64,000 bases of DNA from Flexistipes sp. (GCF_036172515.1 NZ_JAXKVW010000005.1:62001-126000); one strand, 5' to 3'; counted from the first letter of the stretch, positions 1-64,000 are shown. Program-made: numbers and translations. Notes: generated by a model from the sequence alone, not told the origin.

Positions 1-483
1 GATATTATTTTGGCTGCCGACGGGGATAAGATAGAAGACAGTAAAGAACTGGTGAATTATATCGGTAATAAATCCCCGGGAGAGGTAGTAAATCTAAAGA
101 TTTTCAGAAACGGTAAAACAATAAATATTGAAGTTAAGCTTGGAGAAAGGGAGACTCAAAGTATAGTCTCTAAAGATAAAACATCTACGGATTCAAATAT
201 AACTGTTTCCACTCTTAACAAAGATGCAGCGGATAAACTGGGGATTTCCGGCGGTGTAAAAGTTGTAGAAGTTGACAGAATGAGCAATGCTTTTGAAGCA
301 GGTTTAAGACCCGGTAATGTTATTGTCTGGGTCAACAGAAAACAAGTTGAAAATGCAGATGAGTTTTATGATGTATACAACAACATAAAGCCGGGTGAAA
401 CTGTAGCCTTCAAGGTGATTTCCGAAAGAGGAAGCAGATTTATTGCTTTTGATAAAGACAAACCAACAAAAAATAATCAATAA
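1..483 (+). CDS. C-terminal part of a periplasmic HtrA/DegP-type serine protease (5' end outside window)
   Basis: The reading frame is open from base 1, so only the last 160 residues are present. They hold the tail of one PDZ domain and a complete second PDZ domain (from about residue 65, with the typical GLRPGNVIVWVN turn and a KPGETVAFKV strand). Two tandem PDZ domains at the C-terminus are characteristic of DegP/DegQ-type envelope proteases; the catalytic domain would lie upstream. A terminator hairpin follows within 15 bases of the stop, so this is the end of its transcript. Assignment rests on PDZ architecture only. Confidence 0.85.
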   Translation, partial: DIILAADGDKIEDSKELVNYIGNKSPGEVVNLKIFRNGKTINIEVKLGERETQSIVSKDKTSTDSNITVSTLNKDAADKLGISGGVKVVEVDRMSNAFEAGLRPGNVIVWVNRKQVENADEFYDVYNNIKPGETVAFKVISERGSRFIAFDKDKPTKNNQ

Positions 484-493
484 ATTTACAGGA

Positions 494-520
494 AAGGGGC
501 TGATTCAGCCCCTTTTTTTA
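494..520 (+). terminator. Rho-independent terminator after the HtrA gene
   Basis: A GGGGCT / AGCCCC stem with a five-base loop is followed directly by seven T residues, just after the TAA at 481-483. Confidence 0.9.
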
Positions 521-598
521 TATCTTTCCATTTCTTGTTTTCTGAAGCTTAAGTCATTTGTTGTTGACACGGATTTTTATTTATTAAGGAATCGTAGG

Positions 599-627
599 TT
601 GACTATATTGAAAAACATGATTATTTT
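599..627 (+). promoter_or_regulatory. Candidate sigma-70 promoter for the nitronate monooxygenase-like gene
   Basis: TTGACT (599-604) is separated by 17 bases from TATTTT (622-627), about 28 bases before the start codon. A further TTGACA lies at 564-569 without a convincing -10 box. Confidence 0.45.
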
Positions 628-654
628 TATATAGATAAATTTCAAGGAGCAATT

Positions 655-2079
655 ATGATACATCCAATAATTATACAAGGCGGTATGGGCGCAGGTGTGT
701 CCAATTGGAGACTTGCAAAAGCTGTTTCAAAGCTGGGATATTTGGGAGTGGTTTCCTGTACAGCTCAGGATGCAATTTTTACAAGGCGCCTTCAGAATGG
801 AGATCCGGGGGGCGACATCCGCAGAGCTATTAAGTCCTTTCCCAATCAGGATATTGTAAAATATGTTATGGATAAATATTTTGTGGAAGGCGGAATAAAA
901 GATGATAGATATAAATATATTCCTATGTATACCATCGATGCCAGCTGGGAACTGAAAGCAATGTCAATACTTTCCAGTTATGTGGAGGTTTACCTGGCAA
1001 AAGAGGGACATGACGGTATTGTGGGGATCAATGTGCTGGAAAAAATCCGGATGCCGAATCTTTATGTCCTTTACGGAGCTATGCTTGCCGGCGTGGATTA
1101 TGTGATAGTTGGTGCCGGGATACCGAGGGAGATTCCCGGAGTTATTGACAGTCTGGCAGAACACAGTAAGGCATATCTTCGTTTAAATGTCGAAGGTGCG
1201 GCCCCTGATGATGACTATAAAATGGAGCTTGATCCATCCGATTTTGTAAATGTTTCCGAAGTTTCCGTTAAAAGACCTTATTTTCTTGCTATTGTTTCTT
1301 CCAATACATTGGCGATGACAATGGCTAAAAAGGCTACCGGCAGAGTGGACGGATTTGTTGTGGAATATCCGAGTGCCGGCGGGCACAACGCCCCCCCCAG
1401 ACTTAGGGGATCATTTAATGAGCAGGGTGAACCGGTTTACGGACCTAAGGATTATGTCGATACAGATAAGCTTAAATCTCTGGGGCTCCCATTCTGGCTG
1501 GCAGGCGGATATGGCACACCGGAACAGGTTAAGAATGCTTTGGATTTGGGTGCAGCCGGAGTGCAGGTGGGTACACCTTTTGCTTTCTGCAGGGAATCAG
1601 GGTTTACTGAAGAGATAAAGAGAAAGGCGATTGATTTGGCCAAGAAGATGAAAGGAAAAGTTTTTACCGATCCTGAAGCCTCGCCCACAGGTTTCCCTTT
1701 TAAAGTATTGGAGCTCAAAGGGACGCTGTCGGAGTTTGCAGAATATATAAAAAGACCCCGTAGGTGTAATCTCGGGTATCTTCGTCAGCTTTTTAAAAAG
1801 GAAGACGGCTCTATCGGATATCGTTGTCCGGCAGAACCTGTGGAAGCTTTTACGGCAAAAGGCGGCGATCCGGAAAGGGCAAAAAACAGTAAGTGTCTGT
1901 GCAATGCACTTTTGGCCAATATCGGACTGGCTATGGGTTATGAAAGCGGTTATGTGGAGAAGCAGTTGGTGACAGTCGGTGACTGTTTTAACCGTATAGC
2001 TGATTTTCTGACTTCGCCTGAGATGGAATATTATTATGCAGAGAATGTTATCAATCGTTTGATGGCATTTTCAAGATGA
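655..2079 (+). CDS. Nitronate monooxygenase / 2-nitropropane dioxygenase family FMN protein
   Basis: The 474-residue protein begins with IIQGGMGAGVSNWRLAKAVS, the FMN-barrel start of the nitronate monooxygenase (NPD) family, and has the family SAGGHNAPPRLRG segment near residue 240 and a GVQVGTPFAFC phosphate-binding turn near residue 303. It is longer than the usual 320-360 residues: the C-terminal third adds a cysteine-containing segment (RRCNLGYL, YRCPAEP, SKCLCNALL). This long form is usually annotated as nitronate monooxygenase, but the substrate is unproven; the related PfaD proteins are enoyl reductases. An AAGGAG ribosome site sits six bases before the ATG. It appears monocistronic or paired with the tiny membrane protein downstream. 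Confidence 0.85.
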   Translation: MIHPIIIQGGMGAGVSNWRLAKAVSKLGYLGVVSCTAQDAIFTRRLQNGDPGGDIRRAIKSFPNQDIVKYVMDKYFVEGGIKDDRYKYIPMYTIDASWELKAMSILSSYVEVYLAKEGHDGIVGINVLEKIRMPNLYVLYGAMLAGVDYVIVGAGIPREIPGVIDSLAEHSKAYLRLNVEGAAPDDDYKMELDPSDFVNVSEVSVKRPYFLAIVSSNTLAMTMAKKATGRVDGFVVEYPSAGGHNAPPRLRGSFNEQGEPVYGPKDYVDTDKLKSLGLPFWLAGGYGTPEQVKNALDLGAAGVQVGTPFAFCRESGFTEEIKRKAIDLAKKMKGKVFTDPEASPTGFPFKVLELKGTLSEFAEYIKRPRRCNLGYLRQLFKKEDGSIGYRCPAEPVEAFTAKGGDPERAKNSKCLCNALLANIGLAMGYESGYVEKQLVTVGDCFNRIADFLTSPEMEYYYAENVINRLMAFSR

Positions 2080-2140
2080 TTGTAAATATTTTTTATAATC
2101 AGAAAAATAATTTCCGGAAATATTTTTATTACAGGTGAAG

Positions 2141-2311
2141 ATGAGTAACGAAAGGATATATATAATCGGCTGGTTTGTTTTTATTATTTCAGCGGTATTT
2201 TTTATTTTGTCCAGTATTGAGAATGACGATCCCTTTGCCTTCTGGGGCGGTGTGTCTTTTCTTTTTGCCTGTATTATTTTTCTACTTCCTCTGCTTTTGA
2301 GACGGAGATAA
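2141..2311 (+). CDS. Small two-helix membrane protein, 56 residues, function unknown
   Basis: An ATG at 2141, preceded by AGGTGA, opens a 56-codon frame. The product has two hydrophobic helices (about residues 6-24 and 36-52) joined by an acidic loop (IENDDPFAFWGG) and ends LLLRRR, a positive-inside pattern that predicts both termini in the cytoplasm. Small proteins of this layout occur widely as unnamed membrane proteins. It starts 61 bases after the preceding gene and may share its transcript. No function can be inferred. Confidence 0.6.
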   Translation: MSNERIYIIGWFVFIISAVFFILSSIENDDPFAFWGGVSFLFACIIFLLPLLLRRR

Positions 2312-2365
2312 TCTGTAAATTTCATTTTACTATTAATTATTTTGATGTTTTTATTGAGAATTGAA

Positions 2366-2438
2366 TGGAGCCAGGGGGGATCGAACCCCCGACCTCATGA
2401 ATGCCATTCATGCGCTCTCCCAGCTGAGCTATGGCCCC
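2366..2438 (-). tRNA. tRNA-Ala (anticodon GGC)
   Basis: The minus strand folds into a complete cloverleaf with acceptor GGGGCCA / TGGCTCC and discriminator A. The G3:U70 wobble pair, the alanyl-tRNA synthetase identity element, is present. The anticodon loop ATGGCAT gives GGC. CCA is not encoded. Confidence 0.95.
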
Positions 2439-2458
2439 TTTGAAAATTACGAAAAACA

Positions 2459-2487
2459 CTTTTACAATAATTTTCAGATTTTATCAA
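2459..2487 (-). promoter_or_regulatory. Candidate promoter of tRNA-Ala
   Basis: On the minus strand TTGATA is followed after 17 bases by TAAAAG, ending about 20 bases upstream of the tRNA 5' end. Confidence 0.5.
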
Positions 2488-2943
2488 CAACTTTTATTCT
2501 TGGCGCCCTCCCATTTTTTTAGAGCTATGACATTTTATTAGTGCTAAGCGCTAATTGTTAAGTACTAAGTTTTAACAACTTCAATTACCCAAACTACCTC
2601 AAGTACCTCAAATACTTCCAGCGACCTCTAAATACCCCCCTCTACATGTATCACGACTAAAATATTGTCAAAATAATAAATGTGTGAATTTTGAATAATG
2701 TATTATTATAAATTTTACCACCCCTTAATCCCCTCCTAACTCTTTGATAGGAGGGGAGATAAAGCTCCTCCCCTAATTTAGGGGAGGTTGGGTGGGGTAC
2801 TTATTCAAAGTTCTCAATGTGTAAATTTTAAGAGCTTGCCAATTTTTATTGTTTATTTTTTTTCTTGTAAAAACTAAGGTTTGAGATTAAAAATAGACAA
2901 GTGAGCGTTATATGATAATTACGCTGTAAATCAGGAGGAGCCA
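2488..2943. repeat. Gap holding a palindromic intergenic repeat (2717-2810) and degenerate short-period sequence
   Basis: No gene is visible. The block at 2717-2810 contains two strong hairpins, CCCCTCCTA/TAGGAGGGG and CTCCCCTAA/TTAGGGGAG, and ends in GGTGGGGTACTTATTCAAAG. A rearranged copy of the same element lies at 29947-30000 on the opposite strand and a weaker one at 15338-15395. Bases 2590-2640 are a degenerate array of ACCTCAA-like words. The strands end in neither a T tract nor a coding frame, so this looks like a dispersed non-coding repeat. Confidence 0.6.
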
Positions 2944-3291
2944 ATGGCTTTTGATGTTAGCTATGCATTGGATGGAACAGTTGCCGTAATTGAGATTCCG
3001 GAGCGCCTTGATGCCGGATGTTCTAATGAGCTTAAAGAAAAAATCAATGCAGTTGTAAATGAGTCAATCTATAATATAGTTATTGATCTTTCAAAAACAA
3101 ACTTTATCGATTCCAGCGGACTTGGTGCACTTGTTTCAAAAATATCCGTCTGCAAAGCTAACGGTGGAGATATAAAACTTGCTTCTCCCGGAAAGCGGGT
3201 GTTTGAAATATTACAAATTACACACCTTGACAAAGTATTGAATTATTACCATGATCTTGAAGAAGCGGTAAACAGTTTTGAATCAGGTTAG
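2944..3291 (+). CDS. STAS-domain anti-sigma factor antagonist (SpoIIAA/RsbV-like)
   Basis: The 115-residue protein is a single STAS domain. The FIDSSGLGALV segment contains the serine that is phosphorylated by a partner anti-sigma kinase in SpoIIAA/RsbV proteins. A strong AGGAGG site precedes the ATG. The cognate kinase/anti-sigma factor and phosphatase are not in the window. The sugar phosphorylase begins five bases after the stop, so the two genes are almost certainly cotranscribed. Confidence 0.9.
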   Translation: MAFDVSYALDGTVAVIEIPERLDAGCSNELKEKINAVVNESIYNIVIDLSKTNFIDSSGLGALVSKISVCKANGGDIKLASPGKRVFEILQITHLDKVLNYYHDLEEAVNSFESG

Positions 3292-3296
3292 TTTTA

Positions 3297-5147
3297 ATGA
3301 AGAAACCTGTTAATCAACACAATCTGGAACCTGATTACAGCAGACCCCTTTTCGAAGTTCCCATAGATATCAAGCGTAAAATTATTAACATCCTTACCCT
3401 TCTGTACGGATCGGAAGTTAGCAGGCGCATATATCCTGAACTGGAAAGGATAATGAAGGTATATTATGCCTATAAGTGTGATGATTTGATAGAATGGGAA
3501 AAGTCTTTTGATAAATCCGAGATGTTTGGTCAGGAAGATGTTATTTTGATAACCTACGGAGATATCATCCAGAATAATTCAAAAAAGCCATTGAAGGTTC
3601 TGGCTGATTTTTGCCGCGATTATTTCAGCAATTCATTTAATACAATTCATATTTTACCCTTTTTCCCATATTCTTCAGACAGGGGGTTTTCGGTAAAGGA
3701 TTTCGAGGAAGTTGATCATAATCTCGGTACATGGTCTGATATAGAGGATATAGGCAAAGATTTTAAGCTTATGTTTGACGGTGTTTTTAACCATATTTCA
3801 GCTAAGAGTAAATGGTTTCAGGAGTTTTTAAACGGCAATCCGGATTTTAAAAACTTTTTTATTGTTTTATCCACAAGCGAAATGGTTTCCGAGGACCACC
3901 TAAAACTTATTGTCAGACCGAGAACGTCTTCTTTGTTTACGGAATTTCAGACTATTGAAGGCCCCAAACTTGTTTGGACGACATTCAGTCCGGACCAGGT
4001 TGATTTAAATTTTCACAATCCCAAAGTTTTGATTAAGATGATTGATATTTTCCTGACATATGTCAGGAGAGGTGCCGATATGATAAGGCTGGACGCTGTA
4101 ACCTATCTCTGGGAAGAACTGGGTACGGACTGTGTTCACCTGAAGCAGACCCATGCTATTATCAAGCTCTTCAGGGTTATACTGGATGCCGTGGCCCCCT
4201 ATGTTGCCTTAATAACTGAGACCAATGTTCCTCACGAACAGAACATTCAGTATTTCGGCAACGGTTATGATGAGGCACAGATGGTATATAATTTTGCTTT
4301 GCCGCCTCTGGTTTATCATTCGTTTGTTACCGGCAAAACAAATAAACTTACAAAGTGGGCAAAAACTATAAAAAGGATTTCCGAACAGGCGACTTACTTT
4401 AACTTCCTTGATTCCCATGACGGGATAGGGTTGTTACCTGTAAAAGGGATACTTGATAATGATGATATAGATTTTTTGGTATATAAGACTGTTGAGCGCG
4501 GCGGCTATATCTCCTACAGAACGGATTCAGACGGGAGTGAAAGCCCTTACGAGCTTAATATAACATGGTATAGTGCAATAAACGGCAGTGATGACGAGAC
4601 TGTTGAAGACCAAGCAGTCCGTGTAAAAAGATATATTGCATCCAGGGCCATAGCCCTCTTTTTCTTGGGAGTTCCGGGTATTTATTTTCACGGTCTGATT
4701 GGATCCAAGAATGATGCTGAAGCTGTTCTTAAAGAGAAAAATACCAGAAGTATCAACAGGGAAGTGATTGATGGACAAACTTTGAAGAAAAAGCTTGAAG
4801 ACAAAAATTCCATTTCCGCCCAAATTGTTGATAACTTAAATGAACTTATAAACATAAGAAAGAACGAAGTTCTTTTTCAACCAAATGCCCGTCAGTATGT
4901 TTATGAAATTTCGGAGAAGTTATTTGCTTTTGTAAGAAAACTGGATGAAAGTGACGAATTTGTATTATGCATAATAAATGTTACACGGGAGAGGGTACCT
5001 TTTGAAATACCGGATGAGCTTACCGGTAAAACAAAATTATTTTATGAACTTGTGAGTAAAAGAAATATAGATTTGGGAAAAAACAGTAAAGTCGAAATCG
5101 ACGGTTACGGCATAATGTTAATAAAATCATCAAAAAAACCCGCCTAA
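3297..5147 (+). CDS. GH13 subfamily-18-like sugar phosphorylase (sucrose/glucosylglycerate phosphorylase type)
   Basis: This 616-residue protein has the alpha-amylase superfamily barrel with the expected catalytic residues: nucleophile Asp in IRLDAVTYLWEE (about residue 265), acid/base Glu in LITETNVPHEQN (about 307) and the third carboxylate in LDSHDGIGLLP (about 374). The sequence style (FNHISAKSKWF; HILPFFPYSSDRGFSV) fits the sucrose-phosphorylase branch, which splits alpha-glucosides with phosphate to give glucose 1-phosphate. Members of this length and lineage include glucosylglycerate phosphorylases, a plausible activity here, but acceptor specificity cannot be read from sequence. There is no signal peptide, so it acts in the cytoplasm. 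Confidence 0.8.
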   Translation: MKKPVNQHNLEPDYSRPLFEVPIDIKRKIINILTLLYGSEVSRRIYPELERIMKVYYAYKCDDLIEWEKSFDKSEMFGQEDVILITYGDIIQNNSKKPLKVLADFCRDYFSNSFNTIHILPFFPYSSDRGFSVKDFEEVDHNLGTWSDIEDIGKDFKLMFDGVFNHISAKSKWFQEFLNGNPDFKNFFIVLSTSEMVSEDHLKLIVRPRTSSLFTEFQTIEGPKLVWTTFSPDQVDLNFHNPKVLIKMIDIFLTYVRRGADMIRLDAVTYLWEELGTDCVHLKQTHAIIKLFRVILDAVAPYVALITETNVPHEQNIQYFGNGYDEAQMVYNFALPPLVYHSFVTGKTNKLTKWAKTIKRISEQATYFNFLDSHDGIGLLPVKGILDNDDIDFLVYKTVERGGYISYRTDSDGSESPYELNITWYSAINGSDDETVEDQAVRVKRYIASRAIALFFLGVPGIYFHGLIGSKNDAEAVLKEKNTRSINREVIDGQTLKKKLEDKNSISAQIVDNLNELINIRKNEVLFQPNARQYVYEISEKLFAFVRKLDESDEFVLCIINVTRERVPFEIPDELTGKTKLFYELVSKRNIDLGKNSKVEIDGYGIMLIKSSKKPA

Positions 5148-5164
5148 TCAGCGGGTTTTTTTAT
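5131..5164 (+). terminator. Rho-independent terminator after the sugar phosphorylase gene
   Basis: An AAACCCGC / GCGGGTTT stem overlaps the stop codon and is followed by a T tract. The A tract on the other side may let it also terminate the convergent tsf transcript. Confidence 0.9.
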
Positions 5165-5206
5165 TTAATTTGGACAGTATGTTAAACGATATTTCAAGAG
5201 GACAGT

Positions 5207-5863
5207 TTAATCCTTTTTTATCTGGCTCATTACTTCCTCTGCGAAATTTTCCTCTTTTTTTTCGAGACCTTCTCCTAATTCATATCTGCAGAAACGCCTT
5301 ACTCTGATATTTTCACCTATTTTAGCGATTTTTTCAGCAATATACTGCTCCACAGTAAGATCGGGATTTTTTACGAAAGGCTGAGTAAGTAAACAAATAC
5401 TGTTTACAAATTTGTTTACCTGGCCTTCTACAATTTTTTCAATGATGTGGTCAGGCTTACCGGATTCTTTGGCCTTTGCTATGTATATGTCTTTCTCAGT
5501 GTTGATAACACTTTGCTCTACCTCATCCGGGGAAACATATTTGGGATTTGAAGCGCATATATGCATAGCAATGTCTCTTGCCAGCTCCTGAAACTCATCG
5601 TTTTTTGCCACGAAATCCGTTTCGGAATTCACTTCAACAAGTACCCCTATTTTACCGCCTGCATGTATATAAGAAGTTACAATTCCTTCAGCTGCAACCC
5701 TGTCAGATTTTTTTGCAGCATCGGAAAGCCCCTTTGTTCTTAAATATTCCACAGCTTTATCTAAATCACCATCTGATTCTTTCAGTGCTTTTTTGCAGTC
5801 CATCATCCCTGCACCGGTTTTCTCTCTGAGTTCCTTTACCAGTGATGCGGTAATCTGTGCCAT
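5207..5863 (-). CDS. tsf: Elongation factor Ts
   Basis: The 218-residue product opens with a UBA-type domain ([20 protein letters not shown]) followed by the EF-Tu-contacting [10 protein letters not shown] segment. It is shorter than the E. coli protein (283), matching the compact form with a reduced core. Its ATG overlaps the last base of the rpsB stop (TAATG), so the genes are translationally coupled. It exchanges GDP for GTP on EF-Tu. Confidence 0.97.
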
Positions 5864-6711
5864 TACTTTTCCTCCTCGCCTGTTTTTTCTTCTTTTTCCG
5901 GAGCTTGTTCACCGGATTCAGATTCGTTGACTATTTCATCAACCGGAACATCTTCAGACTCTTCTGTCACACCTGCTTCTTCATCTGTTTGCTGTCTTTC
6001 CTGAACTTCCTGGACCAGCTCCTCTTCTCTGAGCTGTTTGCCTTCGTTGATAGCATTTGCCATACGATCGGAAATGAGCTGACAAGCTCTTATCGCGTCA
6101 TCATTGCCCGGTATCGGAAAGTCCACCAAATCCGGGTCACAGTTTGTATCGACAATTGCAACTATCGGTATACCGAGATTGCGTGCTTCATTTACAGCAT
6201 TCATTTCACGCTTTATGTCAATTATAAAAATCAGATCAGGCAGTTTTTCCATTTCCTTGATTCCGGCAAGGTTTTTGTAGAGCTTTTCATATTCGCGGTT
6301 AAGGCTTGCGATTTCTTTTTTCTTGAATCTGTTAATGAAACCGCTGTTAAACATCTCCTCCAGCTCTTTCATTCTTTGTACTCTGGAGTAAATTGTAGCG
6401 AAGTTGGTCATGGTTCCGCCGAGCCATCTGTTGTTTACATAAAAGCTTCCGCATTTTTCTGCCGAAGTTTTAATAGCTTCCTGAGCCTGCTTTTTAGTTC
6501 CGACAAAGAGTGTTTTTGCGCCTTTTTTAGTGGAATCCCTTACAAACTCATAAGCCTGGTTGAAACACTGAACGGTTTTCTGCAAATCCACAATGTAGAT
6601 ACCGTTCCTTTTGCCGAATACGTATTTGCTCATTTTCGGATTCCATCTTTTCGTCTGATGGCCGAAGTGGACACCTGCTTCAAGCAGGTTTTTCATTGAA
6701 ATGTAAGACAT
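5863..6711 (-). CDS. rpsB: 30S ribosomal protein S2
   Basis: The start was placed at 6711 because [19 protein letters not shown] is the family N-terminus and an AGGAGG site lies a few bases upstream; a longer in-frame extension to 6774 has neither. The 282-residue protein has the full S2 core ([33 protein letters not shown]) and an unusual acidic tail of about 55 residues, rich in Glu, after [12 protein letters not shown]. It forms an operon with tsf. Confidence 0.97.
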
Positions 6712-6741
6712 GTAACCTCCTGATTTGTTTTCCTCCGCCTC

Positions 6742-6780
6742 AAAAACCGGGCACCGGCAATTTTGCCGGCACATGCCCTG
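6742..6780 (-). promoter_or_regulatory. Leader hairpin upstream of rpsB (possible S2 autoregulatory or attenuator structure)
   Basis: In the mRNA sense the leader forms a bulged hairpin of GGGCA...TGCCC enclosing CCGGC...GCCGG, followed by a run of five U residues, 30 bases before the rpsB ribosome site. rpsB-tsf operons are autoregulated through leader structures in several bacteria. Whether this is an S2-binding site or a simple attenuator cannot be decided by eye. Confidence 0.5.
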
Positions 6781-6829
6781 GCTTTTCAGCCGAGACGTGT
6801 GTATTTTTGCTAATATTTAGCAAGCGCAC

Positions 6830-6858
6830 CTTCTATCATGATAAGCAGAAAAAATCAA
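6830..6858 (-). promoter_or_regulatory. Candidate promoter of rpsB-tsf
   Basis: On the minus strand TTGATT (6853-6858) and TAGAAG (6830-6835) are 17 bases apart, giving a leader of roughly 110 bases that contains the hairpin at 6742-6780. Confidence 0.45.
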
Positions 6859-6918
6859 GGACTTTTTGTGTTTTGGAATATAAGGAGTAAACAGTGTACA
6901 TAACGGAAATAAAAAAAA

Positions 6919-6991
6919 CTCCCCGGGACGGACTCGAACCGCCAACCTAGTGGTTAACAGCCACCCGCTCTGCCGATTGAGCTACCGGGGA
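6919..6991 (-). tRNA. tRNA-Asn (anticodon GTT)
   Basis: A full cloverleaf on the minus strand has acceptor TCCCCGG / CCGGGGA, discriminator G, and anticodon loop CTGTTAA. CCA is not encoded. Confidence 0.95.
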
Positions 6992-7057
6992 ATGTCTGTG
7001 AAACGAATGAGTTTATAGCAATAATAAGTTTAACTGTCAATAATTTTTTAAAAATTA

Positions 7058-7087
7058 TTTACGTTTAAGTTAAAAGTGGTATATATA
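7058..7087 (+). promoter_or_regulatory. Candidate promoter placing the ispG transcript start at or next to its ATG
   Basis: TTTACG (7058-7063) and TATATA (7082-7087) are 18 bases apart; a second register, 7080-7085, gives 16. Either predicts initiation within a few bases of the ATG at 7093. No Shine-Dalgarno sequence is present, so the mRNA may be leaderless. Confidence 0.4.
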
Positions 7088-7092
7088 CTAAT

Positions 7093-8157
7093 ATGCTGGA
7101 AAGAAGAAAAACAAAACAAATTTATGTGGGTGATGTCGCTGTGGGAGGAGATGCTCCTGTTAGTATTCAGTCGATGACTAATACGCGTACGAGCGATATT
7201 GAAGCTACTGTCAGACAGATTAAGAGCCTTGAGTCACTCGGCTGTGATATTATAAGAGTGGCTGTTCCTGACGATGATTCAGCTGCTGTGCTGGATAAGA
7301 TAAAATCCCGCATTAAAATACCCGTTATTGCCGACATTCATTTTGACTACAGACTTGCTTTAAAAGCTATAAGAAACGGCGCCGATGCAGTGCGTATAAA
7401 TCCCGGCAATATCGGTAACAATGAGAAGGTCGCTGCGGTTATTTATGCGGCAAAGGAATCCGGAATACCCATACGGATAGGTGTCAATTCAGGTTCGCTG
7501 GAAAAGGATCTTGTGGAGAAATATGGAGTGACTGCCCGGGCACTGGTGGAATCTGCACTGAGGCATGTGGATTTTTTTGAGAAAAATAATTTCTACGATA
7601 TCAAAATTTCGGTAAAAGCCAGCAGTATTCCTTTGACTATTGATGCTTACAGACTGCTTTGTAAGAAGGTAGATTATCCTCTGCACATCGGGATAACAGA
7701 AGCAGGCACACTTTTTAAAGGTATGATTAAATCGTCCGTCGGGATAGGAGCATTGTTGGCGGAAGGTATAGGAGATACTCTGAGGGTGTCTTTGACAGGC
7801 AATCCTGAAGATGAGGTGAAAGTTGGCTGGGAGATAGTGAAAAGTTTAAGCCTGAGGCAACGGGGGCCAGAATTCATCTCATGCCCCACATGCGGCAGAA
7901 CTGAGATTGAGCTGGCTGATTTGGCGGCAAAGGTTGAGAAGGCTTTTGAAAAGCTAAAAGAACCTTTAAGTATTGCAGTCATGGGTTGTCCGGTGAACGG
8001 ACCAGGTGAGGCAAGGAATTGTGATTATGGTATAGCCGGTGGAAAAGGGCAGGGGATTATCTTTAAAAAAGGTGTTGTTGTTGAAAAGGTACCTGAAAAA
8101 GAACTGCTGGAGAGATTTGTTAATCTTTTGCGGAAAGATGGTTATAATGTTCTCTGA
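7093..8157 (+). CDS. ispG: 4-hydroxy-3-methylbut-2-enyl diphosphate synthase (MEP pathway)
   Basis: The 354-residue protein has the TIM-barrel start (SIQSMTNTRTSDIEATVRQI) and the C-terminal iron-sulfur half with ligands in SCPTCGRTEIEL and GCPVNGPGEA. IspG reductively opens the cyclodiphosphate ring to give HMBPP, using a 4Fe-4S cluster and an external electron donor. Length is close to the standard bacterial enzyme. Other MEP genes are not nearby. Confidence 0.97.
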   Translation: MLERRKTKQIYVGDVAVGGDAPVSIQSMTNTRTSDIEATVRQIKSLESLGCDIIRVAVPDDDSAAVLDKIKSRIKIPVIADIHFDYRLALKAIRNGADAVRINPGNIGNNEKVAAVIYAAKESGIPIRIGVNSGSLEKDLVEKYGVTARALVESALRHVDFFEKNNFYDIKISVKASSIPLTIDAYRLLCKKVDYPLHIGITEAGTLFKGMIKSSVGIGALLAEGIGDTLRVSLTGNPEDEVKVGWEIVKSLSLRQRGPEFISCPTCGRTEIELADLAAKVEKAFEKLKEPLSIAVMGCPVNGPGEARNCDYGIAGGKGQGIIFKKGVVVEKVPEKELLERFVNLLRKDGYNVL

Positions 8158-8201
8158 TTTTTCATAAATAAGGCAGAATTTTAAAAAAAATAATAAAATC
8201 C

Positions 8202-8230
8202 TTGAAAAATATTCATAATTATATTATATG
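8202..8230 (+). promoter_or_regulatory. Candidate promoter of the tRNA-Ser pair
   Basis: TTGAAA (8202-8207) and TATATG (8225-8230) are 17 bases apart, about 50 bases before the first serine tRNA. Confidence 0.5.
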
Positions 8231-8279
8231 TTTCAACTCGGTGCTTAAAGACAGTTTTCCGCACAGAGCGGATTTTTGC

Positions 8280-8369
8280 GGAGGGATGGCCGAGTCTGGC
8301 TAAAGGCGGCAGTCTTGAAAACTGCTGTGGCGTAAGCCACCGTGGGTTCGAATCCTACTCCCTCCGCCA
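8280..8369 (+). tRNA. tRNA-Ser (anticodon TGA)
   Basis: Class II tRNA with a long variable arm, acceptor GGAGGGA / TCCCTCC, discriminator G and loop CTTGAAA giving TGA. CCA is encoded at 8367-8369, unlike the other tRNAs of the window. Confidence 0.95.
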
Positions 8370-8406
8370 TATAAATTTTGGTTTTTTTGTTTCATGATAA
8401 ATCTCG

Positions 8407-8496
8407 GGAGAGGTGGCCGAGTCGGCCGAAGGCGCTCGCCTGCTAAGCGAGTGAGCCCCTAACCGGGCTCCGAGGGTTCGAATCCCTCCCTCTCCG
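8407..8496 (+). tRNA. tRNA-Ser (anticodon GCT)
   Basis: Class II tRNA with acceptor GGAGAGG / CCTCTCC, discriminator G, loop CTGCTAA giving GCT, and a long variable arm. CCA is not encoded. Sequence resembling an integrase-element end begins 17 bases downstream. Confidence 0.95.
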
Positions 8497-8512
8497 TTTC
8501 TTTTCTTCTGTG

Positions 8513-8567
8513 TTACCAACAACTTAATTTTTCGGCAAAATCCATTGTGCTAAAATTGTGATAAACT
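8513..8567 (-). mobile_element. Relic of an integrase-element end beside tRNA-Ser(GCU)
   Basis: These 55 bases align without gaps to 39825-39879, the stretch between attL and the 3' end of the island integrase. The two share ACTTAATTTTT and CATTGTGCTA blocks and are identical at roughly seven of ten positions by eye. It sits in the same place relative to a tRNA 3' end. No integrase coding frame remains, so this is a ghost of a former integration or a related att arm. Confidence 0.45.
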
Positions 8568-8692
8568 TTTCGGAATCGGGACATTAATCCTGCATATTAA
8601 ACAACGTCAGTTTACTAACAAATATAATGTAATCCAGCAGAATTAAATCTGCCCTCCCAAATATTTTAACTTTTTTAAACAAATGTTTTTTA

Positions 8693-8722
8693 TTGACTTA
8701 CAAATTTAGTTTTAATTATAAT
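8693..8722 (+). promoter_or_regulatory. Strong candidate promoter with a long leader before the PAS-GGDEF gene
   Basis: TTGACT (8693-8698) and a perfect TATAAT (8717-8722) are 18 bases apart. The next gene starts at 9009, giving a leader of about 280 bases. The leader includes degenerate short-period sequence at 8808-8935 and no riboswitch I can recognise. Confidence 0.55.
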
Positions 8723-9008
8723 ATTTTAATAATTCAAATAGCTATTGTACAAAATTTCTGTTTTGAAATTTTTGAATAATCAGGAAACGCGGCAATATGA
8801 ATCGCCATGTGTAAAGCGTGAAACGTGATAAGTGGGAAAGCTTTTAGAAGTACTTAGATGTAATTGAAGCGATACAAGTTACACAACAAATTTCTATTTC
8901 TCCACATCTCTATTTCGCTATTTCACTAAATTCTGTGCCGATTGCTAAATAGTAAAAGCAGATTGTTCAAAGACTTAGATTAGCAGAAATGATATAAGGA
9001 GTATGTTC

Positions 9009-9917
9009 ATGTTTGATAATTTAGATAAGAGAACTTTTAAAAAATTAGCCGATAATCTCCATGAAGGTCTATATATTGTTGATCGAAACAGAGTTATTAC
9101 TTATTGGAATAAAGCTGCTGAGAAAATTACGGGCTTTACTGCTGAAGAGGTTGTTGGGAAATCCTGCGCAGATGATGTGCTTACTCATGTGGATGATACG
9201 GGTACAAACCTCTGCGTCGGAATGTGTCCGCTGGCGAAAACAGTTAACGATGGTATTTCAAGTAATATTGAGGTTTGTGTCCATCACAAAAAAGGTCACA
9301 GAATTCCCCTTTCAGTAAGAACAACACCTTTGACTGATAATTCAGGTAATATTATTGGAGCAGTTGAGCTGTTCACTGATCTGAGCAGCAGACAGGCAAA
9401 TGAGCAGAGGATTAGAGAACTGGAGAGACTTGCGCTTCTGGATAGCCTGACACAGCTTGCAAACAGAAGGTATGCTGAGATTGAGCTTCAAAACAGGATT
9501 GAGGAGAAAAAAAGATTTAATATTCCGTTTGGGATTTTATTTATGGATATTGATCACTTCAGGAATTTTAATGAAAACTATGGCCATAATATAGGTGATA
9601 AAGTTTTGGAGTTTGTAGCGGAAACCTTTATTTCCAACTGCAGACCTTTTGACATATTCGGCAGATGGGGCGGGGAAGAGTTTATAGGAATTATCAGAAA
9701 TGTCGGTTTTGAAAAACTTGGAAATATCGGTAACAGAATGCGGTTGCTGGTGGAAAAATCGTATCTGATTCATAAAAATAAAAAACTGAGTGTAACAATC
9801 TCTGTGGGAGCAACAGTGGCGAAAGATGATGATACCATCGAAAGTATTGTCAACAGAGCCGACATGCTCCTGTATAAAAGCAAACATTCCGGAAGAAATC
9901 AGCTTATTGCAGGCTGA
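9009..9917 (+). CDS. PAS-GGDEF diguanylate cyclase (soluble)
   Basis: The start at 9009 is preferred over the ATG at 9003 because the AAGGAG site at 8996-9001 then has normal spacing. Residues about 5-125 form a PAS domain, followed by a GGDEF domain from about 140. The active-site motif is intact (RWGGEEF), and an RPFD motif five residues upstream matches the RxxD product-inhibition site. It should make cyclic di-GMP in response to a PAS-sensed signal. No transmembrane helix is present. Confidence 0.93.
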   Translation: MFDNLDKRTFKKLADNLHEGLYIVDRNRVITYWNKAAEKITGFTAEEVVGKSCADDVLTHVDDTGTNLCVGMCPLAKTVNDGISSNIEVCVHHKKGHRIPLSVRTTPLTDNSGNIIGAVELFTDLSSRQANEQRIRELERLALLDSLTQLANRRYAEIELQNRIEEKKRFNIPFGILFMDIDHFRNFNENYGHNIGDKVLEFVAETFISNCRPFDIFGRWGGEEFIGIIRNVGFEKLGNIGNRMRLLVEKSYLIHKNKKLSVTISVGATVAKDDDTIESIVNRADMLLYKSKHSGRNQLIAG

Positions 9918-10015
9918 TTTTATAAGATTAGAAACCCGCCTTTATAATCCAAAAGAAGCTTGAATAATTTTCAATTAAGACAATTTTAGTATTAAAATGC
10001 TGTCAGGAGGATCGT

Positions 10016-10756
10016 ATGAAACGTTTTCTTGTAATCATACTGATATTTGGCTTTTCCGGGTTGGCTCTGGCGGAAGGCAGGAGTGTTGTTTATGATGTAA
10101 ACGGTAGTGAATACGAGGGCTACTATATAAGTGCAGGTGAAAAAGCTCCCCTTATTTTGCTGATTCACGACTGGGACGGTTTAACAGAATATGAGGTAAA
10201 ACGCTCTAAAATGATAAACGATCTGGGTTATTCAGTATTCGCCGCTGATATGTATGGTAAAGGAGTAAGACCTGAAGCATTGTCGGAAAAGAGGCGGTTG
10301 ACTTCAGAACTGTACCAGAACCGGGGAAAAATGCGTGATTTACTAAAAGGAGCGATATCAGCTGCCGAGCAGGCCGGCGGCAATACCGACAGAGCTGCAG
10401 TCATAGGTTATTGTTTCGGCGGGGCGGTTGTTCTGGAACTTGCCAGATCAGGAGCACCTTTTGAGGCTTTTGTTACCTTTCACGGCGGTCTGTCCACTCC
10501 GGAAGGGCAGGATTATTCAAAAACTAATGGGCAGATTTTGGTGTTTCACGGCAGTGCGGATCAGGCGGTAACTTTGGATGATTTTTCCACTCTTGCAAAA
10601 GAACTGGAAAAAGCCGGAGTAAAGCATGAAATGACAACTTACAGCGGTGCTCCGCATGCATTTACCATTTTCGGCAGTGACAGATACAGTGAAGACGCTG
10701 ATAGAAAATCGTGGAACAGATTTGTATCGTTTTTAGACGAAACGTTTGAAAATTAA
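10016..10756 (+). CDS. Exported dienelactone hydrolase family protein
   Basis: The 246-residue alpha/beta hydrolase begins with a signal peptide ending near ALA-EG. The catalytic set is visible: nucleophile Cys in GYCFGG, Asp in HGSADQAV and His in GAPHAFT, as in dienelactone hydrolases. The exported position is typical of the broader family of unknown substrates. An AGGAGG site precedes the ATG. The gene converges with the DUF805 gene and overlaps it by four bases. Confidence 0.88.
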   Translation: MKRFLVIILIFGFSGLALAEGRSVVYDVNGSEYEGYYISAGEKAPLILLIHDWDGLTEYEVKRSKMINDLGYSVFAADMYGKGVRPEALSEKRRLTSELYQNRGKMRDLLKGAISAAEQAGGNTDRAAVIGYCFGGAVVLELARSGAPFEAFVTFHGGLSTPEGQDYSKTNGQILVFHGSADQAVTLDDFSTLAKELEKAGVKHEMTTYSGAPHAFTIFGSDRYSEDADRKSWNRFVSFLDETFEN

Positions 10757-11130
10757 GTTTCGTTTACTGCTTCTTTTGGATTGCTGCCGAATCTGTTTTC
10801 ACCGGGTGTACTGTCCTGAACCATGAAAATTAAAAGTACTATGGCGCCTATGATCGGGATAAGAGAGAGCAGTATCCACCATCCTCTGCGGTTTGTGTCG
10901 TGTAAACGTCTTACAGACACAGCTATGCCGGGCAAAAGCACTGCAAAAAAATATATGGTGGATAGCAACCCCATTCCGGCTTCCTGGTTATAGGTGCCGG
11001 TTAAAGTATCGATAATTATGAGAATAAAATGAATAATTAAGTTAAACAGGAAAAAATACCAGTATTCTTTACGCCTGGAACGCCCGCTGAATACCGCATA
11101 TTTTTTTAATGCCTCAAGGTACCAATTCAT
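10753..11130 (-). CDS. DUF805 membrane protein
   Basis: The 125-residue protein has the family pattern: an N-terminal FSGRSRRKEYWYFFLFN segment, four hydrophobic segments, and the conserved SVRRLHDTNRRGWW loop near residue 78. Function of DUF805 (YhaH-like) proteins is unknown. It lies immediately after the diguanylate cyclase gene (about 34 bases) and may be cotranscribed with it. Confidence 0.88.
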   Translation of the reverse strand: MNWYLEALKKYAVFSGRSRRKEYWYFFLFNLIIHFILIIIDTLTGTYNQEAGMGLLSTIYFFAVLLPGIAVSVRRLHDTNRRGWWILLSLIPIIGAIVLLIFMVQDSTPGENRFGSNPKEAVNET

Positions 11131-11163
11131 AAATAAACCCCGCTAAACTATAATATTTTGTAA

Positions 11164-12378
11164 CTATTGTTTTGAAACAACCCGGTTCCTTCCGCTTTCT
11201 TTTGCTTTGTACATAGCTTCGTCAGCTTTTGCTAACAGTGTATCGAAACTTTCGTAAGGGTCATAACAACATGTTACACCGAAGCTTGCAGTTATATTCA
11301 GACTTGTACCGTTTATTGAAAAGGGCTTTTCCATAATTAGCTTACGGAGTCTCTCTGCTGCTGCAGCTGCTTTTTCATGATCTGTTTCCGGAAGGAGTAT
11401 AACAAATTCCTCACCGCCCCATCTGCCGTATACATCATATTCTCTCAAACTTTGTTTGATTCTATCTGTAAATTCGCAAAGAACTTTGTCACCGGCCTGG
11501 TGCCCGTAGGTATCGTTGATCTTTTTAAAATGATCCAAATCAGTCATTATAATTCCCAGGCATTTCGGAGGTTCTCCGTTTATAATTCTTCGTTTCATAA
11601 GAGATAGTTCCTTATTTGCACGTTCGATAATTGCACCACGATTGTATATGCCGGTTAAAGTATCGTAAACAGCCATATTATAAAGTTTGTCAAGAAGAGT
11701 CTTTACTTCTTTTGATCCCATTCTTACGATGAAATAGGAAATGGCAAATACGACGATAAGAATAGCACTGATGCTGATAACCGAAGTTGTAACTCTATGT
11801 ATAACCTCATCTCTGTACCTTGTTACGTCAATATACAATTCCATTGCACCGACGATTTCCTCTCTACTATTATAAACAGGGAAATATGTTTCAACAACAT
11901 CCGCGTCCAGATGCTTCTCTTCAGCTAAATCAACTATCTCATCTTCCTGAACGAGATGAGAGTTAATTTTGCCCTGAAGTGCTTTTATAAGGCTTTCATT
12001 ATTTTTATCTTTAATGCCGATTATATCCATTTCGTTACTGTAAATAATTTCACTGTTAGAGTTAAATACTTTGATTTTATGTATTTCAAACGGAGAAAGA
12101 AAATCTTTGACATGACGATCAAACATGTCTATTTCCAGGGAACTCCACCCTTCATTTAATTTATTTTTATTGAATAAATCATACTGGTAATGTTTTACTA
12201 TAATTGTTCCGATACGGACGGCATCATCTTCTGCAATATTCAGTACATCTTCTTTAGCGGAGTTGTAAGTAGTTATTGCGGTGAGTGCCACGACCACGAT
12301 CATAGACAGAGAGCCTACTATTATCAAAAGATGCTCTAGAAAATTAGGTTTTTTCTCAATTTTGTGTATGTTTTTCAT
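11164..12378 (-). CDS. Membrane-bound GGDEF diguanylate cyclase with periplasmic sensor region
   Basis: This 404-residue protein has a transmembrane helix near residues 16-40, a periplasmic region of about 150 residues, a second helix near 195-217 and a cytoplasmic GGDEF domain from about 235. The motif RWGGEEF is intact and is preceded by REYD, a match to the inhibitory RxxD site. The layout is that of a ligand-sensing cyclase with a dCache-like or simple periplasmic fold that I cannot name more exactly. Confidence 0.92.
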   Translation of the reverse strand: MKNIHKIEKKPNFLEHLLIIVGSLSMIVVVALTAITTYNSAKEDVLNIAEDDAVRIGTIIVKHYQYDLFNKNKLNEGWSSLEIDMFDRHVKDFLSPFEIHKIKVFNSNSEIIYSNEMDIIGIKDKNNESLIKALQGKINSHLVQEDEIVDLAEEKHLDADVVETYFPVYNSREEIVGAMELYIDVTRYRDEVIHRVTTSVISISAILIVVFAISYFIVRMGSKEVKTLLDKLYNMAVYDTLTGIYNRGAIIERANKELSLMKRRIINGEPPKCLGIIMTDLDHFKKINDTYGHQAGDKVLCEFTDRIKQSLREYDVYGRWGGEEFVILLPETDHEKAAAAAERLRKLIMEKPFSINGTSLNITASFGVTCCYDPYESFDTLLAKADEAMYKAKESGRNRVVSKQ

Positions 12379-12500
12379 ATCTGCCCTAATTCCAGTATAG
12401 CTTAATCAATGAAATAAAAACATCATTTTTATGGGTTTGGTATTATTATTTCACCCGGTGTTATCCGTCAATTGTTTGTGTTACCGGATAATGCTTACAG

Positions 12501-13817
12501 CTATTCATAGTTTTCATTCTTGTCTTCGTGTCCGGATTTTGAAATTTTACTTGCCAGCACTTTATCCACTCTGTTGCCGTCCAGATCCACCACTTCAAAC
12601 CGCCAATCCTCCCATTCGGTTGTATCACCGGTATTGGGTATCCTGCCAATTAACCACATCATCATACCGCTCAGTGTGTTAAAATTTTCCTTACGGTCCC
12701 CCGGTACATTCTGCAATTTCAGTTTGTCCACCAATTCCTGAATAGGAATCATTCCATCAAGCAGCCATGAACCGTCTTTTCTCTGTACCGCCCACATCTG
12801 CCGCGGGTCATTTGGCCTAAATTCCCCTGTCATTGCTTCAAGCAAATCCTGCAGTGTTATGATTCCGGATATTCCCCCGTATTCATCCACTACAAATATC
12901 ATCTGCACGCCCGACTCCCTGAACTGCTCCATGATTTTTATCCCGTTCAGGGTTTCCGGGACAAAGACAGCAGGCTGAAGATCATTGGTAATATTCTTTA
13001 ATTCGTCTTTAAGATGTCTTCTGAGGAGTCTTTTGGTTGCAATAACTCCCAGAATGTCGTGCATTCCTCCCCGGCAAACGGGAAAACGCGAATGATCTGA
13101 TTCTACAATTTTTTTGAGATTTTCTTCTATGGGTTCATTAATATCGATAAATATTATTTCATTTCTTGGAGTCATCATCGAATCAACACTTCTGTCGTCC
13201 AGACGGAAAACGTTTCTTACAACTTCATGCTCCTGTTTTTTTAGTAAGCCTATTTCTGAGCCTTTGCTGACCATGGCGTGTATATCTTCTTCCGTTAAAC
13301 CGGTTTCAGTGGATTTATTTTTGCCCAATAAGCGCAGTATTCCGTTTGTTGACATTGACAGGATAAAAACAAGTGGTTTTGAGACAATTGAGAGGAAAGA
13401 CACTGGGCGGGCTATTAGCTTTGCTATTCCTTCTGCGTTCAGTTGCGCAATTCTTTTGGGAACAAGTTCGCCTATTACAATGGTGAGATAGGTAATAACC
13501 ACCACGATAACGGCTGTTGCTCCTATAGAGCTTAATTTTGCACTTAAGCCTGCTTTTTCAAGCCATGCTGCAAATGAATCAGCAAGGGCTGCCTGGCCTA
13601 CAATACCGTTTAATACGCCAATAGCTGTAATTCCTATCTGAATAGTAGATAAAAAACCTGTGGGATCCTCACCAAGTCTTATTGCTGCTTCTGCAGATTT
13701 ATCGCCTTTATCGGCCAATTTCCTAAGTCTGTTTTTTCTGGCTACAACCAGTGCAATCTCAGCCATGGCAAATAATCCGTTAAGAAAAATTAACCCTGCC
13801 AGTATAATAAGTTTCAA
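12501..13817 (-). CDS. CNNM/CBS/CorC-domain membrane protein (HlyC/CorC family)
   Basis: The 438-residue protein has an N-terminal CNNM (DUF21) membrane domain with helices around residues 1-20, 55-80, 90-115 and 130-155, then a CBS pair (MMTPRNEIIFIDI onward, to about 340) and a C-terminal CorC/HlyC domain (GSWLLDGMIPIQELVDKL). Family members are linked to magnesium or cobalt export and were once called hemolysins. It is preceded by a separate gap of about 200 bases and looks monocistronic. Confidence 0.93.
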   Translation of the reverse strand: MKLIILAGLIFLNGLFAMAEIALVVARKNRLRKLADKGDKSAEAAIRLGEDPTGFLSTIQIGITAIGVLNGIVGQAALADSFAAWLEKAGLSAKLSSIGATAVIVVVITYLTIVIGELVPKRIAQLNAEGIAKLIARPVSFLSIVSKPLVFILSMSTNGILRLLGKNKSTETGLTEEDIHAMVSKGSEIGLLKKQEHEVVRNVFRLDDRSVDSMMTPRNEIIFIDINEPIEENLKKIVESDHSRFPVCRGGMHDILGVIATKRLLRRHLKDELKNITNDLQPAVFVPETLNGIKIMEQFRESGVQMIFVVDEYGGISGIITLQDLLEAMTGEFRPNDPRQMWAVQRKDGSWLLDGMIPIQELVDKLKLQNVPGDRKENFNTLSGMMMWLIGRIPNTGDTTEWEDWRFEVVDLDGNRVDKVLASKISKSGHEDKNENYE

Positions 13818-14020
13818 TTCTGCAAATCCTTAGTCTTTTTATTTAATTATAACTTCTAACCTAAATGTAATCCAGTGAATTGTCAAAAGAAAAGGAAATC
13901 GTTTATAAGAGTTATTATTTGATTCTTTTTTCCACTTTTACTTTCACACTTACATTGTCATAATTTATTGTAAAAAAATCGTTCACACGAAATTTTTTTT
14001 AAGTCCCCAAAGTTATAATT

Positions 14021-15127
14021 TTATTCCTGAAAGCTTTTAATAAATTTTCTGTCGATATAGTCTTTAATCAAAAATGCAAGTTTTCCGCTAAAAGCGATCA
14101 TACCCTTTTGGAATACGCCGATTTTGCCACCGAGATTTAAAATCAGAAGATAACTCTCCTGAGGAGTGAAACTCTGGAATTTTCCTCCGTTGATGGCTAT
14201 TTGGAGGTTATGATAGAGTATCGGATTCTCCCGCACTGCATAGACTCCGACTTTGTCTATCGGATGCTCGGAGAAATAGATACAGTCGCCTCCACCGAAT
14301 ATTTCCGGATACTTTTCCGACTGCAGGTACCGGTTCACTGCCATGCCACCCTCAGAGCCGATGGGAATGCCCGCTCTTTGAATCATTTCAGGCGGCCTGA
14401 CTCCGGTGGCCAGGAAAATAACCTCCGCCTTGGTTGAACTGCCGGAATCCAAAACAATCCAGTTATCTTCTATAAAATCCACATAACCTGACCGGTCAAT
14501 TTTCACACCTTTTCTTTCCAGAAGTTTCACAACTCTTTTTTTAACGTTCTCAGGAAACTTTTTTATGAAATTATTTCCGGCGAATACGGTCACATCCACC
14601 TGATTTTTGCAGAATTTCTGACCGAGACTGGCTATATTACCCGAAATTTCTGCAGCAGACGGACCGCCTCCCACCACAGCCACTCGGACTTGTTGTTCTA
14701 AAGCAAGTTTTTCTATGATCAATCCCGCCTGATGAAGATTTTCAATGGGTTTTACCGTAAAAAGGTTTTTATTATTTTCCCTGACGATCCCTGTATCCAT
14801 GTGACTGCCGACATTCAAAGAGAGCACGTCATAGGGTACTTTTTCACCGTTTTCCAAAATAACATGTTTTGATTCAGGATCGATATCCGAAGCTTTGCTC
14901 TCCAAAAATATACTACCCTTTGACTCCACAGTTTTACGGGTGTCGAAACGGACATCTTCGGGGCTGTAATCCCTTCCAAGCATACCAGGGCCCATACCTG
15001 AATAATAATGGTATCGGGATTGACCGATTACCGTGACTTCATGCCCTCTATCCGTAAACCAGTCCAGATTCTGCAGAGTCATCATGTGGGTATGGCCGCC
15101 GCCCACGAGTACCAATTTTTTCTTCAT
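14021..15127 (-). CDS. FAD/NAD(P)-dependent oxidoreductase with the GGGHTH motif
   Basis: The start at 15127 gives KKKLVLVGGGHTHMMTLQNL, the normal beginning of this family; an upstream in-frame ATG at 15190 adds 21 poorly conserved residues and has no ribosome site. The first dinucleotide fold is followed by a second at VAVVGGGPSAAEISGNIA (about residue 150) and the FAD motif FGGGDCIYF (about 275). The GGGHTH version is shared with the oxidoreductase domain fused to selenophosphate synthetase in some organisms and with type-II NADH dehydrogenase-like proteins. The electron acceptor is not evident. Confidence 0.82.
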   Translation of the reverse strand: MKKKLVLVGGGHTHMMTLQNLDWFTDRGHEVTVIGQSRYHYYSGMGPGMLGRDYSPEDVRFDTRKTVESKGSIFLESKASDIDPESKHVILENGEKVPYDVLSLNVGSHMDTGIVRENNKNLFTVKPIENLHQAGLIIEKLALEQQVRVAVVGGGPSAAEISGNIASLGQKFCKNQVDVTVFAGNNFIKKFPENVKKRVVKLLERKGVKIDRSGYVDFIEDNWIVLDSGSSTKAEVIFLATGVRPPEMIQRAGIPIGSEGGMAVNRYLQSEKYPEIFGGGDCIYFSEHPIDKVGVYAVRENPILYHNLQIAINGGKFQSFTPQESYLLILNLGGKIGVFQKGMIAFSGKLAFLIKDYIDRKFIKSFQE

Positions 15128-15190
15128 AGTCTCAACTCTTTTTGCTTGAGATTGCCTAACAGCTCTTACATCTTTTTTTATGAATTTCAT

Positions 15191-15549
15191 TATTACAATA
15201 AGTTATTTTAAAAATATATTTTAACAATAATTTTAAGAATGACCCTAAAAAACTTGAATTATCAACTTATTGTAAGAATATACGCAGATATATTTGATAT
15301 AATAGAAAATATCCCTATTAACCGAGCAATTAAAGCGTTATGTGCTCGGAACTCAGTTCCTTCCCCTAAGATAGGTAAGAGTAGGATGGGGTATATAAAA
15401 ATGTTGCTTGCCAAAAAGATCCCTCAGTTTATATGATAATAATTTATGTGTTTAAGCTTATACAGATGAGGAGTTTATGCGATAAAGCAACAATTTTTCT
15501 GTAAATTCATGTAGCACCGGCCGAAGGCCGGTAAATATGTGGAACACAT
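15191..15549. repeat. Gap with a degenerate copy of the 2.7-kb repeat and a CCGGCC hairpin
   Basis: Bases 15338-15395 resemble the repeat at 2717-2810 (TTCCCCTAAGATAGGTAAGA, then GGATGGGGTAT). A short CCGGCCGAAGGCCGG hairpin lies at 15517-15532. Together with the transposase relic that follows, this looks like a decayed insertion site. No real gene is visible. Confidence 0.4.
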
Positions 15550-15720
15550 TATTTCTCCAAATTAATGTAGACCCTATTTGTTTACCATTCATCACTAATC
15601 TAGCGACAATAGCTGTAACAAGCCTCAGTAAAGATTCCGGATTAAAAAAGTAGCTGTCGTATCCTTCTCTTTATTTCACGGTTAATTCTCTCTGCTTCGC
15701 TAGTTTGTTTTCTGTGTATA
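15550..15720 (-). pseudogene. Decayed C-terminus of an IS256/Mutator-type transposase
   Basis: Reading the minus strand in three successive frames gives HRKQTSEAERINREIKRRIR, then NPESLLRLVTAIVARL, then SDEW-stop-TNRVYINLEK. This is the order of the conserved end of Mutator-family transposases (ERxNREI+RR, PNExSLLRLVxA, EEWxxxRRYxxLE). At least two frameshifts and internal stops separate the pieces, so it is a remnant. The next bases towards 15480 include ATGAATTTACAGAAAAATTG, which may be the insertion sequence end. Confidence 0.7.
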
Positions 15721-15747
15721 AAAAAATTAAGACTGTTAAGTTATAAT

Positions 15748-15776
15748 TTGACTGTCTGCTTTTTTTATATGATATT
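15748..15776 (+). promoter_or_regulatory. Candidate sigma-70 promoter for the DUF1028 gene
   Basis: TTGACT (15748-15753) and GATATT (15771-15776) are 17 bases apart, about 110 bases before the start codon. Confidence 0.35.
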
Positions 15777-15887
15777 AGAGATTATACAACTTTGCATTGG
15801 CTTTACATATTAGTTAAATGAATATTGCAGATTTTTTGATAAAGATAATTACATTCTCTTCGTATTACTTTTTTGCAAGGAGCTAAA

Positions 15888-16529
15888 GTGATTAATACAT
15901 TCACAGCAGCAAAATTGGATGCAGAAACCGGAGCAATGGGAATAGCAGTGGCATCAAAATTTCCGGCAGTGGGTTCTCTTGTTCCTTTTGCAGATCCAGA
16001 AGCCGGACTAATAATAACCCAATCTCAGGCTAGAACAGATTTTGGAAAAACAGGGATTCAATTGTTAAAAAAAGGAGTGCCTCCAGGTGAATGCATTGAA
16101 TATCTATTGAAAAAAGATAATGAAAGGGAAATAAGGCAGATTGCAGCAATGGATACAAAAGGAAACACATCCTCTTTTACGGGAATAAAATGTAAAAAAT
16201 GGGCAGGATGTATTAAAGGAAAAGGTTACATCTGCATTGGAAATTTTTTAGCAGGTTCCAACGTTTTAAAATCTATGGAAAATGCTTTAATAAATTATAC
16301 TGAAGTAAAAATATGGGACATGTTAATATCGGCTTTAAAGGCCGGTGAAAATGCAGGTGGAGATATACGCGGAAAACAGGCTGCCGCTTTATTGGTAGTT
16401 AAGAAAGATGGCGGTTACGGCGGCTATGGCGACAAAATTATGGATTTGCGTGTTGATGATCACAAAGACCCCATCTCTGAACTTCAACGCTTGCTGAATA
16501 TATGGGAAAAAGAACTTGGAATAGACTAA
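15888..16529 (+). CDS. DUF1028 family protein (Ntn-hydrolase-like fold)
   Basis: The GTG at 15888 is chosen as start because AAGGAG at 15877-15882 is correctly spaced; an upstream TTG would remove that site from the leader. The 213-residue protein shows the family opening [20 protein letters not shown] and [13 protein letters not shown], and the [17 protein letters not shown] segment near the end. DUF1028 proteins are predicted N-terminal-nucleophile-type hydrolases of unknown substrate, often near amino-acid or peptide transport genes, as here. Its end overlaps the convergent regulator gene by four bases. Confidence 0.85.
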
Positions 16530-18529
16530 ATATAGCCGTTCATCTGCAAGAAACTAACCCCTTTATTTGTGATACTGACACCCTGACGCCCTGAATTCAC
16601 ATTAACGAGATTTTTCGATTTTAGGTTTTGAATATATTCTCTTACCCTTGCTTCAGAAATTTTGATGAATTTTCTGCTGAAGTCCTCTTTCAGCGTTCTC
16701 CTGCCTGTGTTTTGTTTTTGCTGTGTATTGTCATAAATGATTTTCAGCATTAAATACGCATTTAAATCCTCTGTAAAACAATAATCGTTGCTGCTTTTAA
16801 TATAATCAGGCAAGCTGCTTATGTTAATTTCATTGTCAGCTATCGTAGCCGCATACTCTAAAACATTCCTCAGTTCCCTGATATTGCCGGGCCAATCATA
16901 AGTATTGCAAAAATCAATAAATTCTCTGCTTATTTTCAATTTAGGGTCACTTATAAGATGGTTGATCAGAAGAGGAATGTCAATTTTTCGTTTTCTCAAT
17001 GGGGGTATACTTACCTGAAAAACATTAAGTCTGTAAAACAAATCGTTTCTGAATTCACCTGACTTTACCATTTCAGGGAGATTTTTATTAGTGGCGGCTA
17101 TTATCCTTACATCAACACTTACCATGTTTTCCCCACCCACTCTCCTTATTTCTTTTTCCTCAATAGCTCTTAAAAGCCTCGCCTGCAAAGATAGAGGCAA
17201 ATCACCAATTTCATCCAAAAAAATAGTACCGGAATGAGCTAATTCAAAAAGTCCCACACGTCCTCCCTTCCTCGCGCCGGTGAAAGCCCCCTCCTCGTAG
17301 CCAAAAAGCTCACTTTCCAGGAGGTTCTCCGGTAGTGTAGCACAGTTTATTGCAATAAATGGCTTGTTTTTCCTGCCGGAATTATTGTGTATAGCGCCGG
17401 CAAACATTTCTTTGCCTACACCGGATTCACCGAACAGTAAAACTGTGGAATCGGAAAGTGATACTTTTTTGCAAATTTCTTTTGCTTTTTCAAGTTCACC
17501 GGACTTACCCACAATATCTACAAAACTGTATTTACTGATATAACCCTGGGATGTCAGCTTTTTCTGTGCCTTTTGCTGAGTATTAATCATCTCGTGATAT
17601 TGATTCAGAACAATTAGTTTTCCGTATTCTTCCCCACCCAAATGTATTGATTTTACAGAAACAACAACCTCACCGGAAGAACACTTTGTAAGCTCATCCT
17701 TTGCTTCACTTAACTTTAAAATTTTCCCCAGTTCAGGTTCTTTCCAGGTTATATAATCAATATCATGCTTGAGAAGCAATTCGGAAGATGTTGATAAAAT
17801 TTCTGCAGCTTTGTGATTTGCAAGCTCAACATTTCCTCTCTCGTCACAAACGATAACACCGGCAGCAATTTCATTAATCAAAATATTCCATCTATTTACC
17901 AGGACTCTTCTGTTTTCCCATGCATATCCGATTCCGTGCCAGATAGTGGGGACTTTTGAAAGATAGTTAAACATAATTTCTTCAGAAACCTTGTTATCCA
18001 CCTGCATGATAGAAAGAACATCCAAAACCATTGAAATATCAAAAACCCTGTTGCCTATTTCAATAATTCTATCATCTACATCCGGCAGAAAAATGTATCT
18101 TCTCGGCGTAATGATATAATCATATTTTTCAGGGAAAGAGGAATCCTTGTGAACCGGAATAAGCCTTATATTTTTTATTCCCAGTTGGTGTATAGTTGCG
18201 GCAGTTTCATTGGCCATATATTCGTTAATATTAGCTACCAAAGCAATTGATCCTGCCGGCAGTTTTTTAATTTTCTCTAATGATTCCCTGCGGATTGTCC
18301 TTTTCATCATTAGCGTTGGTGCCGGACATTGAATCAAATGAATCAATTTGTTAAGAATAGTTGGATCAGTATAAAGGATTAAATCTGTATTGGTAATAGG
18401 TAAGGGCTCCTGTATGTCAGCTGAACGATAATCAATCTGAAAAAGATTACTGAATATTTTCTGGCACTCTTTTTTAAAAAACATCGAAATGTTTTCATCA
18501 ATAGCCAAAAGTGTTATTTTCCGTTGCAT
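16526..18529 (-). CDS. Sigma-54-dependent transcriptional activator with PAS domain and winged-helix-like C-terminus
   Basis: The start at 18529 follows an AAGGAAAG site; a GTG at 18559 has none. Residues about 1-205 form an N-terminal sensor region I cannot assign firmly, followed by a PAS domain (about 215-315) and the AAA+ core with Walker A GESGVGKE, the sigma-54-contacting GAFTGA loop and Walker B IFLDEIGD. The usual Fis-type HTH is not visible; the end ([20 protein letters not shown], then [10 protein letters not shown]) looks like a winged helix. It is divergent from the ABC transporter operon, whose promoter carries a -24/-12 element, so it is the likely activator of that operon. Confidence 0.9.
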
Positions 18530-18623
18530 ATCCACTTTCCTTGAATGGGAAATATACACAACCCATTACCATTATTGTCCCATTAATTTAATCATTTTTC
18601 AGATATTTGCAACGGAAATATTA

Positions 18624-18639
18624 TGGCATATATATTGCT
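18624..18639 (+). promoter_or_regulatory. Sigma-54 (-24/-12) promoter of the ABC transporter operon
   Basis: TGGCAT-N5-TTGCT matches the RpoN consensus TGGCAC-N5-TTGCW at all but one defining position, with the GG and GC doublets exactly 12 bases apart. It lies 54 bases before the binding-protein start. The neighbouring, divergent gene encodes a sigma-54 activator. Confidence 0.8.
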
Positions 18640-18692
18640 GTTCTAAAAAAAACAGGAGTTTAAAACTCTAAAAAATCATTGGAGGATTTATC

Positions 18693-20258
18693 ATGAAAAT
18701 AAGAGGATTTTTGCCGCTGTTTATTATAACGTTATTTTTTTGGTGTTTTGGCACAGTTCAATCTGCCACGCCGAAGGATGTTTTGGTGGTGGGGCAGATT
18801 GCAGAACCGAAATCTCTGGATCCGGCCACAATAACTGCTGTTAACGATTTTAGAATTGTAATGAATATTTACGATGGCCTTACCCGTTACAAAGACGGTT
18901 CTCTCGAAGTGGAGCCGGCTTTGGCAAAATCATGGGATATTTCTAATGATGGTACAGTTTATACGTTTCATTTGAGAAAAAATATCACATTCCATGATGG
19001 GACTCCATTTAACGCTTCCGCTGTAAAATTTAATTTTGACCGTATGTTGAATAAAAAACATCCATACCACGATGTGACCGGCCCTTTCCCACTGTCGTTC
19101 TTTTTTAGCAGTATCGAAAAGGTCACCGTTGTTGATGAGTATACAGTTCGTTTTCAGCTTAAAGAGCCTTATGCGCCTTTCCTTTCCAACCTTGCATATC
19201 CTACGGGACTGATCGTTTCTCCATCTGCCGTTAAAAAATATGGTGAAGATTTCGGTCGAAACCCTGTAGGAACAGGAGCTTACAAATTTGTTGAATGGGA
19301 AAGTAACCAGCGGGTTGTGGTTGAGAAAAATAAAAAATACTGGGACGGAGTTCCCAAGCTTAAAGCTGTTATTTTCAGGCCGATAACCAACAGCAATACA
19401 AGAGTCACTGAAATGCTTTCCGGCGGGCTTGACATTATGGTGGAAACACCGCCGGATTCTCTGCAGATTTTCAGAAAAAAGTCTGATTTTACCGTATATG
19501 AGCAGGCCGGCCCACATTTGTGGTTTCTTATACTAAATATGAAAGAGGGGCCTTTCACTGATGTAAGAATGAGGCATGCAGTCAACTACGCCATCAATAA
19601 AAAAGCTATAGTGGAGAATATATTAAAAGGTACAGCAACTGTAGCAAACAGTCCGACTCCGGCTGCATTTGCCTGGGCTCATAATGGTAATCTTGAACCA
19701 TATCCCTACAACCCGCAAAAAGCCAAAAAACTTATAAAAGAAGCAGGTTATAAAGGTGCAGAACTCACATTCTATATAACAGAAGGAGGCTCAGGAATGC
19801 TTTCGCCCGTGGCAATGGGTACTGCTATACAGGCGGATCTGGCAAAAGTTGGTCTTGATGTTAAAATTAAAACATTCGAATGGAATACCTTTTTGTCTAA
19901 AGTGAATGCCGGTCTCGAAGGCAAAGCAGATATGGCTGAAATGGCTTGGATGACTAATGATCCAGACACTCTCCCCTATCTTGCTCTCAGAACCGATGCG
20001 TGGCCTAGCAAAGGCGGTTTTAACTCAGGGTATTATTCAAACCCGGAAGTTGATAAGCTGCTGGAAAAGGCACGCAGATCCACAGACCAGCAGAAACGCG
20101 CAGAGTACTATAAGAAGATGCAGAAAATTGTATATGAAGATACTCCCTGGGCATTCATAGCAAACTGGAAACAAAATGCTGTCAGCAAAGCTAACATAAA
20201 AAATTTCAAATTACAGCCATCATTCTTTTTACTGCTTCATGATGTTGAAAAGCAATAA
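18693..20258 (+). CDS. ABC transporter substrate-binding protein, oligopeptide/dipeptide family (SBP_bac_5)
   Basis: The 521-residue protein has an N-terminal signal peptide ending near VQSA and the family signatures AEPKSLDPATITAVNDF and RNPVGTGAYKFVEW. It is the periplasmic receptor of the importer encoded by the next three genes. There is no lipobox cysteine, so it is probably soluble in the periplasm. Binding proteins of this family carry peptides but also opines, glutathione or ureido compounds, so the ligand is open. It has an AGGAGG-like ribosome site and is first in the sigma-54 operon. Confidence 0.93.
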   Translation: MKIRGFLPLFIITLFFWCFGTVQSATPKDVLVVGQIAEPKSLDPATITAVNDFRIVMNIYDGLTRYKDGSLEVEPALAKSWDISNDGTVYTFHLRKNITFHDGTPFNASAVKFNFDRMLNKKHPYHDVTGPFPLSFFFSSIEKVTVVDEYTVRFQLKEPYAPFLSNLAYPTGLIVSPSAVKKYGEDFGRNPVGTGAYKFVEWESNQRVVVEKNKKYWDGVPKLKAVIFRPITNSNTRVTEMLSGGLDIMVETPPDSLQIFRKKSDFTVYEQAGPHLWFLILNMKEGPFTDVRMRHAVNYAINKKAIVENILKGTATVANSPTPAAFAWAHNGNLEPYPYNPQKAKKLIKEAGYKGAELTFYITEGGSGMLSPVAMGTAIQADLAKVGLDVKIKTFEWNTFLSKVNAGLEGKADMAEMAWMTNDPDTLPYLALRTDAWPSKGGFNSGYYSNPEVDKLLEKARRSTDQQKRAEYYKKMQKIVYEDTPWAFIANWKQNAVSKANIKNFKLQPSFFLLLHDVEKQ

Positions 20259-20268
20259 CAATTAAATC

Positions 20269-20292
20269 ATGGAGGGCTATACCGCCCTCCAT
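20269..20292 (+). other. Intercistronic hairpin after the binding-protein gene
   Basis: A perfect ATGGAGGGC / GCCCTCCAT stem with a six-base loop is not followed by a T tract. Hairpins in this position commonly protect the binding-protein mRNA from 3' decay, or limit read-through, so that receptor outnumbers permease. Confidence 0.6.
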
Positions 20293-20309
20293 GTGTAAAG
20301 GTTATACAT

Positions 20310-21257
20310 ATGTTTGTATATATACTTAAAAGACTGGCGTATATGATACCTGTACTTATAGGGATCTCCGTTATTGTATTTCTTATAATGGAATTGATCC
20401 CGGGTGATCCTGCAGAGGCAATACTGGGATCTTATGCCACTCCGGAAAACCTTGCCCGTTTGAGGGAATCGATGGGATTGGACAAACCGATTGTACAAAG
20501 ATATTTCATCTGGCTTTCAAATATACTGCATGGTGACTTCGGGATGTCTTACAGTCTTGAAAGACCCGTTTCCGATGAAATCTTTGACAGACTTTTTCCC
20601 ACACTGCTCCTTGCAGGCAGTTCTCTGGTACTATGCAGTGTATTCGGACTTATTGCCGGTATTATATCTGCTATAAAACAATATAAGCTCACAGACAAAC
20701 TTATAACTCTTTTTGTACTGATAGGGATATCCACTCCCTCATTCTGGCTGGGATTAATTCTGATTCTTTCTTTTGCTGTTAAATTCAATATTTTCCCTGC
20801 CAGCGGAATGATTGATATTTACGGCGGTGGAGGTTTTCTTGATATCCTGCATCATCTTATATTGCCATCGTTCACTTTGGCAGTAGTTGCTACTGGTGTA
20901 ATTGCCAGACTAACCAGATCTGCAATGCTCGAAATACTAAGACAGGACTATATAAGAACAGCCAGAGCAAAAGGTATAGACGAGAAAAAGGTCATATTTA
21001 AGCATGCTTTTAAAAACGCTCTTGTAAGCATAATTCCTGTAATAGGTATCCAGGCGGGTTTTGTAATAGGGGGAGCTGTTTATATAGAGATGGTTTTTCA
21101 ATGGCCCGGCATAGGACGGATGCTTGTAAATGCTATTCTGACAAGGGATATTCTGCTTGTTCAGGGCGGGGTTGTAGTGGTCGCAGCAATATACGTTTTG
21201 ATCAATCTATCAGCTGATATCCTGCAACATATACTTGATCCACGCATAAAAACGTAA
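20310..21257 (+). CDS. ABC transporter permease, DppB/OppB type
   Basis: The 315-residue protein has the DppB topology: an N-terminal helix (YMIPVLIGISVIVFLIMELI), the PGDPAEAI segment, and the cytoplasmic EAA-type loop TARAKGIDEKKVIFKHAFKN near residue 220. It forms half of the membrane channel with the fused protein encoded next. Confidence 0.95.
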   Translation: MFVYILKRLAYMIPVLIGISVIVFLIMELIPGDPAEAILGSYATPENLARLRESMGLDKPIVQRYFIWLSNILHGDFGMSYSLERPVSDEIFDRLFPTLLLAGSSLVLCSVFGLIAGIISAIKQYKLTDKLITLFVLIGISTPSFWLGLILILSFAVKFNIFPASGMIDIYGGGGFLDILHHLILPSFTLAVVATGVIARLTRSAMLEILRQDYIRTARAKGIDEKKVIFKHAFKNALVSIIPVIGIQAGFVIGGAVYIEMVFQWPGIGRMLVNAILTRDILLVQGGVVVVAAIYVLINLSADILQHILDPRIKT

Positions 21258-21266
21258 AGGTTAAAT

Positions 21267-23165
21267 ATGCTTTCCATAAAAGAAGTAAAAAAATTTTTGA
21301 TCAAATTTTCGAAAAACAGACTTGCAGCCGCCGGCCTGGTGATGATGTTATTTGTCATCATTGTTATTAGTATAGCTCCTGTTCTGCCTTTACAAAATCC
21401 CAATGAAACGGATCTGGCTGCCAGACTCCAGGGGCCTTTTAGCGAAAAGTATTTTTTAGGCAGTGACCAGCTGGGCAGAGATATTTTATCCAGAATAATC
21501 TGGGGAACCAGAGTAAGTCTTGCCGTTGGGTTAACTGCGACACTCTTTGCCGCGGTAATAGGTTCATTAATAGGTATCATTTCAGGCTTTTACGGTAAAA
21601 TTGTTGATAATGTGTTAATGAGAGGAATTGATATGATTATGGCCTTTCCCTACATGCTGCTGGCACTCTCTATTGTGGCAGCACTAGGCCCGGGACTTAT
21701 GAACGCGCTTTTTGCAATTGCCATAGTAAATATTCCTTTCTTTGCAAGAAATGTAAGAGGTGTAACGGTCAGCCTGGTAAGACTTGAATATGTAGACGCC
21801 TCTAAAATAAGCGGACTCAATAATTTTCAGATAATATTTAAAGAACTTCTTCCAAATGTAATGCCTGTAATAATTATAACCATTTCAACAACGGTCGGAT
21901 GGATGATTTTGGAAACAGCCGGTTTAAGTTTTTTGGGACTCGGTGCACAGCCCCCTCAGGCCGATCTGGGGTCTATGCTTGGAGAAGGGAGAAAAGTGGT
22001 AATGGTGGCCCCTCATGTGGCAACTATACCGGGGCTTGTAATTCTTTTTGTTGTAATCGCTATTAATCTTGTGGGTGACGGGTTAAGGGACTATTTTGAC
22101 CCCAGACTCAGTTCAGGAGCATTAACCAGCCCGGCAGCTTTTACGGATGTAGACAGTAATGCTTTAGAACATGTTAAAGCAGAAAAAGTAAATGATATAC
22201 CTTTACAGGTCAGAAATTTAAATACATGGTTTATAACGGATAATGATACATATAAAGCCGTTAATGATGTCTCTTTCCACCTGTCCCGGGGGGAGTGCCT
22301 CGGAGTAATGGGGGAATCCGGATCAGGAAAATCAGTAACAGCTTTATCTGTAGCTTCTCTCGTTGCCACGCCTCCCGGAAAAATTGTGACAGGAAGTATA
22401 CGTCTTGAAAACAAGGAACTAGTAAGTTCATCTCTTACAGAATTACAAAATATAAGGGGTAAAGAGATTGCATATATTTTCCAGAATCCTCTGACAACAC
22501 TTAATCCGCTTTTGAAAATAGGAGAACAGCTAACAGAAACAATATTAAAGCATCAACAGCTAAGCAAAAAAGAAGCTTATGATATAGCAACTGGATTGTT
22601 AAAAGATGTACATATACCGAATGCGCCGTCGCGTCTAAACAACTATCCTTTTCAGCTTTCGGGAGGTATGCGCCAGAGAGTGGGAATAGCTATGGCCTTG
22701 GCAAACAATCCCGGGATAATTATTGCAGATGAACCCACAACAGCCCTGGATGTTACGATACAGGCTCAGATACTTAGGCTCATGGATGAGCTCAGACATA
22801 AGTATAATAACTCCCTTATTTTCATTTCTCATGATTTTGGTGTTATTTCAGAACTGTGCGACAGAATAATTGTAATGTACAGCGGAGAAATAGTTGAAAT
22901 CGGTGAAGTTCATGAGATTTATAAAGCTCCTCTGCATCCGTATACAAAGAAATTAATGGCATGTGTTCCCGAAGTTGGTAAAAAAAATCAAAAAATTGAA
23001 GCTATCAAAGGTTTGCCCCCTGCAGTCAACAAACTCCCGAATGGATGTTTTTTTGCAGACAGGTGTGACTTTGTTACCGAAGAATGCCGTGAACAAAGTA
23101 TTCCACTCAGAGAATACGGTGAGAAAAGAAAAGTACGCTGTATAAAAGCTGAGGAGCTTGTATGA
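21267..23165 (+). CDS. Fused ABC permease (DppC-like) and ATPase (DppD-like)
   Basis: In this 632-residue protein residues about 1-280 are a complete DppC-type permease (NETDLAARLQGPF; EYVDASKISG loop; ending GDGLRDYFDPRL). A linker of about 25 residues follows, then a full ATPase: Walker A GESGSGKS near residue 350, signature LSGGMRQRVG, Walker B IIIADEPTTALD. The C-terminus carries the oligopeptide-ATPase cysteine motif (GCFFADRCDF, EECREQ, VRCIK). The two parts are normally separate proteins; I see no frameshift or internal stop, so the fusion looks genuine. A paired single ATPase follows with a four-base overlap. Confidence 0.93.
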   Translation: MLSIKEVKKFLIKFSKNRLAAAGLVMMLFVIIVISIAPVLPLQNPNETDLAARLQGPFSEKYFLGSDQLGRDILSRIIWGTRVSLAVGLTATLFAAVIGSLIGIISGFYGKIVDNVLMRGIDMIMAFPYMLLALSIVAALGPGLMNALFAIAIVNIPFFARNVRGVTVSLVRLEYVDASKISGLNNFQIIFKELLPNVMPVIIITISTTVGWMILETAGLSFLGLGAQPPQADLGSMLGEGRKVVMVAPHVATIPGLVILFVVIAINLVGDGLRDYFDPRLSSGALTSPAAFTDVDSNALEHVKAEKVNDIPLQVRNLNTWFITDNDTYKAVNDVSFHLSRGECLGVMGESGSGKSVTALSVASLVATPPGKIVTGSIRLENKELVSSSLTELQNIRGKEIAYIFQNPLTTLNPLLKIGEQLTETILKHQQLSKKEAYDIATGLLKDVHIPNAPSRLNNYPFQLSGGMRQRVGIAMALANNPGIIIADEPTTALDVTIQAQILRLMDELRHKYNNSLIFISHDFGVISELCDRIIVMYSGEIVEIGEVHEIYKAPLHPYTKKLMACVPEVGKKNQKIEAIKGLPPAVNKLPNGCFFADRCDFVTEECREQSIPLREYGEKRKVRCIKAEELV

Positions 23166-24136
23166 ATCAGGAAAAAATTATCGAAACAGTTAATGTATCA
23201 AAAATTTTTGATACAAAAAAAAATATATTTCGTCGAAAGGAAGATGGTATTCAGGCTGTTTCCAATTTAAGTCTTCCTGTAATCAAAAATGAATCTTTGG
23301 GTGTCGTTGGTGAGTCCGGATGCGGGAAATCAACACTGGCAAAACTTATTATGACACTCGAAGAACCAAGCAGCGGTCATATTTTTTTTAAAAATAATAA
23401 TCTGGAATTTTACAAAAAAAAGGATGTTCTTGGTTATTTTTCCCAGGTGCAGTTTGTATTTCAGGATCCTTTAAGCTCACTTAATCCACGGAAAACGATA
23501 AGACAGATATTACAAACACCTATGAAAAAAATTCTAAAGACCCCGAAAAAAGATATGGAGAAGCGTTGCCTGGAACTTTTGGAGCTCGTAAATCTCAGAC
23601 CGGAATTTATAAACAGATACCCGCATGAATTTTCCGGTGGTCAGAGCCAGAGAATAGGCATTGCAAGAGCATTAGCTGCTGAGCCGGAAGTGATGATTCT
23701 TGACGAGCCGGTATCGGCTTTGGATGTATCTATACAGGCTCAGATAATAAATTTGCTGATAGATTTAAAAAACCGGCTGGGATTAACATATTTTTTTATA
23801 AGTCATGATTTAGCTGTAGTAGAGAAGCTGTGTGATAAAGTAGCAGTTATGTATCTCGGAAAAATTGTTGAATACGGAACAACTGAGCAGGTTTTTGATA
23901 GTCCAAAACACCCCTACACCAAAGTACTTCTGTCCAGTATACCTAAGCCCGGTGAAAAAGGAGTAAGTTCAATAATTCTTGAAGGAGAACCACCTGATCC
24001 GGCAAATCCGCCCAAAGGCTGCTCTTTCTCTCCCAGATGTTTTATGGCAAACAGTAAGTGTAAGCAACAAACGCCGGAGTTAATAGACGTTAATAATATG
24101 CACAAAACGGCATGTTTTCATTACAAAGAACTTTAG
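23162..24136 (+). CDS. ABC transporter ATPase, DppF/OppF type
   Basis: The 324-residue subunit has Walker A GESGCGKST, signature FSGGQSQRIG, Walker B VMILDEPVSALD and the C-terminal cysteine motif of the oligopeptide ATPases (GCSFSPRCFMANSKC). It overlaps the fused permease-ATPase by four bases (ATGA-type coupling). It should form the ATPase heterodimer with the DppD half of that fusion. Confidence 0.95.
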   Translation: MNQEKIIETVNVSKIFDTKKNIFRRKEDGIQAVSNLSLPVIKNESLGVVGESGCGKSTLAKLIMTLEEPSSGHIFFKNNNLEFYKKKDVLGYFSQVQFVFQDPLSSLNPRKTIRQILQTPMKKILKTPKKDMEKRCLELLELVNLRPEFINRYPHEFSGGQSQRIGIARALAAEPEVMILDEPVSALDVSIQAQIINLLIDLKNRLGLTYFFISHDLAVVEKLCDKVAVMYLGKIVEYGTTEQVFDSPKHPYTKVLLSSIPKPGEKGVSSIILEGEPPDPANPPKGCSFSPRCFMANSKCKQQTPELIDVNNMHKTACFHYKEL

Positions 24137-24148
24137 AAGAGGAAAAGA

Positions 24149-25378
24149 ATGAAAAGGATAAATATCGATTCCACAAGATTATGGCACACAATAATGGAAA
24201 TGGCAAAAATAGGAGCCACCCCGAAGGGGGGTGTAAAAAGGCTTGCTCTTACAGAAACGGATAAGGCGGCAAGAGATCTATTCTGTTTTTGGGCGGAATC
24301 GGACGGATTTGAGTGCGAATATGACAGTATGGGTAATATTTACGTTACGCTTCGGGGAACATCAAAAGATCTGCAGCCGGTTTTGATTGGAAGCCATTTA
24401 GATACACAGCCCACCGGCGGCAAATTCGACGGTATTTATGGAGTCATGGCAGGATATGAGGTAATCAGAACAATAAAAGAGCAGGGGATCAAAACAAGCA
24501 GACCAATTACTGTAGTAAACTGGACTAATGAAGAAGGAGTGCGTTTTGCTCCGGCTATGGCAGGCTCTGGTGTTTTCTCCGGAGTTTATGCAGAAGAAGA
24601 GATATATAATTCTAAAGATAACAATGGCATGACATTCGAAGGTGAATTGGAAAAGATCGGTTACATGGGAAATAAAAAGTCTGTTGATTATAAGGCTGGT
24701 ATTTATATAGAGCCGCACATAGAACAAGGACCGATACTTGAATCGGGAAACTATAAAATAGGTATAGTAAAAGGAGTGCAAGGGCAATTGAGTCTTGATG
24801 TATCCGTTATAGGCTTTGAGTCACATTCCGGATCGACTCCGATGAATATGCGTAAAGACGCATTAGTAAGTTCTTCCAGAATGTGTTTGGCATTAAACAG
24901 AATAGCAACAGAACAATTTCCCGGTTCCGTAGCTACTGTAGGGAGAATGATTGTTCAGCCGGGTGCACGAAATACAGTGCCGGGGAAAACATCTTTTACT
25001 ATTGATATAAGACATCCCCGAAAAGAAATTTTATTTGAAATGGAAACAAAAATTAAGCAAAATTTTCAAAATATAGCTGATGAAACTGCCACTAAAGTAG
25101 AAATTAGGAAAGCATGGTTCACACCTCCTGTAGTTTTTGATAATATCTGTATTGAAACAATAAGAAAATCTACAGAATTTTTGGGCTATAATTTTAGGGA
25201 AATGGTTTCAGGTGCCGGTCATGATGCATGTATGGTCAACAATAAAATTCCCGGATGTATGATTTTTGTGCCCTGTGAAAAAGGAATCAGTCACAATGAG
25301 CTGGAAAAGGCCGTTCCTGAAGATCTGGCAGCCGGAGCTAATGTGTTGCTGTATTCTGTAATGGATTTTGCTGTATAA
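24149..25378 (+). CDS. Zn-dependent hydantoinase/carbamoylase-family amidase (M20 fold)
   Basis: The 409-residue enzyme has the binuclear metal ligands of the M20-like amidases: GSHLDTQPTGGKFDG, NEEGVRF, IEPHIEQGP and a late GAGHDACMV. The family contains N-carbamoyl-L-amino-acid hydrolase, beta-ureidopropionase and allantoate amidohydrolase; sequence alone does not choose among them. As the last gene of the importer operon (12 bases after the ATPase) it probably hydrolyses the imported ligand in the cytoplasm, releasing ammonia and carbon dioxide if the ligand is a carbamoyl compound. Confidence 0.87.
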   Translation: MKRINIDSTRLWHTIMEMAKIGATPKGGVKRLALTETDKAARDLFCFWAESDGFECEYDSMGNIYVTLRGTSKDLQPVLIGSHLDTQPTGGKFDGIYGVMAGYEVIRTIKEQGIKTSRPITVVNWTNEEGVRFAPAMAGSGVFSGVYAEEEIYNSKDNNGMTFEGELEKIGYMGNKKSVDYKAGIYIEPHIEQGPILESGNYKIGIVKGVQGQLSLDVSVIGFESHSGSTPMNMRKDALVSSSRMCLALNRIATEQFPGSVATVGRMIVQPGARNTVPGKTSFTIDIRHPRKEILFEMETKIKQNFQNIADETATKVEIRKAWFTPPVVFDNICIETIRKSTEFLGYNFREMVSGAGHDACMVNNKIPGCMIFVPCEKGISHNELEKAVPEDLAAGANVLLYSVMDFAV

Positions 25379-25404
25379 AATGATTCCGAGCCTGTAAAAT
25401 AGAT

Positions 25405-25540
25405 TATAATATGAACCCTGTGACTATCCAGGAAGAATAATATTGTTTGCCAACAATAGTGATCAGCGGGGCAAAGCTCAGGGTGATAATCAACCCCCGG
25501 CTAAAAATTTTAGTTTGCCCCTGAAACTTCTTTTTTTATA
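25405..25540 (+). ncRNA. Candidate structured RNA or attenuator between the amidase and binding-protein genes
   Basis: A perfect TATAAT (25405-25410) is followed by a hairpin TATTGTT-TGCC-AACAATA (25441-25458). Then comes GGGGCAAA (25468-25475), which pairs with TTTGCCCC (25514-25521) around two inner hairpins, and a T7 tract at 25531-25537. GGCAAA can pair instead with the earlier TTTGCC (25446-25451), and CGGGG with CCCCG (25495-25499), so mutually exclusive folds exist. It may be the operon terminator, a small RNA, or a leader of the next gene. The -10 box has no good -35 partner. I recognise no known riboswitch class. Confidence 0.35.
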
Positions 25541-25826
25541 TCTAATAATAACATTGAATATTATTGTGTATATGATTTCTGATTTCCACCTATATTTGTA
25601 AATACTGGCAAATGTATTTTGGGTCTAAAAATTATTTACCTAAATTGCAAATTTACAGAAATAACGTTGCACTATTCGTGAAAATCCCGATATTTAGATA
25701 AAGTATTGTCAAATAGCACAAGTGCAAAAATTTTGGGAGGTTGCTAAAAAAGGAAATCGTTTGAGAAAACCACTTAACTTGTTTGCACACAGTTGATTTA
25801 TAGTGCAAAATGATGTAATTTTATTC

Positions 25827-26816
25827 ATGAAGATTTTTAAATTTATTTATATACTTATTATTATAATTACCCCTTTTACAGCCGTTACTTCAACATCGAT
25901 GATGGAAAATAAAAGTGTCAGCATCGGCGTTGTGGTGTATTCAGAGAATTTTTCGGCTTCTTTCAGAGGGCTCCGTGACGGTATCCGTGATTTAGGCCTT
26001 ATTAATGTGAATTTTGAAGTGGAAAATCTTCATGGCGATCTGTCTGAAATTCCTGAAATTCTAAAAAAATTTAACAATAAGCGGATAAACATAGTTTTTG
26101 CTACCACCACCCCTGTAAATCAGGAAATTATGAAATACAATGATAAATATGGATTTGATGTTATATTCAATGAAGTTGCCGAACCTCTTTCCGCCGGACT
26201 TGTAAAATCTCTTGAAAAACCGGACAAAAACTTTACAGGTATCAGTCATATCGCTTTTAAACTTCTTTCGAAAAGATTTGAAATATTTACAGAAGTGTTT
26301 CCCGAAAGGGATAAAATACTCTGCTTTATCGATGAAAGGGATATTTTTGCGAAAAATCAATTTCAGTATCTGAAAACGTTTAGAAGATTTCATCCTGATG
26401 TAAAACTGATAAAAGTCAGAGTAAACAATTCGGCTGATTTTGCAGAAAAGCTGGGCAATCTAAATCTTAAAGACAGTTCAGAGTATGGTATTGTGATGAT
26501 GCCGCATCCTTTATTTGTAAAAGAATTTGAAAGATTAAAGTCTTTTGCTATGAAAAAAAGAATACCTGTTATGGTTATCGACAATTCTCTTATCGATAAA
26601 GGCGGGGCGTTGGGGTATTCACCCACTTTTTATGATGTGGGCTATCAGTCAGCTTATATAGCTGCAAGCATCATAAACGGCCATAAAGCATCAGATGTGC
26701 CTGTTCAATTTCCTGATAAAATTCAGCTGGCACTAAATTTGAAAATTCTGAAAAAGATGGGAATAAAATTTAATGAAAGCTATCTCGCATATGCCAACAG
26801 GATTGTAAATGAGTAG
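25827..26816 (+). CDS. Periplasmic ABC_sub_bind-type binding protein, partner of the sensor kinase
   Basis: The ATG at 25827 begins a normal signal peptide (MKIFKFIYILIIIITPF); an upstream GTG at 25803 only adds eight residues. The mature protein has the two-lobed fold of the ABC_sub_bind family (VVVYSENFSASFRGLRDGI; NEVAEPLSAGLVKSL; LGYSPTFYDVGYQSAYIAA). No permease or ATPase gene is present. Its last eight bases overlap the start of the sensor kinase, which suggests that it captures a ligand and presents it to the kinase rather than serving transport. Confidence 0.85.
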   Translation: MKIFKFIYILIIIITPFTAVTSTSMMENKSVSIGVVVYSENFSASFRGLRDGIRDLGLINVNFEVENLHGDLSEIPEILKKFNNKRINIVFATTTPVNQEIMKYNDKYGFDVIFNEVAEPLSAGLVKSLEKPDKNFTGISHIAFKLLSKRFEIFTEVFPERDKILCFIDERDIFAKNQFQYLKTFRRFHPDVKLIKVRVNNSADFAEKLGNLNLKDSSEYGIVMMPHPLFVKEFERLKSFAMKKRIPVMVIDNSLIDKGGALGYSPTFYDVGYQSAYIAASIINGHKASDVPVQFPDKIQLALNLKILKKMGIKFNESYLAYANRIVNE

Positions 26817-29673
26817 GCTTTTTGTAGATATTTTGAAAAAATTTTTTCTGATTACAACAGTTCCGCTGCTTCTTCTTTTTCTTCTATATTTTTTCAACAT
26901 GAGATCATTTTACTTTAACAATATTGAAGAAAGTATTTCCAAGGACATTTCCACACAAAAGGAAAGTATAAAATCAAAATTAGAGTCCATCCGGAAAATG
27001 GCCAAATTAGCCCTCTATTTAAACGGACAGGGTTCCGATGATGGCTTTAGTCATCTGAAAGGGCTTTTTTACCAGTTTAGCGAATTCAACGAGATGGTTG
27101 TTTATACCGACAGCGGTGACATTTTGTTTGGTCTGAACAAATATTACATCTTTCAGCCTGAGAATTTCAGTATTAATGAGTCACCCGAAATGTTCTATAA
27201 AAACGGTGATTACTATATGATGCAGAGAATTGAACTTGCAAACAGCAATCTCAATTTGGAATATACCATTTCGGCCAGAAAGTTTTTCCTCAAATTTGCC
27301 ATGAAGATGCCTGAGGATTACAACTTCATTGTTTTGAACAGGAAAAATGAATTAATGTTTCACAACAAGTTACCCTTAACAAAATCTGAACAGAAACATG
27401 TGAAAAATTTGGTTGATGAGCTTGAAAAAAATAAAGAAGCCGGCAATGAATATACAATTTACCAGGAGAATTCGGTAGCCAAAATTTTTAATTTTTCAGG
27501 CTATCCCTTTAAGATAGGCATTGAGGTGGATAACAAGGTCATATTCGGGAAATTTTCCTCGGATATTCTTAATTTCGGACTAATGCTTTTGATTTTAATT
27601 GTGGCTGAAATCATTGCCACTTATGTGATGACAAAGAGGCTTTTAAAGCCGATAAATACAATTAATAAGATGTCTGCAAATATGGAAAGCGGAGAAACAG
27701 GTCTTGATATTTTAAATATGCCCAAAAATGAGCTGGGTGATCTGATGGTGAATATTCATTCGGCAGCCGACAGGATAAAAAATCTCCTTAAAGAGAAAGA
27801 TGTGCAGCATAAAGAGATTTTGTCCCTTTACAATGAAAACAGAAGGCAGCTGGAAAAACTGGATAATCTTTTAAACAGTGTGGTGGACGGCGTTTATGTC
27901 GTTAACAGTGAGCTGAAAGTAACTTATATCAATGATTCCGAACTTTCTTTTCTTGGTATGAAAAGAGAGGATGTTGTTGGACAAAACTGTTATGGAATAC
28001 TTTTTGGCAGAGAATCACCCTGCCGATTTTGTCCGCTCGTTGAAAACAATATCAGAGATAACGTCTCAGTTAATGATATAACTATGGCAGAGCTTGGCAG
28101 AAGTTATGATGAAAGAGAATATGTAAACATCTATTTTGTACCCTTTGGGGATGATGAGTATATTGTAAGTATTCACGATATTACAGAAATCAAAAAGGCT
28201 TTTAATGAAATAGCCGAGAAGGAAAGCCTTCTTTCCAACATATTTGATTCTTCAGAAGATATGATTTTCTTTAAGGATTTAAACGGTGTGTATGTGAAGA
28301 CCAATGAAGCTTTTGACAGTATTTTCGGACTGATGAAGGATTATGCAATGGGTAAAACGGATTATGAAATTTTTGACGGCAGCATGGCAAAAGAATTCAT
28401 CGATTTTGATAAAGAGGTAATAAATACCGGCAGTTCGGTCAAAAAGGAAGAAAGTTTTATATCCAGTCAGGGCAGCCCGGTTTATCTGGAAACGTTTAAG
28501 ACTGTTGTGAAAGGTGAGTCGGGAGAAAGTCTGGGTATTCTCGGTATGGGCAGGGACATCACTGAGCGAAAAAATCTTGAAAAAGAACTCAGCCGTGAAA
28601 AGGACAAGCTTCTCATTACTCTGCGGAGTATCGGCGACGGGGTTATTGTGACGGACTATAATCAAAATGTTGAGATGCTTAATGATGTTGCGGTTGAGCT
28701 GACCGGCTATTCTGAAAGAGAGGCAAAGGGGAAACATATAAAGGATATATTTCATATCATCAGCGAAAAGACAGGAGAGGAAATCGAAAATCCTGTGGAG
28801 AAATGTATGGAAACCAAAAGCATATGCCAGCTTGAGAATCATACGCTGCTGATAAATAAAGATGAATATCCTGTAGTTATTGCTGACAGTGCCGCTCCTA
28901 TAATCTATGATAATCTTGTTATCGGTGCTGTTTTGGTTTTCAGAGATGAAACAGAAAAAAGACAGATACAGTCGGAGATGATTAAAAAACAGAAGCTGGA
29001 ATCCGTCGGTGTGCTGGCCGGCGGCATAGCACATGATTTTAACAATATACTGACTGCTATGTCCACATACAATACTCTGCTGGATATGTCTACTTCTGAA
29101 GAGGACAAAGCAAAGAAATATGTGAAAAATATGTCTAAGCTCATCAGCAGGGCTGAATTCCTTTCAAACAGACTTTTGACATTTGCCAAAGGCGGAGCAC
29201 CTGTAAAACAATCAACAGATGTTTATTCAATTATTAAAGAAACTATAGATTTTGTTCTGGCGGGAACAGAAATTGATTACGTAATAAATGAGAGTGAAGA
29301 CCTTTGGAAAGCTGAAGCTGACCCCAATCAGATTGCGCAGGTCTTTCACAATATTTTGATTAATGCAAGACATGCAATTGAAGGTGAAGGTTTAATAAAA
29401 GTTAATCTTGAAAACAGGATTATTGAAAAGGATACAAATATTTTGCAAAAGGGGGAATATGTACTCATTTCAATTGAGGATAATGGAAAAGGGATAAGCA
29501 AAGAACATCTTGAGAGGATATTTGAGCCTTTTTACACATCGAAAAGTGACGGAAGCGGACTCGGGCTTTCAATAGCTTATTCCGTGGTAAAAAATCACGA
29601 CGGGCACATATATGTGGAATCGGAAGAGGGTAAGGGGACAACTTTTTATATTTACCTTAAAGCATTCGGCTAA
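26809..29673 (+). CDS. Membrane sensor histidine kinase with HAMP and three PAS domains
   Basis: The 954-residue protein has a transmembrane helix near residues 10-30, a periplasmic region, a second helix near 252-275 and a HAMP segment. PAS domains follow around 350-460, 470-590 and 600-720. Then come HisKA with His in GGIAHDFNNIL (about residue 741) and a HATPase domain with DNGKGIS and GSGLGLSIAYSVV. The first PAS has a cysteine cluster (CYGILFG, PCRFCPL) seen in PAS domains that may bind metal or sense redox. No receiver domain or response regulator gene is nearby, so the kinase is an orphan here. Confidence 0.92.
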   Translation: MSRLFVDILKKFFLITTVPLLLLFLLYFFNMRSFYFNNIEESISKDISTQKESIKSKLESIRKMAKLALYLNGQGSDDGFSHLKGLFYQFSEFNEMVVYTDSGDILFGLNKYYIFQPENFSINESPEMFYKNGDYYMMQRIELANSNLNLEYTISARKFFLKFAMKMPEDYNFIVLNRKNELMFHNKLPLTKSEQKHVKNLVDELEKNKEAGNEYTIYQENSVAKIFNFSGYPFKIGIEVDNKVIFGKFSSDILNFGLMLLILIVAEIIATYVMTKRLLKPINTINKMSANMESGETGLDILNMPKNELGDLMVNIHSAADRIKNLLKEKDVQHKEILSLYNENRRQLEKLDNLLNSVVDGVYVVNSELKVTYINDSELSFLGMKREDVVGQNCYGILFGRESPCRFCPLVENNIRDNVSVNDITMAELGRSYDEREYVNIYFVPFGDDEYIVSIHDITEIKKAFNEIAEKESLLSNIFDSSEDMIFFKDLNGVYVKTNEAFDSIFGLMKDYAMGKTDYEIFDGSMAKEFIDFDKEVINTGSSVKKEESFISSQGSPVYLETFKTVVKGESGESLGILGMGRDITERKNLEKELSREKDKLLITLRSIGDGVIVTDYNQNVEMLNDVAVELTGYSEREAKGKHIKDIFHIISEKTGEEIENPVEKCMETKSICQLENHTLLINKDEYPVVIADSAAPIIYDNLVIGAVLVFRDETEKRQIQSEMIKKQKLESVGVLAGGIAHDFNNILTAMSTYNTLLDMSTSEEDKAKKYVKNMSKLISRAEFLSNRLLTFAKGGAPVKQSTDVYSIIKETIDFVLAGTEIDYVINESEDLWKAEADPNQIAQVFHNILINARHAIEGEGLIKVNLENRIIEKDTNILQKGEYVLISIEDNGKGISKEHLERIFEPFYTSKSDGSGLGLSIAYSVVKNHDGHIYVESEEGKGTTFYIYLKAFG

Positions 29674-29728
29674 ATGTCGCCAATTTCCCTATTTTTAAAG
29701 AGCTATGGCAATTGCGGAACGGCTTTGG
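29674..29728. other. Start of a 536-base gap without a gene
   Basis: The interval to 30209 holds no credible frame. It is occupied by the inverted repeat at 29729-29874 and the two dispersed repeats at 29947 and 30025. Confidence 0.6.
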
Positions 29729-29874
29729 TGAGATAGTGAGAGGGTGAAGTGGGAAATAGAAGTTAAGGCAAAGGTTAAGGAAATTGATCAGGTTGAAATG
29801 GTTGAGTGAGAATTCAACATTGAAGGCACCTCACACCATGTGTTACGCATTACGCATCACTCATTACGGCTTTT
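29729..29874 (+). repeat. Left copy of a 146-base inverted repeat flanking the LOG/lipoprotein cassette
   Basis: This stretch matches the reverse complement of 31911-32062. The central part, from ATTGATCAGGTTGAAATGG to CACACCATGTGTTACGCA, has a single mismatch over about 67 bases. The outer ends are degenerate 7-base arrays (TTACGCA repeated; GTGAGATAGTGAGAGGGTGA). Confidence 0.85.
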
Positions 29875-29946
29875 AAGATATGTGAATTTTTAAGAATATT
29901 ATGGATTTTTTGTAATTAACAGGTATTTTACTGTTACAAGAGCTTT

Positions 29947-30000
29947 GAATAAGTACCCCACCTGATCTCCCCTAAATTAGGGTAGGGATTGGGTGTGTTA
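29947..30000 (-). repeat. Second copy of the GTGGGGTACTTATTCAAAG repeat
   Basis: CTTTGAATAAGTACCCCACC followed by CTCCCCTAAATTAGGG is the reverse complement of the right half of the repeat at 2717-2810, with a few changes. Confidence 0.7.
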
Positions 30001-30024
30001 AACATGATAATAATTACTTATTCA

Positions 30025-30165
30025 AGTTTCGCACTTCGTTTTGTCATTGCGAAACCCTGTGGAAACAGGGTTGTGGCAATCTCAAAACAAGAAAAGTAGA
30101 GAGATTGCTTCGTCGTTTTCACTCCTCTCAAAGACGTGAAAACAGTGCAAGTGCGAAAATTGAAT
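30025..30165. repeat. Dispersed palindromic repeat of the GAGATTGCTTCGTCG type
   Basis: GGCAATCTCAAAA and AGAGAGATTGCTTCGTCG form a long hairpin, next to a second one, AACCCTGT/ACAGGGTT. The core recurs at 58150-58205. Such sequences are found dispersed between genes in many bacterial genomes; no coding frame is present. Confidence 0.65.
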
Positions 30166-30209
30166 TAATTATTCAAAACTCTTTATAAAAATGATTTCAA
30201 GGGGACTGA

Positions 30210-30878
30210 ATGAATAATAACAACATAAAGAAAGAGCAGTACCTAATTGATGAGATAAAGGTCGGAGATACCTGGCGTATGTTTAAAATATTATCGGAGT
30301 TTGTTGAGGGTTTTGAAAATCTCAGTGATATTGAGCCGGCGGTGAGTGTGTTCGGGTCGGCAAGAGTGAAAGAGGATCATAACGATTATAAAAAGGCACG
30401 ATTAATGGGAAGTATGCTTGCCGATAATGGTATCACTGTCCTGACCGGCGGTGGCCCCGGAGTCATGGAGGCGGCTAACCGTGGAGCAACGGAAGCGGGC
30501 GGCCAGTCGATAGGGGTCAATATTGAGCTTCCTTTTGAACAAAAACCCAATCCATATGCCAAAAAGGTAATTACGTTTAATTATTTTTTTGTAAGAAAAG
30601 TTATGCTGGTAAAATATGCCAGTGCCTTTGTTATTTTTCCCGGTGGTTTCGGCACAATGGATGAGCTGTTTGAAGCGATGACACTGATTCAGACACGTAA
30701 AATACTTCCTTTTCCGCTTATACTTGTTGAAAAGGATTACTGGAGCGGAATGATTAAATGGCTTGAAGATAAGATGGTGGGAAACAATTTTATTGGTGAA
30801 AGTGATCTTGATATTATAAAACTTATAGATGATCCATCGGAGATATTAGATTGTATCAAAAATTTTCTTAAAGTGTGA
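30210..30878 (+). CDS. LOG-family cytokinin riboside 5'-monophosphate phosphoribohydrolase-like protein
   Basis: The 222-residue protein has the Rossmann-type core with VFGSARV, LTGGGPGVMEAANRGATEAG and the diagnostic PGGFGTMDELFEAMT motif. Family enzymes cleave the N-glycosidic bond of nucleoside monophosphates (cytokinin precursors, AMP). Bacterial members were formerly called lysine decarboxylases, without support. It is followed within seven bases by the lipoprotein gene. Confidence 0.92.
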   Translation: MNNNNIKKEQYLIDEIKVGDTWRMFKILSEFVEGFENLSDIEPAVSVFGSARVKEDHNDYKKARLMGSMLADNGITVLTGGGPGVMEAANRGATEAGGQSIGVNIELPFEQKPNPYAKKVITFNYFFVRKVMLVKYASAFVIFPGGFGTMDELFEAMTLIQTRKILPFPLILVEKDYWSGMIKWLEDKMVGNNFIGESDLDIIKLIDDPSEILDCIKNFLKV

Positions 30879-30884
30879 TGTTTT

Positions 30885-31517
30885 ATGAGAAAAATCATTT
30901 TTCTGATTAGTATGTCTGTTCTTTTATTAATGGGATGTGCAAAACCTTACAACAATTTTTCCTCTTATGTTTTTAATCCGGAAAATGAGCATGGGCGAGT
31001 ATTGAAGTCAAAATATATAGATTCCCTGTACAGCGCTTATAAAGAGATTAATCAGAGAGCTATCCCTCTGCAGCAGCCTGGATTGGGGTTTACATCGGGG
31101 CAGAGATGCGGTGACTTGTGCAATAATGAAGCAGGAGATTTCTGGTTTTATATTGTGAGCCCCCATGAAAAACCTGTAAGCAGCGGAAGGTATGAATCAA
31201 TCAACAGAAGGGCTTATGAGGTCTTCAGAAAAAAAGTGCCTGATATTATACATGCACTGAAATATGCGCCTTCGGAAAAATTGATTAAGGATGAGCATTT
31301 TGAGGGTATTATTATAGGTGCTACTTGGCCGGTCTACGGCAGTATAGGGGAGTATTTGAATCCTAAGAAATACGAAGAAGGCGATATTTTTATTCCTTTT
31401 GACCTGCTGGAAAAATATGTAAAATATGAAATTTACATGCGTGATCTGTTATGCGGCTCACATGTGTTTGCTTCAGATGCTGGAAAACAACCTGAGCCTG
31501 TTGATATATGCACATAA
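30885..31517 (+). CDS. Lipoprotein of unknown function, 210 residues
   Basis: A signal peptide ends in the lipobox LLMGC at residue 18, so the mature protein is lipid-anchored. The rest is a soluble domain with aromatic-rich segments (DFWFYIVSPHEKPVS; GATWPVYGSIGEYLNPKKY) and cysteines in RCGDLCNNE. I do not recognise a family. It is tightly spaced behind the LOG gene and probably cotranscribed. Confidence 0.75.
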   Translation: MRKIIFLISMSVLLLMGCAKPYNNFSSYVFNPENEHGRVLKSKYIDSLYSAYKEINQRAIPLQQPGLGFTSGQRCGDLCNNEAGDFWFYIVSPHEKPVSSGRYESINRRAYEVFRKKVPDIIHALKYAPSEKLIKDEHFEGIIIGATWPVYGSIGEYLNPKKYEEGDIFIPFDLLEKYVKYEIYMRDLLCGSHVFASDAGKQPEPVDICT

Positions 31518-31548
31518 GTTTCTTAATAGTTAAAAAATAAATTAACTG

Positions 31549-31576
31549 TTGACATTTCCCTGTTATGTTCTAATTT
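31549..31576 (+). promoter_or_regulatory. Candidate promoter of the 100-residue orphan gene
   Basis: A perfect TTGACA (31549-31554) is followed after 16 bases by TAATTT, about 33 bases before the start codon. Confidence 0.5.
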
Positions 31577-31608
31577 ACACAATAAAGAACGTAAGGGGGT
31601 AATTTATA

Positions 31609-31911
31609 ATGAGTAAAACTTATGTAGTAGGCGATATTTTCAAGGTCAGGGATAATGCGTTGCAAATGGACAAATTTGTTGTGCTCACAAGAGCTCTGAT
31701 GGATGCGGAGCATTTCTTCCTGGTCAGCGTAGGTTCTTTTGAACCCTGGAGCGAGAGAACTCTGACTTTTGAAAACAGATATGAGAAGACGAAACTTGAT
31801 GAGTCCGAGATTCAGTATCTTGCGAACACTTCCAGAATTAAGCATATGGGTAATATGAATGATTACAGAAACAAAATTGTGGAAATTCTGAATATGAAAG
31901 AAGCTGTTTAA
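31609..31911 (+). CDS. Small protein of unknown function, 100 residues
   Basis: The start is supported by AAGGGGG nine bases upstream and by its own promoter. The protein is hydrophilic, without signal peptide or membrane segment (GDIFKVRDNALQMDKFVVLT; YLANTSRIKHMGNMNDYRNK). I recognise no domain. The stop codon abuts the right inverted repeat. Confidence 0.65.
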   Translation: MSKTYVVGDIFKVRDNALQMDKFVVLTRALMDAEHFFLVSVGSFEPWSERTLTFENRYEKTKLDESEIQYLANTSRIKHMGNMNDYRNKIVEILNMKEAV

Positions 31912-32062
31912 AAGGCCGTAATGCGTTATGCGTTATGCGTAACACATGGTGTGAGGTGTCTTCAATGTTGAATTCTCACTCAACCATTTCAACCTGATCA
32001 ATGTCCTTTACCTTTACCTTTGCCTTAGCCTCTATTTTCCCATTTCCCCATCTCACTATTTC
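31911..32062 (-). repeat. Right copy of the inverted repeat flanking the LOG/lipoprotein cassette
   Basis: This copy is in inverted orientation to 29729-29874. It fills the whole space between the converging stop codons of the 100-residue gene and the DUF294 gene. Its left part is a clean 7-base array, TAATGCG-TTATGCG-TTATGCG. Confidence 0.85.
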
Positions 32063-32064
32063 AC

Positions 32065-33954
32065 TTACGGATGTCCTTTGTAATACTTGATGCCGGTGCT
32101 CAGATATTTTGAAATTGTGTTGAAAGCTTCTTTCAGCTTATTCTGATTGAGGAGGGAAAGTTTGTAAGGGTTCACATATTTGTCAGGAGAGTAGTTTCTT
32201 TTACTCTTGTTGATTTGTTCGTTCATTAAAATATCCACCACTGTTTCATAAGCCGATAGTACATTCTGCACGGTTTCTTCGGAAAGTATATTTTTTCTTC
32301 GCAAATGCTTAAGTCTTTCGACGGTATTCAGGTCATTCAGCTGTTTGCTTAAAGCGAATATTCTTGTGACATCAACAATAAATGTCAGTGCGGACATTTT
32401 TAAATTAAACTGGTCGGCATGCTCACCTTCTTTCTCAACCTGAAATTTGCCGAAAATCGAAAGCGGAATTTTCTGATTGGAATCCTTTTCCAGAAGCTGA
32501 ATAAGAAAAATGGGTTTCTCCGCAATAAGTTTTAAAATTAGATTTTTAAGTTCCCATACCATCTGTTCACTGCCGCAGAAGCAGTCCATGTCAAAAATTA
32601 TGGAAGATGTCAGAAAGCCCGTTTTGCCGGGATTGTTGAAAATATCCGTAATACTGTTTTTCCATTCGGAAAGTGTTTTAGACATATCGGGATTGGTCAC
32701 CATAATATTCCCCGGGCACTTCTTGTAGCCCACATAGGCAAGATTGTTTACAAAATGTTCTCCGAATTCCATAAGTGCTGTTTTATCTTTTTCAGTTATA
32801 TTGTCTTCAAAAATAAAACCGTTGTCCTGATCAGGATCGAGAAACATTTCTTTTCTCGCTCCGCTTCCCATTATGATAACCGATTGTGTGATTTCTGTAA
32901 CATCTTTGCCGGCAATACTGCGGTATTCCTCCACCGTTATTTTGTATATTTTATTTTGAATAGACAGGTGCAGATTGGATAAAACGGGAAGTATTTCGCT
33001 GCTCTGCCTTGTGTTTTCCAAAAGATGAGCAGCAACACTTCCCAGCTCTCTGAATATATTTTTTAATTCTTCCTTTGTTGATGCCTGCTCGATGTGAAGG
33101 TTGTATATGTGTATATTTCTGTAGAGGATTTTCAGGATATCTTTGTTTGAAATAATTCCTTTTGCCTTATCTTTTTCCGTAATAACAGCATAATCTTTGT
33201 TTTTTGACTGCAATTCCGCCAGTACTTCCACCAGAGGGTATTCTTTCGGTACCGTGATAGGGTTGTTTTCAAGAAAATTTCTCACAGGCGACTGTATGGA
33301 CATCTCTTTCATTCGGGGGAGTATTTCGTGAACTATATATTTGGACGTAATTAATCCTGCAAACTCATTGTTTTCTCCTGTAACTATTATGCTGCCGATT
33401 CTGTTTTCTGACATTATTCTGCTTGCATCCAAAAGGGTCTTTTCAGTGTTTATTGATATAACCGGTGATGTCATGTAGTTGGCAACAGGTTTATAACTGA
33501 AAGAAGGTGTTGAAAAACTGCTTTCCCCCTGTAGAAGCTGCAGCCTGCCTGAAACCATTCTATAAAACTTTTTTCTGAATTCTGCAGAATGCGAAAGAAG
33601 ATTATAAATAGTGATTTCAGGAAAATAGATAAGCTCGGCATTTTCACCGGCTGTAGATGTCACACTGTATGTGGATTTGCCCAGAAAAGTGGTCAGTCCC
33701 ACTATATCACCTTCTCTCAGGGTTGCCAGCTTGTCACGGCCGGTAATGTAGTCTATCTCGCCGGTCAGGATAAAATAAACCCCTTTATGGTATGTTTCCC
33801 CTTTTTTAAAAAGAATTTCGTCTTTTTCTATATCAACAAGGCTTATGCTTCTGAGTGTTTCTTCCAGCATATTATTATCCACAGATTCAAAAAGAAAATT
33901 TTCCGATAAAATGTTAATCAGTTTTGATACGTTAATCGTGATGTTAGATTTCAT
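32065..33954 (-). CDS. Cyclic-nucleotide-binding/CBS/DUF294 nucleotidyltransferase-like regulator
   Basis: The 629-residue protein has a cNMP-binding domain (about 15-140), a CBS pair (about 165-285), a DUF294 nucleotidyltransferase-like domain containing MGSGARKEMFLDPDQDNGF (about 365) and a C-terminal DUF294-associated helical domain. Proteins of this architecture resemble uridylyltransferase-type regulators of PII and are regularly encoded beside sodium/acetate symporters and a DnaQ-like exonuclease, exactly as here. Transcription is divergent from the symporter genes. Confidence 0.9.
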   Translation of the reverse strand: MKSNITINVSKLINILSENFLFESVDNNMLEETLRSISLVDIEKDEILFKKGETYHKGVYFILTGEIDYITGRDKLATLREGDIVGLTTFLGKSTYSVTSTAGENAELIYFPEITIYNLLSHSAEFRKKFYRMVSGRLQLLQGESSFSTPSFSYKPVANYMTSPVISINTEKTLLDASRIMSENRIGSIIVTGENNEFAGLITSKYIVHEILPRMKEMSIQSPVRNFLENNPITVPKEYPLVEVLAELQSKNKDYAVITEKDKAKGIISNKDILKILYRNIHIYNLHIEQASTKEELKNIFRELGSVAAHLLENTRQSSEILPVLSNLHLSIQNKIYKITVEEYRSIAGKDVTEITQSVIIMGSGARKEMFLDPDQDNGFIFEDNITEKDKTALMEFGEHFVNNLAYVGYKKCPGNIMVTNPDMSKTLSEWKNSITDIFNNPGKTGFLTSSIIFDMDCFCGSEQMVWELKNLILKLIAEKPIFLIQLLEKDSNQKIPLSIFGKFQVEKEGEHADQFNLKMSALTFIVDVTRIFALSKQLNDLNTVERLKHLRRKNILSEETVQNVLSAYETVVDILMNEQINKSKRNYSPDKYVNPYKLSLLNQNKLKEAFNTISKYLSTGIKYYKGHP

Positions 33955-34240
33955 AGTGTCCCCTTGATTTTAATAGTATTCAGCTTATCCTGCCGGGTAG
34001 TCAACTATTTTTTAAAAATGTTATAAAATGGTAAAATAAAATAAATTATTTATAAAAAAGTAAAAAAATGATTCAAATAGCCCAAAACTGTTAACTATTA
34101 TTTCAAAATTAAGAAAACAAACTGCATATATAGTTTAAAAATTATTAACAAATTGTATACAGTATGTCAAGATAACTGCTTAAAAATAATTATTTTCTTT
34201 TAACAGCAATGATTAATATAAATCCATAATATTTTTTGCA

Positions 34241-34269
34241 TTGACAATATGTGAAATATTCTTTATTAA
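34241..34269 (+). promoter_or_regulatory. Promoter of the DUF485-symporter operon
   Basis: TTGACA (34241-34246) and TATTAA (34264-34269) are 17 bases apart within the very AT-rich 418-base gap 33955-34372. That gap otherwise holds only a weak short frame (34329-34376, TTG start, stop overlapping the DUF485 ATG). Confidence 0.6.
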
Positions 34270-34372
34270 CTTCTTGTATAAACATAATAATGTTTTAAAA
34301 ATAAAGTTTAAGGAGGTGTGTTGTAGCTTTGTCTTATTTCTTTAGCAAATATTTTAAAATTAAGGAGGCATT

Positions 34373-34666
34373 ATGAATCTGAAAGAAACAGTTAATTCAG
34401 AAAAGTTTAAGAAGATTGTTGCCCTGAGATGGGGTATAAGCATTGCGATGCTTATTATTCTGTTTGTTTTATATTACGGTTATGTTTTAACGATTGCATG
34501 GAATCCTGAATTTATGGCTAAGAAAATAGGTGAAAATTATAATGTCGGCATTGTTTCCGGAGTTGTAGTGATAGTCGGTGCTTGGTTGATGACTGTTATA
34601 TACGTAAGCTGGGCTAATTCCAAATACGATAAGGTGGTGGAAGAGCTCAAGCAGGATATTGACTAA
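34373..34666 (+). CDS. DUF485 small membrane subunit of the acetate symporter
   Basis: The 97-residue protein has two transmembrane helices (about 22-44 and 62-84) and the family YYGYVLTIAWNPEFM segment. DUF485 proteins are encoded directly before ActP-type symporters and are thought to assist them. An AGGAGG site precedes the ATG; the symporter starts 14 bases later. Confidence 0.9.
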   Translation: MNLKETVNSEKFKKIVALRWGISIAMLIILFVLYYGYVLTIAWNPEFMAKKIGENYNVGIVSGVVVIVGAWLMTVIYVSWANSKYDKVVEELKQDID

Positions 34667-34680
34667 AGGAGGGGGAATTT

Positions 34681-36231
34681 ATGAATGGACTTGAAAATAC
34701 TTCATTGGGCGAGCCCAATGCTATTGCGATATTGTTTTTTGCTTTGGTAGTACTTGGAACTTTGGTTATTACTTACTTTGCAGCAAAGAAAACGAAAAGT
34801 ACCAGTGAGTACTATGCTGCCGGGAGAAGTATCACAGGTTTTCAAAATGGTTTGGCCTTATCCGGCGATTATATGTCGGCGGCGTCTTTTTTGGGTATTT
34901 CCGGTATAGTTGCTTTACAGGGGTATGATGGTTTTATATATGCTGTCGGTTATCTTGTCGGCTGGCCTGCACTTATGTTTCTTATTGCTGAACCGCTCAG
35001 AAATCTCGGTAAATTTACTTTTACCGATGTGGTTGCTTTCAGACTCAATAAAGGACCTATAAGGATTGCAGCATCTATAGGCGGACTGCTGGTTGTATTG
35101 TTCTACACGATTGCACAGATGGTTGGATCCGGTAAACTTGTTGAATTGATGTTCGGTATGCCTTATGAAATGGCTGAAATAATTGTGGGCTTTGTAATGC
35201 TTCTTTATGTTCTGTTCGGGGGAATGCTTGCAACCACATGGGTTCAGATTATTAAAGCATGTTTGCTGCTGTTTGGTGTTACTCTTCTTACAATTCTAAC
35301 TCTTGCACAGTTTAACTTTAATCCCGGTATTATTTTCAGTGAAGTTCAGAGTATGTACGGTGAGCAGATGCTTACACCGGGCGGACTGGTAACAGGAGGG
35401 CTGGACGCATTTTCTCTGGGACTTGCTCTTATGTTCGGACTTTTGGGTCTGCCTCACATTCTTATGAGATTTTATACTGTTCCGGATGCAAAAGAAGCAA
35501 GGAAATCTGTTTCATGGGCCACAACTTTTATCGGGTATTTTTATCTGATAATACCCATTGTCGGTTTCGGTGCGGCTGTATTAGTTAAAAAGAGTGTTAT
35601 TGCAAGTGTGGACAAAGGCGGTAATATGGCGGCTCCGCTGCTTTCAGAACTTTTGGGCGGTACACCTTTCTTAGGTTTTATTGCGGCTGTAGCTTTCGCC
35701 ACGATTCTGGCGGTTGTTGCAGGACTCACACTCGCCGCAGCATCAGCACTTTCACACGATATATATGTGAATGTAATTAAAAAAGGAGATGCGACAGAAG
35801 CTGAACAGGTGAAATCGGCACGTATTGCTACAATTATTTTCGGTGTTGTAGCTGTGGGGCTCGGAATTCTTTTTAAGGGTCAGAATGTCGCTTTTCTTGT
35901 GGGCCTTGCATTTGCAATTGCGGCAAGTGCCAACTTTCCGTCCTTACTTCTTTCCATCCTTTGGAGAAGGTTTTCCACCCAGGGCGCTGTCTGGTCTATT
36001 ATTGCCGGCGGTTTAACGGCTACAATTCTTATTATACTCAGTCCGACAGTGTGGGTTTCGATTTTAGGATACGAGGAAGCTATTTTTCCTCTTAAAAATC
36101 CGGCAGTTGTTTCCATGACAGTTGCATTTACCACTGCTATTGTTGTTTCGTTGCTGACTCCTGAAGAGAAAGCACAGACAATGTTTGACGAGGAAAAAGC
36201 CAGAACCTACCTTGGAGTGGGAGCTGAATAA
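34681..36231 (+). CDS. actP: Sodium/solute symporter, ActP (acetate permease) type
   Basis: The 516-residue protein has about 13 transmembrane helices and the SSS family signatures STSEYYAAGRSITGFQNGLA, LSGDYMSAASFLGISG and GLPHILMRFYTVPDAKEAR. The DUF485 partner and absence of other specificity markers favour acetate or a similar short carboxylate as substrate. Family assignment is firm, substrate is likely but inferred. Confidence 0.9.
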   Translation: MNGLENTSLGEPNAIAILFFALVVLGTLVITYFAAKKTKSTSEYYAAGRSITGFQNGLALSGDYMSAASFLGISGIVALQGYDGFIYAVGYLVGWPALMFLIAEPLRNLGKFTFTDVVAFRLNKGPIRIAASIGGLLVVLFYTIAQMVGSGKLVELMFGMPYEMAEIIVGFVMLLYVLFGGMLATTWVQIIKACLLLFGVTLLTILTLAQFNFNPGIIFSEVQSMYGEQMLTPGGLVTGGLDAFSLGLALMFGLLGLPHILMRFYTVPDAKEARKSVSWATTFIGYFYLIIPIVGFGAAVLVKKSVIASVDKGGNMAAPLLSELLGGTPFLGFIAAVAFATILAVVAGLTLAAASALSHDIYVNVIKKGDATEAEQVKSARIATIIFGVVAVGLGILFKGQNVAFLVGLAFAIAASANFPSLLLSILWRRFSTQGAVWSIIAGGLTATILIILSPTVWVSILGYEEAIFPLKNPAVVSMTVAFTTAIVVSLLTPEEKAQTMFDEEKARTYLGVGAE

Positions 36232-36235
36232 ATTT

Positions 36236-36264
36236 TAAAGCGGCCGTAATGGCCGCTTTTTTTT
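36236..36264 (+). terminator. Rho-independent terminator after the symporter gene
   Basis: AAAGCGGCC / GGCCGCTTT with a five-base loop and an eight-T tract. The flanking A residues allow bidirectional action for the converging exonuclease operon. Confidence 0.9.
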
Positions 36265-36910
36265 ATCTGGTTAGCGAATGAAGTTTTTCGGGCAGCCCCA
36301 ATCTTTTAATTTTTTCCACACATCTGATAAAAATAAAGGCTGTGTTTATGGCATCATACAGCGCCCTGTGTCTGTAATGTTCGTCATTGCCAAACATATT
36401 CTCTGTGTGGAGTCCTTTTACTGCTTCTTCAGTAAGCTCGTGGAGGCTGAAATAATCTATAAGCCTGTCTAAATTATACCTGCCGATTTCAGGAAAGAGT
36501 AGTCTTGTTAAAGAGAGTGTATCGAGAATATTCACTATACTGCACTGCATGTTATGTTCTTTCATAAAATAGTCTATGAATTTGAAGTCAAATTTTGCAT
36601 TGTGTGCAACCACGACTGAGTTTTCAGTAAATTCTGCAAATTCTGGCAGAACTTCACTGATATCAGGAGCATGAATAACCTTTTCATTGCTTATTTTGTG
36701 AATTTTGTAGGCGCTGTAAGGTATCCTTATTTTAGGGTTGATAAGCCGGGTAAATGTACTGCTCAGATCGAGGTTAAGACCTTTTCTTACTTTTACTGCC
36801 CCGATTTCAACAAGTTTTGCTCCTTTGTAAGGGCTCAGGCCGGTGGTTTCCGTATCGAAGACGGTAAATTCAAGCTCAGAGAGAGGGGCGTTATGTATAG
36901 ATGCGTTCAT
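36263..36910 (-). CDS. DnaQ-like 3'-5' exonuclease (DEDDh)
   Basis: The 215-residue protein has the exonuclease motifs FDTETTGLSP (Exo I), VVAHNAKFDFKFIDYF (Exo II) and HRALYDAINTAFIFI (Exo III, His-Asp), a complete DEDDh site. It is a stand-alone proofreading-type nuclease; homologues with this gene neighbourhood are annotated as polymerase III epsilon-like. It overlaps rsmA by 20 bases. Confidence 0.9.
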   Translation of the reverse strand: MNASIHNAPLSELEFTVFDTETTGLSPYKGAKLVEIGAVKVRKGLNLDLSSTFTRLINPKIRIPYSAYKIHKISNEKVIHAPDISEVLPEFAEFTENSVVVAHNAKFDFKFIDYFMKEHNMQCSIVNILDTLSLTRLLFPEIGRYNLDRLIDYFSLHELTEEAVKGLHTENMFGNDEHYRHRALYDAINTAFIFIRCVEKIKRLGLPEKLHSLTR

Positions 36911-37697
36911 AAAGTTTTATAAAACCCTCGAGACTTATTTGTTCGGCTCTTATTGACTTGTTGGCAAAAAGTTCCTCAAGAATATTTTCTATATCAGTTA
37001 TATCATTCTTCAGATTGTTTTTTAAAGTCTTTCTTTTGGTGACGAACGATTTTTTTACCATCTCAAGAAATTTCTTCTCTCTGTTACTGTCCTGAAAATA
37101 TCTCTTTCTTGGTGTGAAGACTAAAACGGTTGAGTTCACTTTGGTTTTCGGCCAGAAATTTCCGCCGCCGATGTTTCTGATTTTTTTTATGTCGAAAAAA
37201 TACCGTGATATTACGGAAATCCATGAATAATCTTTCGTGTTGGGAACGGCATTAATTCTTGAGGCAACCTCTTTTTGAAACATAAATACCATTTTATCAA
37301 TCCGTTCGTGAAAAGCGGTAGTTTTCATGAGAATTTTTGTGGAAAGATTGTAGGGCAGATTACCGGCAAAAGAGAATCGCGGCGGGAGCTGGTATTTGTC
37401 AATATTGAGAAAATCGTCATGGATAATTTCAAGGTTGTCGTAGAAAAAAAGGTAGCGTTCAAGAAAATCCACAAGCTTTTTATCTATTTCCACAGCCGTA
37501 ACATGTGCTCCCTTTTCAAGAAATTTCAAAGTTAATGCACCGCATCCAGGGCCTATTTCCACAATATTTTTTTCATCACTTATCTCGAGAGATTCGACTA
37601 TTTCGTTTAAATAGTGGTCATTCACCAGAAAATGCTGGCCGAAGTTTTTGTCTGTGTGTCCGAATTCATCCCTGAATATTTTTGTTAGCTTTAGCAT
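36891..37697 (-). CDS. rsmA: 16S rRNA dimethyladenosine transferase
   Basis: The 268-residue protein has the KsgA motifs NFGQHFLVNDHYLN, VEIGPGCGALTLKFLEKG (SAM binding) and GNLPYNLSTKILMK (NLPY catalytic motif). It dimethylates two adenines at the 3' end of 16S rRNA. Its start lies inside the end of pdxA (32-base overlap); pdxA-rsmA adjacency is common. Confidence 0.95.
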   Translation of the reverse strand: MLKLTKIFRDEFGHTDKNFGQHFLVNDHYLNEIVESLEISDEKNIVEIGPGCGALTLKFLEKGAHVTAVEIDKKLVDFLERYLFFYDNLEIIHDDFLNIDKYQLPPRFSFAGNLPYNLSTKILMKTTAFHERIDKMVFMFQKEVASRINAVPNTKDYSWISVISRYFFDIKKIRNIGGGNFWPKTKVNSTVLVFTPRKRYFQDSNREKKFLEMVKKSFVTKRKTLKNNLKNDITDIENILEELFANKSIRAEQISLEGFIKLYERIYT

Positions 37698-38628
37698 TTT
37701 TCACCATTTTGTCAGCTGTTTTTACCGCCTGAATAAGGCTGTTTTCGCTTGCAATACTTTTTCCCGCAATGTCGTAAGCTGTACCGTGATCCACACTGGT
37801 TCTTGTTATAGGAAGGTTCAGTGTAACATTGACGGCCTCTGAAAAACATTTCATTTTCAGCGGTATCAGCCCCTGATCATGGTACATTGCAATGAAAAAG
37901 TCATATCTGTTCAGATTTTTCTCAGTAAAAAGACTGTCCGCCGCAAAGGGGCCCTCAATATTAATTCCCAAATTTTCAGCTTCTCCGATTACAGGGGCAA
38001 TGATTTCCTGCTCCTCAAAACCTATTACACCTTCATCTCCGCTGTGAGGGTTCAGCCCCGACAGGGCAATCTTTGGCTCCGGAGTACCGAACAGTCTGCC
38101 GGCATTGTGCGTATTTATTATAGTTTTCAGAAGTTTATCCGGCTTTATTTTGTCGGGCACTTCTCTTAGGGGAATGTGAGTAGTTGCCAGTACCACCTTC
38201 ATATACTCACACATCAGCATCATCGAATAATCGGGACTGTTTGTTAATTCGGCCAGGAAATCGGTGTGACCTTTGTAATCATAACCTGCCATCTGAATGG
38301 ATTTTTTATTTATAGGGCAGGTGCACAAAGCGTCTGCCTCGCCATTCTGTATCAGTTCGACAGCATTTTTTATGTATAGAATAGAGGCTTCACCTGCGGA
38401 TTTATCCGTGACACCCGTGGGAAAGTTAAAACCGGAAAATTTATCCTCTTCTAATATATCTATGTTTGACGGTATCTTTTTTATCCACTTTAGCAGCAAA
38501 TGTCTGTTACCGGATATTGTTATATGATAATTATCCGTTATCCAGGTATGGTTTAGCAGTTTTGCCGTTATTTCAGGGCCAATACCTGCAGGGTCTCCCA
38601 TTGTTATAACAATTCTCGATTTGTTCAT
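37666..38628 (-). CDS. pdxA: 4-hydroxythreonine-4-phosphate dehydrogenase (pyridoxal 5'-phosphate synthesis)
   Basis: The 320-residue enzyme begins IVITMGDPAGIGPEI and has the metal ligands in KGHTDFLAEL, the NPHSGD segment and YHDQGLIPLK. It oxidises 4-phosphohydroxythreonine with NAD in the DXP-dependent vitamin B6 pathway. An AAGGAG site precedes the ATG. It leads the pdxA-rsmA-exonuclease operon. Confidence 0.95.
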   Translation of the reverse strand: MNKSRIVITMGDPAGIGPEITAKLLNHTWITDNYHITISGNRHLLLKWIKKIPSNIDILEEDKFSGFNFPTGVTDKSAGEASILYIKNAVELIQNGEADALCTCPINKKSIQMAGYDYKGHTDFLAELTNSPDYSMMLMCEYMKVVLATTHIPLREVPDKIKPDKLLKTIINTHNAGRLFGTPEPKIALSGLNPHSGDEGVIGFEEQEIIAPVIGEAENLGINIEGPFAADSLFTEKNLNRYDFFIAMYHDQGLIPLKMKCFSEAVNVTLNLPITRTSVDHGTAYDIAGKSIASENSLIQAVKTADKMVKNAKANKNIQG

Positions 38629-38705
38629 AATGCTCCTTTAGATTTTAATATACAGACAGGATGAATAAAGTCAAAAAATTTGTTAAGTTTGTGAAATGAA
38701 TGGGA

Positions 38706-38779
38706 TCGGGATGGCGGGATTTGAACCCACGACCTCTGGTACCCGAAACCAGCGCGCTACCAAACTGCGCTACATCCCG
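38706..38779 (-). tRNA. tRNA-Pro (anticodon CGG)
   Basis: Cloverleaf on the minus strand with acceptor CGGGATG / CATCCCG, discriminator A, and anticodon loop TTCGGGT giving CGG. CCA is not encoded. Confidence 0.95.
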
Positions 38780-38824
38780 AAGTACTGTTATGTATAACAA
38801 TTTTAATAATTTTCCAAGTAAAAA

Positions 38825-39253
38825 TTAATAAAAACTGCCTAATGCTGTCAAGACAACAGTTCTTTTTCTAACCCGGATATCATGATTAATCAGTATGATT
38901 TGCTGCCAGGTTCCTGTAAGAATTTTACCATTTTGTACAGGCAAGGTGATTGATGGCCCCAGTATTGATGCCTGGAGGTGGCTGTGGCCGTTACCGTCAT
39001 TCCATGTTTTGTGATGTTCGTAATTTTTACCTTCAGGAGCAAGTTGATGAAAAAGTTGCCTTAGATCTTTCACTGTTCCGGGTTCGTATTCTGTTGTGGT
39101 GACTGAGGCTGTGGAGCCTTTTGCAAATACGTTAACTGTTCCTTCCATAAAACCGCATTTTTCTACAAAATCACTAATTTTACCGGTAATATCTGCAACT
39201 GAAAAGCCTGACTCCATCTGTATGGAAAATGTATCAGTAGCTGTGATTTTCAC
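38825..39253 (-). CDS. YjbQ (UPF0047) family protein
   Basis: The 142-residue protein matches the YjbQ family: SVTTTEYEPGTVKDLRQLF, the HHKTWNDGNGHSHLQAS histidine segment, and GTWQQIILINHD. Members bind metal and have weak thiamine-phosphate synthase activity in vitro, but their main role is unknown. An AGGAGG site is present before the start. Confidence 0.92.
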   Translation of the reverse strand: MKITATDTFSIQMESGFSVADITGKISDFVEKCGFMEGTVNVFAKGSTASVTTTEYEPGTVKDLRQLFHQLAPEGKNYEHHKTWNDGNGHSHLQASILGPSITLPVQNGKILTGTWQQIILINHDIRVRKRTVVLTALGSFY

Positions 39254-39639
39254 TATTAACCCTCCTGACTAAAATCTATCTGGATTTGCAATGTATCAGG
39301 ATAATAGAATTATGAAAATCTTACAAGTATGTCACTTCTACCATTTGTTGAGTTATAAGATGTTTGAATGATTCTAGAAGCAAAGCTTTAGCCCTACAGA
39401 TGTACAGGACTCTGTTTGAAAACAAAATGTACTCCCTCTGCTTCTTTCCCTAATCCTGGAGAAGAAGAAAGATTTCGAGCACCGAGTACATAAATTCATA
39501 TGCGATCAGTACTTGAATAGGATAGTGTACTTACTCAAAGGTCTGATTTTTTGAATAATTTGAAAGTAAAAAACTGAAATATTTTAGGGGAAAAACAATT
39601 ATATGTTTAAAAATATTGGAAGAACTTCCTATTTTACAG
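39254..39639. other. Gap without a recognisable gene
   Basis: No coding frame with a ribosome site is visible. A plus-strand frame near 39420-39560 reads through about 40 codons (SLILEKKKDFEHRVHKF) after an internal stop and may be a remnant, but I cannot identify it. TGTACTTACTCAAAGG (39527-39542) resembles the end of the repeat at 2790-2810. Confidence 0.4.
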
Positions 39640-39668
39640 TTGACAATAAGGCCAAAAAATCGTATAAG
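39640..39668 (+). promoter_or_regulatory. Promoter of tRNA-Leu
   Basis: TTGACA (39640-39645) and TATAAG (39663-39668) are exactly 17 bases apart, about 55 bases before the tRNA. Confidence 0.75.
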
Positions 39669-39722
39669 CCTTTCACACAATATGCTGTGCTGTTACTGAT
39701 ATACAGTAGTTTCAAACCTTTT

Positions 39723-39808
39723 GCCTGGGTGGTGGAACTGGTAGACACGCAAGACTAAGGATCTTGTGGCCGTAATCGGCTGTGGGGGTTCGAGTCCCCC
39801 CTCAGGCA
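39723..39808 (+). tRNA. tRNA-Leu (anticodon AAG), integration site of the island
   Basis: Class II cloverleaf with acceptor GCCTGGG / CTCAGGC, discriminator A, long variable arm and anticodon stem CAAGA/TCTTG. The loop CTAAGGA gives the anticodon AAG; A at position 34 is uncommon for a bacterial leucine tRNA, where GAG is usual. The 3' end from 39791 is the left att repeat of the island, so the tRNA remains intact after integration. Confidence 0.92.
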
Positions 39809-39817
39809 CTATTATTC
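39791..39817 (+). repeat. attL (3' end of tRNA-Leu plus flank)
   Basis: Starts CGAGTCCCCCCTCAGGCACT and continues to ATTC. It matches 46253-46279 except for one T/C difference. Confidence 0.9.
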
Positions 39818-39853
39818 CTCTTTATTACCAATAACTTAATTTTTGGGCTAACC

Positions 39854-41026
39854 TCATTGTGCTATTTTTGTGCTATTTTGGTTTCCGTGATCAAGGCTAA
39901 TCAGTGAACTTATGTTTGGTTTTGCCTGGTTATTTTTTATAAATCTGCCGTATACTCTGAATAACATTTCGAAGCTTGCATGTCCTAATTGACTGCAGAT
40001 AAAATTGATATTATCATCAGCAAGCAAGCTTAGAACGGCATATGTGTGTCTTGCCTGATACATTATTCGGTATTCCAGCCCAAGCCTTTTCAGCATTGGT
40101 TCCCAAGCGTATTCTCTTATTGCTGTTGAACTGTCATAAGGTTTTCCGTACTGATTAATAAATACGAAATCACTTTTCATGAAAGAATATTTTTTGTGTA
40201 CTTTTAATGCCTGCAAAACTTCATCCGTCAATACCACATGGCGCTTTGAACCGACTGTTTTTACCGTGTCCAGATCGCCGCTTGTCATCCGTTCTCTCAC
40301 ATGATAAGTCCCTCTGTTAAAATCCACGTTCTGCCATTTCATGGCGAGGACTTCGCCCATCCGCATACCTGTCATGAAAAGTACGGCGTAAAAAGCATAA
40401 AAGCGGTGATAGTGTTTGTAAGCATAGTTTAGTATCAAGGATACTTCTTCGGCTGTGAACGGTTCTATTTCCGATTTTTCCACTCGAAGATTTTTTACCC
40501 TTTTTGAAGGATTTTCTTCTATGTATTCCCTATCATAAGCCAGTTCAAGTATGCGTCTAACCGCTATAAGTTTATTGTTTATGGTTTTGTTATTGAGTTC
40601 CTTGTCCATCAGGTGGATAATGTAGTCTTCAACATCAATACGCTTAATCTTATGAACATACATATCACCGAAAAATTCAACAGCATATTTCATGGAACTC
40701 TTATAGCCCTTCAAAGTTGTATTTTTCAGTCTTAATTTCTTCTGCCTTTTGTACCATTCTTCGGCAAGTTCAGAGAACTTTATCCTCGGTACCTCTTCTT
40801 CAGGCACTTCTTTCTGGATACCTAATTTCTCCAGATTCGGTGAATCAGGAAACCACTTCAGATAGTCAAACGTGTCTTCTCTTAACTGTCTTTTCAGTCT
40901 TTTAAAGTCAAATCTGGCTTCTTCAATGTTTTCTTTTGTATTCTCCAAACCCGTTGATTCCCTGACCTGTCTCTCTTTATAGTTAAATCGGTACCATATT
41001 GTTTTGCCGCGTACAAATAGACCCAT
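39854..41026 (-). CDS. Tyrosine recombinase (integrase) of the island
   Basis: The 390-residue protein has an N-terminal arm-binding region (about 1-65), a SAM-like core-binding domain (about 85-175) and a catalytic domain with Arg in MTGMRMGEVLA, the MYQARHTYA box, GHAS and the nucleophile Tyr in YGRFI. The box has Tyr at the usual HxLRH histidine position, a variant common in tRNA-targeting integrases. A GGAGGT site precedes the ATG. Its end lies 37 bases from attL, and two TGTGCTATTTT words overlap its stop codon. Confidence 0.95.
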   Translation of the reverse strand: MGLFVRGKTIWYRFNYKERQVRESTGLENTKENIEEARFDFKRLKRQLREDTFDYLKWFPDSPNLEKLGIQKEVPEEEVPRIKFSELAEEWYKRQKKLRLKNTTLKGYKSSMKYAVEFFGDMYVHKIKRIDVEDYIIHLMDKELNNKTINNKLIAVRRILELAYDREYIEENPSKRVKNLRVEKSEIEPFTAEEVSLILNYAYKHYHRFYAFYAVLFMTGMRMGEVLAMKWQNVDFNRGTYHVRERMTSGDLDTVKTVGSKRHVVLTDEVLQALKVHKKYSFMKSDFVFINQYGKPYDSSTAIREYAWEPMLKRLGLEYRIMYQARHTYAVLSLLADDNINFICSQLGHASFEMLFRVYGRFIKNNQAKPNISSLISLDHGNQNSTKIAQ

Positions 41027-41038
41027 ACCGACCTCCAG

Positions 41039-41443
41039 CTACACCTGAAGGCCAAAATGTTGGAGTAGGGCATTTTTGCGGAATAACAGTTTTCGGCCAA
41101 CTCTTATGTAATGTTTGCCTTCTCCCAGTTTGCCTTGGGATTTGAGATTTCTGAGATGCTGCTGGTGTACTTTGAAGAATTTTGCAGCTTCACCTGTAGT
41201 AAGTAATTCGTCATTGTCGTCATTAAATCTTCTTTCATACTGTTTGATAATCAGTTGCAGTTTCAGAATCTCTTCGGTAACGTCTGCTAATGTTCTTCTG
41301 CCGTTAACTACTGTTTCCGCATAATACCTTTGTGCTGAACTGAAATCAGCACTTCCTGATCCCTGCGTGCCACCTATTGAGTTTTCAAACAACTCATCTT
41401 CTTTCTTACCGGATTTCTCTGAATAAATGCAAGTGTTTTTCAT
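41039..41443 (-). CDS. Excisionase-like MerR/HTH_17 DNA-binding protein
   Basis: The 134-residue protein has a low-complexity N-terminus, a coiled helix near residue 60-75 and a C-terminal winged HTH (LLTTGEAAKFFKVHQQHLRN to FRKNALLQHF), the form used by excisionases. An AAGGAGG site precedes the ATG. The integrase starts 12 bases after its stop, so it probably controls direction of recombination and perhaps integrase expression. Confidence 0.8.
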   Translation of the reverse strand: MKNTCIYSEKSGKKEDELFENSIGGTQGSGSADFSSAQRYYAETVVNGRRTLADVTEEILKLQLIIKQYERRFNDDNDELLTTGEAAKFFKVHQQHLRNLKSQGKLGEGKHYIRVGRKLLFRKNALLQHFGLQV

Positions 41444-41527
41444 AAAGCGCCCTCCTTAATCATCAAAAAAGAGAGGGGTCAATCTTTTTCTTTTTTTTAT
41501 TGGGAGTATGGATCAGGACATTAAAAA

Positions 41528-41938
41528 CTATGTTGGGGGTAAAATTTTACCGTATTTTCTTCTCCAGATTTTAATATTATTATATTCTTCTTTTGTAACA
41601 GTTATTTTTTTATTTCCGTCTACTGATTGCATTATTTTTGGCACATCATAAACAAGTTCAGTCTTACAGATAGCTTTAAATAGTTTATTGACCGCGTAGA
41701 AATTATCTTTCAGGTAAGACTTTGAGATACTTCCCTTCCAGCATTCATTCTTAAGGTGGTTATAATAAGCATTTTTGTGGTCATAGTTTATTTTATCCAA
41801 ATGTTTTATGTCAGGATAATTGTCCTGCATGAATTCTAAAAAATGTCTTATTAGTCGGTTTACTTGTTTCATATTTGAGTTCGAACCAGTTATTCTGTGT
41901 TTCCTGCAAAATTCTTCAAAAAGTTTATTAACACTCAT
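41528..41938 (-). CDS. Stand-alone SAM-like (core-binding) recombinase domain protein
   Basis: The 136-residue protein resembles only the N-terminal DNA-binding half of a tyrosine recombinase (KQVNRLIRHFLEFMQDNYPD; SISKSYLKDNFYAVNKLFKA). No catalytic domain follows in any frame before the next gene. It may be an accessory DNA-binding factor or a truncated recombinase. It overlaps the next recombinase by 11 bases. Confidence 0.65.
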   Translation of the reverse strand: MSVNKLFEEFCRKHRITGSNSNMKQVNRLIRHFLEFMQDNYPDIKHLDKINYDHKNAYYNHLKNECWKGSISKSYLKDNFYAVNKLFKAICKTELVYDVPKIMQSVDGNKKITVTKEEYNNIKIWRRKYGKILPPT

Positions 41939-42896
41939 TATCGCCCCCTATATAAAAATTGGTAATGTCAACACGATGATGACCTAATTCCTCACTTATA
42001 ATAAGACGTATCTGATAATCCTTTTCTTTATCAATAAAAGTTTCTCCGTTGCTTTTAACCGGCGGTTCGTATCCTGTCAGTTCTTTATATCTGGATTGTG
42101 CATAATGATGTCTTTCACCGTGAAAATTGTATTTAAGCCCGATCTCTTTATTGAATTCCTTGACCGTGTTGTAAGCAAAGTGTCGCCATTCCTTGAAACT
42201 CATGCCGTCAGGTATTAATGATGTCTTTAGATTGGATTCTTTACGAAAATCTTTTACCTCACGTACCAGTTCCCTCTGTTTTTCTGTGGACTGCACTCTT
42301 CGAAGCTGGCCTCCTTTTGTGCCCTTTCTTATATTTAAATTACCATTTCTTTGCAGTTCTTTGCCTGAAAATAAGGCCGACTCTTTAAATCGTAACCCGA
42401 TCCCCCTCTGTAACTCAACTTGCAGTCTGAGGGCTTCATAACGGGCGTCACCGTGATTAATATAACTCTTTGTAAGAAAGTCCGAGAATTTATTGTGTAT
42501 ATCTGCTGACACACTTTTATCAATATTGTTAAAACGATGACCCCGGTTCAGACCGTATTCTTTTGCTGAAATCTTAAGATCATCACGATAATAATGAGTA
42601 AAGACTGTATTAAGTGAAGATATAATATTTGTAGTGTGCCCGGCTGATATTTCACCATTTTCCCGTTTTTCTAATAGCCTGTGTGCAAAATCGGCCATTT
42701 GCAACGAATCAAGGCGGGATATATTTTTCAGACCATATTCTTCTTTGGCGAAATTAGCCAGCATTCGGATAGATTGGGCAGATTTCTGTATTGTTTCTTC
42801 GTTGCCCGACTTTACAACCTGCATGGCAAGGCGGAAGCTTGCTGCTTTTCGAGATAAATCTTTTTCCCCGATAAAATTACGCTTTATTTTTGACAT
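41928..42896 (-). CDS. Second tyrosine recombinase (Integrase_1-like)
   Basis: The start at 42896 has an AGGG site; an upstream ATG at 42935 adds 13 residues. The 322-residue protein has an N-terminal SAM-like domain and a catalytic domain with Arg in GIGLRFKESALF, HGERHHYAQSRY and GHHRVDITNFYIG, so the R-HxxR-H-Y set appears complete. It resembles integrase-domain proteins of integrative elements that are not the site-specific integrase themselves. Its role alongside the tRNA integrase is unclear. Confidence 0.75.
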   Translation of the reverse strand: MSKIKRNFIGEKDLSRKAASFRLAMQVVKSGNEETIQKSAQSIRMLANFAKEEYGLKNISRLDSLQMADFAHRLLEKRENGEISAGHTTNIISSLNTVFTHYYRDDLKISAKEYGLNRGHRFNNIDKSVSADIHNKFSDFLTKSYINHGDARYEALRLQVELQRGIGLRFKESALFSGKELQRNGNLNIRKGTKGGQLRRVQSTEKQRELVREVKDFRKESNLKTSLIPDGMSFKEWRHFAYNTVKEFNKEIGLKYNFHGERHHYAQSRYKELTGYEPPVKSNGETFIDKEKDYQIRLIISEELGHHRVDITNFYIGGDNEC

Positions 42897-43275
42897 AACA
42901 GCCCTCCCTTCATTTATGTGAAGAAAAGGAGTCAAGGAAATACTAAATTAATTAAGAAAAGTAGGGTCATCACCCTGCTGATATTGTCTGTGAAGGTCAT
43001 ATGCAGATTATACGCTGCCCAGTAAATTTATATTAGCGATATCCTCCTGGTTTCGGGCACCAAGAAAGCCTGTATAATCTATATATGAACCCGTCTCCGG
43101 GATTATAAAGGGAAGTCAGACATTATCATGAATGGCGCAGCAACCGCCTGGCATCATATCCGGACACGTAATAAAAAAACGGCCGTATACAATGACATGA
43201 TAATGAATTTTCTGTTTTTTCTGTAAAACAAAAATCGGCGAAAAGACTTGTAAACAAAAGGTTTTTGCGTATTCC

Positions 43276-43311
43276 TTTTTTGCATTCACTTTTGAAAGTG
43301 AACGCAAAAAA
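43276..43311. promoter_or_regulatory. 36-base imperfect palindrome
   Basis: Arms TTTTTTGC and GCAAAAAA enclose TTCACTTT-TG-AAAGTGAA, with one mismatch in 17 pairs. T precedes and A follows the stem on both strands, so it is not an intrinsic terminator. It may be an operator, a recombination-protein site or an origin-like cruciform. Confidence 0.6.
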
Positions 43312-43359
43312 TATCTGCTGCACTCATTCCGGTAATAAGGAATAGTTGCAGCTTCGCTG

Positions 43360-43381
43360 TTCAATCAATATATTGATTGAA
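43360..43381. promoter_or_regulatory. 22-base perfect palindrome, likely operator of the restriction-modification operon
   Basis: Half-site TTCAATCAATA is followed directly by its exact reverse complement. The right half overlaps the proposed -35 element at 43377-43382, as expected for a repressor or autoregulator. Confidence 0.55.
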
Positions 43382-43405
43382 CTTTATCCAATGATAAACT
43401 AATAT
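43377..43405 (+). promoter_or_regulatory. Candidate promoter of the vsr-methyltransferase-endonuclease operon
   Basis: TTGAAC (43377-43382) and TAATAT (43400-43405) are 17 bases apart. Confidence 0.4.
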
Positions 43406-43483
43406 TATAATTATAGTTCAGTGATAGAATTTGATATTATGTTAAGACATTTTTATAATTAGTCAAGTTGTAGTGATAAATTA

Positions 43484-43912
43484 ATGAAGGGTGTGGATAG
43501 ATTGGATAAGATATCTAAAGAGAAAAGAAGTGAAAACATGAAGAAAATAAAGTCAAAGAACACTGAACCAGAACTTCTCGCAAGAAAGGCATTATGGAAA
43601 ATGGGATACAGATACCGCCTTCATTATAAAGAATTACCAGGAAATCCTGATATTGTTTTAACTAAACAAAAGACCGCAATATTTGTGCATGGATGTTTTT
43701 GGCATAGGCATGAAGGATGTATAAATGCATCAAGACCGAAATCTAATTCTGAATATTGGGAAAATAAAATAAAATCAAACTTAGATAGAGATAAAAGAAA
43801 TCAGTCACTTCTTAGAGAAATGGGCTGGAGAGTGCTTGTTGTCTGGGAGTGTCAACTGAAAAAAGATATAGATTTTAACATTTCTTTTTTAGAGAGATTG
43901 TTAAATGAATAA
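43484..43912 (+). CDS. vsr: Very short patch repair (Vsr) endonuclease
   Basis: The 142-residue protein is a clear Vsr: RSENMKKIKSKNTEPELLAR, GYRYRLHYKELPGNPDIVL, and HGCFWHRHEGC with zinc ligands. Vsr nicks beside T:G mismatches created by deamination of 5-methylcytosine at the sites of its partner methyltransferase. An internal TTG at 43502 with better upstream AAGG is an alternative start. It overlaps the methyltransferase gene by eight bases. Confidence 0.95.
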   Translation: MKGVDRLDKISKEKRSENMKKIKSKNTEPELLARKALWKMGYRYRLHYKELPGNPDIVLTKQKTAIFVHGCFWHRHEGCINASRPKSNSEYWENKIKSNLDRDKRNQSLLREMGWRVLVVWECQLKKDIDFNISFLERLLNE

Positions 43913-45059
43913 AATATCTATTTTTTCTTTCTTTTCTGGGTGCGGTTTACTGGATCTCGGATTTGAAGATACAGGATATGATATAGTATATGTTAATGAG
44001 TATTTTCAGCCATTTATATATGCATATAAATATTCAAGATTAAAAATGGGATACAAAAAACCGATTTACGGGTACTCAGATAATAGTATAGTCAATTTAC
44101 TGTCTCAACATGAAATATCAATATTATCGAATAACATTAATCTGGAAAGAATAAAAGGGAATATAGTAGGGTTTATTGGTGGTCCTCCTTGTCCAGATTT
44201 TTCGGTAGGTGGAAGAAACAGAGGTAAAGATGGAGAGAATGGTAAACTGACTGAAACATACATTGATTTAACTTGTAAATTAAAACCTGATTTTTTATTG
44301 TTCGAAAACGTAAAAGGGCTGTGGAATACAAAAAAGCACAGAGAATTTTATGAAAAAGTTAAAACAAAATTGTATGATGCAGGTTATGTAATAATGGAAA
44401 AACTAGTAAATGCCATAGAATATGGTGTCCCACAAGATAGAGATAGAATTATAATGTTTGCTATACAAAAGCATTTTCTATCTAATAGTAACGATATTAA
44501 TAATTTTAACTGGAATATAGACAAAAAATTTGATAAAGAGGAAATATTGCAATTGAACTGGCCTACTATAAATCCATTCCAAACAAATATAAGCAAACCT
44601 AAAGATGTCCCTTTTGAACTGACTGTAAAATACTGGTTTGATAAAAACAGTACATATAACCATCAAAATAGCCAAGATCAATTTAAGCCCAAAGCAGGCT
44701 TACCGAAGTTTCAGTCTATACCCGAAGGAGATGTGTCAAAGAAATCATATAAAAGATTGCATAGATATAGATATTCACCTACTGCAGCTTATGGCAACAA
44801 TGAAGTACATCTTCATCCAACAGAAGCAAGGAGAATAAGTGTTGCTGAAGCATTGGCTATACAAAGTGTTCCTGCATGTTTTGAATTGCCGTTAGATATG
44901 ACTTTGACTAATAAATTCAAGACTGTTGGCAATGGGGTACCTTATCTTTTATCTAGGGGAATAGCCAATTCAATTAAAGTTTTTATAAATGGACTAAACC
45001 CTCAATTTATAAGGAGTAAAGATGATATTAACAGCTTCCAATATTACAAATGCTGTTAA
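43905..45059 (+). CDS. DNA (cytosine-5) methyltransferase
   Basis: The 384-residue protein has motif I FSFFSGCGLLDLGFED, motif IV GGPPCPDFSVGG with the catalytic Cys, motif VI ENVKGL, motif VIII EYGVPQDRDRIIMF, a target-recognition region of about 100 residues, motif IX RRISVAEALAIQ and motif X VGNGVPYLLSRGIA. Motif IV has PCP instead of the usual PCQ, a recognised variant. It should protect the recognition site of the endonuclease encoded next, with which it overlaps by 38 bases. Confidence 0.95.
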   Translation: MNKISIFSFFSGCGLLDLGFEDTGYDIVYVNEYFQPFIYAYKYSRLKMGYKKPIYGYSDNSIVNLLSQHEISILSNNINLERIKGNIVGFIGGPPCPDFSVGGRNRGKDGENGKLTETYIDLTCKLKPDFLLFENVKGLWNTKKHREFYEKVKTKLYDAGYVIMEKLVNAIEYGVPQDRDRIIMFAIQKHFLSNSNDINNFNWNIDKKFDKEEILQLNWPTINPFQTNISKPKDVPFELTVKYWFDKNSTYNHQNSQDQFKPKAGLPKFQSIPEGDVSKKSYKRLHRYRYSPTAAYGNNEVHLHPTEARRISVAEALAIQSVPACFELPLDMTLTNKFKTVGNGVPYLLSRGIANSIKVFINGLNPQFIRSKDDINSFQYYKCC

Positions 45060-46104
45060 TCAATTAGATAAAAACAGGTTTTATAATTACATAAACCCAC
45101 AGAATAAAGGTCTGATTAAAATTGTACATATTAATTTGCCCGAGGGTCCTATAATTATTAAACGTTATGATCCTTCTAAAGGCGGATCTTTAGATCAAGC
45201 GAAAGAAGAATCTATTTCATCTAACTTGATATGGAGAGTTGCTAACGCTATAAAAGAAGGAGTCCCCATCAATATTGATAGAGTTCTCGGGGCAAGCTAT
45301 AATACTCGTTCTGTATTGGAAAGTTTATTGGCTTATACCTCTAATTTTTATGTTACATATCCCGGTAGAATTGAAATGATTGATTCGTACTCAAAGATAA
45401 AGAAAGGACACAAACATATTGTATGGTTGCCAGAGACCCCACATGAACTAGGTAAAATATGCGAAATTGATACTGAACAGGTGATTTCTGAAATACCTTC
45501 TCACCAAGCAGTTTATGAATCCTTAGTAGTTCCATATAATAATCAAGATAAAAATGAACTTGATATTGAAATAAAAAGGAGGCATGCCCAGATTCAAGTT
45601 GCATTAATACACATTGGTATTCAACTAGGCTTTAGAACATGGATTGCACAAAATGACAAAGGTATTATTTACAAAGATAAAAAAATAGGTGAAATTAATG
45701 GAGTTGTGCAGTCACTAGAAAATGAGAAGCTTTTAATGGGTTATAGTGATGCTGCAAAGGCCGCCTTATTAATAGACTGTATATGGTTTAAAAATAGCAG
45801 GCTAATGCCTGCTATCATGGAAATTGAATGTACGACTGGTATACGAAGTGGATTAACTCGTATGAAAACTTTCTCTGATTTGTTTCCTCCTTTTCCCACA
45901 AGATATGTTATTGTTGCCCCAGATGAAGATAAACCAAAGTTTATGCAAGAAGCATCTAAAAAACAATTTAGAGATTTATATCCGAAATTTTTCCCTTTCT
46001 CTGCCGTAGAAGAACTTTATGCTTTATGCCAAAGAAGAAATATAAAAGGGATTACAGAAGAATTCTTGGATAGTTTTATCGAAGATCCGAGTTTCAATAG
46101 TTAA
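45022..46104 (+). CDS. Putative type II restriction endonuclease of unrecognised family
   Basis: The start is fixed by AAGGAG six bases before the ATG, which makes the 38-base overlap with the methyltransferase real. I recognise no named family in the 360 residues. A region near 250-268 (LIDCIWFK, then AIMEIECTTG) has the spacing of a PD-(D/E)xK-type site with ExE, and RRHAQIQVALIHIGIQLGFRTWI precedes it. Position in the operon is the main argument. The gene is followed by 150 bases to attR. Confidence 0.7.
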   Translation: MILTASNITNAVNQLDKNRFYNYINPQNKGLIKIVHINLPEGPIIIKRYDPSKGGSLDQAKEESISSNLIWRVANAIKEGVPINIDRVLGASYNTRSVLESLLAYTSNFYVTYPGRIEMIDSYSKIKKGHKHIVWLPETPHELGKICEIDTEQVISEIPSHQAVYESLVVPYNNQDKNELDIEIKRRHAQIQVALIHIGIQLGFRTWIAQNDKGIIYKDKKIGEINGVVQSLENEKLLMGYSDAAKAALLIDCIWFKNSRLMPAIMEIECTTGIRSGLTRMKTFSDLFPPFPTRYVIVAPDEDKPKFMQEASKKQFRDLYPKFFPFSAVEELYALCQRRNIKGITEEFLDSFIEDPSFNS

Positions 46105-46252
46105 AAATTTTTGGCCTTCAGGCGTATGTGTTATTTTTGTGCTATTTTCCATTATTTTTGGATTATATCCAATTATACCGACCGTTCATAAATTACTGTT
46201 AAATATAATTGTGCTAAATTTTAAATGATTGATAAATAAGGATTTTCGCCTG

Positions 46253-46279
46253 CGAGTCCCCCCTCAGGCACTACTATTC
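46253..46279 (+). repeat. attR (repeat of the tRNA-Leu 3' end)
   Basis: CGAGTCCCCCCTCAGGCACT and following bases repeat the tRNA-Leu end at 39791. The sequence beyond it (46281-46317) also resembles the flank of attL, including TTTAATTTTTGTGCTATTTT, up to the stop codon of recJ. Confidence 0.9.
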
Positions 46280-46311
46280 TTTATGATCAATTATTTAATT
46301 TTTGTGCTATT

Positions 46312-47940
46312 TTATGATATTATTTTCACCTGACAGTATTCACCACCATTGTATCTGTTACACTCGATATATCCGAATAGTTGTTCCGGATTAATTTCAG
46401 ATTTTGCAGAGTTAAATCGAATACCCCTCACTTTTTTACCATTTACATTCCCGAGCTCAAACATCAGATGTTCACCGTTTTTGCCAACTATGCGCTGATT
46501 TTCTATTACAGGTTCCTTTATACGAAATACTGGCTTTCTGTTGCCTTCGCCGAATGGTTCGAGCAATTCCAGAGCTTTTGCCAAATTGACATTGATATCA
46601 TCAACAGTGACGTCTAAATCGTAGTCTTTCTTTTTTATAAAAACTTCTTCTTTGCATTCTGAGCATACAATTTCATTAATTTTATTTCTGAATTTATCTA
46701 TATTTTCCCTTGTTACAGACAAACCGGCAGCTTTAGTGTGTCCGCCGAATTTTTCAAGTAAGCCGGGGCTGTCTCTATCAATTTTTGAAAGTATTTCAAA
46801 CATATCAATTCCGTCAATTGAGCGTGCTGAACCTGTTACTCCTTCATTCAGCCTGTCTTCGCCGCCAAAAATAATAACGGGACGATAGTATTTCTCCATT
46901 ATCCTGGAAGCTACTATTCCGATTATCCCTTTTACCCAGTGCGGCTGATATACAACGATTACTCTGTTTTTACCGTATTTGTCTTTTTCAATAATTTTTA
47001 CAGCTTCGTTAAAGGTGATTTCGCATAAGTCCTGTCTGTCCTTGTTTTTATTATCAAGTTCTTCAGCCAGTTTCAGATTATTTGCATAATTATCACCTGT
47101 AAGCAGTTCCAGAGCAGTATCAGCGACATCAATGCGCCCGCTTGCATTAATCCTTGGGCCAAGTACAAAACCGTGGTGATAAGATTTGATTTTTTTATCT
47201 TTTAATCTGCTTATTTCAACCAATGCTTCAATGCCGGGTGAAGGTGTGCTGTTTATTACGTCAAGGCCGTATTTTACAAGAATTCTGTTGTCTCCTGTCA
47301 GTGGTACAATATCCGCCACGGTGGTCAGCCCTACAAGATCCAGGTATTTTTTTAAATTTATATCTTTTCTGTTTAAAATTCGCCTGATTATCTGGAGCAG
47401 TTTAAAGACAACTCCGCATCCGCATAAGCTGTAATCCGGCTCATTTATTTTTTCGGGGTTTATTTTCGGGTTTATAATAAAATCAGCTTCAGGCTGTCCA
47501 TCCTTTGGCAGATGATGGTCTGTGACAATTACTTTTATGTTATGATTTTTTAAATATTCTACTTCTTTAACAGAGGTTATACCGCAGTCAACAGTAATAA
47601 CCATATCTGCTCCGTTTTTTGCCATCTGTCGGGCAGTATCAGGCGTTAATCCGTAGCCGTTTTCATATCTGCTGGGTATAAGTGTTTGATAATTTTCAAA
47701 GCCTAATTCTTTAAAAAAATTAACAAGGAGTGCCGCGGAGCAAACACCGTCTACATCATAGTCTCCGTAAATATAAATCTTATTGTTCTGCCTGATAGTG
47801 TCTGCAATCAATTCGCCGGCACCTTGAGGGACTATATTTAAAGGATCGGATAAACCTTTCAGACTCGGTTGTAAAAATTTTTGTTTATTCAACACTCCTC
47901 TGTAAGTAAGTATTTTATGTACTACAGGATGTATTGACAA
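46312..47940 (-). CDS. recJ: Single-stranded-DNA-specific exonuclease RecJ
   Basis: The 542-residue protein has the DHH-family motifs YGDYDVDGVCSAALL, VDCGITSVKE and TDHHLPKDG, and a DHHA1 domain with GPRINASGRI and GGHTKAAGLS. RecJ degrades single-stranded DNA 5'-3' in recombination and mismatch repair. The start used is a TTG with a weak GGGG site; the frame stays open upstream without a better start, so the N-terminus is uncertain. The stop codon borders the island's right flank. Confidence 0.93.
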   Translation of the reverse strand: MSIHPVVHKILTYRGVLNKQKFLQPSLKGLSDPLNIVPQGAGELIADTIRQNNKIYIYGDYDVDGVCSAALLVNFFKELGFENYQTLIPSRYENGYGLTPDTARQMAKNGADMVITVDCGITSVKEVEYLKNHNIKVIVTDHHLPKDGQPEADFIINPKINPEKINEPDYSLCGCGVVFKLLQIIRRILNRKDINLKKYLDLVGLTTVADIVPLTGDNRILVKYGLDVINSTPSPGIEALVEISRLKDKKIKSYHHGFVLGPRINASGRIDVADTALELLTGDNYANNLKLAEELDNKNKDRQDLCEITFNEAVKIIEKDKYGKNRVIVVYQPHWVKGIIGIVASRIMEKYYRPVIIFGGEDRLNEGVTGSARSIDGIDMFEILSKIDRDSPGLLEKFGGHTKAAGLSVTRENIDKFRNKINEIVCSECKEEVFIKKKDYDLDVTVDDINVNLAKALELLEPFGEGNRKPVFRIKEPVIENQRIVGKNGEHLMFELGNVNGKKVRGIRFNSAKSEINPEQLFGYIECNRYNGGEYCQVKIIS

Positions 47941-47974
47941 ATTATGCCCCGTTTTTGTGTTTTTTGTAGTTTGA

Positions 47975-48247
47975 TCACATTTCCCAGTGCGATTCCGGAA
48001 GTTTTTTCAAATGAATATGATGGGCAAGGCGTATGCACGGTCTTATTAAGAGCTGGGCACTTCCCAGAATAAATAGCCATGTCCCCGCTTTGACCCAGTC
48101 GGGATATAAAAACATAACACTTCCCATGAGAAACCATACCGCTATCAAAAAATCGTTTAATATACTGGCAAATTTATAGCGTTTCTGTATTACAAGTCTG
48201 TCTTTTCCCAACGTGATGGTGATGTCTCTGTCATCCGTGTGTTTCAT
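47975..48247 (-). CDS. YrhK-family small membrane protein
   Basis: The 90-residue protein has two hydrophobic helices (about 33-50 and 54-72) and the YrhK pattern VIQKRYKFASILNDFLIA, then GTWLFILGSAQLLIRPCIRL. Function of the family is unknown. It lies 34 bases upstream of recJ and may share its promoter. Confidence 0.8.
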   Translation of the reverse strand: MKHTDDRDITITLGKDRLVIQKRYKFASILNDFLIAVWFLMGSVMFLYPDWVKAGTWLFILGSAQLLIRPCIRLAHHIHLKKLPESHWEM

Positions 48248-48378
48248 AAAAAACCCCCTGAATATCTATAACTTCATATTAACTTGTTATCAATAAAATG
48301 TTACTAATTTCTTCTTGATAAGTCGTTGTGTATGTGTAAATATTACAGAAATAACGTGTAGGAAATGGGGGGCTTAAA

Positions 48379-50043
<1,665 letters not shown>

Positions 50044-50101
50044 TTAGTCTATCCGGACGCTAATTTAGACTTTAAAGATGTTTGATTAATTCAAAGTAGT
50101 T

Positions 50102-50129
50102 TTGTGTAGTTAAAAGACTACATTATGTT
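50102..50129 (+). promoter_or_regulatory. Candidate HU promoter
   Basis: TTGTGT and TATGTT are 16 bases apart, and the spacer contains the inverted repeat GTAGT-N6-ACTAC, which could bind a regulator. Confidence 0.35.
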
Positions 50130-50152
50130 GTCTTTAATAAAAGGAGGTAATT

Positions 50153-50425
50153 ATGACAAAGTCAGAACTTGTAGCAAAAATTGCAATGAAAAGCGGTTTG
50201 ACAAAAACAGACGCTGAAAAGGCTCTGAATGCATTTCAGGACAGTGTGATGGAAGCAGTAAAGAAAAACGACAAGGTTACATTGGTAGGTTTCGGAAGCT
50301 TTGAACAGAAACAGCGTCAGGCAAGGAAAGGACGCAATCCTCAAACAGGTGCTGAAATAAAGATACCAGCCGGAAAGACTCCTAAGTTTACACCCGGCAA
50401 GAATTTTAAAGAAACAGTTAAGTAA
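50153..50425 (+). CDS. HU-type histone-like DNA-binding protein
   Basis: The 90-residue protein is a canonical HU: TKSELVAKIAMKSGLTKTDA and the DNA-bending arm GRNPQTGAEIKIPAGKTPKF. An AGGAGG site is correctly spaced. It compacts and bends chromosomal DNA. Confidence 0.97.
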   Translation: MTKSELVAKIAMKSGLTKTDAEKALNAFQDSVMEAVKKNDKVTLVGFGSFEQKQRQARKGRNPQTGAEIKIPAGKTPKFTPGKNFKETVK

Positions 50426-50432
50426 ATTTTTT

Positions 50433-50457
50433 AGGCCCTTGAAAAGGGCCTTTTTTA
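50433..50457 (+). terminator. Rho-independent terminator after the HU gene
   Basis: AGGCCCTT / AAGGGCCT stem with a three-base loop and a T6 tract, eight bases after the stop. Confidence 0.92.
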
Positions 50458-50657
50458 TTTTAAAAAGTCATAATTCCCAGTAATTTAAAAGTATGTTTCT
50501 TTGTATTGATTAGTAAAAATCGTCTTACTATGTAAATTCAACAATATTTTATCACTGATTTTTATTGCCGATTATACAATATCCCAATTTTTGGTTGAAA
50601 ATGTGCGTATTTGCATTTATAAAATGATTTCAATTTGAAATAATCTGGAGGAAAATT

Positions 50658-51911
50658 ATGTCGGAGAAGAAAGTTCCTTTTAATAAAGAAAAAATAGAGA
50701 AGATTGCTGAAAAGTACCCCACACCGTTTCATATTTATGACGAGAAGGCAATCAGAGAGAATGCCCGCAGGCTTAAGAAAGCTTTCAGCTGGCTTGGAGA
50801 CGATTTTAAGGAGTATTTTGCCGTAAAAGCCACTCCCAATCCTCATATATTAAAAATAATGAAGGATGAAGGATTCGGCACGGACTGCAGCTCCCTTCCG
50901 GAGCTCATCTTATCTGAAAAAAACGGTATAACCGGCGAAAATATTATGTTTACCTCAAATGAAACACCTGCAAAAGAATACAGTAAAGCCAAAGAGCTGG
51001 GCGCTATCATTAATCTCGATGATATAACCCACATCAATTATTTAGAAGAGCAGGTGGGGTTGCCGGAATTGCTGAGCTTCAGATATAATCCCGGACCTTT
51101 GAGAGAGGGGAATGCCATAATAGGCAATCCCGAGGAGGCTAAATACGGTTTTACCAAGGAGCAGCTTTTCGAAGGATACCGTATGATAAAAGAGAAAGGA
51201 GTGAAGCGTTTCGGCATTCATACGATGGTGGCTTCAAATGAACTTAATGCCGATTACTTTATTGAGACTGTCAATATGCTGGTGGACTTGGTTATTGAAA
51301 TCCACAGTGAGCTGGGAATAAATTTTGAATTTATCAATATGGGAGGCGGAATTGGTATCCCGTATCAGCCTGATCAAGAGCCGGTTGATCTCGAGTATGT
51401 TGCCGGTGAAGTGAAAAAAATATTTGATAAAAAGATAAAAGGTTCTGATCTGGATCCGTTGAAACTTTATATGGAAAACGGCAGAATGATAACCGGTCCT
51501 TATGGATATCTTGTAGCGAGAGCTATTCATAAAAAAGAAATCTATAAAAACTATATAGGACTCGATGCAAGTATGGCTAATCTGATGAGGCCCGGCATGT
51601 ATCAGGCATATCATCATGTAACCGTCTTGGGCAAAGAAAATAAACCTCATGATTACACATACGATATAGTAGGATCTTTATGTGAAAATAACGATAAGTT
51701 TGCCATAGACCGTAAACTGCCTAAAATTGATATCGGCGATATAGTTGTAATCCATGACGCAGGTGCTCATGGTCATGCAATGGGATTTAATTATAACGGT
51801 AAACTCAGATCTGCCGAACTCCTCCTTAGACCTGACGGCAGCGTAAAGCAGATAAGGAGAGCGGAAACAATTGACGATTATTTTGCGACACTGGATTTTT
51901 CAGATTTGTAA
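50658..51911 (+). CDS. lysA: Diaminopimelate decarboxylase
   Basis: The 417-residue fold-type III PLP enzyme has the lysine in YFAVKATPNP, the PLP phosphate loop MGGGIGIPY and the CENNDKF segment (CxxxD active-site cysteine). It decarboxylates meso-diaminopimelate to lysine. The long N-terminal KYPTPFHIYDEKAI form, with a GIHTMVASNE box in place of the usual CHIGSQ, is seen in a distinct subgroup also annotated as LysA. A GGAGGAAA site precedes the ATG. Confidence 0.88.
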   Translation: MSEKKVPFNKEKIEKIAEKYPTPFHIYDEKAIRENARRLKKAFSWLGDDFKEYFAVKATPNPHILKIMKDEGFGTDCSSLPELILSEKNGITGENIMFTSNETPAKEYSKAKELGAIINLDDITHINYLEEQVGLPELLSFRYNPGPLREGNAIIGNPEEAKYGFTKEQLFEGYRMIKEKGVKRFGIHTMVASNELNADYFIETVNMLVDLVIEIHSELGINFEFINMGGGIGIPYQPDQEPVDLEYVAGEVKKIFDKKIKGSDLDPLKLYMENGRMITGPYGYLVARAIHKKEIYKNYIGLDASMANLMRPGMYQAYHHVTVLGKENKPHDYTYDIVGSLCENNDKFAIDRKLPKIDIGDIVVIHDAGAHGHAMGFNYNGKLRSAELLLRPDGSVKQIRRAETIDDYFATLDFSDL

Positions 51912-51935
51912 CTGGCAGTCTAAATAATAATGAAA

Positions 51936-51966
51936 CCTTACCTACACTTCGTAAGTGTAGGTAAGG
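51936..51966. terminator. Perfect 14-bp hairpin between converging lysA and uspA genes
   Basis: CCTTACCTACACTT and its exact complement are separated by CGT. There is no T tract on either side, so it is an atypical bidirectional terminator or another RNA/DNA signal. Confidence 0.5.
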
Positions 51967-51985
51967 CAACTTACATATGTTGCAA

Positions 51986-52429
51986 TTAATCTCTTACAAC
52001 AAATACAGAACACTTTGATCTTCTTACAACTTTTTCAGTTGTACTTCCGAAGAAAGCTTCCTCGATAAAAGATTTGCTGTGTGATGCAATGACCAGAAGG
52101 TCGGTTCCGGCTTCGGTTTCATAGTTTAAAATTTCATGATACGGTACACCTTTTTTAACGGTATAATTTATTTTTAAGTTCTTTCCTTTAAGAATTTTTT
52201 CTGCCTGCTTTTTCATCTCATTCATACTTTCTTTTTCCATTCTTTCAGTCAGTTCTTTTTGGGTTTCGTTATCCAAATAAGCCATGGATATTCCCACTTC
52301 ATCGGGGATTACATGAAGAAGATAAATTTCGGAATTAAACGTTTCCGCGATATCAACAGCTTTCTTCAAAGCTTTATCGGAGTACTCTGAAAAATCAGTG
52401 GGAACCAATATTTTTTCTGTTTTGTACAT
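51986..52429 (-). CDS. Universal stress protein (UspA family)
   Basis: The 147-residue protein has the Usp fold: ILVPTDFSEYSDKALKKAV at the start and a late ASHSKSFIEEAFFGSTTEKV. The ATP-binding G-x2-G-x9-G motif is degenerate here (no GxxG), so it may not bind ATP. It is encoded 15 bases after the flavin reductase gene and is likely cotranscribed with it. Confidence 0.9.
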   Translation of the reverse strand: MYKTEKILVPTDFSEYSDKALKKAVDIAETFNSEIYLLHVIPDEVGISMAYLDNETQKELTERMEKESMNEMKKQAEKILKGKNLKINYTVKKGVPYHEILNYETEAGTDLLVIASHSKSFIEEAFFGSTTEKVVRRSKCSVFVVRD

Positions 52430-52444
52430 TTTATCCTCCTTTTG

Positions 52445-53776
52445 TTATAAATTTTTTAATGCTACATTTGCTGCCACCAAAAGACTGTCCCATACATTTG
52501 CAAAAGGCGGAGCATATGTAAGATCTGTATGGGAAAAATCCTCAACAGTCATTCCTGCATGTATGGCTGTTGACAGAATGTCAACTCTTTTTGCAACCGT
52601 TCCGTGTCCCGTTATCTGAGCGCCGTATATTTGCCCCGTTTTGCTGTCGTACAGTAAACATATTTTCTGCGTATCGCCACCTATATATTCAGGTCTGTCC
52701 GGGATACTTATTTCGGTTTTTTTATAGTTGAACTTGTAATCACTTAATTGCTTTTCGTTCAGACCGGTTGTTGCTACGGAAATATCAAATATCCTGAATG
52801 CCGCCGACTGGTTTATTCCGTAAAAGGATTCCATATTATCTATGTTGGCAATATTGTAACCTGATATTCTTCCCATTTTATTTGCGGTTGTTCCCAGAGG
52901 CATATATGTCCAGTCTTTCAAAAGCGGAACATAATGTTCTGCGCAATCGCCTGCTGCAAAGATATTTTCGATGTTAGTCTGCAGATTGTGGTTTACTTTT
53001 ACAGCATTTTTTATTCCAAGGGTAATGCCCGAGCCATGAAAAATTTCGGTATTAGGTTTTACTCCTATTGCCACAACAACAAAGTCACATTCAAAAGTTC
53101 CTTTGGAAGTGTTAAACAGATTGCCCTGTTTTGAAATTATATCTGTGTTTAGAAACACTTTTACCCCTTTTGACTCAAGGTGTGAGAGGGCAAATTGCTG
53201 TTGTTCCGCGGGTAAAAAAGGCAGCAGCCTGTCTGACTTTTCGATTATAGTAACATCAATACCGAGGTTAACAAGGTTTTCAGCCAGTTCCAGATTAATA
53301 TAGCCGGCACCAACCAAACATGCTTTTTTCGGTTTATTTTTATAGAGAAAGTTTTTAAGATTTCGCAGGTGATTAAGATTTTTAAAATAGAAAACCCTTT
53401 CGTCAAATCCTTCGAAATCAAGCCTGTTGTATATTGCACCGGTTGCACAAATGAGATAATCGTAATGGTAATCGTATCCTTCGTTTTTGTTGAAATCGTA
53501 TACTTTAAGCTTGCTTTTCTCAGGCAGTATTTCATTAACCGGGGTATACAGTCGGTAATCTATGCCCCTTTTTTGGGTTATGGTTTGATAATCAAGAGCG
53601 TAAAGACTTTCCGGAGGGTTATTTTCCATTGTCAGATTATAGGGCATACCGCATGCCCCATAGGAGAGGTCGCCTCTTTTTTCAAATACAACAACTTCGG
53701 CGTTTTTGTTCTCTTTTTTTACCCTGCTTGCAGCGGACAATCCGGCGGCAATTCCTCCGATAACAGCGACTTTCAT
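52445..53776 (-). CDS. FAD-dependent CoA-disulfide reductase / NADH oxidase-like protein
   Basis: The 443-residue protein has the FAD fold AVIGGIAAGLSAASRVKK, the single redox-active Cys in SYGACGMPY (residue about 43), a second nucleotide fold ACLVGAGYINLELAENL and a FAD motif AAGDCAEHY. A single cysteine in this place marks the CoA-disulfide reductase, NADH oxidase and NADH peroxidase group. The tail (SHTDLTYAPPFANVWDSLL) matches this group too. It may reduce disulfides or polysulfide, or remove oxygen; substrate not determined. Confidence 0.9.
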   Translation of the reverse strand: MKVAVIGGIAAGLSAASRVKKENKNAEVVVFEKRGDLSYGACGMPYNLTMENNPPESLYALDYQTITQKRGIDYRLYTPVNEILPEKSKLKVYDFNKNEGYDYHYDYLICATGAIYNRLDFEGFDERVFYFKNLNHLRNLKNFLYKNKPKKACLVGAGYINLELAENLVNLGIDVTIIEKSDRLLPFLPAEQQQFALSHLESKGVKVFLNTDIISKQGNLFNTSKGTFECDFVVVAIGVKPNTEIFHGSGITLGIKNAVKVNHNLQTNIENIFAAGDCAEHYVPLLKDWTYMPLGTTANKMGRISGYNIANIDNMESFYGINQSAAFRIFDISVATTGLNEKQLSDYKFNYKKTEISIPDRPEYIGGDTQKICLLYDSKTGQIYGAQITGHGTVAKRVDILSTAIHAGMTVEDFSHTDLTYAPPFANVWDSLLVAANVALKNL

Positions 53777-53814
53777 AATTCCTCCTTTTGATTGAATTAT
53801 AACATAAAAAATCT

Positions 53815-54600
53815 TTAATCGAAAGATTTTACAAAACTCTGCCAGTTGGGGCTTAATGCCTGAATTTCCTTTTCATTAAGCAGTGGGGAGACAATTTTCG
53901 TGTATTTGCAGTGAAGAAGCATTCGTTTGTAATCTTTGAAACCGTATAAAGTATCACCTACAATAGGCATGCCGATATGGGCGCAAAGGGCTCTGATTTG
54001 ATGTCTTGCAGCATAATTTAGTGAAACGCCGATCAGTGAAACTTCATCTCCGGAACTATCCTTGAAATGCTTTATCGGGCTTAAAACAGTTATATTATTT
54101 CCCTGCCTGTTTAAAACTTTTACCTTTTTTCGATGAGATGCGTCTATTTCAGGTGAAAGCTTTATGTTTTCCCTAAGTTTTCCGCAAATGAAAGCGAGGT
54201 ACTGTTTTTGTGTAGAATATTCCGGTAAATCCCTGATTGCTGCAACAACTCCGTCTGTCTCAAAATCCAGTCTTGAAATCAGCTTGTAACCTGGAAATTC
54301 GTTTTGTACAATATCCTGAAGAGTTAAAGGGTCAAAAGGGGTTATCCTTTCTGTATGCATAAACGGAGGTTTGTAGAGGAAAAGGACATGCGGGGTTTGT
54401 TTAATAAAGAAATCATGGGTATCGTATCTGATTTCCGGTCTTTTTAGGTTGACTGTAATCTTATCCGTTCCGCTTTTTTCTATATATCTTGAGCTTACAG
54501 GCTTATCATTAAGCAGCACACAGCCTTTTTTTATAAGTTTTTTGGCCTGTCTGCCGCTCAAATCATATTTTTTTATGAGAATATCTACTATATCGATCAT
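53815..54600 (-). CDS. RluA-family pseudouridine synthase
   Basis: The 261-residue protein starts with an S4-like RNA-binding segment (IKKYDLSGRQAKKLIKKGCV) and has the catalytic Asp in SRLDFETDGVVAA, a diverged form of RLDxxTSG. A later GVSLNYAARHQIRALCAHIGMPIVGD matches the conserved RluA end. It modifies rRNA or tRNA; exact target not evident. It overlaps the lrgB-like gene by four bases. Confidence 0.87.
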   Translation of the reverse strand: MIDIVDILIKKYDLSGRQAKKLIKKGCVLLNDKPVSSRYIEKSGTDKITVNLKRPEIRYDTHDFFIKQTPHVLFLYKPPFMHTERITPFDPLTLQDIVQNEFPGYKLISRLDFETDGVVAAIRDLPEYSTQKQYLAFICGKLRENIKLSPEIDASHRKKVKVLNRQGNNITVLSPIKHFKDSSGDEVSLIGVSLNYAARHQIRALCAHIGMPIVGDTLYGFKDYKRMLLHCKYTKIVSPLLNEKEIQALSPNWQSFVKSFD

Positions 54601-55289
54601 AGGATCAGATAGATCAGTTTAAACAAGATTGGCGTAAGAATTGCAGTGGCTACTCCGTTGAGGGATATAGCCAGCCCTGACACAGCACCTTCAAGCTGCC
54701 CTTCTTCTGCTGCTCTTGCCGTTCCTATCCCATGGGAAGCGGACCCCATTGCCAGTCCGAATGCAACTTTGTCTTTTATTTTGAACAGATTTAAAATTGC
54801 AGGTCCCAGTATTGCACCGAAGATTCCTGTACAAATGACTAAAGCGGCCGTCAACGGCGCTATACCCCCGATTTTATCAGAAATCGACATGGCTATCGGT
54901 GTGGTAACGGACTTGGGGGCTATACTTGCAACTATTTCCTTGGATGCACCCATATATTTTGCGGTAAGCGCCGCTGATAGTATACCTACAATACTTCCGA
55001 TTATGGTGGACAGTATTATCGAGAAACCGCGCTTTTTTATTTCACCCAGCTGTAGGTAAAGAGGGACACCCAGGGCTACCACAGATACCGGTAGAAAAAA
55101 GCTTATTATTTTAGCTCCTGCAAAATAAGTATTATAGTCTATGTTAAAAATTTTAAGGAAAACAATAATGGAAACAATTGACAACAGGATAGGATTAAAA
55201 AGAAAAAATTTAAATTTTGAATATAATTTTGAAGATAAAAAATAAACTCCGAAAGTGAACATTACGGCAAATAAAGGAGATTCAATCAT
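54597..55289 (-). CDS. lrgB: LrgB/CidB family membrane protein
   Basis: The start at 55289 overlaps the lrgA-like stop by eight bases and follows GGGGGA, giving MIESPLFAVMFTFGVYFLSS; a longer frame to 55334 lies inside the upstream gene. The 230-residue protein has about six membrane helices and the family APKSVTTPIAMSISD and GSASHGIGTARA motifs. LrgAB/CidAB proteins influence autolysis and, in some bacteria, pyruvate or glycolate transport. Confidence 0.9.
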   Translation of the reverse strand: MIESPLFAVMFTFGVYFLSSKLYSKFKFFLFNPILLSIVSIIVFLKIFNIDYNTYFAGAKIISFFLPVSVVALGVPLYLQLGEIKKRGFSIILSTIIGSIVGILSAALTAKYMGASKEIVASIAPKSVTTPIAMSISDKIGGIAPLTAALVICTGIFGAILGPAILNLFKIKDKVAFGLAMGSASHGIGTARAAEEGQLEGAVSGLAISLNGVATAILTPILFKLIYLIL

Positions 55290-55629
55290 TCTGTTTCCCC
55301 CGATCAAGTATCTGTTGTGAAACCCCAACCACAATTAAAACCAAAATTGCGCTCAAAAAAAATGATACGACAATAGATAAAAAAGAATTTCCAATCAAAT
55401 TGAAGTAAAGCATGACTCCGACGCCTGGAGGGATGAAAAGAAAAGCCATATTTTTTACCAAAACTTCTGCTGCATCTTTTACCAAATCGAGTTTTACAAT
55501 ATTAAATCGAAGTGCACCTGTCAGATATAACATCCCTATGACGCTGCCCGGAATAGGAATATTAAGGATCTCTGAAGTGGTGTTGCCGAGAAAAAGAAAT
55601 AGAAAAAGTATAAAAAGACCGGAAATCAT
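55282..55629 (-). CDS. lrgA: LrgA/CidA family holin-like membrane protein
   Basis: The 115-residue protein has four membrane helices and the IPIPGSVIGMLYL motif of LrgA/CidA. It is paired with the LrgB-like gene downstream. Confidence 0.88.
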   Translation of the reverse strand: MISGLFILFLFLFLGNTTSEILNIPIPGSVIGMLYLTGALRFNIVKLDLVKDAAEVLVKNMAFLFIPPGVGVMLYFNLIGNSFLSIVVSFFLSAILVLIVVGVSQQILDRGKQND

Positions 55630-55694
55630 ATTTAACCTGACCTGCTTATTTACTTAGATATAAAGAAAAATAGCGGTATAGTCAAGCTGATTGG

Positions 55695-55870
55695 ATTATA
55701 ACCGTTACGCGTAATGTGTAATGCGGGATGTGAGATGTGAGATGTGAGTTAGGTGGTGAGGTAGAGAGGTAGATGTTTTGAGAGATTACGTAGTTTTCAG
55801 TCACGTCTTGTCTCGGTCCGCCTACGGGCGGAGGCGAAGCCCCGCAGTGGCAGAACGAAGAGCAAGATTT
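55695..55870. repeat. Intergenic repeats with a heptad-period array
   Basis: GATGTGA is repeated three times (about 55727-55747) after GTAATGTGTAATGCGG. A separate hairpin TCCGCC-TAC-GGGCGGA lies at about 55818-55833. No gene. Confidence 0.6.
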
Positions 55871-55884
55871 TATTTGCCTGATTT

Positions 55885-57786
55885 TTAGTTACCGATATAA
55901 TCTCTAAGGGATGGTGCCACCCATATTTCAGCGTTTGATTCGAGTTTGCTGATATAGGAATTCAATGCTGCTTCGCTTTTTATATTGGCTATGAAGTTTC
56001 TGATATCCGGATGATCTTTTTCTGCCGGAAAATCCGGGGTTTTTATATCTGCCAACTCGACAAGATATACCCTTGAATTTATTGTGTATGGTTTATCGAG
56101 TGTGCTTCCCTTTTCAGAAGCGAAGATATCGTCAGTCAACTTGCTGTTGATACCGATTCCGGGAATGCTCTCAGCTCTTTTAAAAAAAGGCGTTGTTGTA
56201 TAATTTTTATTGACACTGTCTGATATGCTTTCGATATTTTTATTTTCCTTTAGAAGCTTTTCGGCATAATTCCGGGCCTTTTGTATACTTTGCTCCTGAA
56301 TATAATCCTGTCTAACTTTTTCTTCTATTTTGCTGAATTCCGGTACATATGAATCCTTTCTGTCAGCAACTTCAAAGATATATTTTTTATCGCCTATATC
56401 GATAACGTTACTGACCTCAGTTTCAGGAAGGTTAAACAATTGTCTCTTCACATCCGGTTTACCTTCCAGGGGGAAAACATTCTCGTAAGTGTTGAAGTAT
56501 TTTGTTGTATGAACAGTGATATTATCATTTTTAGATTGGTATGCTGAAATATTTGAAGCTTTTAAAATTTTACTGTATATATTAAAAACCCTGTCATTGA
56601 AATACTGTTCTTTATTACGCTCTTTCAGCTTTTCAGCTATGGAGTCTTTGGCCTCCTGGAATGTAAGTTCTTTGGCTTTCTGGTGGTCTGTAACTTTAAT
56701 TATATGAAAACCGAAAGGAGTTTTTACAATGCCGCTTATTTTCCCGGTCTCCAGAGAAAAGGCGGTATTTTCGAATTCTTTTATCATCTCACCCTTTTTG
56801 AAATATCCTAAGTCACCGCCGTTTTGTGCACTGGCATCTTCAGAATATTTTTTTGCCATTTCTGAAAAGTCTTTTCCCTTTTTTAACTGTGCCAGGATAT
56901 TTTCAATTTTATTTCTGGCATTTTTTACTTCGGTTTCATTATCAAAGTTTTTTACTCTTATAAGGATATGGCTGGCCCTGACTTTTTCCGGCTGACTGAA
57001 TTCAGATTTGTTTTGAAAGTAATAACTTTCCATTTCCTGCTGAGTAATGTTGGTTTTGAAGTCAAAGTCCCGGGGGTCGAATTCTATGTATTTTAATTTG
57101 ATTTCCTCAGGAATTCTGTAGTTTTCCTTGTTCTCAACAAAATATGCCCTCAGGTCTTCATCTTTGATATTTACACTATCTTTGAAAGATGAAGGGGAGA
57201 ATGAAATATACCTTATTTTAGCTTCGGTGTTACGGTAAGTATATTCTTTTTTTATTTCTGAAGGGGTAACCCGTGTTGAGTTTCTAATCATGTTTCTCAG
57301 TTTGGAGATTTTTATATCTTCTTTTAAACTCTGCTCAAATGCAGCAGGTGTTAAACCGTTTGCCCGTAAAATATTGGTGTACCTTTCCGGACTGAATTGT
57401 CCGTTTTGCAGAAAAGATGAGATATTGGTGAGCTCATTCATTACTTCGGTATCTGAGACCGGAATATTGAGCTTATTTGCTTGTCCCAGCAAAAGGTATT
57501 TGTTTTTTAATTCTGTTATAACCTGCTTTTGTATTTCCTCATTAGAAGGCATTTGTTCGGACTGATTCCCGAATAGCTGCCTTAGTGTATCAACTGTATT
57601 TTGATATGAGTTTTGATACTCTTCATAAGAAACTTTGTATTCATTAACTCTCAGTGCGTAGTTGCTGCTGCTTTGATTTCTGCTCCCCACACCCCAGACC
57701 AGAAAAATTGTGCCTATAAATGCAGCAATAACCAGCCATAGGAAAACACTGAGAAGTCTTTTTTGATTTCTGAATTGTTTCAGCAT
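55885..57786 (-). CDS. PpiD/SurA-like periplasmic peptidylprolyl isomerase
   Basis: The 633-residue protein has an N-terminal membrane anchor (about 12-32), a SurA-N-type chaperone region and a parvulin domain around residues 260-370 (SHILIRV; GDLGYFKKGEMIKEFENTAF; TPFGFHIIKV), as in PpiD. It should assist folding of exported proteins. The second PPIase-like part is not obvious. Confidence 0.92.
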   Translation of the reverse strand: MLKQFRNQKRLLSVFLWLVIAAFIGTIFLVWGVGSRNQSSSNYALRVNEYKVSYEEYQNSYQNTVDTLRQLFGNQSEQMPSNEEIQKQVITELKNKYLLLGQANKLNIPVSDTEVMNELTNISSFLQNGQFSPERYTNILRANGLTPAAFEQSLKEDIKISKLRNMIRNSTRVTPSEIKKEYTYRNTEAKIRYISFSPSSFKDSVNIKDEDLRAYFVENKENYRIPEEIKLKYIEFDPRDFDFKTNITQQEMESYYFQNKSEFSQPEKVRASHILIRVKNFDNETEVKNARNKIENILAQLKKGKDFSEMAKKYSEDASAQNGGDLGYFKKGEMIKEFENTAFSLETGKISGIVKTPFGFHIIKVTDHQKAKELTFQEAKDSIAEKLKERNKEQYFNDRVFNIYSKILKASNISAYQSKNDNITVHTTKYFNTYENVFPLEGKPDVKRQLFNLPETEVSNVIDIGDKKYIFEVADRKDSYVPEFSKIEEKVRQDYIQEQSIQKARNYAEKLLKENKNIESISDSVNKNYTTTPFFKRAESIPGIGINSKLTDDIFASEKGSTLDKPYTINSRVYLVELADIKTPDFPAEKDHPDIRNFIANIKSEAALNSYISKLESNAEIWVAPSLRDYIGN

Positions 57787-57824
57787 CGTCTACCTCTTAG
57801 TAAATAATAAATTGATAATATAGA

Positions 57825-57928
<104 letters not shown>

Positions 57929-58420
57929 ACTATATTCCCAAGATAACGAAAAAAATGGCATTCTGCCAAATTCTCCCGAATGGTATGTATAATTACAAAA
58001 ATGGCTGAAATCAAGAGTTTTTTTAAGAATCTTATCTGCAGATACCGTGATGCATGATGGGTAATGGGTTATGGGTTATGTTCTAAGTTCAAGGTTCAAC
58101 GTTCAATGTTAGTAAAAATATACAGTTATTTATCGTTATTCCTTTAAGTTTCGCAATCTCAAAATAATATAAAAAGAGAGATTGCTTCGTCGTTATCACT
58201 CCCTGCCCTGTTAAATGCCACAGGCAATCAGCGAAGCTGATATTTAACAGGGTGAACAAAGACTCGTAATATGTACAAGTGAGAAACTTGATTTGGTCGT
58301 AGTTGTTAATTGGCAAGAACCTGTCCTGCTCTGTCTGTTTGTGAAATAAAGTATTTAAAACTCAGCTCTAATTCCCTACCTCACTATTTCCCTATCTCAC
58401 TATTTCATTATTTCACTCTC
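57929..58420. repeat. Gap filled with three repeat types
   Basis: Bases 58045-58108 are heptad-period arrays (AATGGGT-TATGGGT; GTTCAAG-GTTCAAC-GTTCAAT). Bases 58147-58275 are a second copy of the GCAATCTC/GAGATTGCTTCGTCG palindrome seen at 30.1 kb, plus a CCCTGTTAAAT/ATTTAACAGGG stem. Bases 58370-58430 are a degenerate CTATTTCCCTATCTCACTAT-type array. No gene is visible. Confidence 0.65.
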
Positions 58421-59206
58421 TCACTCTTTTGTTTTCTCGTTTTTATTATCATCCTTCATAAATTTTTCAAAAAGTTTAAACATCTCTATTGGAATTGGGA
58501 AAACAATGGTCGAATTTTTCTCATTGCCGATTTCGTTGAGCGTTTGAAGATATCTCAGTTGAATGGTTATGGGGTTGGTGGACATTATGTCACTTGCCTG
58601 GGAAAGCTTTTCGGCAGCTTCCAGTTCACCGTTAGCATTGATTACCTTGGATCTCCTTATTCTTTCTGTTTCAGCCTGCTTTGACATTGCTCTCTGCATT
58701 TCATTCGGGAGGTCGATGTGTTTTATTTCCACCGCACTCACCTTTACTCCCCAAGGATCGGTCTGTGAATCGATAATCGTCTGGAGATCGCTGTTGATTT
58801 TATCTCTGTTGGAAAGTATGTCGTCCAGCTCAAATTGTCCTATTATACTTCTTAGTGTTGTCTGACAGAGCTGTGATGTGGCGGTCAGGTAATTTTCCAC
58901 TTCCAGAATGGCTTTATCTGAATGCACTACCCTGAAATATACAACGGCATTTACTTTAACAGATACGTTGTCTTTGGTGATAACATCCTGAGGCGGCACA
59001 TCCATAACAACTGTTCTCAGATTAACTTTGATAAGTTTTTCTACAAAAGGTATCAGAATGATTAAACCGGGGCCTCTAATTCCGACAAACCTACCCAGCC
59101 TGAATACAACGCCTCGCTCATATTCTCTTAAAATCTTAAGAATGTTAACAAGCAAAGATAATACGAGCAAAATAATTATTGCAACCAATGTTGTGGTATT
59201 AAACAT
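58421..59206 (-). CDS. Slipin (stomatin/SPFH band 7) membrane protein
   Basis: The 261-residue protein has an N-terminal membrane helix, then [21 protein letters not shown] and the SPFH domain, with [16 protein letters not shown] and the [15 protein letters not shown] segment. Slipins form membrane microdomain scaffolds and usually pair with an NfeD-type protease gene, which is absent here. Confidence 0.93.
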
Positions 59207-59282
59207 ATTGACCTCCTGTTGAATATTTTGTACTATTAACGTTTATTATAACTTATTAAATTTAAATAATAAAGGTGTTTTG

Positions 59283-60152
59283 ATGATTTTAAGTATGACC
59301 GGTTTTGGGAGGAATTTTCTTGCGAACGATTTCTGTTATGTGAAAACCGAAATCAAAAGTGTAAACAGCAAATATCTCGATTTAAGATTCAGATTGCCGA
59401 AGTTATTCAACTATCTTGAAATCGAATTGATGAATATTTTCAGGGAAAAGGCACAGCGCGGTAAAATTGATATAAACGTGGATGTGCAGTTCAGAAAACC
59501 TGTTAAAATACCGAAAATAAACCACAATATGCTCAACCTTTATCTTGATGCTCTCAGGGAAATACAGATGGAAAGCGAGGTTTTGGATGATATCCGTATA
59601 GACCATCTGATTCATTACGATGATATACTGGAATTTAATGAAGACAAAGAGACTGAAGAAAAGGTGGGTGCATTTATAAAGGATTCTGTCAGCCAGGCGC
59701 TCCAGGAGCTTAACAGCATGAGGCAGCAAGAAGGGGAGAACCTTTATAATGATTTAAAGGAAAGAATAGAAAGACTTAAGGAATCGGCAAAAAAGATAGA
59801 TAACTTGAAGAACAGTGTTTTTGATTATTGGTTTGATAAATTTAAAAAACGGATGGAGAAGCTGGATATAGAAGCCCAGGAGGACAGAATTACCCAGGAA
59901 GCAGGTTTTTATGCAGAGAAGGCTGATATTACCGAAGAAGTGGTAAGAGTCGATTCACATCTGAATCAATTTATGAGCACACTGGAGAAGGAGGATTTCT
60001 GCGGTAAAAAACTTGACTTTATATCACAGGAGCTTCACAGAGAATTCAATACAATTGGTTCGAAAAGTAACTCAGCAGATGTGGTTAATATTGTTGTTTC
60101 TGCAAAGAGTGAAATTGATAAGATCAGAGAGCAGGTACAGAATATTGTCTAA
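59283..60152 (+). CDS. YicC family endoribonuclease
   Basis: The 289-residue protein starts ILSMTGFGRN, with KTEIKSVNSKYLDLRFRLPK and the C-terminal QELHREFNTIGSKSNSADV, both family hallmarks. YicC-type proteins are RNases that act on small RNAs in E. coli. The neighbouring gmk-rpoZ-coaBC order is widely conserved. Confidence 0.95.
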   Translation: MILSMTGFGRNFLANDFCYVKTEIKSVNSKYLDLRFRLPKLFNYLEIELMNIFREKAQRGKIDINVDVQFRKPVKIPKINHNMLNLYLDALREIQMESEVLDDIRIDHLIHYDDILEFNEDKETEEKVGAFIKDSVSQALQELNSMRQQEGENLYNDLKERIERLKESAKKIDNLKNSVFDYWFDKFKKRMEKLDIEAQEDRITQEAGFYAEKADITEEVVRVDSHLNQFMSTLEKEDFCGKKLDFISQELHREFNTIGSKSNSADVVNIVVSAKSEIDKIREQVQNIV

Positions 60153-60774
60153 CCAAGATATTGCAAAAAGTCCGGGTAAGCTTTTTGTTGTAAGTGCACC
60201 GAGCGGCGCCGGGAAAACGAGTCTGTGCAACAGATTGATTAAAAAATACCCTGATTTGAAATATTCTATCTCACATACCACCAGAAAACCGAGGAAAAAT
60301 GAGGAAGATGGAAAAGATTACTTTTTTGTTGATGAAAATCAGTTCAATCAGATGATAGAGAACGGAGATTTTATCGAGTGGGCTGTTGTTCATGAGAATT
60401 ATTACGGCACATCGGCCGATTTTATAAAGCAGCAGCTGAAAAACGGTTATGATGTTATCCTGGATATCGACCCTCAGGGAGCAAGGATTCTAAAGAAAAA
60501 GCTGGGATACGGAGTATATATTTTTATAGTTGCATCAAGTCTTAAAGAATTGGAAAACAGGCTTAAGAAAAGGCGCAGTGAAAGTGAGGAAAAGATTAAT
60601 AAAAGATTGCAAAATGCAATAAAGGAAGTAAGATATTATAAAAATTACGATTATTTAATCCTGAATGATAATTATAATAAAGCCTTTTATGAGTTGGAGT
60701 GTATATTTGTTGCTGAACATTTAAAGACGTCGGAAATCGAAAATATAGAAGATATTATGCAACTGGAGGTTTAA
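60145..60774 (+). CDS. gmk: Guanylate kinase
   Basis: The start is taken as the TTG at 60145, which overlaps the yicC stop by eight bases and gives a normal 209-residue enzyme; a longer frame lies inside yicC. P-loop VSAPSGAGKTSL and the GMP-binding SISHTTRKPR and YFFV segments are present. It converts GMP to GDP. Confidence 0.95.
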   Translation: MSNQDIAKSPGKLFVVSAPSGAGKTSLCNRLIKKYPDLKYSISHTTRKPRKNEEDGKDYFFVDENQFNQMIENGDFIEWAVVHENYYGTSADFIKQQLKNGYDVILDIDPQGARILKKKLGYGVYIFIVASSLKELENRLKKRRSESEEKINKRLQNAIKEVRYYKNYDYLILNDNYNKAFYELECIFVAEHLKTSEIENIEDIMQLEV

Positions 60775-61008
60775 ATGCCATTACTTGATATTGAAAAAGG
60801 TGTCAGAAAAAAGGAAATTAAAAGCAGATTCAGGCTTGTTCGTCTGGCCGGATTACGTTCTAGGGAACTTCTTAATCCCAAAGAAGATACGCTCCCCTGT
60901 CAGGAAGAAAATTACGATAAGTATACCACAAAGGCCCTTTCAGAAATAATAAACGGTAAAGTGGCTTTTGAGCCTGTTAAAAAGGAAGCTGAAGAATCTG
61001 ATGAGTAA
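60775..61008 (+). CDS. rpoZ: RNA polymerase omega subunit
   Basis: The 77-residue product begins directly after the gmk stop. It has SRFRLVRLAGLRSRELL and the KYTTKALSEIINGKVAF segment typical of omega. It stabilises the beta' subunit. Confidence 0.9.
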   Translation: MPLLDIEKGVRKKEIKSRFRLVRLAGLRSRELLNPKEDTLPCQEENYDKYTTKALSEIINGKVAFEPVKKEAEESDE

Positions 61009-62206
61009 TATTTTGATTGGTGTAACGGGTGGTATTGCCTGTTACAAGATTCCTTCACTGTGCAGAAGGCTTTTGGATAAAGGGCATAGTGTTAAGGTTA
61101 TTATGACGGAAGCTGCAACCAAATTTATTACTCCGCTGACTTTTGAATCACTAACGCATGAGAGAGTATATATTGATGATTTCAGGGAAGGGGAAGAGCC
61201 TGACAATATTTATCATATTGATCTTGTGAAGTGGGCTGACGTTTTTATAATAGCTCCTGCAACGGCTAATACGATTGCGAAGATTTCTTATGGAATTGCC
61301 GATAATCTCCTTACATCTTCGGTTTTGGCAAAACCTGATGATGTGCCTTTGATAGTTGTACCTTCCATGAACACTGTTATGTATGAAAGCCGTCAGAATC
61401 AGAACAATCTGGCCGGACTTTATGAATTAGGATATGAAATTGTGGATCCGGTTATTGGGAATTTGGCATGTAAGGATGTGGGAATCGGGAAAATGCCTGA
61501 ACCGGAAGATTTGGCTGATTTGGTTGATTCAAGATTGAAAAGCCGTGAGGAATATAAAAATATAAACTTTCTTATAACGGCTGGAGGGACAAAAGAGTAT
61601 ATTGATCCTGTTAGGTTCATATCGAACAAATCCAGTGGGAAAATGGGGCTGGCTTTTTGTGACAGCGTAAAGAAAAGAGGGGGCAGTTTTCGTCTTATCT
61701 GCCCGTCATCCGTTGAAGCGCATTATCCGGCTGTTTTTGCCGATACAGCTGATGATATGCTTGCAAGGGTTAATGATTTTATTTCCGAATGCGATATTTT
61801 GATAATGGCTGCCGCAGTTGCGGATTATAAACCAAAAAAATATTTTTCTTCCAAAATCAAAAAGAGTAATGGACATATGTGTGTTGAACTTGAGAAAAAC
61901 CCTGATATCCTTCAGGAAATTTCAGGATATAAACGCAAAGATCAAGTCTTTGTGGGATTTGCCGCTGAGAGTGACAATTTACAGGAAAATGCGTTGAAAA
62001 AACTGAAAGACAAAAAGCTTGACATGATAGTGGCTAACAATATTTCCAGAAAAGATATCGGATTTGATTCTTTGTACAATGAAGTTACTGTATTTTTTGC
62101 TGATGGAAGGGTGGAACATATTGGTAAAAAGAGAAAAAGTGAAATTGCTGAGGATATACTCAATTTTGCTGTAAATATTTTTAAGAATAAAAAAGGTTTT
62201 AAATAA
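61001..62206 (+). CDS. coaBC: Bifunctional phosphopantothenoylcysteine synthetase/decarboxylase
   Basis: The start at 61001 overlaps the rpoZ stop by eight bases and gives NILIGVTGGIACYKIPSL; an earlier ATG lies inside rpoZ. The N-terminal CoaC flavodoxin-like domain has PSMNTVMYES; the CoaB domain starts near residue 185 with FLITAGGTKEYIDPVRFISN and has AAAVADYKPKK. It makes 4'-phosphopantetheine in CoA synthesis. Confidence 0.95.
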   Translation: MSNILIGVTGGIACYKIPSLCRRLLDKGHSVKVIMTEAATKFITPLTFESLTHERVYIDDFREGEEPDNIYHIDLVKWADVFIIAPATANTIAKISYGIADNLLTSSVLAKPDDVPLIVVPSMNTVMYESRQNQNNLAGLYELGYEIVDPVIGNLACKDVGIGKMPEPEDLADLVDSRLKSREEYKNINFLITAGGTKEYIDPVRFISNKSSGKMGLAFCDSVKKRGGSFRLICPSSVEAHYPAVFADTADDMLARVNDFISECDILIMAAAVADYKPKKYFSSKIKKSNGHMCVELEKNPDILQEISGYKRKDQVFVGFAAESDNLQENALKKLKDKKLDMIVANNISRKDIGFDSLYNEVTVFFADGRVEHIGKKRKSEIAEDILNFAVNIFKNKKGFK

Positions 62207-62221
62207 GTCAGGAAGTACTGC

Positions 62222-62420
62222 GGTAAAATGCCGTGATGCGTGATGGGTTATGGCTTATGGGTTATGGGTTATGGGCGAAATGGTGAAGTAGTTAAGTAGA
62301 AAGCAGAGAGATAGTTAAATGATCAAGTAATAATTTGACAACTCAACTACTCAAACATTTTTCAAACAACTATTACTTAAGTATCACTTCCAGAAACATA
62401 AAAAAGCGAGCTGTTCAAAG
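62222..62420. repeat. Intergenic heptad-period and degenerate repeats
   Basis: TTATGGG is repeated three times (about 62251-62272), preceded by GTGATGCGTGATGGGTTATG, then GAAGTAGTTAAGTAGAAAG and AACTCAACTACTCAAACA words. No gene. Confidence 0.6.
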
Positions 62421-62440
62421 GTTTTAAAAAGGCATTTAAT

Positions 62441-63109
62441 ATGGATATTTTAAAAGATGTATATGGAGTGGAATTTTTACTTTCTGATGAAAAAGAGGGA
62501 CATTCCCGTGTCAGCGAAAATTCATCAGAAACGGGTTATGCTGCAGAAGATATGAACAGAGAAATGCAGGTTTTGTTTGATAAAGTTTCAGTATGTGTGG
62601 AATGCCCCCTGCACAAAACAAGGTCAAACGTTGTGTTTGGTGAAGGCAACACCGATGCGCGTCTTATGTTTATCGGTGAAGGCCCCGGTGCTGAAGAGGA
62701 CAGACAGGGGCGCCCTTTTGTGGGCAGGGCAGGGCAGCTTCTCACCAAAATGATCAATGCTATGGGTCTGGAAAGGGAAGATGTCTTTATTGCAAATATT
62801 GTAAAATGCAGACCTCCACAGAACAGAAATCCTTTTAAAGATGAAATATCCACCTGTATAGGCTATTTATATAAACAGATTGAAATAATTAAGCCCGAAG
62901 TGGTTATCTCTTTGGGCGGTGTTGCGGCACAGGCACTACTGAATACCGAAAAAGGTATTTCCCGTTTAAGGGGTAAGTTTACAGAATTAAATGGTATTAA
63001 ATTAATGCCTACATTTCACCCCGCTTATTTATTAAGAAATCCGAAGATGAAAAGACCTGCCTGGGAGGATTTGCAGGAGGTTATGAAAATTCTGAATCTT
63101 AAACAATAA
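62441..63109 (+). CDS. Family 4 uracil-DNA glycosylase (4Fe-4S)
   Basis: The 222-residue protein has motif A GEGPGAEEDRQGRPFVGRAG and motif B THPxxL-like FHPAYLLRNP. Cluster ligands are in CVEC, VKCRPPQNR and ISTC. It removes uracil from DNA; thermostable bacteria use this form widely. An N-terminal extension of about 45 residues is low in conservation. Confidence 0.93.
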   Translation: MDILKDVYGVEFLLSDEKEGHSRVSENSSETGYAAEDMNREMQVLFDKVSVCVECPLHKTRSNVVFGEGNTDARLMFIGEGPGAEEDRQGRPFVGRAGQLLTKMINAMGLEREDVFIANIVKCRPPQNRNPFKDEISTCIGYLYKQIEIIKPEVVISLGGVAAQALLNTEKGISRLRGKFTELNGIKLMPTFHPAYLLRNPKMKRPAWEDLQEVMKILNLKQ

Positions 63110-63182
63110 GTTTTTTTCATTGGTTTTTATTCATGGTAATATTGAGTAAGTGTCTAATCGATAGTTTGTTCAGAGGGAAAGT

Positions 63183-64000
63183 GTGAAAAGATATTTCTTT
63201 CAGTTTTTTCTGCTTACAGGTGTAACATTTTTTTTTACAATTTCATGCGCTCCGCCAAAACTTGATCCGCTGTCCATGCAGATTAAACAGGAAGATCAGG
63301 AGCAGGTTGTAATCCCTGATGCCTGTAAATCCCAGTATAAAAGTAAAATCTACAGAGTAGCAGTTGTTCCATTTCTTAATAATACAATATATGGTGAAAT
63401 GACAGTCCGGAACTCACAGATCGAGGGGCGGGCAGATATCAATCGCAGACAGGCAGGAGCTGCGGGAGTCATTGTCGGGCCGGGGGCTGCCGGTTTAGGT
63501 TATGCCGGAGCCAGCAGAACACATATTAAATATTCCGGCAATGTTAATACATTTATGCGTCAAATAGCCCCTAAGATAGGTGAATTTGCCCAGTCTGCAG
63601 TTGAGAATACAATTGTAAATCTCGGCGGCGTAGATGTGTTTACAAGGTCACAGATGCAGAATGTACTTGATGAACAGAATTTTCAAATGAATCTTGCGGA
63701 TCAGAATACTGTCGTAAAATTTGGGAAACTGGCAGGAGTGGATTATATAATTTCCGGCAGCGTAGATTATATAAATGCAAGATATATCCCCCAAACAAAA
63801 TTTAAAGACACGGGCAATGCATGGTTAAACCTCACCCAAGCAGTGGCAAAATCAATGACGGAAGGCTGGAATGTTACAACAGAAATGACAATTCAACTGA
63901 TAGATGTTGCAACAGGACAGGTTCTTGTTTCCAAAAAGGTCAGAGGAAGAGAACTTGGCGGTATTCAGCCGGCATTTAATCCTGAATTAATTATTTCTGC
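63183..64000 (+). CDS. CsgG-like lipoprotein (3' end outside window)
   Basis: A GTG start at 63183 follows GAGGGAA. The signal peptide ends in a lipobox, TISC, at residue 22. The mature part has the CsgG/curli-assembly-type pattern: VAVVPFLNNTIYGEM, VDVFTRSQMQNVLDEQNF, KLAGVDYIISGSV and QLIDVATGQVLVSKKV. Proteins of this family anchor in the outer membrane; some are secretion channels. A glycine-rich insertion (AAGVIVGPGAAGLGYAGA) is unusual. It is open to the window edge. Confidence 0.75.
   Translation, partial: MKRYFFQFFLLTGVTFFFTISCAPPKLDPLSMQIKQEDQEQVVIPDACKSQYKSKIYRVAVVPFLNNTIYGEMTVRNSQIEGRADINRRQAGAAGVIVGPGAAGLGYAGASRTHIKYSGNVNTFMRQIAPKIGEFAQSAVENTIVNLGGVDVFTRSQMQNVLDEQNFQMNLADQNTVVKFGKLAGVDYIISGSVDYINARYIPQTKFKDTGNAWLNLTQAVAKSMTEGWNVTTEMTIQLIDVATGQVLVSKKVRGRELGGIQPAFNPELIIS

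What the first reader, a model, noticed from the sequence alone, without database searches (positions are those of the whole stretch)
39791..46279. Compact island integrated at tRNA-Leu with exact att boundaries and a restriction-modification cargo
The 3' end of tRNA-Leu is repeated at both ends (21 identical bases, one difference in the next six). The integrase, excisionase-like gene, second recombinase pair and a Vsr/m5C methyltransferase/endonuclease operon fill the space with no conjugation or phage genes. The boundaries are read directly from sequence; the mobility model follows known tRNA-targeting integrative elements.
Basis: partly seen in the sequence, partly recalled or inferred. Interest (0 to 1): 0.7.

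Follow-up and report, generated by a model that had tools for sequence, protein, structure and literature searches.

The report
Tiny SGI1-like mobilizable island, restriction cargo
A 6.5-kb DNA island sits in a leucine-tRNA gene of a Deferribacterales bacterium (probably Flexistipes); besides a restriction-modification system it carries what looks like a minimal relative of the conjugation 'ticket' of Salmonella Genomic Island 1 (a recombinase-like relaxase pair plus a conserved structured RNA and origin region), so it is probably a hitchhiker on other elements' conjugation machinery.

Summary
In detail: the tRNA-Leu 3' end is repeated 6,462 bp apart (21 identical bases; the imperfect repeat extends to about 58 bp) and flanks int, xis, a recombinase-like pair and a Vsr/m5C-MTase/REase operon. 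The interpretation misses the main point. The 'second recombinase pair' is homologous to MpsA/MpsB, the tyrosine-recombinase-like relaxase module of SGI1-family islands: 32% identity to a published-family MpsA, all catalytic residues invariant, a separate clade from integrases. The 587-bp gap upstream of mpsA holds a conserved inverted-repeat region (oriT candidate) and a covarying structured RNA with a terminator, in the place where SGI1 has oriT and its essential sgm-sRNA. A covariance model finds this RNA 12 times in 61 genomes: ten beside mpsA, two in cas-less CRISPR-array elements. Sister islands (5.4-5.5 kb where both ends are known) sit at other tRNAs, with KAP NTPase or type I R-M beside the module in this genome. 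The host also carries an F-type/MOBH ICE, the helper class used by SGI1. Verdict: a minimal integrative mobilizable element, a new variant of the SGI1/MpsAB kind outside Proteobacteria. Transfer, nicking and transcription are inferred, not shown.

The parts
39723..39809 (+). tRNA-Leu(AAG), integration target
   Evidence: ARAGORN; conserved with anticodon AAG in 19 genomes of the order inspected
39791..39817 (+). attL core repeat (21 identical + 5/6); imperfect extension to 39850
39858..39879 (+). tandem TGTGCTATTTT, probable Int arm-type sites inside attL
   Evidence: only at island ends in 64 kb
39854..41026 (-). int: tyrosine integrase with arm-binding domain, 390 aa
   Evidence: Pfam PF00589, PF12167
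41039..41443 (-). xis-like HTH_17 excisionase, 134 aa
   Evidence: PF12728; TIGR01764 below cut-off
41528..41938 (-). mpsB-like, SAM/core-binding domain only, 136 aa
   Evidence: PF13102; follows mpsA in the Deferribacterales mpsA islands and in most proteobacterial loci
41928..42896 (-). mpsA-like tyrosine-recombinase-like relaxase, 322 aa (ATG start; open TTG frame to 42935)
   Evidence: PF12835; homology to SGI1-type MpsA; catalytic R169, K194, H259, R262, H263, H306, Y315; fold like XerH/IntI/Tn1549 Int
42954..42981 (-). conserved terminator-like hairpin with TGAT loop and T-run
   Evidence: covarying stem in 9 elements
43005..43082 (-). core of conserved structured RNA (stem P2 + hairpin P3, invariant TCGCTAA), sgm-sRNA-like position
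   Evidence: covariation 0.509 vs 0.231, 0/500 shuffles; model R1 genome-wide
43121..43225 (-). candidate oriT: covarying 10-bp inverted repeat (43196-43205 / 43121-43130) around GC-rich GGCGGTTGCTGCGCC (43134-43148), next to ACAGAAAAAACAGAAAA
   Evidence: conserved block, arm-pairing test
43282..43303 (-). conserved hairpin GTTCACTTT/AAAGTGAATGC
43484..43912 (+). vsr mismatch endonuclease, cargo
   Evidence: TIGR00632 above cut-off
43905..45059 (+). m5C DNA methyltransferase, cargo
   Evidence: PF00145; 55% identity to an MTase next to a Cfr10I/Bse634I-family REase
45022..46104 (+). type II restriction endonuclease, cargo
   Evidence: PADLOC PDLC03534, E 1.5e-122
46127..46148 (+). arm-type-like tandem inside attR
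46253..46279 (+). attR core repeat; imperfect extension to 46309
   Evidence: right flank conserved in G001 from this base
46312..47940 (-). recJ-like gene, chromosomal flank (not part of the island)
   Evidence: 94% identical in G001

Best explanation
The island is a minimal integrative and mobilizable element (IME). Shown: it is bounded by copies of the tRNA-Leu 3' end, encodes its own integrase and excisionase-like protein, and carries an MpsA/MpsB-homologous pair with a conserved, covarying noncoding module upstream of mpsA. Inferred: Int/Xis excise it as a circle; MpsA (catalytic Tyr315), helped by MpsB, nicks the oriT at about 43121-43225, possibly needing the adjacent structured RNA as SGI1 needs sgm-sRNA; a co-resident conjugative element, such as the F-type/MOBH ICE at tRNA-Thr in the same genome, provides the mating pore and coupling protein; in the recipient Int restores the tRNA. 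The Vsr/MTase/REase operon is exchangeable defence cargo between oriT and attR.
For: att boundaries; int/xis. MpsA homology: profile comparison with Pseudomonadota MpsA-like proteins 100% probability, E 1.9e-50; 32% identity over the length to P0001, which is 95% identical to the MpsA of IEPplInd1, a published SGI1-like element (PMC8409611 Table 1), and has R162/H247/R250/H251/Y319 at the residue numbers reported for SGI1 MpsA (PMC6414798). Other hits lie in species listed as SGI1-RE hosts. Tree: Deferribacterales MpsA 98/100, apart from integrases 100/99. The mpsB-like gene follows mpsA. Upstream module: covarying RNA, genome-wide 12 hits in 61 genomes, ten next to mpsA including an mpsA remnant not used in training. 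Gene order int-xis-mpsB-mpsA-oriT-variable cargo-attR equals SGI1-REs (PMC9035990). Sister islands at tRNA-Pro with 21-bp repeats (L036) and tRNA-Gly (L037; L094 with a 24-bp repeat). Candidate helper: TraC_F, TraE/K/B/V/H/N/G, TraD and TraI_2 (MOBH) in the same genome.
Against: No transfer, nicking, circle or transcript data. MpsA identity to SGI1-type proteins is only about 30%, and a tyrosine recombinase can act as a plain recombinase. The RNA shows no recognizable sequence match in proteobacterial MpsA loci, so its equivalence to sgm-sRNA rests on position and orientation. SGI1's rep, traN/G/H and sgaCD are absent. No exact empty site found.
Confidence: 0.8

Rival explanations
1. An ordinary tRNA-targeting R-M island; the second pair is just a spare site-specific recombinase/resolvase with no role in conjugation.
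For: The proteins are tyrosine-recombinase-like by Pfam and fold.
Against: Specific homology to the genetically proven MpsA/MpsB relaxase pair, with the same gene split and order and a conserved oriT/RNA region upstream; tree apart from integrases.
Confidence: 0.12
2. A decayed IME, no longer mobile, kept for its restriction-modification system.
For: att copies have diverged beyond the 21-bp core; MpsA phylogeny follows host families, suggesting long residence.
Against: All seven ORFs are intact, MpsA catalytic residues are kept, and the attL/attR core is still identical over 21 bp.
Confidence: 0.3
3. The conserved noncoding block is a regulatory RNA or replication origin rather than an oriT + mobilization sRNA.
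For: A terminator and hairpins suggest a transcript; SGI1 itself also has a replicon.
Against: It is tied to mpsA in 10 of 12 cases; the other two copies are in small int-bearing elements without mpsA, as expected of a cis-acting transfer site used in trans. No Rep gene found in the island.
Confidence: 0.2

Closest known systems
SGI1-family integrative mobilizable elements (SGI1, SGI1-REs, dusA/yicC islands)
   Same: Gene order int-xis...mpsB-mpsA-oriT-variable cargo-attR; homologous MpsA; SAM-like MpsB; RNA and oriT between mpsA and cargo; some carry R-M cargo (PMC9035990, PMC8409611, PMC9299015)
   Different: 6.5 kb against tens of kb (e.g. 22.8-37.1 kb for the islands of PMC8409611); tRNA targets instead of trmE/dusA/yicC; no rep, traN/G/H, sgaCD; MpsA only ~30% identical; no shared RNA sequence; Deferribacterales instead of Gammaproteobacteria
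MobK (pIGRK) and TcpM (pCW3) tyrosine-recombinase-like relaxases
   Same: Tyrosine-recombinase-derived relaxase (PMC8152469)
   Different: No separate MpsB partner described for them; sequence relation not tested here
tRNA-targeting ICEs/IMEs with arm-domain tyrosine integrases
   Same: Integration at a tRNA 3' end, arm-type repeats, Xis
   Different: From general knowledge, known IMEs mostly use HUH or Rep-type relaxases

Membership tests
Integrative and mobilizable element (IME) | Integrase and defined att ends | tested here: met
Integrative and mobilizable element (IME) | Own relaxase and/or oriT, no mating-pore genes | tested here: inconclusive
   MpsA/B homologs and conserved oriT-like region present, no T4SS genes in the island; activity not tested
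Integrative and mobilizable element (IME) | Transfer with a helper | not testable with these tools
   F-type/MOBH ICE co-resident
MpsA/MpsB-type relaxase module | Homologous MpsA with R, K, HxxRH, H, Y catalytic set | tested here: met
MpsA/MpsB-type relaxase module | Separate MpsB-like SAM-domain protein downstream of mpsA | tested here: met
   similarity between MpsB groups is weak (22-25%)
MpsA/MpsB-type relaxase module | oriT with inverted repeats upstream of mpsA | tested here: inconclusive
   covarying IR region found; nicking untested
MpsA/MpsB-type relaxase module | sRNA encoded between oriT and mpsA, same direction as mpsA | tested here: inconclusive
   covarying RNA-like element in that place; transcription untested, no sequence match to gamma loci
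SGI1 family proper | Backbone rep, traN, traG, sgaC; trmE/dusA/yicC target; IncC control | tested here: not met
   None of these genes in 39791-46279; target is tRNA-Leu
Type II R-M system with Vsr | C5-MTase + REase + Vsr operon | tested here: met
   recognition site not determined

The most novel reading that the evidence does not exclude
RNA-assisted mobilization by tyrosine-recombinase-like relaxases is an old, cross-phylum mechanism. In Deferribacterales it drives a family of very small tRNA-hopping islands, several of them carrying defence genes, and also oriT/RNA-only hitchers, two of which carry CRISPR arrays without cas genes; all depend on mpsAB islands and F-type/MOBH ICEs for transfer.
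Probability: 0.4. Interest if true: 0.82.

Novelty: new variant of a known kind. Interest (0 to 1): 0.62.

Why it matters
MpsAB with its puzzling essential sRNA was described from one lineage of gammaproteobacterial resistance islands. A distant, minimal version with covarying RNA would show which parts are essential, make the RNA's role testable by comparison, and suggest that islands called 'not conjugative' may be mobilizable: several plasmids encoding MpsA-like proteins are typed 'non-mobilizable' in PLSDB. It also shows how defence genes spread on 5-6 kb elements.

Tried and rejected
Single-protein scans of genome contigs and viral contigs found nothing; the alignment query worked. SGI1 itself (AF261825) is not held, and E. 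coli genomes gave no match to a related mpsAB region, so published SGI1-like elements served as reference. Rfam: no credible family (the SNORA13 match is below gathering). VirB4 (PF03135) is absent from the host; the F-type search found the ICE. Shared motifs between the Deferribacterales RNA and gamma mpsA upstream regions: none. Exact empty site: G002's contig ends just past the tRNA; in G008/G015 (same genus) the tRNA-Leu flanks are separated by 12.1 kb against 4.75 kb of unrelated sequence, a variable site but not a clean empty one. REase: no PDB relative and no plasmid relative.

Full report
OBSERVATION. tRNA-Leu(AAG) lies at 39723-39809. Its 3' end recurs at 46253: 21 identical bases and one difference in the next six. 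In 100 Markov-shuffled windows the best match to the 27-mer was 19; the real one is 26, and no other tRNA in the window has a repeat longer than 12 nt. The repeat continues imperfectly to 39850/46309. TGTGCTATTTT, probably an integrase arm-type site, occurs only at 39858, 39869, 46138 and 46303 in 64 kb. The gene content is as described.

SITE IN RELATIVES. The host is in Deferribacterales: same-genus genome G002 has contigs of the same lengths (30,840 and 65,108) as the fetched records of Deferribacteraceae bacterium UBA1873. In G001 the recJ-side flank is 94% identical starting exactly at the repeat, and the tRNA side is conserved to the tRNA end, but ~47.5 kb of other DNA, with its own integrase (36% identical), lies between. 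So the same attB has taken two different insertions. In 19 genomes of the order inspected this tRNA is always AAG; a recognizable integrase lies directly downstream only in the window genome, G001, G008 and G030. A clean empty site was not obtained.

THE 'SECOND RECOMBINASE PAIR'. The 322-aa ORF (41928-42896) has a C-terminal tyrosine-recombinase domain (PF12835) and the overlapping 136-aa ORF has only a SAM/core-binding-like domain. This is the layout of SGI1 MpsA and MpsB, which are essential for SGI1 transfer and proposed to form an atypical relaxase (PMC6414798). The best plasmid hit, a Salmonella protein (P0001), is 32% identical over the length and carries R162, H247, R250, H251 and Y319, the positions reported for SGI1 MpsA. 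P0001 is 95% identical to the MpsA of IEPplInd1, a published SGI1-like element, and the window protein itself matches that MpsA with E 5e-25. Other hits fall in Marinobacter lutaoensis, Idiomarina tyrosinivorans, Rheinheimera nanhaiensis and Pseudohongiella nitratireducens, species listed as SGI1-RE hosts. All catalytic positions are invariant. The AlphaFold model (pLDDT 87) matches XerH, IntI and Tn1549 integrase. In a tree, MpsA-like proteins separate from the islands' integrases (100/99), and the Deferribacterales ones are one clade (98/100) that follows host family. BLASTP finds no similarity between MpsA and the island's own integrase.

THE NONCODING MODULE. Between mpsA and vsr lie 587 bp without a gene. 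DNA similarity to the two sister copies in the same genome continues from mpsB through mpsA to about 43314. Aligning ten upstream regions shows four conserved pieces. (i) A terminator-like hairpin with a TGAT loop whose stem covaries. (ii) An RNA-like core at 43005-43082 with a long-range stem, an inner hairpin and invariant TCGCTAA. (iii) A GC-rich region inside a covarying 10-bp inverted repeat. (iv) A further hairpin. Cognate arms pair better than non-cognate ones (permutation p 5e-5, the resolution limit, for the long stem, the terminator and the inverted repeat; arms were chosen by eye and sequences are related, so p is nominal). On the MAFFT alignment 91.8% of cells pair, with covariation 0.509 against 0.231 +/- 0.033 in shuffles (0/500) and at most 0.13 in slid controls. 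The covariance model found 12 copies in 61 genomes: ten upstream of mpsA, one of them (G016) an mpsA remnant not used in training. In SGI1 the essential sgm-sRNA is encoded between oriT and mpsA and read toward mpsA (PMC9299015): the same place and direction. There is no sequence similarity to gamma loci, so the equivalence is positional.

A FAMILY OF ISLANDS. Copies of the module lie beside tRNA-Pro(TGG), tRNA-Gly(GCC), tRNA-Lys, tRNA-Arg(CCT), tRNA-Ser and tRNA-Leu(AAG) in Deferribacterales. Two have clear att repeats and sizes of 5.5 and 5.4 kb. Cargo seen in this genome besides the present one: a KAP NTPase and a type I R-M system. Integrases differ more than MpsA: 38-42% identity between window and sister integrases against 54-66% for MpsA; some members have an unrelated integrase. 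Integrases of the two tRNA-Gly elements L037 and L090 are 80% identical, as expected if integrase sets the target.

HELPER. The host lacks VirB4 (PF03135) but has an F-type system (TraC, TraE, TraK, TraB, TraV, TraG, TraH, TraN, TraD) with a MOBH-type TraI_2 relaxase in an element beginning at tRNA-Thr(CGT), contig C4 ~94.3 kb, with a related integrase. From general knowledge, IncC plasmids, the helpers of SGI1, are also F-type/MOBH. That this ICE is active or mobilizes the island is inference.

CARGO. Vsr (TIGR00632 above cut-off), a C5 methyltransferase 55% identical to one next to a Cfr10I/Bse634I-family enzyme, and a PADLOC REase_II form one overlapping operon: a type II R-M system with Vsr, which would repair T:G mismatches at deaminated m5C sites (general knowledge). 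The recognition site is unknown.

LIMITS. There is no experimental evidence of excision, transcription, nicking or transfer. The report claims homology and conserved architecture (shown) and the mechanism (inferred, 0.8).

Noticed in passing
L175 5753-10575 and L176 (G008:C1:883645-886188 and 898966-900912): Two elements at tRNA-Gly(GCC) and tRNA-Gly(CCC) carry an integrase, the same RNA/oriT module and a CRISPR array (22 and 14 copies of ATTGGAATTTATGACCTGACTTGAAGGGATTACGAC) but no cas and no mpsAB. These are all copies of this repeat in that genome; G015 has the repeat next to genes that look like a type III (Cmr-like) cas locus by eye. They look like oriT-only hitchers spreading cas-less CRISPR arrays.
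   Followed up: partly
39723-39809: tRNA-Leu with anticodon AAG is the only CUU/CUC-type tRNA-Leu found in this genome (others TAA, TAG, CAA, CAG; no GAG) and is AAG in all 19 genomes of the order inspected: a rare A34 tRNA-Leu, and a single-copy, probably essential att site.
   Followed up: partly
38703-38780: tRNA-Pro(CGG): G001 has a ~5.8-kb insertion (integrase plus transposase-like genes) at its 3' end with a 48-bp overlap of matches, where this window is uninterrupted; the window supplies the empty site.
   Followed up: partly
46299-46313: An arm-type-like TTTTTGTGCTATTTT lies just outside attR and is present with one change in G001: perhaps the scar of an older attL.
   Followed up: no
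G000:C4 from ~94,359 (L159, L160, L156, L157): F-type/MOBH integrative conjugative element at tRNA-Thr(CGT) with ParM-like and methyltransferase/helicase cargo; the right end was not determined.
   Followed up: partly
L098, L100 (pAeme4, pK524-NR) and other small Aeromonas plasmids: MpsA+MpsB-like pairs on plasmids typed 'non-mobilizable' by PLSDB; probably overlooked mobilization modules.
   Followed up: no
L034 10231-16489 (G001): AddA/AddB-like nuclease-helicase genes inside G001's ~47.5-kb insertion; the AddA-like one has no ortholog in the window genome (only a 30% identical paralog).
   Followed up: no
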